Assembly (NCBI GenBank): GCA_961205875.1
Contig: OY540818.1
Coordinates: 13,676,761 to 13,740,760 of the forward strand
Length of the DNA: 64,000 nt
Direction of reading: 5' to 3'
Source of the DNA: Sialis fuliginosa
Taxonomy: Eukaryota; Arthropoda; Insecta; Megaloptera; Sialidae
Numbering within the stretch: position 1 is the first letter of the stretch; each line of letters starts with the position of its first letter. This document shows, in pieces, positions 1 through 64,000 of the stretch. A program made the position numbers and the translations under genes. Under the pieces are notes generated by a model that was not told the DNA's origin, did no database searches, and was given only the letters and a program-made list of their open reading frames with translations.

Positions 1-1727
1 CGGGAAAATATACGTAACTTTTGTAAGAAACATTTTTTTTAAAACATTATTTTTTTATGATTTAAAGTGTTAAATCTAAAAAATGATCAACTTCAATTTT
101 AAAAAATTAAGAGACAAACTATGATTTTTTATGATAGATCACTGGCAATTATTTTTTTTTATATATTACCAAATTTTTCATCAAGTTGATAAAACGAAAA
201 AAAAATTCTTTTTCTTATAAATTTTTAACAGTCCTTGTCATGATTTAGAGTTTAAAAATCCAAACTGACTCTTAACTATATCCTGCAAAAGATAAACTAA
301 TTTTTCACTTCTTTAGTTTTGATTGTCTTGAGATAACAAAAAAAAAACTATCCACGTTAATTTACTGGAAAAATGATAATAAAACTAGCGAAATATCCGA
401 CAGAAATCCCGTTCATTACAAGTCCATTTTTACTTTCTAACTTTTAACTCTTCAAGAAAAAGTTAGTGTAAGGTAGATAACTTTACGACTCGATTCTCCT
501 TACAAGTTTGTTGTAGTCGTGACTAATTTTGGTTACAACAAAGTAGTACTTGGTAGTTTTATTACATGGCTTCTCACGAAATCGGAAAGCTTTCGGAATA
601 TCTCTGAATTTTATGTTTACTTTTCAATTTTTGCTGATACATGTTTACACATTCGTATTCTTATAAAAAAACTGTTAGTATAGTCGAACATTGATTTATT
701 ATATCAATACATTCTCTAATATCATATATAAGTATATGAATATTATTTGTATTCTGTCCAAAATCAGCATTAGCTTTATTATTTTATATTTAAGAGCACT
801 TTTATAAAATTAAAATTGTATACTATTTTATAAAGAAATGTGGCATCTTGCAAAGTTTTTGAGCGAGGTATCAAACTTATATGACAGTTCTATATCGTTT
901 ATTAATGATTATTGGTTTAGCAAAAAAAAATTAAAAACAAAACAATTATCGACATTATATTCTTGTCGATGGTATTGCATTATAACTTTAATTCTGTGAA
1001 GGCATATAAAGAGTTTGTGCTAACTCTGTCGTAAATCTAAATTCGTAAATCAAATTCACAGTAAAAAAAACTAGGTAAGTTCTTACTAAATTATATTTCA
1101 ACAATAATTCAACATCTATTAAAACTCATTTAATTTTTTCACAAAATTATATTTACGTGAATATGTTCCTGAATATTTTTATTTTTTCAGTACATTATAT
1201 TTTTAGTTCTACTAAAAAAACATACTATTGATAAAATATTTTATTATTTTCCTCCTGTCATAATTCATGCATTAAAGGGCTAAATCAATGATAAAAAATA
1301 TAAAATACGAACGTCACTCCGTTCTCTATCTTTGTTGTTTTAATTAATTGAAGTGCCAATGTTCAAAATTCCATAGCAAATCCAACCGGATTCGATACTA
1401 AAGCGTTGGAATTTGTTTGCTATACTTAGCAAATTTCTTTATAAAACCAGGCATTAATGTGTATTATATGTATAATATTGTGTATATGTATGTGTATTAT
1501 TCCAAAAGCTCTGTGAAATGAAACTTTGTTGAGTTTTATTTGTGAAAAGTTTACATTCATGTTAATAATATCATGACATTTCTAATTTTATGTTTTAATT
1601 AAAAACATTCATTCATATTAAAAGATCAAAAAGACAGGAACCTGAACCTGAATTTATTTATAGTTCGAGTTAAATATATAAATAACGGTTTGAGTATAAG
1701 AACCGTACTAAAATATATATGTATATA
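1..1727. other. AT-rich DNA, no gene seen
   Basis: Homopolymer-rich sequence without a credible exon. The only recognisable piece is a GAGGTATCAAACTTATATGA fragment (about 865-892) of the MITE family found at 10917-11182. Confidence 0.5.
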
Positions 1728-1790
1728 ACTAGCTGTGCCCGCGGCTTCGCTCGCGTGGACTACGGAATTATCTATTGTTTAGGATTTTTG
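1728..1790 (+). repeat. Retroelement tail remnant
   Basis: ACTAGCTGTGCCCGCGGCTT followed by CGCTCGCGTGG is the GC-rich box that ends many lepidopteran non-LTR retroelement copies. The flanking body is too decayed to classify. Confidence 0.6.
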
Positions 1791-2143
1791 AAAAATATAC
1801 AGTAGGACTCCTATAAGTTCTAAGCTACGGGACCATAAATTCTAAGAATTAGAAGATACAGGGTACCCCTTCCATCACAATACCGATCTAATGAAATGAG
1901 ACGGGAATAGCTTTCTCTCTCACTCGCACACTTTGCTCAGAGGTATCAAACATAACTCACGTGAATGATACTCTGGTGGTAAAATTGAAAAGTTATATGA
2001 CAGTTCATCATTTGTAAAGTATAGCGTTTCATATTGACTATTTTATCAATCCTCCCCCTACTATTAACAAAAAAAAACTAGTTATGAAACAGCTTTAGTT
2101 CAAGCTTTTACTTTTTTAAATATATTTATATAGTAACTAAATG

Positions 2144-2867
2144 ATTCTACGTTTTATTTTCTTGTATTTTAGTCGATATTTTGTGACGAGTTGAAGTTCA
2201 CTGCAGGAAATTTCACTAAAAAATTTCGAATTTTTGATTTCGTTAAAAGTATGTTTATTGTATAGAAAATGACGTGAAAAGTTGTTTGTTTCAAACCGCA
2301 GGTCTGTATCTCAAACCGTTCTCGAGATATAGCCTCTCAAAGTTTTAGTTTTTTCAAATTTTTGGAGAAAAAAGGCCATAACTTTTGAACGGGTGGTCGA
2401 AATTGATTTTAGTTGACGGATTTGGAATCAGCGTGTCAAAATCTATGTAATGACATGTATAATACATTAAAATTCAACCAAAAAAATTTGGTCAAAATTT
2501 GAATTTTTTCGATTTTTCGCGAAAATTTTTTTTTCTAGTTTTAAGGTATTATACATATCATTATATAGATTTTGACACGCTGTTTCCAAATCCGTCAACT
2601 AAAATCAATTCCGACCACGCGTTCAAAAGTTATGGCCTTTTTTCTCCAAAAATTTGAAAAAACTAAAACTTTGAGAGGCTATATCTCGAGAACGGTTTGA
2701 GATACAGACCGGCGGTTTGAAACAAACAACTTTTCACGTCATTTTCTATACAATAAACATACTTTTAACGAAATCAAAAATTCTAAATTTTTTAGTGAAA
2801 TTTCCTACAGTGAACTTTAACTCGTCATACAAATATCGACTAAAATATAAGAAAATAAGACGTAGAG
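2144..2867. repeat. 724-bp palindromic (fold-back) element
   Basis: Two arms of about 360 bp are reverse complements about centre 2505.5, from TTCTACGTTTTATTTT to its near complement. Each arm carries CTCGAGATATAGCCTCTCAAA, an ATAACTTTTGAAC box and TTTGGAATCAGCGTGTCAAA. Arms differ at scattered bases. The element shares a spaced module with the 46-50 kb palindrome. There is no coding capacity. Confidence 0.9.
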
Positions 2868-4032
2868 GTATTATAGTTTTATAATTGAACGTGTAAATTA
2901 ATATTAAATGCTATTTTTGACTTTTGGTTAAAATGTTTGAGTTGCGCATAAAGATGAATATTCTAATAATATTTTTAAATTATTTATTAACTGAAACACA
3001 GATTTGTATTAATTTACCCATAAAAAGGGAAGCACTGCTTCCCCTGCTTCCATGGATGCTTCGCCACTGATTTTAATAATTATTTTCTCAACGTTTACGC
3101 GTGGTTTGCTCATGCTCAGTATTGCAAAGCGTACTGGGCATCACACAAAGACGGTAAGGAGTGAGGGAAACAACTTCTCCTCCGATGTAGGGGAACTCGA
3201 ACTTAAATGGTTCGAACTTATAGGAGTCCAACTGTAGTTGAATTAAATAAGTAATAACGCATAATGGACTTGGTGAACCTGATATTGCAAATTCAGATTG
3301 TGAATTTTAAATTCCCTTTTAAAAATCAATAGAAAAAATATATCAAAACAAGTTCGAGTTTATATTTAGTGCATAAAAAACATAACAATGGACAACAACT
3401 TAAATTGATTGTATAAAAAAATACGAACAAAGTAGTTCCAATTACTAGGTCTTGGGTACCTAATTAAACCCATTTAAGATAACTATTGAGTGCGCAGCTC
3501 GAATAAATTTCAGCGGTACCTCGCTCAAGCTAATTAACAATTTATTAATATATTCAGTATTCAACGAAAATTAAATTATAAGAACATTACAAGCGAACCA
3601 CGTATGGAATAGCAAAGTTTGTGATTTAGAGTGAGAGCAAATAAGAGAAGGAGGTACAATTGAAAGCGACGTGACGACGATCCTAACTGCACAAGTTAGG
3701 ACAAGTTAACAAATGTATCCTACTTGCCACTTAACCCCTTATTGTTGGAATTATTTTGTTTGTGGAAGGATAAATCAAGTTTATATTCAGTTTGAAAGTC
3801 ACGTTCTCGAGATCTTAATCTCACAACTAATATTTATTTCGCACATTCAAGTGGACGTGCTTTTTTTAAATTCTAAATATGAATTGTTAACAATCCAAGC
3901 CTTCAGGGGTCCGGCGAATTCAATAATAAAATAAAGAAAAATTAATTTACAAAAATACGCTTTATTTATAAGGTTCTTTGTATTCTGTATTAAGATCAAG
4001 CATAACTCCTAAAACTAAAATGTTAAAGCTTT
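2868..4032. other. No gene seen
   Basis: The short open frames here (3052-3237, 3713-3934) have no domain or splice support. At 3017-3057 the - strand reads CAGTGGCGAAGCATCCATGG-like sequence, possibly one end of a CAGTGGCG-type element (compare 40530 and 60940). Confidence 0.4.
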
Positions 4033-4371
4033 AAGTGAGCTTTAGCCCGATATATCGAGATGTGTTTATTAAATTGAGGAGAATTATCATATTAACAATT
4101 TTTTAAATTGGTTCTTACATATTTTTTGATAAAATTGATATAAAAATGATATAAAATAATTACGATTTAAAAAATGTTATAGTTGTAACATTTATCTTTC
4201 AAAAATTCAATACAGATGTAAAAGAATTGATTTTTTCCTTTTTTCCAAAATATCGCATGTATATTATTAATAACTATATCAACTTTATCAAAAAAATATT
4301 TTAATTATTTTATTTGACTCTTAAAGCCTCAATTTTATAAACGCATCTCGAAATACTTATAAAAGCTCACT
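4033..4371. mobile_element. Hairpin MITE
   Basis: The ends are inverted copies: AGTGAGCTTTAGCCCGATAT with CGAGATG at left, and CATCTCGAAATACTTATAAA with AGCTCACT at right. Similarity continues inwards (AAATTGAGG / CCTCAATTTT; TTGATAAAATTGATAT / ATATCAACTTTATCAA). No coding capacity. Confidence 0.75.
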
Positions 4372-5694
4372 AATGCCGTAATCATGTTAGATTTTGAGAT
4401 TTTGACGCGGGTTAATATAACTTTTAGAAGTTACGCTTGAACACGCCTTATTTTCTCACTAAAATTAACAATTTAGGGTATCCTAATTAAAAACTATTTT
4501 AATCCTTCTATGCGGATTCGTATCAGTTTCTGGTTGTTTGAAATAATTATTTTATTAAATAAGTGGTCTAAATATTTCGCCTTTATGTATTATACTGGGT
4601 TGCGTTTTTTTCTAGGCCTACTCTGTACAAATGGCTAGGTTTCATAAATAAATGTTTGTTATTTTCTTACAACACACAGTTTAAATTTCTGTGCCCGTAT
4701 AGCAGGGACCCGGATATGTTTTCTACCTCAGGGTCTATGAATCAAACGTTCAACATTAAAAGAAAGTACACACAAATATGCTTATTTATATACCAGCGGA
4801 TATCACACTATACAAACATTACAACATAAGTACATTCATAGAACGTGCACATATATCAAAATGCTTACCATACTGGCTACAAGACCAATATTTGTAAGTT
4901 CTTTAAAATATCGACATGGAAATACGTGATCTTGTAGACCAGAACCTTATAACGGTTTTTTCGGTTTATTACTTTGTTATAGCCTATATAAAAACCTTCA
5001 TATTATGGTAGTTATATAGTTTTTTATATATTTAGGTAGTTTTATTATCTTATTGTTTTGTTATTTGTTTGATTTTTTTTACATATTTTATCGCCAGTGT
5101 ACCAGCTAAGTCGACTATCAGAAAACTAAATTTAAGGATTCTGATATCCTGAAAATTATTTAAGATATATAAGATATTTATTACACAGTTTCTAATGGGG
5201 TATTTATTTCTTCTATTTGTATATTACTTGGCTGAAAAATGTTTTTATACAGAATGTTTGCAGAAACTGAGTGATTATTGCTAACTTTGTTGTTATTTTT
5301 CCCAAGTTTAGCACTTATATAAAATCATATAACACAAAATATACTTTGCTTATTTAAAATAAGATGGTGTCTTATTCCTCTTCTTTTAAATGTCTATCTT
5401 ATAGGAGGTAAAACCAATATTCCTTTATCAACTAATTTAATTAAAAACAATATAAGGTATCAAAGGAGCTTTATACAGCACTAATTATAGTTATCATATT
5501 AATCAAACAAATTAAATTCTTCCAGAAAATCGTTTATACTTTTTTCTTTCCAAGCATCTTAACATATATAATTCACATACCGATATATTTCTATCAACCG
5601 CATTGATTTCTAAACATAACAATGATGTGTGCGATTCAGGGTATACATACAATTGAAAAGTACGCGCCGCGCCGCCGGATTTAACCGCCAGGCT

Positions 5695-6721
5695 ATATGT
5701 ACATGGGGCGTTCTACTTTTCTACCGACAATCTGAGTGATAAATTTTTTGATTTTTAAAAAAAATAAAAGTGTATTTCTTTTATAAGATGTATTTTTAAA
5801 TCATTGTCCAGTTATCGAAGATTTCAGAAATGTATAATGCATCGAAGTTTTATTTTATATCTTTTATTTATTTTAAGTTTTATCGGAATAGTAAGAAAAA
5901 ATAAACACCTCAGTCACAAAAAAAAATATATTCATTAGTTATTATGTAAAATCAAATTTTCAGTTTTTCTTTAACTTTGCTTAACTAAAATACAAGCATT
6001 TATTATTATGTAACTCGATTTATAAGAATTTTTATTACAAATATATAAAAAATAACATTTAATACCACTCTGTCACATTTTTAAAGTAGTAACTTACGTG
6101 ACAGAGCGGTCGTCGAATAAACACACGCACCTCTGTTAACTTCCTGCAGGCGAATAACTCGGCTCGCTCCCGGGTGGGGCCTCAAGGCGTGAGGCCAAGG
6201 GGGAAGAGGAAACCGTCTGTTGCTTAGTGTTGAAGGTCAAACAGCTAAGAAGCGTTTTTTGTTTTGCGAAATGCGTGACGGAAGATAGCAAGGAAAAACA
6301 TACATAGCCGGACCCAACGATAAAATATTTTTTTGTTAAATAATGTGAACCTTTACGTTTATTATATTCTAATAAATTTAATGATAATATTTCAGAAGTT
6401 CAATAAATAATTTTATATTAAAGGATTCTATATGATTTTTTAAGCGAGATCATTTTGTAACATTAGGCAGCGCAAAGAGACACATTTTATTTGTATGTAA
6501 AACACCTCTGTCACACATTTCGAATACTATGTCACAATGATTTTGTAAAAAGCAAAAAAAATAAAAACGAAATTTTAGTATTATTATAATCTCTGTATGG
6601 TCCAAAAAAATCTTGTGGAAATAAAATTTGAGAAACTGCAATTTTGGACAAATATCGATTTTTTTTTCAAGAAGAGACACGTCATTGTCGGTAGAAAAGT
6701 AGAACGCCCCACATATGTACA
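5695..6721. mobile_element. Non-autonomous DNA transposon with TIRs and 9-bp target duplication
   Basis: The TIR TGGGGCGTTCTACTTTTCTA continues into CCGACAAT at 5704 and is repeated inverted to 6712. Direct repeats ATATGTACA flank it at 5695-5703 and 6713-6721. The interior has a GC-rich patch (6160-6260) and several CTCTGTCAC/GTGACAGAG boxes. No transposase frame is seen; short open frames over the right end are AT-rich noise. A 9-bp duplication fits Mutator- or Merlin-like elements better than Tc1/mariner; the superfamily is not settled. Confidence 0.8.
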
Positions 6722-7700
6722 TGCATAGGGCAGAAGTGAAAGAGCAACGGGTGCAGCTTTGTGCCGTATTGTGTCCGCTAAGCTTAGACATACACATAAC
6801 GTGCCAAAGTACAAAATACCGGAAACTTTGCGATTACATCTAAATTATTGCTTGTCTCTGGAAACACACGCAACTGTTCACTTCTAGTTTATACAGCCCC
6901 ACTGTGACGCTGAGTTCGGAGTACGTCTATAAATAAGTCTGGCTTGGTTATGATGCCACCGCTAAATGTAAATATAACTACTTATAGGTAAAACACATAA
7001 AGTTACTATTGTTTGAAGTGAGGTATGAAATGGCTGTCATTATAGTTTGCTAGGACACTATTCAAACAAGCATTTATAGAGGAGTTGAGGACAAGTTAAG
7101 GAAATGGGGTAAGAATATAATAATGATAATATAATTATATAATAATAATTGAATTGTCAATTTCTAAAAGGTGTCCTGTTCTCAAATCTAAATTTTACAG
7201 GAAACAAAAAAAAAACATTACGTAAGTATAACTCCGTTGATTTCAGACCCCCCTTGTTTTATGTATTTCTGAACGATTATTAGTTTCGGAGATACAAGTT
7301 TACAAAAGGAGACATTTTTTTGGTATTTTTTACTTTAAAAAAATTAAGGTGACTATAAAAAGAATTCAATTAGTACGAAATTCGTTCGAAAAAATTATGA
7401 GAATAAAATTAGAATTATTATTTATGTGCGGCCCTCGAACAATTTTAGGTTAATTATGCGGCCCGTGGAGCAATTTGGGTTGGCCAGGATTGTTATAAAT
7501 AATATGTCATTGTATTATAAACAAATTTGGTACGGATGTAAAAAAAGTTATTTTATTAATTGTAAATAGTAGATATTTTTTAAAAGATACATTATTTTAT
7601 AGTTTTTTACCTTACGTGCGATTTTTGGTTCCCCTTCTCTTCCCCGCCACTCTATTTGTCACGAGTATGAAACAATATGGAATTATATAGTATTTGGTAT
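6722..7700. other. No gene; one repeat remnant
   Basis: TGCGGCCCTCGAACAATTTT and ATGCGGCCCGTGGAGCAATT (7428-7475) are two direct copies of a box typical of hAT-derived repeats. The rest is AT-rich without features. Confidence 0.4.
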
Positions 7701-7810
7701 TAATTTCAACTTGATACCTCTAGCCGTTCTTAAGAAAAATAGTCTTGACGAACAGGCAGACGAACAACAAAGTCATCGTTTATTCATTTCGAGGTACGGA
7801 ACCCTAAAAA
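7701..7810 (+). repeat. Dispersed retroelement tail, copy 1
   Basis: GATACCTCTAG, TCTTGACGAACAGGCAGACG and GAGGTACGGAACCCTAAAAA appear in the same order and spacing as at 10032-10147. This resembles a widespread lepidopteran LINE/SINE 3' tail (established only from memory of such genomes). Confidence 0.7.
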
Positions 7811-9845
7811 TACTTTAAATTGCCAAGAGAACAGTTTAATTTCTTTATTGAATTAAAAAACTGAAAGTAAATATTTGCAAAAATTATAGTAAAACTCACA
7901 TGTTATCTGATATCGTGATAATCGGAAAGATCCGATTGTGATGAAAATTGATCACATACATTACTTTGATGACAAACAATCAAAAAAAAATCAAGAGCGT
8001 TAGAGAACCCTATATTTTTTAGCTATGTCTCATATCATCGATTTTGTAAGAATATTTTAAAAAAAAACATGTAAGTACTTATTATTAACTTAAATTGTCT
8101 GATAATGAGGTCAAAAGCAAGGTAAATAGGGTAAAATGAACATTAATTCCTTATGTTAAATGTAATGATAATCAAGAAAATGATGGAGTATCAGATATGG
8201 TCGGCGGCATTCTATGAAAATGCCAATGCTGTAGCGCAAAAGTTTTTTATATTAACTATTGTCTAATTTATATTTATAATTTTATAAATACAAAGCTATC
8301 TTGCCCCAAACTTGGCTATCGATTAGAAAAGGTCGTTTTAGCAACCCAAAACAATTATGCATGAATCGAAAAAACAAAACAAAATGTATATTCCACGAAC
8401 AAATATGTTTCCATATGCCAAAGGCATTGTTTATTTTTAATATTAAATAAAATCTTCAGTGTTTCAATTTTTATATAAATTTTTATTCAAAAAACATCAA
8501 AATGATTAAAAATGTTAAAATTCGCTGTAAACATTTCTCCCATAACCAAATAAAAAAGATACATACTGATAAACACATTTATATGTATAAAAACAAAACG
8601 TTAAATCATACAACTATGACATTGTAATTACAGAAACGTTTAAAAAATTATACCAAAGGGAAATAAACATTTCACCATTGTTACAATGATTTTGTACTTT
8701 TAAAAACGTTCTCTGAATTTTTAAAATTAATTGAGAAATGATTTTTTTATCAAGATAATTATTAATTAATTTATCAAAATAATTATCTCTGATAGTTATC
8801 ATTTCGAACTCTGACTAGAAACAATTATATACAAAATATGATACCTTTTTTGACAATGTTTTTACTCAATGCACTTGATAAACGTTTATTAAATTGCATC
8901 AGAAACAAGCACACGAACTCCTGTAAATAATTAAACAATGAACAGAAATTTAGGTCTGGTTGACACATAGCAATAAAAAAGAAAACGTAGGTACACAAAA
9001 CTTTACAAAAGTGTATTACTATATACAAGAATGCGATTATAAATATATTATTAGTCATTTTGTCTTGTTTTTCTTATTTTTTAGAACCTACTGCCTACGT
9101 GAAATGTAAGTTTCTGTTATTTTGGTAAATAATTAAAATTAAATAAAAACATTAATTTGTAAAATTCATGTTTGTATACTTTTATTTTCTTAATTATACT
9201 AGTTATTTAACTTTCTTAATGAAGTAAACAACTTTCAACCATGAAATATGAGTAAGATAGTGTTTATGATTGACATGAAATTAATTAAAAAATAAATCAA
9301 TGAGTAAACGTCTTTATATCTTAATTGGAAATGCTGTAATTTAAAAATGTATTTACAACTACCTCCACCACAATTTATTTGATAATATTTAATTAAATCA
9401 ATAATTGGGTTGTTTTATTGTGCAGCTCTAAATTGTTTTAAAATTAAAATTAGCAGTTTCAAAAGATACTTTGTGTAGCATCTAAGGAACAATTTAATGC
9501 AAGTAGCCTTTGACTTACAACATGTAACGTTCGTAAAACTCATCCTAAGTCGATAAAAACATACATTATCGTTAATTTTTTTTAAACTAATACAGATAAA
9601 AAAATTTAATGTTCTTGGAATGGAAAAAATATAAAACTTTTGACATAAAAATCAGAAGTAAATAGGCATACACAAAAATCAGCGAACTCTATATTAAATA
9701 ATATTTATGAAAATAAATACATAAACTAATTGACAATGTTGATTTTAGAAATATTTACATTAATAATTCAAATGTTTTTGATATTAATTAATTATTATAC
9801 AAACATAACTACGTGTACAAAAATATTTTTGTATATTCAGTTACG

Positions 9846-9872
9846 TAAGCACCTATGAATTTCATAGGTGCT
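9846..9872. repeat. 27-bp perfect short palindrome
   Basis: AAGCACCTATGAA, a single T, then TTCATAGGTGCTT: two perfect 13-nt arms. No surrounding poly-U run or gene makes a terminator role likely. Confidence 0.7.
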
Positions 9873-10031
9873 TGTGAAACTGAAACTAATTAATATTGTT
9901 ATTTTGTCAACAGGTTGTTTGTAGACAGTTATTTATATTTTATATTTCTCCGAATTACATACTATATATCATATTATTTATTTAAACATTTGCAAATACG
10001 CATTCATATTAAAGTTAGTTATTAATACGTA

Positions 10032-10147
10032 CAATTTAATACCTCTAGCAATTTTTGTGAAAAAGGGTCTTGACGGACAGACAGACGAATAACATAGCGA
10101 TCCTATTGGGGTCCCGCTTTATCATTTTGAGGTACAGAACCCTAAAC
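10032..10147 (+). repeat. Dispersed retroelement tail, copy 2
   Basis: It shares TAATACCTCTAG, TCTTGACGGACAGACAGACG and GAGGTACAGAACCCTAAA with 7701-7810. This copy keeps the central GATCCTATTGGGGTCCCG box that is decayed in the other. Confidence 0.7.
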
Positions 10148-10916
10148 AAGATACAGGTATAAATAAATATTTAAATTCTGACAAGTAGTGGCAGGCAGTA
10201 TACTTTTAATGATATTTAACTTCTATTTATCATACATGTCAGAGATGAGGTATATATGGTAAAAGGTCATTAAAAAAATGTGATAGCTTCCGCACACAAA
10301 TCTTGTTTTTAAATATAGAAACTCTCATAAAATAAAAATAATTATATAGATACTATGTATATAAAATTTCCATATATCAAAAAGCTTTTATATTTTGCTT
10401 CGGAATATAAGTTCTCGATTTTATTGTATGGAAGTTATTTATCTATTTTTTATAAATAAAAATGTCTTATTAAAATTCTTATGCAGTTAACTACATTTTT
10501 CGCATGAAATTTATAGAATATCTGTACTTGACTGGTATTTACATTAGAATATAAGTTATCGTAATGACGTACTAAAATTATATTTACTCCTTCAAATGAA
10601 TTCTAGTCTGTTTGCTATTTGCTAATGGGGTGGAACGCGTTTCTTTACTATACATTTAACGACATTTTCACCATCTTAATGGATAGTACGATTTTGAAAA
10701 TAATAAATAGAAAGTAGATTAACCTCTCAACTATTATTAATTATTTTATAAATATTTTATAATTTTTAAATAGCTTTTCAGTTAAATTGTTTAGAACATC
10801 TAAAAAAACTGTGTATGTATAGGACTTAATTTGAATTGCCAGCATTTATCTGATACCTCACTCTAATTTTTATAATTATGGTCTATTGTATGCAAAATCT
10901 CAGCTTACTAACAGTA

Positions 10917-11182
10917 ATGTCCGCTATTATAGAGGAGTTCGTAAATTTGCTAACTTGTAAGCACTCTCAAATGAGGTATCAAACTTATATTACAGTTCTC
11001 TTGGAGTTTGTTGAAGACTTTGACAAAATCAAAACAATGGTGATATTATGAAAATTAGTTGAAGTATCACTGCTCTAAATCCTATAGCTAATTCATAGAT
11101 ACTAGTACAGAATTAATATCTCATTTGAGAGTGCTTGCAAGCTAATATATAATTTTGCGAGCTCCTTTATAATACCGGACAT
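10917..11182. mobile_element. MITE with long TIRs (ATGTCCGSTATTATA family), copy 1
   Basis: Left end ATGTCCGCTATTATAGAGGA is mirrored by TCCTTTATAATACCGGACAT at the right. Inward both arms carry GCAAGCACTCTCAAATGAG or a close variant. Related full or partial copies are at 37804-38010, 29679-29760 and 33250-33335, and fragments with GAGGTATCAAACTTATATGA at about 865-892. Confidence 0.8.
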
Positions 11183-14100
11183 CAGCCAAACGGTTCAGTA
11201 GCAATAAAAACTGTGAGAGGCACAGTGTTAATTTTATGTGGTCCTTTTCTCGATTTCGATACGAAACACTAGAAATGTATTTCTACAAAACCTTATTAAT
11301 TTAAATTACTTTCATAAATTGAAAATCCTATAAAATACTTCCATTTTACTTACTTTCCTTCAAGTACACGCGAAGTTAAACGAAACAATTAAATATAATT
11401 TGTAGAAAGCAACAAACAGTTAAAAAATACGATGCAATTACTTAAAAACAAACCGTGAAACGAGTCTCTCCAAGCGGCTCGTTAAATTGAATAAATTACA
11501 CTAGCAGAAAAAAAAACATAAACGAATGTAACTAAATCATACATTTGTTGCAACTGACGGAAAGGTATTAAACGGAATCGTTTATTACTTTAATAGTTGC
11601 TATAAATTATATTTTTCATAATTCGTGTTGCCAATGTGAGTTATACACATAAAGTATATTAATGTACAAAAATATATTATATTGTTCATACTTAAGGCAC
11701 AGTTTTTTTACTAGAGTAATTTATTTGTAAATGATATTTGAATGATGATCGATCAGCTTCGAAGCCGGAAATTTTCGTTCTAATGTTTCAGGAATTTTTA
11801 CCGATAATTACCTATAAATACGGTGACGCAAGTTAAATATTTACTAAATTTTGATTGATTTCAAACAAAATATTGTTTTTAGTTAAAAGCTTGAAAATAT
11901 TTTTCTGCGTATTAGTCATTACTCATTACGTATTTTTCTTAAAAAATAATTATTAAACATAAATATATAAAGTACGTAGATTGTTTTGAGAATCTTGCAG
12001 ATACCATTTTTGAGTTAGATAATAAAATAAAAATTGGGTAAAATTATATTGATTGAGATCTACATTATGACACCCCACATGCCTAGTTATGAAAACAAAA
12101 AAACGTTAACTTTATGACGCTCCTCCAATATTATCCAAAATTAAAAACAAGTTGACTTTAGTATTTATCGTAGGTAAATCACCCTGTTACCAATTTTTAG
12201 ATTTTATGAATCAGAGGGACAAAATTAATTACTATGCGAAGCCCCTTACATACGCCATTTTTGAGATTAATTACCTTGATATAATTTTTTATGATTTATT
12301 AATGCGCCATTTTTGAATTAGAAAAAAATAAGAATAAGGATCAAATTCTACTTATTGGAATATATATTTTAACATAAATAATTCCAATATTTACATTTTT
12401 GTCTAAAGTAGGGCATAACTTTACATATTCATTAAAAATTTCAAATTTTTAAATTATATATTATATACTATATATAGTTTACCAAATATTTTGCTTTGAC
12501 TAGAAAAGAAGGACTGACGGGCGACAAAGTGAGATTAATAATAGAATTTCTTCAGAATCCACGAAATACTAACAATAAGTGGAAATAATCTCTAAAAAAT
12601 TTAAAGAAAAATATGAATATATTCATTTAATATAAATATTTAGTTTAAAAAACTATTTCATACGTATTACTTACTTTAATTACCACATGTGCTACTTTTC
12701 TTCAATATAAACATTAAGCGTAATTGAATTATTTTTCAAGAAAACCTTACAATAGAAAATCGGTTAATAAATTTGTTGTGAAATATGGAAACACTATACC
12801 AACGGAATGGTTTATGTCTTCAAGCTAATTATAAGAAAGATTGTTGGCTATAAAATTTATATTCTCTGTGTTCTATGTTGAAATTCATTCTGCTACTCAG
12901 CTTAATTACACTTCTATTTCGATATATTTCAAGCTAGAAATAATCAATGGAAACGAGTCGAGAGTTATAAATAGCATGTTCAATTTTTAAGTAAGTATAA
13001 TTTGTTACAATACTTATATAATAAGATAAACACAAATAAAAGAAAACATTATCTTGTAGTTATCAAATTATATACAATCACAAATAAAACAAGTTATTAA
13101 AAGAAAAATACAACAATCCAAACTTACGATACAAAACAATCTTGAAGTGCAAAAACAACAGTAACTAAATTTACTCTAGTGGTTTTGATACATCGTGTAG
13201 GACGAGGAGATGAGTGGGGCATTAAGATGTTTTTTATTCTTTTACTTATAACAATAAACCAGAACCAGTGGCAGCTCGTTACTTAATTTTATAATTAAGT
13301 TCACATATTAATATTTAATTCTAAAATTTTACATACATATATTATAATGGGTTCTAAAAGATAATCAGTTATAATTATCACGATAAATAACCTTTGATAG
13401 CTATATATTTTTATATTTGTTATTTATTTCACAATACTGAAAAACAATTTCAACAACCGAAACGTTTCAATCAACTTACTCAGCTATTACAGGATTTTTC
13501 CGACCATCTGTGTTTGACACACTGTGAGTTCAGTAATCAGGTTTCTCTTTTCTTGGAGAGTGCAAAATAAATACGCATGAAATTAATTGATTATTTTCAA
13601 TATGCTGAGGTAAAAGATCCTTTTATAGTCATTTTTTGTTTCATGCTAGATGATTATCTGAACTACCCTTGATAATTTCGAATCCAGCTGTAAATTAATT
13701 CTTTGACCAAAAAAAAACATCTGCCATATAGAGTTCTTATTGTTAGTGCATCTTATCCATCTTCATATAACTAACGTTTCAACATCCTTAGCAGTGAACA
13801 TCTTCAGTACTCTAAAAGAATGCATTTCTATTATAAAATCCATTATGTTGACTCCATTTTTCTCCACTTGTAACAATGAGTCACCACTGAGCACAGCTAC
13901 GGTGTCTGTGATAAAACAAGCTCGTAACGAAAGGAGACAAACTTTCTACTGGTTTGTTTCTACTCTTTGGGTCATAGCATTTTAATGACACTCGCAAAAA
14001 GTGACGCTCACTCGAGCTGGCCAGACGTACATATGTATTTACTGAATTTATACATCGCATCTTTCATCATCGTTGTTTTTAATCATCACCCTATACTCTT

Positions 14101-15736
14101 TCATATTCAGCACTTGTGTAAGAATTGAAAACTTTTTCTAAAATAATTGTGGTTACTTTTTTAGTTTACTAACATTTCAATCTACGTAACATAATATTAT
14201 CAAATGTTTTTGATGAACTTTAGTCCACCGAAAAAAGGGATTATTTATAGATAACGAGATTTGGTTATAAATATAGTTATTAATGGCAAACACAATATTT
14301 AGTTACTGTTAATAAATCCCATACTAGAGCTATATCGTCAAATTGATAACATTTATTGAATTTATTAATAATTAACAAATATTTTCGAAAACATGCCAAC
14401 TAAACACATTTTTTTTCCTATAACTAATTTTCTCAGTGTCTAAATGACTACTTTTTTAGTTTTGTGGTTGCTTTAGTACAAATTATGCCAGATAACTTAT
14501 ATTTCCTCCTATTTTAATTAAAATTGCATCTGTCGATAAAATCAACGATGGTTTTATACGTCCAATACTATCTTCTGACGTCTCTGGTAGGTGTAGGTTT
14601 TTCCCCAGACAATAAGCTATGAATTAAATAGCTTCCATAATTTTAATTAAACGTTATTGGCTCATTTAATTCTGTATTTTTAATAACAAAAAATAAAATT
14701 GATCGCTTTGGTTTCTGAACATATAAAAACAAAATGAAATAGTATGGAAAAATATTTTTATGCATGAGATTTTTATCAATATTACAAAATTTTAAATACA
14801 ATGCTGCTACTGCTAAAATATGCTCAATAAACATTACAAACTGATATTTGTATTATTGACGAGTGCATCATATTTTAATATCCAAAATTACTTTCACACC
14901 AATGAGCAATATCACCATAATTAAATGTATGTTTAATGCTGCTCTATTTTTAGAACTACATTCATATTTTTTGACAATTAAATGAATATAACACCACCTG
15001 TACCAAATAGGTTCATAGCTTTACAAATTGAAATTATTCATTCAAATAAAATTTAATTTTAACTAATATACATAGTGTTAATTTTTTTACTGTAGATATA
15101 TATATATTATTATTTTCTATTCCATTTTTTTATATTTACAGAAGTTATGAGATTCTATTCTTATAATAATTTAATTTTAATAACTTAAAATAATTATTTT
15201 AAAATCTAATAATATGAAATATAATTTTTCAACGAATTGTAAAACATCTGTATAAAATTAATCTGTAAATGTAAGGTTGTATTTTAGAAAGAATGTAAAA
15301 TTGTCTGTATTTAATTAAAAGATTGTACCCAGTATCCACCTGCGTTACACCTCTTAATTTATTATGCAAATAATAGCTGTGTTACAGGAAAAGAGAGTAT
15401 AAATTAATATAACGGGCGTTTTAAAAATATTTACCTGCATTAGATGTGTATACATTTGTCATTTAAAAAATTAATTAATTTTTAATTGTTTTCGTACAGT
15501 CATATTTAACTTTAAACATTATTATGCAGTGCAATTTAGTCGATAAAGAAATAGTAAAATAAAACGATCAAGTGCATGTTGAGCATGCACATGATAGAAT
15601 TCTGTAGCCATTCTCATTAACATTATGTACTTGCTAAACGTATCAAGAGCTATTTCATGTTGACAAAAAATGTAATCTCTCAATACAGTCTTTACTCTTG
15701 ACATTTCAATTTTCACCTATCACTGAGAAAAACGGA
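11183..15736. other. Long AT-rich stretch, no gene seen
   Basis: I see no exon, known repeat end or RNA gene. Open frames at 13740-13985, 14643-14834 and 15522-15716 show no domain, and their codon use is that of random AT-rich sequence. Probably part of the 5-HT1 intron. Confidence 0.45.
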
Positions 15737-15927
15737 ACTTTAATTTTAGGAAAAATTACAATTTCTAAATAAAAATTTACTATCTTATTATTATATATTA
15801 ATTAAATTTACAGACTTATTGTATTTTTAAATAAAAACATATCATTTTTATAATAATTCTGTAAATTATTGCAATACAGATAGTAAATTTTTATTTAGGA
15901 ATTGTAATTTTTACCAAAATTTTTCTC
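15737..15927. repeat. AT-rich hairpin repeat
   Basis: AAAAATTACAATTTCTAAAT and AAAAATTTACTATCT on the left are mirrored by AGATAGTAAATTTTTATTTA and GGAATTGTAATTTTT on the right. The loop contains a second ACAGACTTATTG/CAATACAGA pair. A MITE-like hairpin with no coding capacity. Confidence 0.7.
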
Positions 15928-16065
15928 CATTTAGATTGTTTGCGCTAGTTTTATTTCAAAGGTAAAGTTGAGAATACTCTCGAGAAAAGTCACCCTACAA
16001 AACTATTAATTTGTTACTTCAGAACTATTTCTATAAAGAAATACATCACAAAACCGAGTAAAGAA

Positions 16066-16117
16066 AAAAGAGGTACAAGAAAGCAATACACACATATGTG
16101 TATTGCTCTCTTTTTTA
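16066..16117. repeat. Short hairpin
   Basis: AGCAATACACA, loop CATA, TGTGTATTGCT, bracketed by AAAAAAGAG and CTCTCTTTTTT. It could form a stable stem in RNA, but nothing suggests transcription. Confidence 0.6.
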
Positions 16118-16286
16118 ACGTGTATATAAAAAACTACAAAAGTAAAATTCCATCAATTAACTTGTCGACGTCTTTACGAAACATCGTTGACAATAAAAAC
16201 TTGTGCTACAGAGAGGACAGCCGCTGTTTCGTCCTCGGGGACGTCTGAAGACGAGATTTGCGTTCGGGCAGATACATGCACATGAC

Positions 16287-16710
16287 CAGGGCCGTATTTA
16301 CGTACCACAAAAAAAAAACTATTTAAAAATTTAAATTTTGAATACTTAGAATAAAATAAAATACATATATTATTGTTTAGATTGAAATACTGATTTTTGC
16401 ATATATGTAGACATGAATTTTAGACTATGAGACTGTTGTTCATAATTATTGACAAAAGGGATAGTTCAAATATTAGGCTAATTGTTCACAGGAATAATTT
16501 TCAATTCTTTCTTTCCATTTTTATTATTTCATCAATTCATTATCTTCTGAATTCTATATAGTTAAAAAATCTATATTTTAATAATAAACTTCAAACGTTT
16601 CTTTTTAGGTTTTTAATTATAATTTTTTTTTTAATCTCCCCATTCATCCAACGATAGGGCCCACACCACATGTTCAGCCTACGGGTCCACAGACTCTAAA
16701 TACGGTCCTG
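16287..16710. mobile_element. MITE with CAGGRCCGTATTTA termini
   Basis: CAGGGCCGTATTTACG at left and TCTAAATACGGTCCTG at right are inverted ends of hAT-like type (CAG start). An 8-bp target duplication could not be demonstrated. The interior is AT-rich and non-coding. Confidence 0.65.
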
Positions 16711-19289
16711 TGCACGTCTATTACGTATGTATGTTCTGATATTCTGTGAAGTGCACTGGGATAATGTCAAATAAATTATTCATAGTAACTAGTTTACAAA
16801 TAAATTTACAGTAAAACATCTTCAATAAAATACGAACCTGCCACTTCAAAGAACAGTATTTTCTTTCAAAAGTGTTCACTGATTGAACCCAATTGTTTTT
16901 AATTCAAGTCTAAAAATTTCCCGTGGCTTCGTCCGCGTTTATATTAAAATCAAACCATTTTCCTTTTTGATACGTTCTATTAAATTATTCCAAAATGCTA
17001 ATAAATAACTTTTTATGTAATGAAAATAAGACGAAAGTATCGAATGACCAATATTAACAAAACTTTTTATTATTTGCTTAAATAAATTATAAATTTCAGA
17101 TTTTATTTTTAAAATATAGATGTTATTAATAAATAATTGTCAAAACATAAATATGATAATACGCACGTCAACTGCAAAATGTTTAATAAAATATACATTA
17201 TAAGGTATCTATACTACATTAATAATGTAATTGGTTTTTATTATGTTTATTTATTTTGTATTGTTCTTGACAAGAAAAAAATTCGATAATAATAATGGTA
17301 TTGTTATATTCAATTAATTGCTAATTGTTAAAATCAATAGGTACCTACTACATGCCATACATTATAAATGATTTAATGTTTTGTAAACGTCATATTTATA
17401 AATAAATAAATTGATATCTTTCCACTTGACATACGTTTCATAAAAAAATACAATCAACAAAAATTGAAGTAAAACAAAATACAGTCATTTTTCTGTTATT
17501 TAATTTTCCCTCGGTTGGACATCTCAAAAACAACAAAATATGTCACATAATATTCAGTTTATTCATTTAGAATAAAATTTAGGGTACGTCAAACTTATTG
17601 ATATTGTTTCATTTTGACAAAACAGTTATATACAATGTAGAACAACTGTTGCGTGTAAAAATTATATGAAAAACAATGCTCTAAAACTTTTTATCTACAG
17701 AATAAAACAACACAGTATATTGTGTCAGTGACGTGCAATTTATATTCATAGTTTTTTATTAATATTTCTTACACTAACTTTAAAAATTATATCAACATAA
17801 ATGTACAAATGTATATATTTTCTAGCTCATTTTTATCATATTTCGTCTGATCTTTCAATTTGATTTATTTAAGTTTTTTATGCAAAAAAGTAGAATACGT
17901 ACATAAAACATACTTTTTTATTAGATTATTGTGGCTTTAATAAGAATTCTCGCTTTTGAAATTAATAAAGAATTTTTTTTAATGTGTACAATTAAATTCA
18001 TCGGATATTAAATCGATTTACAAATTTAATTAGCCGCCACTAATACATATGTAGGATCATATATTAACATATTCATGATAACTTATAATCACCAATAATA
18101 ATAATACTAGTATAAATTCTATTAAATATTGTATTATTATTATGTTTTCTTCAATTTTATTAAACAAATAATAATTACACCTGTAGCTTCTGATCCATGT
18201 TAAATAATCATGTAGTTTTTTATTATAATTATTCTTGAGTCAAAGTCACTCTTTTTCTTATCACTAACGTAATAAAAAATTAAATATACATTTTTCGAAA
18301 TATGATAATGGCGATGAAAGGGTTAAAAAAATTGTGAAATATATCTTATATACTTGAATTGCTATTGATTATTACAATTAAATTTAGTCTTAGGGGTTAA
18401 TGGTTTTTTACTTTTTCGAATTTCGAATTTCGACTGTTGCCATTCGAAAGACTAAAAAATCATGAATACTCTAGATTTTTAAAAATCTTCATTAGTTTCA
18501 GAACTATTTGAAATATATGATTATTTGGCACATTTTAAAAGGGATATTTCACCTTCTTAAACAGTTTTACCGCAGCTAAGATGAAGAAAAAAATAAAGAA
18601 ATATATACAAAATTTAAACTTGATACGAATATGTCACTAGAAAATGTTCCCTTGTAAGAAAAATTTAATAATGTTCTTAAACCAAAGATTTCATTAAAAT
18701 ATAATTATCAAAAACTCACATAGTAAAAAGAACACTGAAGGATTTTAATGCGAAAACATTGAACATTATTTCAAGAAGAGTTATTGGGACGTAAAATGTA
18801 TAATCCTTGCAGTAAAAACGGCTATATTTCGTTAAAATTTATAGTATCTTTATTATTAACTACGTTATATAAACATCATTAAAGGTAATATTTTTAGATG
18901 AATATGTTTAATGAAAATTTTAATGAATTTTTTAAATATTTATGCAACGCCACAGACAAAGAATTACTTAATGATTATAGTCATGCATAACATTTGCACT
19001 CATGGTTGATTCTAGTTCACAAATGTTTGAATGTCTACTTTACAAATAATAAAGCTGCGTTGACTGATATTTTAATTCACGCTTGCTGTGATAAATAATT
19101 AACAATTATAACAAAGCCAGAAACTGGAATAATTTTGATACGGCTATGAACAAAATAAATATTATTTTGTAAAGAATGCATTTTTGTACACAAACAAACC
19201 ACATAGTAAACAGTCAATAGAGATGCGGTCAAGAAGCAATAAGCGACCCTTTGCTAGAAGTATTTAGCAAAGGTTTTATGACATGCACA
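16711..19289. other. AT-rich, no gene seen
   Basis: Only a retroelement tail scrap CCCGTGGCTTCGTCCGCGTT at 16920-16939 is recognisable. Confidence 0.45.
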
Positions 19290-20548
19290 TGTTATCTACG
19301 GTCAGGGCACGAACACTTATACAGCGTCTGCAGTAACACACACCTACCCCCGCTGCACACCGCACCCTTAAAAATATTCGAGTATTGCAGACCAATTCCT
19401 AGAACGAGACGTTACGTCACAGGCACGAGCGTGCCATTCTAACTCCACACTCCGCGCGCCCCTGAGTTACCCAGCGAAATTAGTATAAAACTGGACGTAT
19501 TTTGAAAACAAAGGAGAACTCCTTCGGGAGGACTCACTGATGATATAGGAGAACTTCTTAGGGAGGACTCAAACGATTGTTATACGGCTACAGGACCGCT
19601 TATTAGATGCGCCCTGCTAGTCAACAATCATAACGTGATAGACCAAACGATTGTTACACGGCTACAGGACCGCTTATTAGATGCGCCCTGCTAGTCAACA
19701 ATCATAACGTGATAGACCAAACGATTGTTACACGGCTACAGGACCGCTTATTAGATGCGCCCTGCTAGTCAACAATCATAACGTGATAGACCAAACGATT
19801 GTTACACGGCTACAGGACCGCTTATTAGATGCGCCCTGCTAGTCAACAATCATAACGTGATAGGCCAAACGATTGTTACACGGCTACAGGACCGCTTATT
19901 AGATGCGCCCTGCTAGTCAACAATCATAACGTGATAGACCAAACGATTGTTACACGGCTACAGGACCGCTTATTAGATGCGCCCTGCTAGTCAACAATCG
20001 TAATTCGATAGACTAAAACCGATTGTTATCACAGTTACAGGACCGCTTACTAGATGCGCCTTGCTAACTAACAGTCATTGTTGATATCCATAAAACTTCC
20101 TAGTGGGTTTCCGACACTAGGCTACGCCGTCGACGGAAGTCACCACTAGGTCAGCTCTTGCCGTCTCCTGCGACGCCGACGCCCGCACCGACGCCCTCGG
20201 ACGCTATCTCCAGGTCCGCCCTGGGACATCGCCTCCAGGCGCGCTCACGGACGCTCAACACGTCGACGCCCTCGCCGTCGCTCACGACGCCCAGGCTTTC
20301 GCGGTCACCTCAAGCGTGACCCCTCTACACGACGTCCCGACGTCGCCATCTCAACCGCATCTTGGACGTCGACGCCGCCCAACACGTCAGTCATAAATCC
20401 CGCCAAACTCAAGATGCAGCCAACCCCTTAACGACGATATACTAATACATGAAATCCAGTATATAAATTGTATTGTATATACTATTCTTATTGTTGCAAA
20501 TAAAATAAACAATAAAACACATCTCTCTGTCTCTCTCTAACAACAACA
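19290..20548 (+). mobile_element. GC-rich insertion, candidate solo LTR (BEL/Pao-like architecture)
   Basis: The block is far richer in GC than its surroundings. It starts TGTTATC and ends TAACAACAACA, contains a TATAAAA box (about 19484) and ends with tandem AATAAA signals (about 20503-20515) before a CT-rich stretch. Inside is a seven-unit tandem array (19571-20088), and then a run of GACGCC/GACGTC-rich sequence (20100-20400). Short repeats GGAGAACTCCTTCGGGAGGA and a variant precede the array. No gag/pol sequence is present. Target duplication was not found, so the ends are tentative; a satellite-bearing unrelated insertion is the alternative. Confidence 0.45.
19571..20088 (+). repeat. Tandem array, 74-bp unit, seven copies
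   Basis: Units start at 19571, 19645, 19719, 19793, 19867, 19941 and about 20015. The first six are almost identical (AAACGATTGTTACACGGCTA, CAGGACCGCTTATTAGATGC, CTAGTCAACAATCATAACGT); the seventh is clearly diverged. The unit contains an ACGATTGTT/AACAATCAT inverted pair, so each copy could fold. High identity implies recent expansion or homogenisation. Confidence 0.95.
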
Positions 20549-21540
20549 CACATACCCCGAATCGTATCAATTTTTTGAAAAGTTTAGAAAACTCTTAATA
20601 ATTTTAAATTTATTCAAATATAATTATAATTGTATTTATTGAATATAAATTTATATACCAACCTAGTAAATAAAATATTTTTTTAATATAGACCCGTATA
20701 TATAATAAAAACGAACATATATGCTTTTATTTCGAAAATTTAAAGTATATATGTACTTCTATAATAAATTTTTTTTGCAAATGCTAATAATATAATTATT
20801 TGAAAAAGAGAAAGCTTTTTAAATCAATTTTATACGTCATAAAAGTATTCTGTATGGAAAAAAGGAACATCTACTTATAACTATAATCATATAAGGTACT
20901 GGCACCAGTCTTGGATATCGCCCCAGTAATGGTTATTTTTTAATTAAATGTACTGAATTAGAAATATTTGTTGATATTTGATTACTACCATTTCTGAATA
21001 TTAATCTATAAACATTTAACTGTCTTACAGTGTGATTTGATGACAATTGGCAAATAGGTTCCAAAATGGTGGACATTTAAAGTAATTATTAGTATAATTT
21101 ATTTATTAATTATTATTTTATTATAGCAACTGCTTTACATTGTTTCAAAGATGATTCTTTCTTTTATATCTTTTGTGTCGTAGTACATATCATTTTGTAA
21201 TCATTAGCGAGTGTCCATCACTGCGTGCTCATTACTGATTTACTGGGGAAAATACACAAAATAAAAGGCTATTATTCAAAAAACAAACGAAACGAAAAAT
21301 TTGAAATATATATAATAGTAAATTTTGTAATATTAACACCTAAACAGTAACCGATTACAACACAAGCATAGAGAACATTCACTACGGGCCTCAAATTAAC
21401 AAAAAAATGGTATTATTTCATTACAAGCTTTTATTTTAAATCGTATATATTGTTGATTGTTTTCATCGACGTTCCGGATTTTTTCTTCTATTGAGTACCT
21501 TATAAATTTTAAATAAAAATTCATGTTTTGTACTATATAT

Positions 21541-21775
21541 GGACACTGTTTTTCTGTAATGTATCAACCCACACAAAACACATTTTGAGATATCAACGTT
21601 TTTGACACACACAAAGAAAAATAATTTGTGATTTTGTTACAATTATTTTTATTGGAAAAATTAATGTAGCGCTTTGTTGTTTAATTAGATAAGTACATCT
21701 TCCAATAAATAAAAATTATAATCATTATCTCTTCAACTAAACCACAAAGAGTTTTTTGTAGAGTGTGTTTTGTTA
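21541..21775 (+). repeat. Dispersed family with ATGTATCAACCCAC end, copy 1
   Basis: It shares with 33430-33660 and 37023-37206 the ordered blocks TAATGTATCAACCCACACAAA, GATATCAACGTTTTTGA, TTAATTAGATA and ACATCTTCCAATAA. Confidence 0.75.
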
Positions 21776-21847
21776 ATTAAATTATAATTTCAATAAAATT
21801 TCAATAGCTATTAACTACTTTATATAATTTTTATTTTTTTATATTTC

Positions 21848-22000
21848 TTTTTGGCCTTATTGGTGACAAATTCAGCCAATTAAATATACAGTATACGTGT
21901 ATACCTCCACCAGACATGGTTGACATATGGATGAGGATTTGACGAGGCCCTAATGTCCATAGAGATATGGTTAGGGGTCACACATTAGGCTCTATTCTAA
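21848..22000 (+). repeat. Dispersed repeat, copy 1
   Basis: TTTTTGGCCTTATTGGTGAC, ATACCTCCACCA, CATGGTTG and TGAGGATTTG-type blocks recur in reverse orientation at 31055-31145. Confidence 0.55.
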
Positions 22001-22849
22001 CTTAAACTATGACTCCCACACCTGCATGTGTTAAATACACATAACATGTTATTATGTATATATGTATATATGTAGATTTCACATACATATGTTTCAGTAT
22101 AAAAAATATTTTACCACTGACTGATTTACAATTTTATTTTCGTGGAAACTGCATTTATAACTAAAAAAATATATTTTATATTAATTTAAATTTGAATATT
22201 TCAAAAAATTAAGGTTAAGGCTGCATAAATTTCAGCCCCTCAAATGCATAATACGCTATTGCTTTCAAATATAAAACACCTCATTGTTAGTTTCTTTTAA
22301 ATCATGTGTTAATTAATATAACATACCCATTGCCCATACGTTTTCATATCATATCAGCATTATTGATTTATTTGTTTATATAAACCACAGTGTACACAAC
22401 TAGTATACCTATATAATATGTACACAATATAATCTAATATTAATTATAACATGGCACCTACATTACAATTATGGTTTTCCAATATCTGCATAGGTACATG
22501 AGAAACTAAGGTATCATTTACAGTGAATTACCTCAAAACCTGTTTAATATAATTCAATAGGTAGAACAGTTTTCGAGCCCACGGCTTAAAAGTTAATTCT
22601 ATTATCCTATATAACTTATCCAATATATCTAAAACATTACTATGAATTTAATTTAACATACTCGTCAATTTAATATTTGAATAATTTAGAACGCATATAA
22701 AACAAAATTCAAAGTGACCTATGAATATTCGAGTTTAAAATCGGAGGCCAAAAAAGGAAAATTATTTACAAGCTTCAATTAAATTCATATTTCCAAATAT
22801 TAGATTAAGTATTAAATTAACGCCACAAGCTTTTATTTTTATTTGTATG

Positions 22850-23187
22850 AATTTTGGAATTTTTAAGATTTTTTTTATTACTTGGTGTACCACACTGTTA
22901 CCTATAAAATAATCATTTGGATTTTAAAATAAAAATCAATTGTTTTGAATTATAAAATTAATTCTTAATAATTGTTTTATATTGCAACCATAATCTCCCA
23001 AACAGAACAAATTCAATTATAATTTAAAGCTTATTTACATATTATAAATTTACAACTGACACCTCTGATATATTTTCATGGAAATGACATATGATATAAG
23101 ATGGCCCCCATAAGTTTTGGTAACAATTTCATATACGGACTAGTATTGGTTGTTATGTATCCATAGTCTTTCCTAATCTAAAATTTA
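22850..23187 (+). repeat. ~320-bp dispersed repeat, copy 1
   Basis: It aligns along its length with 58070-58440 by the blocks GATTTTAAAATAAAAATCAA, GAATTATAAAATT, TTACAACTGACACCT, CATAAGTTTTGGTAACA, ACGGACTAGT and TCCTAATCTAA. AT-rich, non-coding, class unknown. Confidence 0.7.
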
Positions 23188-23465
23188 CTCACTATTACTC
23201 GCGCGACTTCGTCCGCGTGGTGTTACAGATTTCTATTTAGTTTTGAATTTACACGCGCTAGATGTCTACCCAAAAAAGTATAACCTCTATTACGTAAAAA
23301 TGTCACTCATCCATTTTTTTCTAATAAAATTTTTGAGATACCAAGTAGCCTATGCCTTTCCACAGAATTCAAGCTATCTCCATACCAAATTTCATCAAAA
23401 TTGATTCAGTGGTTGAGCCGTGAAAAGATAACAGACATAGAGATACAATTTTGCATTTAATAATA
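23188..23465 (+). repeat. Non-LTR retroelement 3' tail / SINE-like copy
   Basis: It begins CTCGCGCGACTTCGTCCGCG and ends with the module CCAAATTTCATCAAAATTGA, GGTTGAGCCGTGAAAAGATA, ACAGACATAGAG. This is the typical 3' portion of RTE/CR1-like copies in Lepidoptera. No reverse transcriptase is present. Confidence 0.75.
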
Positions 23466-23803
23466 TTATCTAAATCTCGTCTACTATGCAGCCCTAATCT
23501 GGGGCCAAAAAAATGTTACAGCTAACCCTATTTCTTCCTACTCTAAATACTAAATATATATGTACACGCATATATTATGCGTACATATGTATAATATACA
23601 TATGTGTTATGTGTATAAATGTATACATATTAGAATCTGACATTAACAAGTTAATAGAAAAATCAATATGAAAACAATTACATGAAATAGGTGTACCAGT
23701 TCACACAGAAACGCCCTTCCTTGCGTTACCCGAAGGGCCCAATTACTTGATTTCACATCGTCGATTTTCGTCACCGATATCACACTGATGTGATATTCTA
23801 TAA

Positions 23804-24153
23804 CAGTATTTCTCAAACTGTTTTAATTCAAATATGTTAATGTTGAGTTATTAATACAATATAATTTTCATAAAATTCGTAAAAATATAATAATAAAGTT
23901 TTAAAACTATAAAGTTTGTGTGATCTACTGTTATTGAACACTATCTCACTGTGCAAATTAAAATAAAATATACAAATAAATAGACAACTACTAGTGCAGA
24001 AGTTCATCTGAAATTTTTTTTAATTTATGGGAAAGAAGATATTCTTGTCTGTCGATTAAAACGTTTTACTTTACATCAATATTCACTAGATGTATATTGT
24101 ATAGCTATGTATTATTTATGACATAGTAAAACTAAAACGTTTGGGAATCGCAG
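23804..24153. mobile_element. hAT-like MITE remnant
   Basis: CAGTATTTCTCAAACTGTTT at left and AAAACGTTTGGGAATCGCAG at right are imperfect inverted ends of the CAG..TTCYCAAAC type common in hAT derivatives. Target duplication not seen. Confidence 0.55.
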
Positions 24154-24179
24154 CTCGAATGTAACGAGATCAAGTATTA

Positions 24180-24440
24180 AGCATCTTAATTACATATCAC
24201 ATGCCTCCGCACGTGTTGTCGCCATCTAGTGCCGTACATATTAATTATTCACCGTTGTGTTTGCTCTATCTCACTCGTTCGTGCTCGAACGCGCTCGAAT
24301 TATCTCCATCTCGCCGTGCCCGTAATTCATTACGTTACCTGATACCAATCAGGTGATAGAGGCTTCCGCTACACTGAGAATTCGCACTGAGATAACAATG
24401 GTTTGCACGTCAAAGATGCCACTTTCGTTTCTAGTACATG
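24180..24440. other. Block richer in GC, function unknown
   Basis: The stretch has CATGCCTCCGCACGTGTTGT, CTCGTTCGTGCTCGAACGCG and a TTACCTGATACCAATCAGGT hairpin. Composition differs from its flanks, but no open frame or known repeat is seen. It could be a decayed element or regulatory DNA. Confidence 0.35.
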
Positions 24441-24646
24441 ATTACGCGTAAAATGTTGTTTTGGAGAAACAATCTATTATATATGTATATTGTATATATA
24501 TACCCTAACATAATTTGATTTATCTCTCAATGACACATGTTATTTTCTATTATGTATGAATTGAAGTGTGTACGAATGTTGGGACAACGCTGGCACAAAA
24601 CGAAAGAGAAATTCATTATTTAATGTAATAATGAGATTATGGGTAG

Positions 24647-25426
24647 TATGAATAAAACGGAGTATAAGCTCATGCTCAAGAAATTTGAAGTTTATACTTA
24701 CAATTAGAATCATACGAATACAAGATACTCAAAACTGACTTAACTTTAAGTTGGAGAATAAAGTCAGGTAGAGTTTTTTTACTTAAATATTGTATGAATA
24801 AAAAAGATATAGCGAGATTATAATTTGAAGTCTGGTCAGTAGTAGACTCGGTGATGGCAAAAACATTAGTGAAAGATAAATGTGGCTATCCGACGGTTTT
24901 CTTGAAGAAAAATTGGAAACGCGAGAAGAAACTCTGTTGAATAAATATCGCTTCAAAACAATTTTAATTTTGTTTTATTTCTTCCCAAATCCATTTTTAT
25001 TACCAAGACAATTGTGCAACTACAAAAGTTGCTCGGCTCGTTTGATTCGTTCTTAGTGTTGGTAAAATGCTTAAGTCAAGTCATACCATTACACAAAAGT
25101 ATTTTTTTATCAATTTTTCTCTAGTCACTAGAAATATTTCTTTACTTACTGCAACTAACAATAAATAAAAATATTTTATGTATTTTATTTAAAAATCTAT
25201 TTATTTATTGAGTAAACCAACAAAAATAAAGTACGCTAGAAATGTAATATATTGGACTACCATGTAAGTATGTATGTACCTACTATACATAAAGTCTGTT
25301 CTCGAGAAATTTGTATACTCAATGTAAGGACGTGTACACTCTAAGTTTAAGCAAATACTCAGGACTTTTTATTCATATGAATCTGAGTTTATATACTTCT
25401 GAGCTCATATTCCGTTTTATTCAAAC
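24647..25426. mobile_element. 780-bp inverted-repeat element
   Basis: TATGAATAAAACGGAGTATA with AGCTCA at left is mirrored by TGAGCTCATATTCCGTTTTA with TTCAAAC at right. The arm is about 26 bp. Internal repeats of ATACTCA/TGAATAAAAAG lie near both ends. The middle holds no protein-coding frame. Confidence 0.7.
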
Positions 25427-26667
25427 CATTTTATTTGTTTATACAGTCACACCTCGTTAAGAGAATTTTTGTAAAATCGATAAGATTACATTTTTCAAAA
25501 AAACAAATTGTAGAAACGTACGACCCTGGGTTAATTTTCAAACACATTTGATTTTTATCATACAATTTTAACAAATACATATCCACTTCTATAAATTCAA
25601 TTCATGTTCTTTTCGACTTTGTCGCTAATAGCTTAAATTAATTTTTTATAATTTAATTTTAAAACAATAAAATATTATTATTTGTTTAGCTATACTTATA
25701 CTTCAGACTGTTATAAAATATTGTAATACTTTTAAAATAAAAATTTATATTTTACAAAATGTATAATTATATTCATAAAATATGAATGGATATGAAGTAA
25801 GTAAATGTAATTTGTAATCGCTAATTCAACAAGATGAAAATTGCAATGAATGAAAAGCGTATAATGAAATAAACTGTATTTATTCCATACACTTTATAAC
25901 TGGAACATATTTATAATGTATTTATGGTAACTTATTATATGTTTTAATTAAATATTTTAACAATGACAACTCTCATCTTTCTAAATGAAAGATATCGCAT
26001 AACCACATTCATTAATTTTTATTTTCTCCAGTTTATGAAATAAAGTAATTTATATTGCATTTTATAAGGGTATACGTTTTAACGTACATAAAAGTGATAT
26101 TACATTTTTTTTAATATTTATTTTAAAAAGTGCTCACTTCACTTTTTTCTATGAGACGGCATACCAAAAAATCTTGTAACGTAAAAGGTTTTTGTGCACA
26201 CAATATGATATTATAGTACAATGGCGATGTCCCTTACAATACATTCTAGTTAACACATACAGTATACTCTCAACAATTGGTGCTTTTAATATACATATAT
26301 ATATGTATTCTGTACCTTAGAGGTAATTTTTACCTCAAAGAAAGGTACAGATTTCCACTAAAATATTTTTTTTTAATAGTTAATAGAATACTACGTACAT
26401 ATATGTAAGTAATTAAAAAATATAAATAATATAGGTAGTTTAAAATTTTCGAAATGGATTATACGTTATAATTATTTATATACATTATACACACAGCCAC
26501 GAAGCTGTCTGAAAAAATTAAGCCGGCAGACAATAATTTGTCAAACAGCATTATAGTAATAAATCATATTTTATTGTATTACCTAACGAAACAAATATAA
26601 TTATAGGTAAAAAGAATCAATATAAAATGCACCAATTATTTTGTATTAATTTAATTATTTGTTACAG
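25427..26667. other. Intron sequence before the 5-HT1 exon
   Basis: AT-rich. A hairpin TCTGTACCTT...GAGGTAATTTTTACCTC...AAGGTACAGA lies at about 26310-26352. The acceptor TTGTTACAG at 26659-26667 ends the intron. Confidence 0.5.
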
Positions 26668-27571
26668 ATATTGGGCTGTCACCAACATTGACTACATTCA
26701 CCAACGTACGGGCAGAAGAATTGGACTGATGATACTTGTCGTGTGGACTGTCGCGTTTCTGGTATGTATAGCACCAATGCTGGGATGGAAAGACGCCGAC
26801 TGGAATAGACGGGTCACGCAGGAACTCAAGTGTCTTGTAAGCCAAGACCTCAGCTATCAAATCTTTGCAACTGCGTCATCCTTCTACCTTCCTTTACTCG
26901 TGATTCTTATTCTGTACTGGCGCATCTTCCAAACTGCGCGTAAGCGGATTCGTCGACGACAAGCCTCGGCACCTGGTCCATCCGGAGCACCCAAGAACCC
27001 CGCTGCAGGTGGGGTCATTGCTGCAGCCAGTGGTAGCGGAGGGATAGCTGCGGCAGTCATCACTGTTATTGGTAGACCACTTCCGACAATCTCTGAGACG
27101 ACGACAACTACTGCTTTTACAACAGTGTCTTCCAATAACACTAGTCCAGAAAAAACATCGTTTGCCAATGGATTAGAAATTGATCCACCGACAACAACGG
27201 ATTGTGGGATGGTTTCTTATCAACCGAGTCATCACCATTACCCCGTTAAACGGAAGAATAAGGATGCAATGGACTCGAAACGAGAAAGGAAAGCGGCTAA
27301 GACATTAGCAATCATTACGGGAGCATTTGTAATGTGTTGGCTTCCGTTCTTTATTGTAGCGATTTTATTACCCGTGTATCACACGTGGACATTTAACCAA
27401 TATATGATGTCGTTCTTCTTATGGTTAGGGTACTTCAACTCAACACTAAATCCGATAATTTATACAATATTCAGCCCAGAGTTTCGACAAGCGTTTAAAC
27501 GTATTTTGTGCGGCCGAAGAGCAGCTGCCGTTCGTAGAAGACGCCATTTCGGTATTAGACATTTCCAATGA
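26668..27571 (+). CDS. 5-HT1: Serotonin receptor, 5-HT1 type: last coding exon (partial gene)
   Basis: This exon encodes the C-terminal 301 residues of a class A biogenic-amine GPCR, a plasma-membrane receptor that would couple serotonin to G proteins. It starts after an acceptor (TTGTTACAG) with the last base of the Arg codon of the DRY motif (RYWAVTNIDYIH). Then come TM4 (IGLMILVVWTVAFLVCIAP), the conserved loop-2 Cys in LKCLVSQD, TM5 (SSFYLPLLVILILYWRIF), a long Ala/Gly/Ser/Thr-rich third intracellular loop, TM6 with CWLPFF, TM7 with NSTLNPIIY, helix 8 (FRQAFKRILCG, with a Cys that could be palmitoylated), and TGA. The RYWAVTNIDY and VSQD segments fit insect 5-HT1 receptors better than octopamine or tyramine receptors. 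1A versus 1B is not decided. The ATG at 26627 is intronic. TM1-TM3 exons are absent from the 26.6 kb upstream, so a large intron is likely. Confidence 0.88.
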
Positions 27572-27966
27572 TGGGTAGACCGTCCGCCAACAGCGCCTGT
27601 GCGCAGTGTTACGTTCAAAGTTGATTAAGTGCGCGATGTCTGGCGGTCGGTTATCAAACTAACTATCTACTAAACAGTATTAGAAATCACGTTACAATAT
27701 AACAAAATTATACTCTTCTTTAGATCTCATGAAATATTAAATCAAATTTCCTTTTCGATATAAAATAAAATATCTATCATATCTAATATTTATTTCTCTA
27801 TCAAATACAGTATTTTTTTACAACATATTTTATTCCATGAGACGACATTAATGGATTAATTTTATTTCTTAAAAATGAATTTTAATTATAATAAAACAAT
27901 ATATATCATTTCAAGAATCATTGTAATGCGAGCTATAAGACGGATATATGCTAAAGAATTGTTCCA

Positions 27967-27972
27967 AATAAA
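27967..27972 (+). promoter_or_regulatory. Candidate polyadenylation signal of the 5-HT1 gene
   Basis: AATAAA lies about 395 bp after the stop codon of the receptor exon. Such hexamers are frequent in AT-rich DNA, so this is only a plausible 3' end. Confidence 0.3.
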
Positions 27973-29678
27973 ACGAATTTACATTATTTCATTCTAAATA
28001 TTTTTCTGATTTACTTACTACGTGGACCAAATTTTACCCATACCGATAAATGTTCATTTTAACCAAATTATTAACTGATATTTTACATATGCCAAGCTTA
28101 CAAAAAAATCAAACATTTTATATTAATTTAAACGAATTAAATGCATTGTAAATTGCTTGTAACTTGCAATTTTATACCAGAAACTTAGATTAATATAAAA
28201 TATGCATATGATAAACATTATTAAAAAATTAAAATCAACAAAAAACTTTAACCAAATAAAACTAACTAGTCTTCAAAATACGATGATATTTTTCCTAATG
28301 AACCAATCTAGTCTAGATTGCTACAAATATATAACAAGGGGCACATTATAGACGTAGCCGATTCTAAGCAGTAAGAGGACATGGATATATTTAAAACAAT
28401 TGCAACGTATTTCCCTAAGGGCTGTATTTTAGTGATTGTTGTAAAAATAGTAATATAGTTAATGTCGAAAAAACATGGAAAGAGAAATCTTAGAATCAGT
28501 CCAAGAGTAATGACTAAAATATTCATTAAGGAACTTTATGAAAAAAAATGAAATTTCCTTAACATAAAAATTAAAGAAAATATTATTTTTTATTATATGA
28601 AATGACTAAATGACTTATACGCTTGTTTCGGTTCACAGGAGAACCGAAAAATAAATAAATTGTATATATTAGGTAATTACTAACAGTAATAATTATAGTA
28701 GAAACAATAGATTATAATGTGTAATTTATCAGTGGTAAATAATAAAGTGACTAGAAAACAAATAACCAATTGATGTATGTGTAAGTATATGTATATTAAG
28801 AATTTATTCATTGTTTTAGCCATCATATATATTATTTGTTCAATATATATTTTTATACATAGATTCAATATCAATTTATCATATTTCTTATGGATAGTGG
28901 CGCCTTATCTTAAAAAAGCCTTCTATTTATGTTTCACCTGGTAGCAATAAATATATGTGTATATATGTGAAAAAATATTTAAAAAAGCATTTGTAGAAAT
29001 ATCAAAACTTTAACTACTTTAAGTACTTAACTGAATTAATATCGGTTACCAAAAAAAAATTCGTATCCTCAAAAAATTACTTAAAATTGCACTATCTGTA
29101 ATCAACTATTAAAATTTATTTTAAAAAACGCGTAAGTTAATCTTACGGCTTAACCATTCCTGCATATTATAAAAATTGTTTTTTTACGATAGAATGATAA
29201 TTGAAGCGGCGAACAAATTTTGTCCCACTGTGCGTAGGGACGAGAAGATAACTACATTGCAAAAGTAATATCAATATAGTTAATGAAACTAATAATAAAA
29301 ACGGTAAAAATAAAACCATTACTGATATATTAAAAAACTTTTGTAAATTCATATTCCCACATATTTGAAATACATACAATTATATACGAGCTAGTTTATT
29401 TGCTTATTTTTTAAATATTAACAGACTTTGAAATAAACATAATCAAATTTGAAATTGTATTTTTCATCTTTACCACTTGGTTCAAATATAAATATTGTAC
29501 AATAAAATGAGTTTTATATACATATTTGATATAGTACATATATGTATTATGAATGAAATGAAATATAAATGCTTTTTTAAATTAACAATATTAATAATAA
29601 TATATATGTTTAATGTTATTTTGTTAATGTATACGTGTACGTATTATATATTCAATGTAAGATAAGTTTGCAACAGTA

Positions 29679-29760
29679 ATGTCCAGTATTATACTAAAAT
29701 TGAATGTAATTTGCTAGCTTACAAGTACTGGCTATCAAACTTATATGACACTTCCTAGAC
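29679..29760 (+). repeat. One-ended fragment of the ATGTCCGSTATTATA MITE
   Basis: ATGTCCAGTATTATACTAAA, TTTGCTAGCTTACAAG and TATCAAACTTATATGACA match the left arm of 10917-11182. No right end is seen. Confidence 0.6.
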
Positions 29761-29812
29761 ATTTATAAATGTTAAATAAAAAATAAAAAAAACAATGAAT
29801 TAGGGGGGAAAA

Positions 29813-30330
29813 TGGTAAATTGGACCACCCTTATATCTCGAAAAGTAGTTTTCTGATTTCTTAAATGAACACCGTGCGATAGGTGTCTAACTTCATTGCA
29901 CATCGGCCATATTGTTTTCTTTGACATGTTGAATGTTGGTGTTTAGTTTCCGCAAATGTAAATAAGTGATTTTTGATGTAATTTTGAGTGATTCGTGCTA
30001 TGGGGGTAGTTAGTTCAAAGGTAAGCACACAGCGTTTTTAATTTATATTTTACAACTACAATTAATCAACAATTAACTATCATAGATTGATTGGTAGCTT
30101 TGATAGGTTATGTTTTTGTTAGATTTTTTTTCTTGAATAATTGAATTGAAATAATGTAACGAGACTGATTTCTTATAGTTTTTTTGTATTAATACTTATG
30201 ATAAATAATTTTTGATATTTGAATTCATAAATATATACATATATTAACTATGTTTCGTTTACAAGTATATTTTAGTTAAGATTCTATTAAAGTCCAAATT
30301 AGCAGCCCCGTGGTCTAATTTACAGTACCG
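29813..30330. mobile_element. Possible TIR element
   Basis: GGTAAATTGGACCACCC at left and CCCGTGGTCTAATTTACAG at right form short inverted ends. Between them is a possible small exon start (ATG at 30000, then a GTAAGC donor at 30021). Ends are short, so this call is tentative. Confidence 0.4.
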
Positions 30331-31054
30331 ATTGGCTAAATTGAAACAAAGCTTCGACTTTGATTTCTGTGGAGTTTATGATAATTATGTTGATTAATAC
30401 TTTGATCAATAAAAACAAAATCTGTTTCATTTCATAAATAAATAATTTGTCTAAACCTAAAATTAATACTAGTATATTAATTTCAAAAAATGGTTCAAAT
30501 TAACCGACTTTCCCCTATATTAAAACAGTATATGGAAAATATCTTGTACGGCCAGAGTCAGTGTTTTAGTAAATTCAAATATCACTATTCTAAATTCCTA
30601 AACAAATCCATATATAATATTTACAGAGTTAATACCCCATTCAAAGTGCTTGGAAGTTTACAAATTTTATTCAATATTTTTTAGACTGATCATAAAAGAA
30701 ATAACATACAAATGAACAGCATAAAAACTGATTCTATGTACTAACTATACAAAATATTTTATATTTCATTACCAGTGCACTACTTATCTTATAATTAAAA
30801 TAGAATAATAATATATAATAACTAAACCAAATGAGTACATAAACAATTCATAAATAATTGTGGAATTTTTTTCTTTATTATTCAATAAATATTTCTCTTT
30901 CTTCTTTCTGGCTTCCTTTTCTTGGCAAAACATGTACCATATTTTTTTTATTATAGTCCTACTTTTGATTCCAGTATAAGTTTAATTAAATAAATAGTTT
31001 AATTAATAAATAAAATAATAATTTTTATTTCACAATTTTTAATAATTCATTGAG

Positions 31055-31145
31055 TGTTACCTCAGAGCCTAATCCTCATCATGGTGGAGGTGCAATGTAA
31101 ATATAATTTCTGAATTTTTTATTATCAATAAGGCCAAAAAGTATT
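31055..31145 (-). repeat. Dispersed repeat, copy 2 (reverse)
   Basis: On the - strand it reads TACTTTTTGGCCTTATTGAT, CACCTCCACCATGATGAGGA and TTAGGCTC, matching the copy at 21848-22000. Confidence 0.55.
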
Positions 31146-31964
31146 CCACAATTATTAATTTCTTGTATTGAATAATTATATGTATAAAATACATTTCAAA
31201 TAATGTTAAAAAATCTCACTACTATTCTCTTTCTTTAAAATAGTGCTAGACTTAAATCTGTGATTTAACAATGACTTATTTATTAAATTATAAATAAATT
31301 GTATCGAAAATATAGAGGATTTAACGTATAAGCCCTTTTTAAGTCGAAATACAGTTTTATTTTTATTTAGAATATAATTAAACAATGTACTTATATAGGT
31401 GTAAATTACATTAAATTTTAATTTTTACGTTGACTTAGTTAAATATTACAACTTTTTACGAAAGGGTTAATTATAATAAAAATGTATAAAACTAATTTAA
31501 ATATTATATTAAACATCATTTCATGTAAATAACTTCATATTAGATTTTTATTTATAGATTAAAAACATTAAAAAATGTTTACCTTACTTACAACACTTTA
31601 TAAACAATAATAGAATATTGTCTAATTTTCCAAATATATTAATGTGTTACACTATTTAATTTTGTATACAATAATTTTAATATAATTTTGGCAATATAGT
31701 ATTATTAATATCTCGATATATTTGTATCTGTAAATCATTAAATGTATACCAAATCCTAAATGTGATGCACAATCATGGAAATTTAAAGATACATACTTTA
31801 ACATTGTACATTCTACTAAAACTTCATTAGCAACTCAAAAAAATGTATTAATTCAGTTTTGATAATGTAGTCGTATGTAAACGAAACTTTTTTTAATAAA
31901 GAACTAAAGGAAGGGTCAAATTTTTTAATTAGCTTGTTCTATGCATCGCAGGGAATACGTAACT

Positions 31965-32380
31965 GAAATTTTTACATTAGGAGACCTACGGAAACATTTT
32001 TGGCGATCTTTTTGAAAAAACTATCTATTTACGATATTTCTTGTAAATTTTTTTTAATATCTATATTTTTAGATCTATATTGGTAAAATTGCAAAAATAA
32101 AAAATTCCATTTTCTTCGTCATGAACTCTTCTTCAAAAAGAATTAGTTTTAAAATGTGTCAAATTCAGCTAGAAATGCATTAAAAAACAAAATTGACTCT
32201 TTGTGTTTTAAATGCGTTTTCTAACCGTTTAAAAAAGTTGGAAATTAACACATATACTTTTGGTCGAATTGGTTTTTATATTTTTGTAGGTTTTCTAACA
32301 AACTTACAGGTTTTTTAACCATTTATTTCTGTAGAGATGTTCATAAGAGAAATCGTAAATAGGCCATTTTTTGACTGTGA
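31965..32380. repeat. Diffuse fold-back repeat
   Basis: GAAAAAACTATCTATTTACG and ATATTTCTTG at left are mirrored by AAGAGAAATCGTAAATAGGC and CATTTTTTG at right. The inner parts are less similar. Style (GGTCGAATTG, AAAAGTTGGAAATT boxes) recalls the palindromic element at 2144-2867, but homology is not shown. Confidence 0.5.
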
Positions 32381-33249
32381 AGCATTATAAAACAAATTAA
32401 TTTAAAAAAATGTTCCTTCCAGTTTCTTATTCAAGAAAATAATTGTTAATATAATATGTAATTATAAATAATATAAAAACATATTTACATCACTCACATT
32501 TGCTATTTTTTAAATTAATTAGAAATTATTATTTTTCTTTTGAAATATCTATAAAAATATAGATGCAAGAACTTTTTTTCTTATTAATGAAAATGAATTT
32601 TAATTATATATTTTATTTTTATTTTATATGTATACTTATATACACTGACTATATATTCTTGAAATATTTAATAAAACAGAATGTTCGTCTGCATTTGTGC
32701 AAAAAACATCAATGTATATTAAACTTTGCAGATAAATTGAAAGGGGAATGCGAATAGATGGAAATTAATTATTCTCAAAGAACGTAAGAAGAGTTCGACT
32801 TGACAGAGACAAATTCACAAAAACTGTCGTGTTAATAAAAAACTGGTTCCGTATTCCAATATTTTATCAATATCATTTTAAATAGGTACAGAAGGCTCTT
32901 CCTTTTAAGAGAGAATATATATGTATGTATATTAAATCGTTATTTTATTAGTTAAAAAGTTAGATTTTTGTATTTGTTCCATTTACTAATTTATTAAAGC
33001 CAGACAGAATTAATTCTGAAACAGACATAAATAAACACAATCTATTAAAATATAAAACAGTAACTTTAGTTTATGAAACCTCATGTAAAGTGAATTATAA
33101 ACATTATTAAAAAGAACAGATTTTAAACAATAATATTAAATTAGTAAACCATTCAAAATTACATTATGTTTCTACGTTTTAGTCTAAATATTAAGTTTCC
33201 ACTTGGGTCCAGTAGAAAATTTTCCATTACATGCCACTTCTGGTCTCGT

Positions 33250-33335
33250 ATGTCGGGTATTATAAAGAATTTGTTCTAGAGCAAAAGCTAACCTAACACT
33301 GTCTATGAGGTGTCAAATCATTATGAATTTGCTCG
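33250..33335 (+). repeat. Decayed fragment of the ATGTCCGSTATTATA MITE
   Basis: ATGTCGGGTATTATAAAG and GAGGTGTCAAATCATTATGA keep the order of the family left arm. Confidence 0.45.
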
Positions 33336-33429
33336 GGATTTTAAAATATCAATTTTCTTGATAATAACTGTATACTATCGTTAAAATTTTTAAATTACTT
33401 TTATGTTTCTTTTTCTGTTAGGAACTCAG

Positions 33430-33660
33430 TTTTACTATAATGTATCAACCCACACAAAGCTCGTTTCAAAATATCAACGTTTTTGATGCGAGCAAAGAAA
33501 AATTTTGTGATTTTATTACATTTCTTTTTAAATTCGAAAAAAAATTTGGCGATTGGTTGGCTAATTAGATACATCTTCCAATAAAATCTGAGTCATTCTC
33601 TCGTCAACCAAATTGCAAAACAAAATTACAGCAAATATTTTTTTGAATTATAATTATAAT
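33430..33660 (+). repeat. Dispersed family with ATGTATCAACCCAC end, copy 2
   Basis: Blocks AATGTATCAACCCACACAAA, AATATCAACGTTTTTGAT, GGCTAATTAGATACATCTTC and CAATAAAATCTGAG keep the order seen at 21541-21775. Confidence 0.75.
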
Positions 33661-34340
33661 AAAATTTTAATAGCCATGTGCGATTTTTTATAATGTTGTA
33701 TAATAGGTAAAATTAATTGATAAAAATTTCTTATATTTTATTTTTCCAATTAGTAGGTACATTAATTATTTTAAACTTAATTGCACATTATAAATGAACC
33801 GCTTCAGATCCTCTGAAATTAGTTTTTTAAATGAATTATTTCATTCGTAAGTCTAAACAACACTAAATTTAATTTAATTTAATTAATAAAATTAACATTT
33901 TTATTTATTTAAAGAAGACATTTATATGATATATACAACCCTAAAAACAAATTGTTACAATTCGCACTGCTGCAAAAGGCAATATTAAGCATCATAAATA
34001 GAATTGAATAATCCTGAACATTAAAACAGCAATAAAATATATGAAATTTCATTTTAAAATTCGATATATATAGTTTATATTCTATATTAAACAAATAAAC
34101 AATATAGGTACCTTATTCGATATAACTGAATACAACGGTCTTTTCGTGGAACGTGATAAAGCATAATCGTAGGTAATGAAAATTCTACAGACGAAAGTAA
34201 ATTACCCGAAAATCGTGTGTAAATTGGAATTTATATTCTCTGCAGAACGTGATCGACTTATAAAAAATTCCAATTTTTTATCAACTACTTTTTAAATTGA
34301 AAATATCGATACAATACATACATAAATATTTCAATAATCT

Positions 34341-34659
34341 TTAACCCTTTGGACGCGACCAAAGGGTTAAAGACAAAGCACGATCTATAAAAATAAACGT
34401 GGTCGTAACTTTTTTTTATTTATATTTTCTTTTAATGATTTCAATTTTGCATGGAATTGTATATAAGGACGTTGATATTTGTGTAGTTTATTGATACTTA
34501 ATTAATGTTTTAGTAACACATTTTTTTTAACTTTTATTATACACAAATAAAGGGATTTTACTGACATTAACTTCTTTTTTTAAATAAATGTCGATTTCCG
34601 CGTTCAACGGTGTTTTTTTGAGTCGTCTACTTTAATTGACTTTTGCGCCAAAGGGCTAA
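34341..34659 (-). mobile_element. MITE with TTAACCCTTTGGACGCG end (piggyBac-like)
   Basis: TTAACCCTTTGGACGCGACC followed by AAAGGGTTAA is a 32-bp palindrome at one end; the other end reads TTTTGCGCCAAAGGGCTAA. TTAA/CTAA flanks next to CCCTTT fit piggyBac-type ends. The body read on the - strand matches 41991-42245 (ATGTCAGTAAAATCC, AAACATTAAT, AATATCAACGTCCT, CATGCAAAATTGA). Confidence 0.65.
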
Positions 34660-35506
34660 TTTATACTCCCAATTATTGCAACTATATTACACGTGTAATA
34701 TTTATTTGTGTATTTCTCAAAATTTAATAATTTCTTTCCTACATCAATACATTTATTTATATATAAAATTTAAACGATATTTTTCCATGAAATGCCGTAC
34801 TGAAAATACTATTTCAATATGAATTTTTAAATGGATGTCAATCAAATAAACTTCTTAAGAAATACCATTCATAAGTCATCCTTTCTATCGGATCTTGGAT
34901 ATTTTCATACCGTGATAAAATATTCATATATTCTGTATATACAATATACATCTTTAATAACTCTTTGTTAGTATTTTACATATTTTTTTACTAAAAACAA
35001 TTATACTTTAAAAAATAATATTTCCTTAATAATTTTATTGAATTTTATAATTGATGTTCTATGTACATATATTTAAAAACAATACCAGTCTCTTGTGCTG
35101 GACCAATAGATCGAAACTAAGGGATAGTAATAGATATTTAATTTTTATTAAAATTAACAAATCTTGTATGTAAATTTCGTCGCATATGTAGCATTTAATT
35201 TAGCTGGTATGTAGATCAAATTTATTTGTGTATAACAATTAGTGTATACAATACAATATACATAAAATCGAACAAACTGGTTTCTATTTTCGACAGGAAA
35301 AATAGGCGCGTGAAATACAATCATTAAATTCATATAATAGCGTCGTTATATTGTTTATTATGACAGTTAATACGATTTTACTAGTTTTCTTCTGTCGAAG
35401 GATTGTGAAAGATTTGTACATTTAAATAAAAACAGAAATGGATAGTAACAAGGGTAATGAGTATCGTAAATTTAATATTAGATTGCTATAATGTTATGTT
35501 TTATTA

Positions 35507-35918
35507 CAGTGCAGGATCGTTTTTAGCATGTTTCGGATTTTTAGACCAGAATTTATATTTGTCAAATTACAGTACTGGGTTTAGCGAGTCTGGCGCCTTG
35601 ATCGTACCCCCCTTCCCCCCCCACCCATCCAATAGGATTCACATTTATTAAAAATACATAAGAATCATGTATAGAAAATTTCAATACGCATTTTTTGAAT
35701 TTTTGCTACAAAATTTCTAATTTATACTTCGAAATGGCTATAAAATTTCCTATCTTTTCGTAAGAAAAAGTATCATATTGCCTTATCGATTCCGAATAAC
35801 AGAGCATTTTCATAAAAATTAATAATTTTTACTGGAATTTGAGCTAAGTTTTTTTTTCTGTTCTGGTGCCCAGACAGTCGCTCTACCCCCCCCCCCCCCC
35901 CCCTTAAAACCGACACTG
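35507..35918. mobile_element. MITE with CAGTGYMGG ends and poly-C tracts
   Basis: CAGTGCAGGATCGTTTTTAG at left and TTAAAACCGACACTG at right are inverted ends. Inside are two C-rich tracts, ACCCCCCTTCCCCCCCCACC (about 35607-35626) and 18 consecutive C (35886-35903), adjacent to the right TIR. Non-coding. Confidence 0.6.
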
Positions 35919-37022
35919 TCAGAATTCAATATAAATCAAATTAGGCGAAGTCGTTTATTTAAACACCGGAAATAATTAAAAATATATATAATAAAAGATT
36001 GACCAACAATGATAATATTATTTAAAAACATGAAAATATAAATTAATATACTATTAATTAATCGATCAATGTATACTTACTTTATATAGTAATTCTGGAA
36101 AAGATGATTCTTCTTATTTTTTAAACACCACTTTACATATTTGTGACAAAGTTAAGAACTCTTTATAATTGTGTATTAAAATAATAATCAGTAATCCACA
36201 AAAACACAGAGAGCATTTTAGGTTTATTAATCTAGTACATATTTCATGATAATTTCTAACCCTTTTCACAGACAAGCTTTACATAATTTGCGTTAATATA
36301 AAGAGAAAAAGAACAAAAAAATATATATATTTATTATAAAAAAAAGTATATGTGTGTATAAATAACACACCGTCTACGTAACCGTAGCTTAAAAATTTTA
36401 AATTTTGAACACGTGCACATCTTTAATGTATAAACACAGCTTGGGCTCGTATTCTTAAAATTTAACGCGAGTCAGTCTTAGTAAAAAAAACTTTCAGGAA
36501 TATTAAATAAATTAATGCTAAAACACCTTCCGTGGATATTTTTTACGACTCGACGTATTTTACACATATTTTTGTTATATTATTTATTAATAAAATAAAA
36601 CTTGTTTCTAGTTTTTGAGCGAACTAATTTAAATATACTCTACTTTTCAGTATTTTTTTCAAATTGAACTTTCTATCGTTTTCCGCAAAATTATGGGATT
36701 AATTATAAGTATAGTAAACAAACAAAAATACATTTTTTATTAGGAGTCCGAAAGTGAGTAGTTTTAACTTCAAAATTATTTGACATATTAAATTTAAACA
36801 TAAAACTTAGATTTCTATTGAGATGAAAGTTTACATTGTTATCAAGAAGACAAATTCAAAGATATGATCGAAAAAAATTTTGTTTAAAATATCTACTTTT
36901 CAATGCATTTCATTCATTTTCCATGAAATAACATAATTACTAAGCAAACAAATTATATTTTTTTGTAAATTTTGTATAGGTACCTACACGGAGTTAAAAA
37001 ATTTGAACAAAAATCGGAGATC

Positions 37023-37206
37023 AAATGGACATTGTTTTGCAGTAATGTATTGAGCTCATTTCGAGATATCAACGTTTTTGATACGATCAAAAAAAACATA
37101 CAAAAAAGTAATTTGGCGTTAGGTTTCTTAATTAGATATACATACATCTTCTAATAATAATAATAGGCTCCGCTACCTGAGATATAGTGGGTTGATACAT
37201 TTGTGT
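37023..37206. repeat. Dispersed family, copy 3, showing inverted terminus
   Basis: GATATCAACGTTTTTGATAC and TTAATTAGATATACATACAT match the other copies. The right end reads GTGGGTTGATACATT, the complement of the family left end, so the family has terminal inverted repeats. Confidence 0.7.
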
Positions 37207-37419
37207 ATAACATAGTCCAAATATAAAAAGCGTTTTAAGGTCTGAAACTACACGACATATGAGATGTTGTTTAAAAATATTATTTAATCTCGTGCACCTT
37301 AACAAATACAAAAAAAAACATTTTTTACTTGCTTTAAAATCGTATAACTGGAAAACAAATAAAATTCAATTTACAATAATCGAGTTTTTCAGTATTTGTA
37401 ATGTTTTACTTATTTATGA

Positions 37420-37602
37420 ATGTATCATGAATTGTTTTGTCGAGTGTATGATTTGCACGGTCAGTTTCTAGAGGAGTCAAGTAGAAGGTTGGTCAGTTCA
37501 TATAACCACTACGCTTCATCGTTGAGTAGCTCTGTCGAAAAAACAAATCAAGAGGAAATACCTACTTTCCACTTGACCCACCTTCCTAAAGGCTCCGTAT
37601 AA
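37420..37602 (+). other. Open frame of unknown status
   Basis: A stretch less AT-rich than its flanks encodes a 44-residue tail from LEESSRRLVSSY to LPKGSV, ending in TAA. There is no start with good context, no domain and no evident splice partner. It may be a decayed gene or element piece. Confidence 0.2.
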
Positions 37603-37803
37603 ATCATTCTGAAATATAGTCGGTACTCAAATTGGAACATTTTGTAACAGAAAATGTGTATTATACCATTGGTCATGCAACTTAGTAAATTGTCAACTCA
37701 TTTATTTAATGTCACATAGGTGTAACCAAAATGTATTTGTCGTGTAGCCGACATTGATTTCGACATAGTAGTAAAAAATATAAAGAATACAAATACCCAA
37801 TTT

Positions 37804-38010
37804 ATGTCCGGAATTATAAAGAGATAGCAAAATTCATTAGCTAACAAGCATATACCCTGAAATGCCAGTTCCCTTGAAGTATCATGAAGTAAGTTTAAAA
37901 TTATTTTGTACGGTCAGTCACCAAATGTGTGATATGTATTGAACTGAATTTCCCGTTAAAAGTGCTTGATAGCTAACTAATATTGTTAGCTCCTTTATAA
38001 TACCGGATAT
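37804..38010. mobile_element. MITE of the ATGTCCGSTATTATA family, copy 2
   Basis: ATGTCCGGAATTATAAAGAG at left and CTCCTTTATAATACCGGATA at right form the same termini as 10917-11182. Both arms have GCTAAC near 50 bp in. The interior is different and shorter. Confidence 0.75.
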
Positions 38011-39015
38011 AACTCATCTCTTTCACATCAGTACTGTAAATGTCCGTTCTGTTAAACGATCCATATTGTTAACCCCTCCGTTTCGTATAGTATTTGGTTA
38101 CCACCTACCCCTAATTTTGACGACCGATCAACTGTATTATGTCGTGTTTACATTAAAGAAAACATAACAGCAGCACGGTGTTTAAAAACACATCGTATTT
38201 AAAAATGCATAGGGTTTATTACACTTTTGTCAAAAAGACACGATGTTGCTGTTTTGTTTTTTTCGGTCTAATCACGGCATTACAATGACATATTCGAGGA
38301 GTAGGGTAAAAATAAAAATTAAAACCTACAGTTAGGGCAGTACCTTGCCCCAATCCATTAACGTATACTATAAAAGATATTTCTCCTTTCTATGAATTAA
38401 TTACACATAAAAATCAAAATTTATATTAAATACAGGAAGTATAGTTTTTGAGTTTTAATATTGTTAATTTTTTATAACAAATGTTTAAACACATGCTAAA
38501 ATTATAATCGTTATTATCAAGAATACGACCCAGGGTCAAATAAAGTATCAAAATAACAAAATATCTTTAAAATTTATACTTAACATCATCTTTTGTACCA
38601 TAATAATTTTACTTTCATAGGCATCATGTTTTGTTAACATTTTAAACCTTGTGCAAAGTTTTGTTAAACATATCATTATATATTATTTATTGCATACTTT
38701 AGAGCCCAGAGTATGAATTAAATAATGAAAGAGTTTGTTAATAAAAATTTTATGTAATACTTAAGAAATTTTACACGTTTTCTTAAGATGTTGTTTTATT
38801 TATATCTACTTCAAAACTGTAAATATAATATTATTATTAAAATGTATATCGCGTATTTATTGTGTACAAACATGTATATAAATAAAAATATCTAATATAT
38901 GTTAAATAATATAAAAGTATATATAATATATATATGTAAAAGATTATTGTTTCCAAAATAAATATATTAATTAAGATTTATTTATTTCATTTACCATACA
39001 CCATTATATTTGATA

Positions 39016-39465
39016 ATTAGGGTCGATCTAGAGTCCACTAGTTCCCAAACTGTAGTCCTTGGCTCCCTTGACGATATTGGGTGGATTAAAGAGAGCCCTG
39101 GTGGCTCTGGGTGTATAGTTGGGAATCCGTAGATTATTATAAAACACTAGATATGTATATGAAAAAATGTTCACTACTAAAAATGCCAATTATCAGGGGA
39201 GCCTTGTGATTTTTTATAGCTGATAATGAAATCATTCACACTATAGGTATCGGTCAGGTCTCGGTCCAATCTCGCTCCGATACAGAATAGTGCAAAGAAT
39301 ATTTTACTGGAGTGTAATCGAACATTGCGTGGATTGTACCCATAGTGTGAATAGGAACTTCAGTTCGTCTTCGATCATTCTAGTACTGATCACCGAGTAA
39401 AGCGTGATCTAAACTTTCAAGATGATGTGACTGAGACCGGCTCGATAGTCTGGATCGACCCTTAA
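39016..39465. mobile_element. TTAR-flanked element with GGGTCGATC termini, containing a nested repeat
   Basis: TTAGGGTCGATCTAGAGT at left and TCTGGATCGACCCTTAA at right form inverted ends with TTAG/TTAA borders, as in piggyBac-like elements. Inside the left end is a 95-bp CTAGTTCCCAAACTGTAG...GTTGGGAATCCGTAG inverted pair (39037-39131) that looks like a separate hAT-type insertion. Confidence 0.55.
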
Positions 39466-40529
39466 GAACATGTACTTTTTTAACCCTGCAACAGTAGCAC
39501 CATGTCTCGGATTTTCTTTTTTTTTTAATAATTTAGTGGTGAAGGGTGCTAGATACAGGCAGTAGATGTTCATTTGTATGATTAATTTTATTGTATTATT
39601 CTGTTACTTTTTGTCATACTTATTTATTTATTTTCGCAAAGACTAATAAAAACTATTTATTTATATGTATCTAATTATAATATTTTATGTAATTATAGTT
39701 GGATAAAAAGATCGTTAGCCGAGATAACGGTAAGAATTAAAGAACAGTTAAATCCATGGCCACCACAAAGATGCGGGGGAGGCTAAGAAGGCTCTAGCCT
39801 GGGTCCCGGCGCGATAAATCAACGAGCTTTTTATTGGTCTATTTCACAGTAATACTTACCAATATTATATATTATATACTTACCTCATATTATTGCACAG
39901 GTTGGATATAGTTGAAAGGGATATAATAATAAAACAATTTTATTTTCTACAAATTATATTATTGTCAGAAAATTGACAGCTTCATTAAATAATAAACAAT
40001 AGATACATAGATAGATGGAAAGTTACATACATTGTAAATGAAAATACAATAGTGTATATAGATAATAATAGTGTGAACAATATATTAATATTTTATGTTT
40101 ATATATTTATCAATTACGATAATTGTTTTTAAAATGTACATTTTAGCTATTTAATAAAAAATCATATAAATATCTATTTAACATTAATTACAGTAAAATT
40201 AAAATTAAACTATTATAGGTACTTGGTTGTATTAATATTTATGATATTTATATGATTTTCATAATTATTTAAATATTTGTTATTAACTATATACATCGTC
40301 TTAGCATTCATTAAACTATTACATTTTTTCAAAACTACCTGACTAAATAATGTAAACCAGTTTGAGCTACCAACAAAAATAAAATCATTAAATGTGATAA
40401 ATATAACTAATAAAATTAATATAATTAAAACAAGAAATATTTTTTTTTACAAATTATTTAAACATTCTTCTAAAAATTTCCATATAAATAATGCGTTTAA
40501 ATTATTGAACAATATTAAAACAAAAATAC

Positions 40530-40868
40530 CAGTGGCGTAGCTACATTGTTCAGTGTCCTGAAACAGAAAAAATATCCAGCCCTATGTGGCAGATTTAGTC
40601 ATCATGGGCCCCAAAGTGCCAAAATATTTGCATAGACCGACAGACTTATTTTTAGTGAACTTTCCAATGGAGAATTAGTTATTCATTATATTATGATTTT
40701 TGTACAAGCAGTTTACTACAGTTGATCCATTTAAAATTTTTCTGACATTACAAAATTTGCAATATAATTAAAGCAAATATAAAATACAAAATAAAAATTA
40801 AGACAACAACCCATGCAACCAGAACTCAAAACAGTTCTCTTGCCTGCCTGAAGGCAGCTACACCACTG
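40530..40868. mobile_element. MITE with CAGTGGYGTAGCT ends
   Basis: CAGTGGCGTAGCTACATTG at left is mirrored by GGCAGCTACACCACTG at right, the same terminal family as 60940-61259. Flanking 8-mers do not match. Confidence 0.6.
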
Positions 40869-40897
40869 TCTAATATAATATTTAAATATAAAAAATA

Positions 40898-41481
40898 CAA
40901 AGGATGTTTCAAAAAGAACGTAATCTTGAACACAAGAATGTTGAACTTTTAAATTTGATGCCATAATATCAGTATCATATTTAAGGTTAACTGTCTCTAG
41001 CCATTGAAATAAACTTGTCACTAGCCAGTCTCGGATAAACATTCATTACTTTGTATTATGTCAGCTATAACGTTTTCCAAAGATAAGTGTGTATTCATTG
41101 TTGAGACCATTTGGACTGAGGACACTCCAACCTGTAATGATTATTCTTTTCTATGAAATTTTCTGGATAAGCGAGTTAATTATTGAGTCGGCTTGGACTC
41201 TTTCAACCCTGTACAAATCCAGCAACACAAATTTTATTAATCAAACGAGATATTATCGACTTATTGGGAAATGCTGACTGGGGCTACTTCATTTCAACCT
41301 CATAGCATAGCTGACAGTTGATATAAGTAAGTAATAAATGTTTATGCAAAACAAGTTCATTAGAATGGCTAGAGGCAGTTAACCTAGAGTACAGCGTTGC
41401 CATTATCACATAAAATTTACGTACGCATAGGTAAATTCTAGTTTCTTATCTTCTGGGATACGTCCTTTTTTAAACATCTTG
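40898..41481. mobile_element. Degraded DNA transposon with long TIRs
   Basis: CAAAGGATGTTTCAAAAAGA with ACGTA at left and TACGTCCTTTTTTAAACATC with TTG at right are inverted ends. The similarity extends about 150 bp, including GGTTAACTGTCTCTAGCCAT and ATGGCTAGAGGCAGTTAACC. Between them, + strand from ATG 41060, the frame reads MSAITFSKDKCVFIVET, like the N-terminal helix-turn-helix of some insect transposases, then decays. Confidence 0.6.
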
Positions 41482-41763
41482 TTTAAAAAAACAATTAAAT
41501 TTTCAACATAATATGTGCCTATCAATTATAACTATTAATTAACTATTTTTTATTTATTATTCATTACTACCATTTAGACTTTCTTTATGAATAACACACA
41601 TGGAATAAAGATTTAAAGGCGAGATTTCCATTATACAATTCCATCACAATTATTATATATATAAAATCTAAATTGACTACTGTTATTACATCACAAACCC
41701 TAATTTTGATGATTTTCAAACTATCAAAATTAAATTTTTGTTAATTATATTTTAATAAGCAAA

Positions 41764-41855
41764 AGTAGTGGCGTAATCAGCGGAGGGGCAAGGGGGCCTG
41801 GCCTCCCTGCAAAGGGGTAACTAGCAGGAGGCCAGCTAGTTACACCATATAATAT
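41764..41855. repeat. Short CAGTGGCG-family fragment
   Basis: AGTGGCGTAATCAGCGG and CTAGTTACACCATAT are imperfect inverted ends around a GGCCTGGCCTCC/GGAGGCCAG hairpin. Confidence 0.4.
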
Positions 41856-41990
41856 ATACTTTATATTTTTAATCTTACCTGTAAAGTTGTAACGGCCTAT
41901 CCCCAAAAAAATACCTGGTTACATCATTGTACTGAAGCGTATCCAGAAAGGTAATTTGTTCAAAAAAAATATTATGTCAGCTCCTTATTA

Positions 41991-42245
41991 TTAACGCTTT
42001 AGACGCGAAAATCTACTTTTATTTTATAAAAAATGTAAATGTCAGTGAAATATTCAGTAAAATCCTTCACCCCACCCTTTGTTTATTCATTTTTTATGTA
42101 AATTTTATATTTATGTAAAATACAAATTATATATATTTTATTTGTTTGACTGAAACATTAATCCACAATATACTACACATGAATATCAACTTCCTCATAT
42201 GCAATTTCATGCAAAATTGACGTCATGAAAAGAAAATGCAAATAA
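41991..42245 (+). repeat. Second, truncated copy of the TTAA-CCCTTT MITE
   Basis: It starts TTAACGCTTTAGACGCGAAA and shares the ordered blocks AATGTCAGTGAAATATTCAG, GTAAAATCC, AAACATTAAT, GAATATCAACTTCCT and TTCATGCAAAATTGA with the - strand of 34341-34659. No clear second terminus. Confidence 0.65.
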
Positions 42246-44087
42246 AAAAAGTTAGACCACTTTTATTTTTATCGGAAATGTGCACATCTTTAGGAATAAG
42301 TGTTTCGCGACAAATTCTAGTACATTTTAAAAAATTCAGTTATTGCATGAAAAATTCTAACAAATTTTCATTCGGTCAAACGTTATTGAACAAATTACCT
42401 TCAAACAAATTACTTAACTTACCTAGAACCAGTATCAAGAGCTCCAAAATTGCAATGAAGGCTCTGACTTTATGAATATTATATTACATATGTATATAAA
42501 ATAAACTATTTAATTGAGCATATCAACTTTGATACAGATGTTTTTATTTGATAACTTATACTACAATATAATAGTGGTATTCAATGAAAATATTAAAAAC
42601 TAGTTTGAAAATCATTGAGTTATTTATTTTTATCATTTTTGATAAAGTATTTACATTACAAAACCAATAAACTATTTTACTAAATATTTTCAAAAATATG
42701 TAAAGTATAACTAAACTACAAACAAAATAATATAATACCTATATGTACCTATGTGTAATTTTATAATGTCAATACTTTTACAAATGTTATCTACATGCAT
42801 TACATACTTACCAAATTAAGAATGCGTATATTTAACAAAAACAACAATAATTAAAGGGTCTGTTAAATATTATATATACTATTGGTTGAGTCGAGTTTAG
42901 ATAGAAACGTATCTCTATTAGCCTTATTGAAAATTATTCAGTATTTTCCTTAGTAAACCCGTGTACACTGTATTTACACAGAGTTTTTTGCACAAAAAAC
43001 TATATTACACCAAAGATACCCAGACTGTCCCGACCTAAAATTACCGTTAGGTTTACACTCTGAAAACACTAAAAGAATGTATTGTTTCTACTCTACAATA
43101 ACACCAACTTTACAATCATACCCAACTTACACCCTGAAAACAATAGAAGCATTTGTTGTTTCTACTAAACAACTCGTATTAATATGAAAAAAATCCCAGA
43201 ATTAATTATATGTAAAAAATAATTTTTACAAACAAACTTTAGTTATTTAGGTCCGCCATATTGAGTTTAGAATGATTATAGTATTCTCGTCATCAAACCC
43301 TTTAATTTGATACCCATGCAACTGGGTTATGAAGAAAAAGGTAATCCGTCATCTTGGGTTGGTTTTTGAATGATATTAGATATACCATACTATATTACAT
43401 TATCACGTAATCTAAATAATTCACTATAGAAACACTATGTTACACTGAATTTACAAGTACACCACAAAAATATGGTGTAAACGGGTCTACCTGGGTTGTA
43501 ATAAACTTGTGCCTGAACTAGTTAATCGAAATTTTTACCATAGATAGATACACACAAAGCTTTTTTTATATAAATTAAACAAAAAACATTTAACATTTGA
43601 AACATTTAGCACCAATATTTATTGTTAGCAGCATTAATTCTATTAGCAATCATTTTCTATTTTATGCAACAAATACCAAAGTATACATCATAAAAAAAGA
43701 AAAAAAATTTCAAAATTGTTATACTCGAAACTAACAACTTTAGAGAAAAAGTACAAAAAAACAAAAAATGTTGATTTCAACTGAAATATTTTTGCCTGAC
43801 TTCAAAATTCTGAGATATTTGAGTGGATTGAATAAAATTACCCACTCTGTATATCTACACATTTTCATATATACGCATTCTTAATGATCAATTAAAAATT
43901 TCTTCTTATATATAATATCTACTTCGGCAAGTGAACAATTATGTCATAACAGGATAACTGCATTATTGAAGTTACTAATAGTAATATGGACAAACACACT
44001 GGGTTCAACAAATGCTCTTTACGATAATAATAAATACAATGCAGCCATTACATTAACAAACAACAAATCGGCTGCAGGCAAATGTGC
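42246..44087. other. Rogdi downstream region, no gene seen
   Basis: The frame 42236-42475 encodes an 79-residue basic peptide without recognisable features. Decayed repeat-like text (for example ACCCATGCAACTGGGTTATG at 43315, TACCCACTCTGTATATC at 43839) suggests old transposons. Confidence 0.4.
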
Positions 44088-45900
44088 TTAATGACTCGGT
44101 GATGTTGGCACAGAACCAACAGTAAAATCTTTATATTGAGAAAATACGCAGATCTGAAATAATAAAATATTTATAATTTAAAAATTATTAATCATATTAT
44201 AAAGTGTAGTAAACTAAACTAAAATTCAAACTATACAAAATTTAACATTATCTTAACCCTGAACAGTCATACTTATTGTTTGTGACATAAGTATAATAGA
44301 CCCTAGTATTAAAAACTTGATTGGTAGTATAGAATTTTTTTTTGTGACAATTTAAAAGAAAAATTATGTACTTTCACTGGTTTTAAACTACCTTGTGGGC
44401 GAAGCTGCGGGTAACTACTAGTTGATTAATAAAATGATTCAATCTCCCTAGATGTATTTAGCCCCTTAAAAGCAATATTAGGTAGCAAGTGTAATCAATT
44501 AGACAAGCATTTTATGCAGCCATAAAGATGATTACAGTTAAGTACTAGACTTTCAGGACTTTAAAAGGATAAAAACCTATCAGAAATAACTGTACATTGT
44601 ACATCCAATGGACTTATTCCCTCCCACATTCTCGAAACTTAACAGTATGTATTTTAATAAGTAAAACTTACCTTATCTTTCAGTTGTTGACACAGTTGTA
44701 ATCCGACAGTAAATAACACCAACACATCATTTAACCATGGCACAGAACAATCAGCTTGAGAAGAATCAAACTTCATTGTTCCATGATTATTGCTCAACTG
44801 GTAAACCGCAAACACAAGCTTGTGACTTTGTATGTAAAAACTGATGGCTAAATCTTCAGTTAAATTTGGTGACAGCGATTTCATGTTACGACTTTTCATC
44901 AAATCATCAATTGCACGTTTTCGAGGCACTATGAGTGATGTACGCCCACGTTGCAAGCAACCAAGAATATTGGCTAGTACATGTAAAACTTCATCAGATG
45001 TACTGAAAATATATATAATATAGAAAAATTAATTTTGTTATATTTATAAATATTAAATGAACATTTCAACATTCTTTTATTAGTTTATAATAGTAATTTA
45101 AGATAAATTGAAATGCTAGTTTAATAAGTTGACATTAATCAGATAGTTTTCAATTTTATTTGATAGGAACATTCGTTAGATGACAACACCAAATTTCAAA
45201 TAATAAATGTAAATTATAGTCTATCCCAAGAACTGATAAATTATAACCTAACCAATAATTTTACTAATGAATTAGACATAAAAAACACTTACCGGAACAC
45301 ACACCCCTTTTCAATATTATCTATATGAGAAATAGCTTGCTGCAAATGATTTGCAGCATCCTGTATTTGTTGCAACTTCCAAGGATGTTCACTAGCTATA
45401 GATGTACGGCAAATCTGATTTTGATTTTGACGATGTACTCGGAAAGATATGTCCTACATAAATAACATCATATCTTTATGACCTAAATTGGCAACTATTA
45501 TTCAATCAACTATAATCACTAAACTTACCGCATGAGTTATGCTATCTCCTGTAAGCGTCACAACACATTTTAATTGATCTTGTGGTACAGTTAAAATAAA
45601 TTTATCCTGTTTCTGTGAATTTTCATTTCCATACAGAGGCACTGGGAATCGATGAGCACATTCCTAAAAAAATTGTATGTTATTAATTATATTATCATAG
45701 TCTCCTCGTAATTGTACTTACAACAAGAACATTATGTATCTGCTGCAAAACATTATGAACTTCTTCGCGAAGCATCCATTCAAATTCTATTTGCTAAAAT
45801 AAAATATTTAAAGTAAGAAATCATCGCAGAATTAAAGCAAAATACCAAAAATACTTTAACATACCAAATTTGATGCTTCCTCCAATTCATGGTCTGTCAT
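44088..45900 (-). CDS. rogdi: Rogdi (leucine zipper protein homologue), complete six-exon gene
   Basis: Exons in transcript order are 45865-45900, 45722-45793, 45529-45663, 45293-45453, 44672-45002 and 44088-44153. All have GT-AG borders and phases that join to 801 nt (266 aa), close to the size of the fly and human proteins. The product starts MTDHELEEASNLQIEFEWML. Family hallmarks are REEVHNVLQQIHNVL, KLQQIQDAANHLQQAI and VPWLNDVLVLFTVGLQLCQQ. The last 21 residues (from ICVFSQYKDF to SPSH) come from a separate short exon. Rogdi is a mainly neuronal cytoplasmic/synaptic protein. Loss causes Kohlschutter-Tonz syndrome in humans and affects memory and sleep in flies. It resembles yeast Rav2 and is linked to V-ATPase assembly. 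The start is the first ATG after a short leader, in agreement with the family N-terminus. Identification rests on remembered family sequence. Confidence 0.93.
44388..44430 (-). repeat. Retroelement tail remnant (reverse)
   Basis: On the - strand it reads CTAGTAGTTACCCGCAGCTT then CGCCCAC, the GC-rich tail box also seen at 1728-1769. It lies about 240 bp from the rogdi fifth exon, in its last intron. Confidence 0.5.
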
Positions 45901-46105
45901 TTTTGTAAATTAGCTAAAGGTGCCTTTTCATTTGACGCTCGACGCTAGTGTCAAATCTTGTCACGTGGTATCAAGGTATCTAAAGACAAGGCAAGGTATA
46001 TAAAGGCAAGGTAGTCACAATACCACATTTACCAATCAGCGTTGGCGCGGGAATTGACGTCACCCAAGGAATATATTCAAATGCTATAAATTTTGCTTCT
46101 AGCAA
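45901..46105 (-). promoter_or_regulatory. Putative rogdi promoter and 5' leader
   Basis: The 205 bp between the rogdi ATG and the giant palindrome is less AT-rich than its surroundings. It contains a CACGTG E-box (45962-45967), an inverted CCAAT box (CCAAT on the + strand, 46032-46036), an E2F-like TTGGCGCGGGAA (from 46042) and a full CRE-like TGACGTCA (46055-46062). The sites are seen; promoter function is inferred from position. Two direct short repeats (AAGGTATCTAAAGACAAGG-like, 45974-46015) lie in the middle. Confidence 0.55.
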
Positions 46106-46489
46106 TTATAAATAAAAGGTAAGTAATTTTCAATTGTACAATACTTTATCCCTGTGTAGATAAACAGGTAACAAAGAACTAATAAAAAGCATCTATGTAG
46201 ATAAATAGATGTTATAAACTCAGTCAGTTAGCAAACATGCATATTATACATGTGTAGATAAACAGCTATATCATCAATTTTGAAACTATTATACACTCCA
46301 TAGTATGTAAGAGAACATGCTGATAACATATATTACACCATAGTTTAAACTCATTCATTTATACAAACGATAGCGTCTCTTGTTTGTCAAAAAAATAATT
46401 GATTTAGTCGGAATGGCTTCTGAAAAAAATTAAAAATTTAAATGCTACATGTGGCGCCATCTAGCAAAAACTGCTTGAACTAACAAGTT
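46106..46489 (+). repeat. Terminal truncated monomer of the palindrome, left
   Basis: This end block carries three spaced copies of TGTAGATAAACAG or close variants (about 46155, 46196 and 46253). It is mirrored at 50286-50669. These short repeats are absent from the internal monomers, so they mark the terminus of the element. Confidence 0.7.
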
Positions 46490-49400
46490 TTTGATAGTTC
46501 AAATTTATCCCGTTAGATGGTACCATATGTTCCATTTAAATATCAATATTTTTTTCAGATGCCATTACGACTAAATCAATTTTTTTTTTACAAGTTAGTA
46601 TGTATTAGAACATCCTGAATCCAATAATGCGCTTAAAAAGATTCGCTCGTATCGATAAAACTGTTTTTTTATCAACTTTGTTTAAAAAATTTACTTGAAA
46701 TTTTGAGCAAATGATTTTTTTAAAATCTGGTGTAATATACGTTATCAGTGAGTCTTTTTACATACGATAGTGACTCTATTACTTTCAAATTCAAAATGGG
46801 TGTGTTAATTACTGTACTGAAAAACACATCCTTATTGAATTTGAAAATAATTGACACGCCATCGTATGTAATATGATGCGCTGATATCAGAAATGATAAT
46901 AGATTTTAAATCAATTCACTGGTTTAAAATATGATGAAATTTTTTAAGACAAAAGTTGATAAAAAACCGTGTTATCGATCCGAGCGCAACTTTTGATGGG
47001 CATATTTGGAATCAGGGTGCCCTAATACATACGATAGCGTCTCTAACTCGACAAAAAATTTTGGACACCAAAATAATCAGAGGTAATAGCATTGGTAAAA
47101 AAACACTCGAAAAATACTTTTTTCGATTTTCAAATAATTAGATACGTTATCGCATGTAAAGGGATACGCTGATTCGACTTTTTTTATCAATTGCAAAATT
47201 CATCAAAGGGTTCAAAAGTTACAGCCATTTTACGACGAAAAATTGATAAAAAACGGTGATAGGGGTCCGAGCGGAACTTTTTATCAACATTTTTGGAATC
47301 ACCATGCTGTTATGCGTACGATAGCGTGCCTAACTCGACAAAAAAAAAATTGTAGCGATGACGTAACATGACGGCGCCTTCACCATATATAAAAATGTAC
47401 AAAAATAATATATATTTGGTATTTTTGAATAAGGAATACTAAAAAATCAAAAAATATTTTATTCTGTATATTTTTATATATGGTGGAGGCACCGTCGTGT
47501 TACGTCATCAGATAAAATTTTTTTTTATCGAGTTAGGTATGCTATCGTATGTATAATAACACGGTGATTCCAAAAATGTTGATAAAAAGTTCCGCTCGGA
47601 CCCCTATCACCGTTTTTTATCAATTTTTCGTCGTAAAATGGCTGTAACTTTTGAACCCTTTGATGAATTTTGCAACTGATAATAAAAGTCGAATCAGCGT
47701 ATCACTTTACATGCGATAACGTATCTAATTATTTGAAAATCGAAAAAAGTATTTTTCGAGTGTTTTTTATCCAATGCTATTACCTCTGATTATTTTGGTG
47801 TCCAAAATTTTTTGTCGAGTTAGAGACGCTATCGTATGTATTAGGGCACCCTGATTCCAAATATGCCCATCAAAAGTTGCGCTCGGATCGATAACACGGT
47901 TTTTTATCAACTTTTGTCTTAAAAAATTTCATCATATTTTAAACCAGTGAATTGATTTAAAATCTATTATCATTTCTGATATCAGCGCATCATATTACAT
48001 ACGATGGTGTGTCAATTATTTTCAAATTCAATAAGGATGAGTTTTTCAGTACGGTAATTGATACACCCATTTCGAATTTGAAAGTATTTTAAACGCCATC
48101 GTATGTAAAAGGACATGCTGATATCATATATTACACCAGATTAAAATTCCTTCATTGGTTAAAAATTACAAGCAAATTGTTTAGACAAATGTTGATAAAA
48201 AACAGTTTTATCGATCCGATCGAAACTTTATGTGTCCATTTTTGGACTCAGGATGCCCTAATACATACGATAGGGTCTTTAATTCGTTAAAAAAAATTTA
48301 CTTAGTCGGAATGGCTTCTGAATTTTTTTGTTGTAATTTTAAAAGTACATGTAACATCTATCGTGAAAAGCTTGAATAAATCTGACTTATTAGTTCGAGC
48401 TGTGTCTGCTAGATGGCGACACAAAAATTTTAAATTTCAAAAAAATTCAGAAGCCATTCCGACTAACAATAAGTCAATTTTTTTTTAACGAATTAAAGAC
48501 CCTATCGTATGTATTAGGGCATCCTGAGTCCAAAAATGCACACATAAAGTTTCGATCGGATCGATAAAACTGTTTTTTATCAACATTTGTCTAAACAATT
48601 TGCTTGTAATTTTTAACCAATGAAGGAATTTTAATCTGGTGTAATATATGATATCAGCATGTCCTTTTACATACGATGGCGTTTAAAATACTTTCAAATT
48701 CGAAATGGGTGTATCAATTACCGTACTGAAAAACTCATCCTTATTGAATTTGAAAATAATTGACACACCATCGTATGTAATATGATGCGCTGATATCAGA
48801 AATGATAATAGATTTTAAATCAATTCACTGGTTTAAAATATGATGAAATTTTTTAAGACAAAAGTTGATAAAAAACCGTGTTATCGATCCGAGCGCAACT
48901 TTTGATGGGCATATTTGGAATCAGGGTGCCCTAATACATACGATAGCGTCTCTAACTCGACAAAAAATTTTGGACACCAAAATAATCAGAGGTAATAGCA
49001 TTGGATAAAAAACACTCGAAAAATACTTTTTTCGATTTTCAAATAATTAGATACGTTATCGCATGTAAAGTGATACGCTGATTCGACTTTTATTATCAGT
49101 TGCAAAATTCATCAAAGGGTTCAAAAGTTACAGCCATTTTACGACGAAAAATTGATAAAAAACGGTGATAGGGGTCCGAGCGGAACTTTTTATCAACATT
49201 TTTGGAATCACCGTGTTATTATACATACGATAGCATACCTAACTCGATAAAAAAAAATTTTATCTGATGACGTAACACGACGGTGCCTCCACCATATATA
49301 AAAATATACAGAATAAAATATTTTTTGATTTTTTAGTATTCCTTATTCAAAAATACCAAATATATATTATTTTTGTACATTTTTATATATGGTGAAGGCG

Positions 49401-50669
49401 CCGTCATGTTACGTCATCGCTACAATTTTTTTTTTGTCGAGTTAGGCACGCTATCGTACGCATAACAGCATGGTGATTCCAAAAATGTTGATAAAAAGTT
49501 CCGCTCGGACCCCTATCACCGTTTTTTATCAATTTTTCGTCGTAAAATGGCTGTAACTTTTGAACCCTTTGATGAATTTTGCAATTGATAAAAAAAGTCG
49601 AATCAGCGTATCCCTTTACATGCGATAACGTATCTAATTATTTGAAAATCGAAAAAAGTATTTTTCGAGTGTTTTTTTACCAATGCTATTACCTCTGATT
49701 ATTTTGGTGTCCAAAATTTTTTGTCGAGTTAGAGACGCTATCGTATGTATTAGGGCACCCTGATTCCAAATATGCCCATCAAAAGTTGCGCTCGGATCGA
49801 TAACACGGTTTTTTATCAACTTTTGTCTTAAAAAATTTCATCATATTTTAAACCAGTGAATTGATTTAAAATCTATTATCATTTCTGATATCAGCGCATC
49901 ATATTACATACGATGGCGTGTCAATTATTTTCAAATTCAATAAGGATGTGTTTTTCAGTACAGTAATTAACACACCCATTTTGAATTTGAAAGTAATAGA
50001 GTCACTATCGTATGTAAAAAGACTCACTGATAACGTATATTACACCAGATTTTAAAAAAATCATTTGCTCAAAATTTCAAGTAAATTTTTTAAACAAAGT
50101 TGATAAAAAAACAGTTTTATCGATACGAGCGAATCTTTTTAAGCGCATTATTGGATTCAGGATGTTCTAATACATACTAACTTGTAAAAAAAAAATTGAT
50201 TTAGTCGTAATGGCATCTGAAAAAAATATTGATATTTAAATGGAACATATGGTACCATCTAACGGGATAAATTTGAACTATCAAAAACTTGTTAGTTCAA
50301 GCAGTTTTTGCTAGATGGCGCCACATGTAGCATTTAAATTTTTAATTTTTTTCAGAAGCCATTCCGACTAAATCAATTATTTTTTTGACAAACAAGAGAC
50401 GCTATCGTTTGTATAAATGAATGAGTTTAAACTATGGTGTAATATATGTTATCAGCATGTTCTCTTACATACTATGGAGTGTATAATAGTTTCAAAATTG
50501 ATGATATAGCTGTTTATCTACACATGTATAATATGCATGTTTGCTAACTGACTGAGTTTATAACATCTATTTATCTACATAGATGCTTTTTATTAGTTCT
50601 TTGTTACCTGTTTATTTACACAGGTATAAAGTATTATACAATTGAAAATTACTTACCTTTTATTTATAA
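46106..50669. repeat. Giant palindrome built of alternating mirror-image ~950-bp monomers
   Basis: The two 2.28-kb arms are near-identical reverse complements about centre 48387.5. They begin and end with TTATAAATAAAAGG and its complement. Inside each arm are further mirror centres: type A at about 46489, 48388 and 50286, and type B at about 47433 and 49342. A centres carry a hairpin with GATTTAGTCGGAATGGCTTC and AGATGGCGCCA. B centres carry GACGTAACATGACGGCGCC and ATATATAAAAATGTAC. Spacing is about 944 and 955 bp, so the whole is A-B-A-B-A plus about 383 bp of truncated monomer at each end. The motif ACATACGATAGCG recurs throughout. Arms about the global centre are nearly identical, sequence near B is well matched, and the A-proximal parts of neighbouring monomers have diverged visibly. 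No convincing protein is encoded, and the family is not recognised. Confidence 0.93.
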
Positions 50670-50999
50670 ATATTATATACGTACAATAGCGTCATTGTTG
50701 AGACATATGTATTATTGATGCACCTATTGATTATTTATTGTTAAAATACTTTTTATTGTATTGTATATAATAAAAAAATAAAATAAAACAAACCCCCTTG
50801 GGATTCGAATTCTGAACCCTTGGGTAGCGAGATGTACTCTAATTTTTTGTATATTTAAAAATTCCAATCAATCGATATTATATCGAAAAAACACAAGACG
50901 CATAATATTTTAGCCATATTCAAAGGTTTTTAAAAAACATTTAATCTTATCGATCCAATCATCTATACTGGCAATGATTTTGTTTTTTTTCAAAAATTT

Positions 51000-51140
51000 A
51001 CTAAAATAATAAAGCAATCTGATTGGCATCAAAATAGGTCACATGGCAAGATTTGATGCTAGAAACGAGCGTCGAGCGACAATATGAAAAGGCAACTTAA
51101 TATTGAAACGAAATAAAATGTCAGCTAACAGTAAAATGAC
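51000..51140 (+). repeat. Degenerate inverted copy of the rogdi promoter/leader
   Basis: Read on the + strand, this stretch resembles the rogdi upstream region read on the - strand. Shared in order are CTGATTGG, CACRTGNCAAGATTTGA, CTAG, CGTCGAGCG and ATGAAAAGGCAMCTT, followed by an ATG (51118) and AAAATGACAGA (51131). The downstream frame stops after 10 codons, so no rogdi coding sequence is preserved beyond possibly the first codons. It lies about 330 bp outside the right end of the giant palindrome. Confidence 0.6.
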
Positions 51141-53415
51141 AGATAAATAAGACAAACTGTGCACTTGGTAACACTGTATTTAGGCGGTATTTATAAATCT
51201 TAAATAATATAATAATGTAGGTAAAAGTTTCATTTGCAAGGATACAGGAAATAGAGAATAAAATACAATAATTGCTTTAGATTGACAACATATCAACATA
51301 TATATTTGTAGAATATAATCCATCATATTAAAATATATTTGCAGATTGTTTGAATAAAACAATAAAGATGTGCCATGGGAGGCTGGACACATGGCATACC
51401 ATTATCTATTCAAACTTACATTATCACAACACAATAAAACAGAAAAATATTACCTATAAGAATATGTTATCCATGTAACTTGCATTTGCTAACTATATAT
51501 ATTTATATATTTCATTGACATTGGTAAATTACATATACTTGTTATAATATATTATATTTTAATACTTTTAACTGCCCTTCAACATATAATAATTATAATT
51601 GTACCATTAATAATACTAAAAAGAAACCATATAAAATGTGTATGAACTACATACATTAACAAAAGTTTTTTTCAGATACAAATTTTATATGATTAAAAAT
51701 TCTTATTCAGATTTTGTAAAACATTTTAAATTCAAGTAAAACAACAAAAAATGTTACAGAGAATATAAATATGTTTTTAACATTAAAATCTACAATTTAT
51801 AATAATATATAATTTTAAATTATTTAATATACTTAACCATTTTTAAAATAGGTATATTACGTAACATACATATATATAACATAATATATTATTAATTAAA
51901 TTAAGTTAAGTCAATTTTAGAGAAAATATTTGTATCTTTTCATTAAAAATAAATTATTTTATCTCCTTAATAATTTCTTATATTTTATCGTCGTAAAATA
52001 AAATTCGAAACTATCAACACAAATTAAATGAATATACATTTTCTTTATAATAGTTTTTGATTATTTTATATGGATAAGAATTTAAAAGTGTGTTTATAAA
52101 ACAAACATCCTCCTAAATCAAATAACTATTTAAAATTAGACCAAAATTTAAAGTTTGTTAAAATTGTAAAGATTAGTCAATACTTTAGTCACTTTATTTA
52201 GGAGGGATAAAGAAATGTTATATTTTCTAAACACTATAGATATCAGAGTTAGTTTTAACATCTGCAGGTAGTTATAATGATATGCGAAAAATATTTTTAT
52301 ATAGAATATTTACAGAACAATATATATATTCGAAATTCTTTTTTTAATTATAAAACTAACTGAAAGTATAGTAATTCATAATAATTCATGAAAATAATAT
52401 AATTTTTATTGAATATATACATTATTTTGTAAATATACTACGTTTTTTCTGTCAGTATGGAGTCCAACTTGTGGAAAAAATGAACGATTATATTTCGTTA
52501 TTAAACATTCATTTTTTGTAGTTATATACATTCATACTGACAGTTTATATATAGAGGGATGTTAAAATGAAAGTAAAATAGAATATGGTAAATTGACTAG
52601 TAATGATTCATTTTTAAAATATAAATAAATAAGTATGAAACAAATTTATTACGTTTTTCAGATTTCTCGATTTACACTAACCAGCATATATTGGCTACAT
52701 GATATTTAAAAGAAATTATTTTTTTAAATATATCTTTAAAATGAACGAAATTAAACTCATATTATTTTTTTTAATTTTTAGGTCACATAATAAGTATCAG
52801 TCTTAAAAAATGTATATTATAATTAATCAGTATACATTATAGTAAAGATTGTTCATACTTTATAATGTTATTTAATACTTCTTTATTTTAAATATTACAA
52901 TAGTCTAACAATATGTCTACAACAGTATTGTAATTGTTGATTTAAAATATTTATATTTTTTTGTAAAAATAATCTAGGTTCTATAGTAAATATTCTTTTA
53001 CAAAACAACATAAATTATTTTTATTTTGTTTTACAAAATGTAACCATTTTCTTTTTATTTACATCATCAATAAATACAAAACAAATATATATTTATATAT
53101 TCATAAAATCTTTAAAAAAAACCTAGAAATATACGCATAAAAATAGAAATTATTTTATTAAAATAAATTTATATTAATCATTAGAAAAATATATTCCGGT
53201 TAAAAATATACGATTTTCTGGAAATTAAAATATATATCATATTCTTAATTTAAAAACTTCAAATTCTGTTTTTTTATTTATTTATCATTAATACTTAAGT
53301 GAAATGAAGAACAAATAAAAAATTGTCAGTTAAATATTAATGATATATAATATTTATTTTCCACCCTTATATACATATAGGTACATTGTTAGTTAAAAAC
53401 AAGAAAACAATAAAA
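51141..53415. other. Very AT-rich spacer downstream of IA-2
   Basis: No exon is seen between the rogdi promoter echo and the IA-2 3' end; one hairpin at 52448-52545. Part of it may be IA-2 3' UTR. Confidence 0.45.
52448..52545. repeat. ~98-nt hairpin
   Basis: CTGTCAGTATG is mirrored by CATACTGACAG, with a second paired stretch AAAAAATGAACG / ATTCATTTTTTG nearer the loop. The size is that of a microRNA precursor or a tiny MITE; no seed can be assigned. Confidence 0.5.
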
Positions 53416-53548
53416 ATCCTTGCTTAACGTCGGTATCATGTTTTTTAAGTCACTCATATTCTATTTCACTTACATCAATTAAATAAATACATTATTCGTT
53501 CGGTTCTGCAGATCACCATCGTGTATGGAAACGATGTTAAGCAAGGAT
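53416..53548 (-). repeat. Inverted repeat in the IA-2 3' UTR
   Basis: ATCCTTGCTTAACGTCG and CGATGTTAAGCAAGGAT bracket about 98 bp that starts 58 bp after the IA-2 stop codon. In the transcript this would form a 17-bp stem with one mismatch or wobble pair. Confidence 0.65.
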
Positions 53549-53605
53549 CATTAGTTTATACACAACATGCTGGTTAGTGTTTGACTGGATCCATGAAGTC
53601 GTCAT

Positions 53606-53846
53606 CTATGGTTTATCGCCAGTGGTATTAGGCTGCACAGGTGGTAGAGCTTTGAGAATAGCGTGGACTTCCTCAGCAACAGCCGTTAGAACAAACTCGA
53701 ACTGTTGTCGTGTAGCTACCATCGCAGGTCTCTGATCCCTAATATGTTCAAGAGTTGCAGCTATGTCTATTTCCTTCGCGCCCTTTGCCATTCGGTTTAA
53801 CACCATATCGATAAGACAGTATGTCCCTGTACGTCCGGCACCATCG
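53606..53846 (-). other. IA-2: Last IA-2 exon: P-loop second half and C-terminus
   Basis: The exon completes the split Ser codon of the P-loop and reads [20 protein letters not shown]. It then runs through [20 protein letters not shown] and the conserved tail to TAG at 53606-53608. The intron interrupts the catalytic signature exactly between Cys and Asp. The cysteine and arginine of the PTP signature are kept. Confidence 0.95.
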
Positions 53847-56800
53847 CTGAAAGTAAACAAAATGGTCACTACTTATTTTTAAGGTAATACGTTTGGATGA
53901 TATACTGATCGCATATAAAAAAAAATGTTCCTTAGGTTCAATTGAACTACAAATGTATCAAGTCTTATCAAAATTAGTGAGATAATACTCGCAACAAAAC
54001 TCCTAATCCTATTAATACTAAAATCAATAGGTCTGAAATACGCACTGAGACAAACATTTTCCCCAAAAATAATTCAAATCGGTGAATTTTAACAGTAGTT
54101 ATCGTAAGCGAAAGAAAATTCTACATCCAGACACACGTCAATCAGAATCTGCTCTTACCTCGGACACGATTTTTCGACGGTATTACAATACTTCCATTTC
54201 TTTCAGAACATGGAAGTAATAAGGTGAGTTTTATTTCTGACAAATCCTATTGAAATTTTTCATATATTAAAAATTATTTAAAAAGATATTAAAGAACATG
54301 GAAGTCATGTATCATTCTCCATATCCATATTTGTAAACTCTTGTAAATGCATAGATAATTAATAAAGGTATTTTTTTTAATTTATTGTATTTAACTTTTG
54401 TATTAACTAAAAAAATAGTAATGACATTTACCTGCAATGTACAACGATAGGGCAAGATCGGCCGCGATATGACTTGTTGACCTTTCTTCGGAATTCAAGT
54501 AAAGCCTTTGTCGATGCCGGGACGCTGTGTTCCGACCACGACAGGAAATGAAACTGCGTGACAGTACGAGTTTCTCCGGTTTTTACATTCTTCAAATAGA
54601 AACTACGCACCAGATAATCATCACACCAGATATGCTCGCTAACTAAATGAACCTGAAAAAAATTATATAAATATTTTATTTTTTATAAAATTTAGATATT
54701 GGCATAAGAAAAAATTACTTCTATATACAATAAATTAATATTTTTATATATTATAATCAAAATGCATGTTTGCTGACCTCATAGATGTGATAGAGTTCAG
54801 ATTCCTTCTCGGGCCAATAGCGATGGGACATGGCCGTCCCGTTCTCCGTGAGTCTGGTGAGCATCACCATAACCACGGACCCTTGCTCCCAAATCATCTG
54901 CCAGAAATCGGCAGCGGTTTGGGGTAATGGGCCTTGAGTAGCGATGTATGCAGGATTACGTGGGTCGTGGTCCGTCTAAAACAAACAATTTACATACTTT
55001 TTGTTTGGGATGTATTATTTTCTAAATTATATTATAATAATATGTACATTTCTATATATGCATATACATAAATGAATGTTCGTTTTTATGAGGCCTATAG
55101 ACTTGCGATTTTCTGAACCGATTTCAATGCGGTTTTCACCAATAGTTTGATAATTTTTCTGTGCAAGTTCGTGGCTATTAATATTTTATGAAAACTAAAG
55201 TTTTAATATCAAAAGACTAAAAAAATCTGTATCAAGTCGTGTTATGTTGAATATTTTAGATCGCTATGATTTTGTGGATATTAACCTGGGTAACACCGGG
55301 TCCAATGCGCTAGTATAAAATAAATATCAACATGTGAGGGCGTCGAAAATAATATGACTAGGGGAAAAAAGTCTTCACTTTTACAATAGGGGCGCAATAG
55401 TCAGTTCGAGGGCGCCAAAAATAATATGATGACAAAAACATAATTTTACGCTTTTATTTTAGTTGTTACCGCGGGCGCAATGAACTCTAGCACACAAATT
55501 TGAATAGTACTGAATTATTTACACAGTTATATGTAGATCCTTGTGAATCATCAGATCTTCATAAGACAAATCTAATAAAAAAATGTACATACTTAGATTC
55601 TAATCTAATTATATAATATATTAATTTGGGGGCCACAAAAATTGAATAACTGGCAAAAATTCGAAAACTTTTATTAGGATTACTAAAATAAAATTATCTT
55701 TACAAACAAAACATTAAAAAATAAAAGATGAATCCACTAATCAGTTTATCCTACAACCCAAATTTCCCGACAGTAATAATAATAATTTATAAACTTACGA
55801 TAGTAGAAGCATTGATATAATCAGATTCATTAGCATTAGCGAGACGTCCAAGAACAACGCGTGAGTGATCATAAGGAAAAACATCGGGACATCGGTTCTT
55901 GTCTTTGTTCTCAGGACGGGAAGCTTCTGTTGCGGCGCAGGGCTCAGCTTCGTACGCGCAGAGGGCAACCCATTCTTGCTCCAACCGATCCTTATTCCTC
56001 AGATGGTCCTCCATATACGCCTAAACAAATAAAAATATACCGTTTTACCAACGGGTGCAAATACAGCATATTTGTACCGGTTAGATAAAAAAATCATATA
56101 TTTGTTGGGTGGGCATGTTGAGTGGACAAATTTAAAAAAAATACATGGTTCATTATTCCCAGTCAAATTAATTAAGTCACTATGATTTTGTGGATATTAA
56201 CTCGGGTAACACCGGGTCCAATGCGCTAGTTAGCCTATAAAATTCTAACTACAAAATACATACCAAAACCATGTGCCCAGTTGAGATATCCATATTAGAC
56301 AAAGCTGGTTCTTCACTCCTGAAAAAATTGCAAATAAAATATTTGTATTATTATTGGAACTTAATATACATATAAATATATTTACATAACTGTGCTGATT
56401 TTCTTAAATAAATCGATATAAAAATACATATTGAAATATATTAATATATTTTTTCATGTTCAATTGAGTACTGAACTCTGAACCACAATAACATCAATTG
56501 AATTTCCTGTTACTAGTAGATTAAAAAATAATCGAATACAATCGAAAAATTCCTATACAAATATAAAATGATATTTCAATTAATTTACTAATTCATTTCA
56601 AATATCAATAAAATACAGAAAACATTAAAATATATGATTATTATTACCATGATGATGTGCTAGATCGGCTAGATGGACTCTGTTGTGACCCCCCCTCTGA
56701 TTCCCGCGAAAGAGATGTGATGCGCCCATGGAGGCCTCCTTCGGGTTTCTCTATCGGTGTTGTAGTAGGAGGTTGACCACCCTTGCTTGCCATGCGAGAT

Positions 56801-59800
56801 CGACATAATTCCTATATAATACATTATTTTTATTTTATTTTCATACTGTGTCAAAGTATAATATTAAAAAAATACCTACTCTATATAAATTTTTCAATAT
56901 AGATATTTTATATTTATTTTTTAAATTTTATTTAAATAATTTTATTATATTACATGTAAGATTATGTATTAACACGTTGTGTGCGATCGACACGCCTCCC
57001 AAAGATTGTAGCTTGTAGCCACGCGATAAACACAGTAGCCGTGTTTAGTTTAGTATAGTATGTCCAATATTCATTCATAAATTGATTTTATATTTTCATT
57101 TTTACGTTATTTTGTGGTATATTATAAAGAGTATTTTAGACCTTTTTTAGCTTTTCTACTTATTTAAAATTTGTTAGCCACCCACGAATGTTATGAGTAA
57201 TTTGTTCGCATTGAAAAAATAAGAATTCAAATGAATACATAATATATTATAGTCATTAAAAGACCAAATATTAATTTGTATAATAATAATAATAATATGC
57301 CTCAATGAAGTTGTTAATAGTTGAATCAAAAATTTTCGCGAAATTTAAATTAATTAATTTACTATAAAAAAATCGCATATTTTCTTACTTCCACATCAAA
57401 ATGTGTAAATTTATATAAAACTCTATAAGATTGGAAATACCTGAACTAATAAATATTGTTTTAATTTTATCTAAACCATTTTACAGGAAACCACAAACTC
57501 TTACAGTATTTACAACTAATCTCATATCTTCAGACATCATAAAAACAGTATGGTTTAATTTAAAAATCTAAACATGTTAATCCTTTACCTGATAATCCTT
57601 GCTGGCTTCGGTGTCGGGTCCAACCATACCAGCTCCGCATGCAAGATCTTGTAATTTACGGCGGGATTTCGCATGGCGGCGGATAAGTAACAAAGTAACT
57701 CCGGCTAAAAGTACAGCCGCAATTACACAACCCGCTAACAACATGCGGCCCTCGTACAGAATCGACTCTTCAGTCTCCATGTCGATTGCAGATCGTACCA
57801 CGGGAAGTTTTGTCTAAATTAATAATTTTTACAATTTATTATCTACGATTTTTCTAAGGGAAAAATATTGTTTATTTAATTAATACAAGTACCTAAACAT
57901 TTTTTTCATTGGGTAATTTTGTACCGAATGACTTTTTAATTAATCAATAATATATATTCTATTTTTAATAATACCCACAAATATAAAATAAAAAGAAACA
58001 TCCTGGTTTAAATTTAAAAAATATTTTTTCTATAGTTTTATAATATAAGTAAAAGGAAAAATATATGACTTATAATTTTAAAACGCTACCTAGCATTTTT
58101 ACCATTGTTCTCCACAAAAAAAGTTCTATAAAGTATTATTCCGATTTTAAAATAAATATCAATTCTTTGGAATTATAAAATTCATTTTATATTGACTTTA
58201 AAAGTATTTCAGTGATAAATCATAAACAGAAAAACGTATATTTGTTCTCATCATCTCACTTACATTCAATTTTAATTTAAAGTATATTTTAATATGTATT
58301 ATAAATTTTCAACTGACGCCTATGGGATATGTACATAATTGAAAATGCCATTCCATAAAAGATTACCACCATCAAGTTTAGGAAACAGTATTGTATTACG
58401 GACTAGGTACCATAAACATTCCTAATCTAAGAATATAACCTTAAGGACTATTCAGTAAAATAATTTTTTTAACTATTGCTTAAAATGTATAAGTAAACAA
58501 AATGTGTTAAATAATTTCTAATAACGAAACATAAAATAGAAAATAATAATTACATATTAACAATTAAAATAACTTTTAAAACAAATCTTCAATAAAAATT
58601 ATAAAGTTATAAAAATTCAGAATTAATTGTGAAGAATAAATATGAATTTAAAAAAATTACCTTATCCCCAATTCCAGCTGCTGTTACTTCAACTCCAGCT
58701 TTTTCTTTGAGGGCACCCTTCATTTCATCTAAAACAAAATATTTACAATAAATAAATAATATTGAATATTTTTTATACATTAATTACATACCGATTTTAA
58801 GAGCAATCATCGAAGCATTCAATCCTAACTCATTCGGTTTCACTTTAAATGTTACTTCATTTCGTTCAACTCTGTAATATATAATTTTATAAAATATAAA
58901 ATCACCATAAATATAATGATCCAATTATATTTTTAATTTACCTTATGTGAGTAAATGTTTCTGGATTTAGATGTAATAACTCAGCAAGAATATAGACAAT
59001 CTCATGCCCTTCTTTCCAACTGCGAATACTGAAATATTTTATAGTATTTGTTCAAGAAATAATGATGATATTTAATTATATAAGAACATCAAAATTAACA
59101 AGCAATTAAACGAGAAAATGGTATATATTATACAGTAAAGAAGAAGATATAAAAATGTTTCAATTTATAAGCACACATATATCTACTGCAGCGTTTCCCA
59201 AACTGTGGGTCGCGAACCGATTTTTAGTAGGTTACGAAAAAATGATTTTTTAATTATAAAAGTTATAGTATACCTATATATCTATATATCCTGTGGTTAC
59301 GAAACGTATATAAAAATATATATTTTATAAATTTTTTTTCCTGTAAAAATTCTTTAAATACAAAATACTAAAAGTAAATTTTTGATTTCTTTTTATCTCT
59401 AAGAATAAGATTATTTTTTTAATTAATTTAAGAACGTTAATTTTTGTACGATCATTTGTTCATTACTTTAGGCATTCAATTTGATTACGAATAACTCGAT
59501 CAAAAAAGATCGTAGAGCGATATAAAAAAGCTAATTAAAGAGAAAAGTCTTTCATTTGATTTGATCAAAAAATTAATTTCAGTCCGTAGAAACTCTAAAA
59601 TTGATGAAAATTAAAATATTTTCTGACACTTCATTATGAAAAAAAAATCCTATCGCGATACATTGTCGCTTTAAAATTTTGGTCGCGGCGCTAAAAAGTT
59701 TGGGAAGCACTGAAGTATAGGCTTTTTTTAAAGTACATACTGTATTAATCTAAATTCAGATATTATTAAACCAAAATAAACTAGCTGAACTAAAAATAGA

Positions 59801-62800
59801 TTTATTCTTCTGAAAAGTACCCAATATTTAATTTGATATTTGTATTACCTATCTTTGAAATCCATATAAGCATAGGAAGCATCAACATCATATTGTTCAT
59901 GAGAAGCCTCTGATGATGAAATAGGCTCATGGGTAATAACGGTATCCTTTTTTGCTTTGGCGTCAGCCATGTTAATTTTAACTTTTGCTGTAAATATCAA
60001 CATTGAAATTAATTTCTATACGCAGCTAATATCAATTCTAAATTAATTGTACCTTCAGTCTTTATATCAAATGGTGGACCAGGCTTCTTTACATCAAGCC
60101 TTTCTTTTCTTTTGAACCCGTCTGGATCTAACATTATACTATCGATTTGCTTTTCTATTTCAGCGTTCATTGGATCGTGAATACCTAAAACACATTTTAG
60201 TTGTTAGTAAAATCACAAGATAGTGAATCTTTTTTATTTATGTAGGTATATAGTCGACATCAGCTAATACGATTTCTGATCTGCCTAATTTTTAATTAAA
60301 TTATTATGTTAACATATAATTAGTTGTTTACAATTAGCTACCATGTGATTTAAGTAATGGAATTAATCAAAATTTAAAAAAATATTTTTATTATGTATTT
60401 ATATATGTATATGATCATTACTACTTTAAATTAGAGTGCAATAAAAATTACATAAATTATATTATTTGATAAACTTAACAACAATTATCTTTACCAACGC
60501 ATGCGTTTAGGAGCCCACTTATTTTTTAAATCTTCTAGTCTTTTTTATCAAATAAAAAACAACAGGGTACCGATCAATGTTATTACGCCACTGCATATTA
60601 TAAAACATTGAAAATAATGTTAAAAAGTGTACTAGGTATCATAAATCTCGTTAAGAATAAGTTCAACCATTTGATATAAAATACGAGTACCTACTTTAAA
60701 AATAATTTATCAATAACAGTTTCTGTTTATTTATTAATCTGCTATATTAGTTACAAATTATATATTATGTTTGATTATTATTATAAAATATTTTATATTT
60801 ACACCTGTTAAAATAATAGTTTTTACATAAATTGACCTATATTTTTATAATATTGGAATAAAATTTACTACTTAATATTCAAGCTAGAGACATGAGACAT
60901 TTCCAATAAATATTAATCCCATAAGATTTGTCTGTAGATCAGTGGCGTAGATAGGGGGGGGATTGAAATGATCAATCACCCCCCATGAGACAACTCATGA
61001 CATTTTTTTTAAAGTAGAAGGAAGAAAATAGTAAAAGTAAATAGGAAAAATTGGGTAGATAAGGGTAAAAAAAAGGTCTTCAGGTTTTTTTTTGTTTAAT
61101 TGAATGACTTTTTTTTTAATATGAAGTATAGTATGTACAGTTTGTATGATCAAAAAAAAAAAAGGTTATTCAATTTTCAAAATTATATTAATAATAATTT
61201 TTATTTTTTATTTTTCATATCATATCACCCCCCATCGCAAAAAGCTATCTACGCCACTGCTGTAGGCTGTTGTATTACCCTACTGACTGGATTAAAAACA
61301 ATTACACTGAAAAACCGTCCCTTATATCTTTATGTACTTAACACGTATTTCCCAATATACAAAATCTGTATTACAGTTTCACCAATCAGGTACCTAATCT
61401 TTTAGGTATAAATATTGAACTAAAATGATATTTAAATCAGAATACTTTGAACTATTGAAGTGTTACGTTCTGTGTGATATTGTTACGAATATATATTAAT
61501 TTCACCAAGATGTGCAACAAATTTATCAAAGAAATTGTAAATGAAGATCCTGTGTTTGAGAATTCTGAATCAGATTCGTCTTCCGATGAAGAGGAGATTT
61601 TAATTAATTATGTGGTCATCCGGCATCCACCTCCAGAACCAGCACCAGCTCAAGCAGTACAACAAGAAGTACCCGTACTAATTCAAGAATCGGTACCCGT
61701 ACAGTTACCAGTTGAAATTGTCCGTCAAGCTTTAGCGGAAATTCGTGAAGCACAACCGGAAAACGTTCCACGTACATCTAGATATGTGGATGCCTTAAGA
61801 CAAAATTTTCAAGAATCTTCTGGTATGTAGTACATGTTTAATATTTTTAATGTTAGAGATAAGGCCTAAACGGAAGCATTCTACATCATTAAACTTTTTT
61901 CAAATGTCAAAATTAAATTTATAAACATTTTCTGCAATTTGATTATAATTTGTAAGAAATTCTATTAATTTTTATGACCAAACTAGGTTTAGGAGCGAAT
62001 ATTTGCACGTGTCAGAAATAATTTTGAAATCCCTATATATTTTAATATTTTAAATATTTTAAGACACAATCTGAAAATATTTTAAAACCGTTCAAAATTG
62101 TATAAATAATAATTAATGTTATATTCTGAATATATGTATTTACAGATGCTTTCAACATCCTGTTCAACAAAATTCATCCAATCATTCAAACCGCTGCTTC
62201 TCTTACTACTGAGATCAACGAAAATGTCAGGGCCAGAGACATATCTGAAAGAAACTGCGAGGTTATGTCTATCGAGGCCAGAGAAAGCGACAGATGCCTT
62301 AACGAAATTTCACGAATCCTAGCACAATGCGAAGAAACAGCACAATTCACCAAAACCGTAATGGAAGATATACTTAAGAAATTCGAAAACGTCCAAGAAA
62401 CATTACGTAAGTAGAACTGTTATTCTAATCAAAACTAAAACATATTTAAGAGCGGTTTAAATATACTATTATACATTTTTGATCATTTTTTTCTTTTTAA
62501 ATCAGATAATTGTATAGATAACTTGTAACATCGTGTTTAAAAACTTTATTTTCTGAAATGTAATTATTATATAAAGTTCAAGAAATAAAATTATTATTAT
62601 TATAATTAATTTTTTTTTTTCTTTTTCAGAAGCCTTGAGAGAAAGGGCGATATCTGGTGGCCGCCGTGCAGCATGAAGATGAAGATGATGATTTTTTGTC
62701 ATCATATGTATTATACCGAACTTTGTAATTTTTTTTTAATAATTTGTAATAAATGTATTAAACATATACACGAATTTCAGTTACACATCCTTACCAATCA

Positions 62801-64000
62801 ATTTTCAGATTATATTACATTAAATATAAATAATTTAATGTCATAACACTAAAAAATACAAATTGGAGCATTTAAAGTGTTACAGATTTTTATCTCAGAA
62901 CCATCGTATATTTGAAAAAAAATGTTTCAACCAAAAAATGTTTGGTTATGAGGGGGTAACCGAATAGTTATTTAAGGTGAAAATATTTTTTTTTATATAG
63001 GAAACTAGTTTTTTATTTAATATTCTAACACAATAATTTCGAGATTTTAAACATTCAAGAATTTTCTTGGTTTTACTTAATAAAATAAAATAAATAAAAC
63101 AAGTTTTAAAATTTTAAAAATAATTCTCCAAATTTAATTAGACCAAAATAAACATTTTTTGTGTCTTGTACTATTCTTCTAATGTTTATAGTTCCTGAGT
63201 AAAATTTTTTTGAAAGTCCAAAATTTCGAATTATTTCACGTAGAATAAGATTATTAAATAAAAACTATAGGTTGGTATTTAATAAAATGATGTTGATCTA
63301 TAAATATTCTTGATATACGATGGTTCTGAGATGAAAATGTAACAATTTAAATGCCCTACCCTGTATGTAATACTAATTTTAAATTTTTAAATCTGTAATT
63401 TCCGCTGATTTAATAAACAGAACAGAACAAAGTGATCTCTACTTCACTGCAAGCCTTAATACTTCGACATAATAAATATAAAAAAGTAACATACCGGACG
63501 CTGAATTCCCTGGAACAAAAACAATTCCTCCTTCTGTGTACACCCCTGCTTTTTCAGGTACTGCTAACTCTACACCTTCAACAGTATCATCCATTTTCTT
63601 TTCAAATCTTTGACTATTCAAGTGCCCAGCACCTCCACCATTTTTCATTCTTAGCTCTGGAAATATCTGTTTATGAGGATTAATTTCTTCAGACACCGAT
63701 TCCTCATTTTGTTCACCGCTTCCTAAATCCTCTCCCATCCTTGTTGTTTCTCCATGTCTGTCATCTTCATAATAAATTCTCGATTCGGGGGTCATTTCAT
63801 ACAGATTGCCATCATTATAATTTCTAATGCTATAATCACTTATACGTCCAAGTCTATTTCTAAGTTTCTCTGCTGCTTTACTCTCTAACCATTTCGCTAT
63901 TAAAATATCATCAGAGCTCCTATCATTTCTAGTATTTTCGTCATCTTCAAAATCATCCGGAAGAAGGGATTGCAAAAGTTCAATGTTTTCAGGTTTCAGT
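53606..64000 (-). CDS. IA-2: IA-2 / PTPRN-type receptor tyrosine phosphatase-like protein, 5' truncated by window edge
   Basis: Thirteen exons in transcript order: 63495-64000 (open to the edge), 60053-60184, 59849-59987, 58942-59028, 58792-58871, 58661-58728, 57589-57813, 56648-56811, 56264-56318, 55799-56020, 54778-54975, 54432-54652, 53606-53846. All are GT-AG, phases join, and 778 residues are visible. They comprise an acidic luminal part, the IA-2 mature ectodomain (about 190-337), one TM helix (about 361-381, [20 protein letters not shown]), a juxtamembrane ELCRSRM segment, and a PTP domain from NMDISTGHM to the C-terminus ([20 protein letters not shown]). IA-2 proteins sit in dense-core vesicle membranes and act in hormone and neuropeptide secretion. 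The signature is [10 protein letters not shown] with Asp (residue 700) where active PTPs have Ala. The WPD loop reads W-S-E-H (664-667). Both fit a pseudophosphatase. Confidence 0.95.
55078..55315 (+). repeat. Retroelement 3' fragment in an IA-2 intron, copy 1
   Basis: ATGAGGCCTATAGACTTGCG and CTGAACCGATTTCAATGCGG lead to a tail GCTATGATTTTGTGGATATT, AACACCGGGTCCAATGCGCT, AGTA. The tail recurs at 56176-56231. It lies between IA-2 exons 54778-54975 and 55799-56020. Confidence 0.65.
56176..56231 (+). repeat. Retroelement tail in an IA-2 intron, copy 2
   Basis: CACTATGATTTTGTGGATAT then GGGTAACACCGGGTCCAATG and CGCTAGT match the end of 55078-55315. The copy ends only about 27 bp from the donor of IA-2 exon 56264-56318. 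Confidence 0.65.
58070..58440 (+). repeat. ~320-bp dispersed repeat, copy 2 (IA-2 intron)
   Basis: Blocks GATTTTAAAATAAATATCAA, GGAATTATAAAATT, TTTCAACTGACGCCT, ACGGACTAGG and TTCCTAATCTAA match 22850-23187 in order. It lies in the intron between the TM exon and the preceding IA-2 exon. Confidence 0.7.
59189..59712. mobile_element. hAT-type MITE in an IA-2 intron
   Basis: CAGCGTTTCCCAAACTGTGG with GTCGCGA at left and GGTCGCGGCGCTAAAAAGTT with TGGGAAGCACTG at right are inverted CAGYG..TTCCCAAACT ends of the well-known hAT derivative type. No convincing 8-bp duplication. Non-coding interior. Confidence 0.75.
60932..61267. mobile_element. hAT-type MITE, CAGTGGCGTAGATAG termini, in an IA-2 intron
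   Basis: CAGTGGCGTAGATAGGGGGG starts at 60940 and CTATCTACGCCACTG ends at 61259. Flanking 8-mers CTGTAGAT and CTGTAGGC match at six of eight positions, an aged target duplication. Both ends carry G/C runs. It sits about 240 bp before the nested gene start. Confidence 0.75.
61510..62676 (+). CDS. Uncharacterised acidic coiled-coil-like protein, nested in an IA-2 intron
   Basis: Exons 61510-61822, 62146-62406 and 62630-62676 join in frame across two GT-AG introns (donors GTATGT and GTAAGT; acceptors TTTACAG and TTTTTCAG) to 621 nt, 206 aa. The start is ATG ([10 protein letters not shown]); the open frame extends 12 codons further up only through a GTG. Visible parts are a Ser/Asp/Glu cluster at residues 18-29 (possible CK2 target), a Pro/Gln/Val-rich linker with imperfect repeats ([16 protein letters not shown]) at 40-70, and a long charged helical region without prolines from about 115 to the end that may form a coiled coil. 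The tail is basic (SGGRRAA). AATAAA follows at 62748. It lies antisense to IA-2. I recognise no family. Clean splicing and low AT content for the region argue for a real gene. Confidence 0.72.
62748..62753 (+). promoter_or_regulatory. Polyadenylation signal of the nested gene
   Basis: AATAAA lies 72 bp after the TGA of the nested + strand gene, at the spacing expected for a short 3' UTR. Confidence 0.5.

Follow-up and report, generated by a model that had tools for sequence, protein, structure and literature searches.

Among the systems that we compared, the three closest in build to the palindrome analyzed here are Tetris, gadMor-hAT-1784, and Galileo, all of which are described, in the parts of the reports cited here, as carrying long inverted repeats that themselves contain repeats of around 170 to 220 bp (PMC4079207, PMC12368964, PMC3573991). 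Tetris is a foldback transposon of Drosophila virilis with inverted repeats of up to 1,735 bp, internal repeats of about 220 bp, and no conserved reading frames in the cited account (PMC4079207). The Atlantic cod MITE gadMor-hAT-1784, assigned to hAT, is non-autonomous and has inverted repeats of about 600 bp that are made of 167-169 bp repeats (PMC12368964), while Galileo, a P-superfamily element of Drosophila, has internally repetitive inverted repeats that are 98-100% alike within a copy and that, as its authors propose, are lengthened when repair copies from one arm into the other (PMC3573991).

The locus studied here forms a palindrome in a window of 64,000 bases without any N, by which we mean the whole stretch of DNA that was analyzed. 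It shares with Tetris the long inverted repeats and the approximate size of the internal repeat (184 bp here), and it has no long reading frame where Tetris has no conserved ones, but the repeats of Tetris are direct and tandem whereas the units here alternate in orientation within nested mirrors, and the separate middle domain of Tetris contrasts with an imperfect hairpin in the middle of our element (PMC4079207). The 8-10 bp target duplications described for Tetris (PMC4079207) have no visible counterpart at 46106/50669, where only the 6-mer TTATAA is shared. For gadMor-hAT-1784, several copies located at inversion breakpoints are described, and mirrors at several levels with identical 2-kb arms are absent from the cited parts of that report (PMC12368964). 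Galileo differs in having transposase-bearing relatives and 7-bp target duplications, and the cited passages speak of internal sequence being recruited into its repeats rather than of several nested rounds (PMC3573991).

In our preferred reading, to which we give a probability of roughly 60%, the palindrome is a non-coding, foldback-transposon-like repeat that was enlarged by stepwise mirroring and by copying from arm to arm. It works like a foldback element in that very long inverted repeats make up most of it and short internal repeats lie within its arms (head-to-tail only at the D junctions described below), and we liken it to that class rather than file it there.

Most of the long palindromes on record, which are unstable structures, come from mammalian sex chromosomes or laboratory yeast, and those of mammalian sex chromosomes are much larger than the present one and often gene-bearing. 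A small, layered insect palindrome whose mid-arms are identical, whose core has diverged, and whose older layers are still visible would make it possible to reconstruct from the sequence alone in which order inverted duplications took place and how far conversion tracts extend. It also has a bearing on the way in which foldback repeats grow longer and on the possible copying of pieces of neighboring gene promoters. Arm-to-arm gene conversion keeps the arms of the mammalian palindromes more than 99% identical (PMC8981503, PMC3723533), as we propose for ours, which measures 4.6 kb, is non-coding, and is built of short repeats. For a parthenogenetic springtail with 11 inverted-duplication palindromes, Ks was argued to speak against concerted evolution (PMC5490193), an analogy that would caution against simply assuming conversion at our locus.

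Mirror axes of the palindrome

Self-BLAST confirmed the palindrome as a real structure in the sequence, a single inverted repeat centered at 48387.5 with 98.4% identity over 4,578 columns (Table 1). Further axes lie at 46488.5, 47437.5, 49342, and 50286.5, and the spacings between successive main axes are 949, 950, 954.5, and 944.5 bp, so that the five alternating mirror centers of the preliminary description were recovered at near-even spacing where it had placed them. It had overlooked four additional C-type mirror centers at approximately 46815, 48052, 48724, and 49960, which are older than the five main axes, and the monomer of about 950 bp that it took as the basic unit is a composite made of units of about 184 bp. 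Mirrors are nested at three or four levels in the palindrome, and these nested axes support the idea of stepwise growth with alternating mirror geometry that the same description had put forward.

Table 1. Positions of the palindromes, their units, cores, and junctions, and of the flanking rogdi sequences in the window.
Feature	Position	Strand	Remark
Whole palindrome	46106-50669	.	TTATAA at both ends
Left arm tract	46160-48235	+	100% identical to right
Right arm tract	48540-50615	-	100% identical to left
Central A core	48277-48498	.	Imperfect palindrome, head-to-head junction of u6 and its mirror; alignment
Left outer A core	46377-46589	.	82-83% identical to central A core (gaps not counted)
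Right outer A core	50186-50398	.	Mirror of left outer
B core of left arm	47328-47538	.	Imperfect palindrome, u3/u4 head-to-head junction
B core of right arm	49237-49447	.	
Truncated unit u0	46284-46392	-	Outside outer A core, into which its profile match extends
Mirror copy of truncated u0	50383-50491		
Unit u1 (~184 bp)	46590-46773	+	
Unit u2	46856-47040	-	
Unit u3	47144-47327	-	
Unit u4	47539-47722	+	
Unit u5	47826-48010	+	99.5% identical to u2
Unit u6	48093-48276	-	
Six mirror copies of u1-u6	within 48499-50185		
C junction, u1/u2	46774-46855	.	Tail-to-tail
C junction copies	48011-48092, 48683-48764, 49920-50001		
D junction, u2/u3	47041-47143	.	Head-to-tail
D junction copies	47723-47825, 48950-49052, 49632-49734		
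Second palindrome	2143-2870	.	Center ~2506; BLAST extent 2146-2866; both arms match unit model
rogdi 5' region	45917-45967	-	Upstream of start codon; matched by far-side copy
Decayed inverted copy of rogdi 5' region	51040-51098	+	BLAST, shuffles

The alternation of A and B junctions at nearly even spacing, combined at the A level with near-perfect arms and a hairpin core that is imperfect, would also suit a linear DNA, covalently closed by a hairpin at either end, that had integrated as a concatemer. We nevertheless regard such an origin as extremely improbable: The monomers are unequal and composite, the extra C centers have no place in it, a relative of the unit sits in a simple palindrome (see below), and none of the six frames across 46106-50669 stays free of stops for more than 77 codons, although a non-coding satellite of such a DNA would lack coding capacity too. 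Moreover, host sequence from rogdi is found on both sides in mirror orientation, and a preformed, inserted concatemer would not have included it in its mirror. From the replication model offered in the preliminary description, the linear DNA with two hairpin ends is not supported, while its self-priming fold-back is compatible with what we find.

The repeat unit and its relative in the window

The unit of about 184 bp has six full copies in each arm (12 in total), which were defined by motif scan and alignment, and two truncated copies, one per arm, which were found with a profile. A scan of the window for its motif GCTATCGTATGTANNAGGNCANNCTGA, allowing up to three mismatches, returned 12 occurrences, all of them within the palindrome, against a chance expectation of 0.00. 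Most units start with a sequence similar to ACGCTATCGTATGT and finish with its inverted counterpart, and we compared mirrored half-units in three of the six units. Shuffled sequences scored as well in 0/300 cases for u2, 2/300 for u6, and 20/300 for u3, which supports the unit as an old inverted pair for u2 and u6 and does so only weakly for u3. Neighboring units meet head-to-head at the A and B junctions, tail-to-tail at C, and head-to-tail at D. The idea that the A and B cores are mutual copies found no support, with 48/200 and 144/200 shuffles scoring as high. No Rfam family matched the window at gathering scores, and no tRNA was found in it using the bacterial code.

Across the B mirror, identity is 0.951 for u3/u4, 0.981 for D, 0.995 for u2/u5, 0.924 for C, and 0.832 for u1/u6. 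The last value is hardly above that of u6 against u2 (0.823), which makes any ranking of the oldest steps by age weak. When the units are placed in a tree, u2 joins u5 (support 99/98) and, less firmly, u3 joins u4 (94/89), with three of the six inner branches left open; mirrored units are sisters where the arms have been homogenized, and the tree gives no order for the oldest steps.

A search of the window with a profile of six units, for which 45880-51130 was masked, matched both arms of a second palindrome of about 720 bp that lies about 43 kb from the large one (E 4.5e-6 and 2.2e-5, compared with E 7 as the best value of the reversed-sequence control). Unit tails face the center in both of its arms. 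Single-sequence comparison of the element with this second palindrome was borderline (1/200 shuffles as high), and BLAST between the two did no better than the reversed control. The second palindrome looks like a simple tail-to-tail pair that is far diverged from the large palindrome, and because the unit is distantly related to it, the unit belongs to a repeat family, of which the 64-kb window holds this one distant relative. Pattern scans of public DNA used sets that say little about an insect repeat: Four patterns had 0 matches in viral contigs, and one pattern matched 6 bacterial records among prokaryote contigs where about 4 were estimated by chance.

Drosophila has loci for hairpin RNAs (hpRNAs; PMC10317233 and others), and the geometry of our palindrome would yield a double-stranded stem of about 2 kb. 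Read-through transcription could thus be imagined to produce a long dsRNA that is diced to siRNAs, with this function keeping the arms identical. Judged from its sequence, we consider such a role highly improbable, given that 45880-48400 had no match in the rest of the window above the best match of the reversed-sequence control (both 36.5 bits) and that the element resembles repeats rather than a fragment of a gene.

Arm identity and probable gene conversion

Arm-to-arm alignment revealed zero differences over the 2,076 bp of the two arm tracts, homopolymers included, so that the near-perfect central symmetry claimed in the preliminary description is borne out. The arms proper (46106-48276 and 48499-50669; 2,171 bp, ungapped) differ by 4 substitutions, three of which (46139, 46150, and 46159) fall within the outermost 54 bp of the arm, while the fourth (48236) is 41 bp from its inner end. 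The halves of the central A core align with 87 matches, 11 mismatches, and 26 gap columns, and the arms are more alike than core and ends. Perfect identity across 2,076 bp, homopolymers included, might be taken to betray a fold-back read or a mis-join that doubled one arm in the assembly. However, the flanks differ, the core is not mirrored, substitutions occur near the arm ends, and each arm contains the older B mirror, all of which is unlike a read hairpin, and ordinary long reads easily span 4.6 kb. We think an artefact very improbable.

A comparable profile emerges when the left arm is followed along its B mirror: Identity, as summed from alignment counts with gaps left out, is 98.7% over 46850-47299 and drops to about 85% over 46600-46849 and to about 84% within the B core. 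The halves running from A to B and from B to A are accordingly unequal, at about 99% mid-arm and about 85% nearer to A, and what had been noted earlier as divergence of the inner A-side symmetry holds for this B mirror in its core and nearer to A, its middle being almost identical.

The differences along each mirror were treated as events and compared with random placement. At the A level including core and ends (32 events in 2,311 columns), the longest clean run was 2,076 compared with at most 681 in 2,000 placements; 22 of these events crowd into the innermost eighth, where the core is located, and of the other 10 only 3 lie inside 46106, about 7 being beyond the end of the palindrome. At the B level, the longest clean run of 237 compares with at most 132 in 5,000 random placements, and the cleanest 400 columns hold 5 events where random placements had at least 15. 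In the second palindrome, the longest clean run of 91 is within the random range (maximum 130), and its cleanest 200 columns with 3 events were the lowest of 5,000 placements, a value reached by 0/5,000 in a repeat run. A near-identical middle of the arm with diverged core and ends recurs at both main levels, A and B, and is weakest in the second palindrome.

This identity profile fits stepwise inverted duplication followed by gene conversion between the arms, which predicts the worst agreement in core and ends and the best in mid-arm, unlike a single even-aged duplication. Hairpin cores might mutate faster for other reasons, which counts against the conversion reading as far as the cores are concerned and leaves the outer ends unexplained. 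The case for GC-biased conversion was not convincing, with a GC content of 30.5% in the arms, 31.1% in the left flank, and 22.3% in the right flank.

The complete lack of differences over 2,076 bp would also be expected from a single, very recent inverted duplication around an old A palindrome, with arms that are identical because they are young and without any gene conversion, and the A core as a ready-made hairpin could have primed the required fold-back. We find this unlikely. The 4 substitutions lie at both ends of the arms, and when 4 changes were placed at random in the arms proper, a clean run of at least 2,076 bp arose in only 5 of 200,000 trials. Furthermore, the B mirror repeats the profile of low core, high middle, and low ends at an older age, and the decayed inverted rogdi copy beyond the right end points to an older axis. 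These points still allow for a young duplication whose ends happened to fall in older inverted repeats.

In the mechanism that we propose for stepwise mirroring with arm-to-arm copying, the building block would be a unit of about 184 bp with imperfect inverted ends, copies of which would have multiplied in place by repeated inverted duplication, first into tail-to-tail pairs at C, then by mirroring at B, and then by mirroring at A. During break repair or at stalled replication, one arm would likely fold back on its inverted partner or be copied from it, and the repeat would lengthen because the copied tract extends past the old repeat. Once long arms are present, the same copying would act as gene conversion that removes differences in mid-arm and spares the hairpin core and the ends.

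Host sequence in the flanks

The host gene rogdi lies to the left of the palindrome on the minus strand with its ATG at 45900, and its 5' region is matched by the decayed inverted copy beyond the right end (BLAST E 2e-7; 59 columns with 45 identical and 8 gap columns). This match scores 65 compared with 29 for the best elsewhere in the window, and 0/500 shuffles were as good. An inverted copy in this position suggests that the mirror once took in host sequence. Had a simple inverted duplication taken place here, 45970-46105 should align with 50670-51039, yet the two stretches do not (129/500 shuffles as high). The long alignment of both flanks scored 152.5, within the range of 300 shuffles (mean 121, maximum 163), and so does not establish mirror symmetry beyond the rogdi copy. 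Because the intervening stretches and the longer flanks fail to align, the rogdi copy may have another history.

The borders of the palindrome are similarly ambiguous, as TTATAA is its own reverse complement, so that a target duplication and a repeat end look the same, and the true borders of the element may lie elsewhere than at 46106/50669.

The inverted rogdi copy also touches on a possible, though quite tentative, extension in which hairpin-tipped units of about 184 bp would themselves drive in-place mirroring at the levels of unit, C, B, and A and thereby form a self-propagating, "fractal" palindrome. The idea, which we judge rather unlikely, has the corollaries that the rounds would decrease in age from unit to A, that an A-level round would have drawn in the rogdi 5' end, and that conversion would keep the newest arms near-perfect. 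If true, a small foldback repeat could grow into long palindromes and inverted copies of gene promoters without transposing.

The identity of rogdi itself is supported by Pfam Rogdi_lz (E 1.7e-31) and by matches to solved rogdi homologues. The lacewing Chrysoperla carnea supplies its best protein match (85%), ahead of a beetle (78%), and three named Lepidoptera reach 66-71% (all among the best 120 of 488 matches), so that the lepidopteran source assumed in the preliminary description is probably wrong and a neuropterid insect is the most likely origin of the window. Elsewhere in the window, 26627-27571 is an exon of a serotonin-receptor-type GPCR.

Ends of the large palindrome and its smaller relative

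Directly beyond the right end of the large palindrome (46106-50669), whose two mirrored arms are built from ~184-bp units, a motif resembling the unit end lies at 50677-50694 but is not significant against the profile of the six units (E 0.15-0.37), and the left side of the palindrome has no mirror counterpart of it. Near the left border, at 46140-46260, three TGTGTAGATAAACAG-like short words are spaced along the outer arm end and appear by eye to be separate from the unit family. The second palindrome (see table) has a mid-arm identity of about 98%, with diverged core and ends.

Features of the window beside the large palindrome
Feature	Position	Details
Second palindrome	2143-2870	~720 bp; kin to ~184-bp unit
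Further imperfect palindrome	15742-15921	76% across 188 columns
Tandem array	19570-20066	period 74 bp, 6.7 copies, 96% matches
Exon, serotonin-receptor-type GPCR	26627-27571
Inverted copy of rogdi 5' region	51040-51140	decayed; beyond large palindrome, side opposite rogdi

Words in the B core and around rogdi

Within the B core, the imperfect palindrome inside each arm, TGACGT and TATATAAAA words were seen by eye in two inward-facing stretches (47345-47520) that may resemble promoter parts. TGACGTCA was also spotted upstream of the host gene rogdi. By eye, the rogdi 5' region and its inverted copy further have start-codon and E-box-like surroundings in common.

Right flank

At 50790-50840, by eye, an A/T-rich run adjoins a tRNA-like box; together, they are possibly a SINE remnant.
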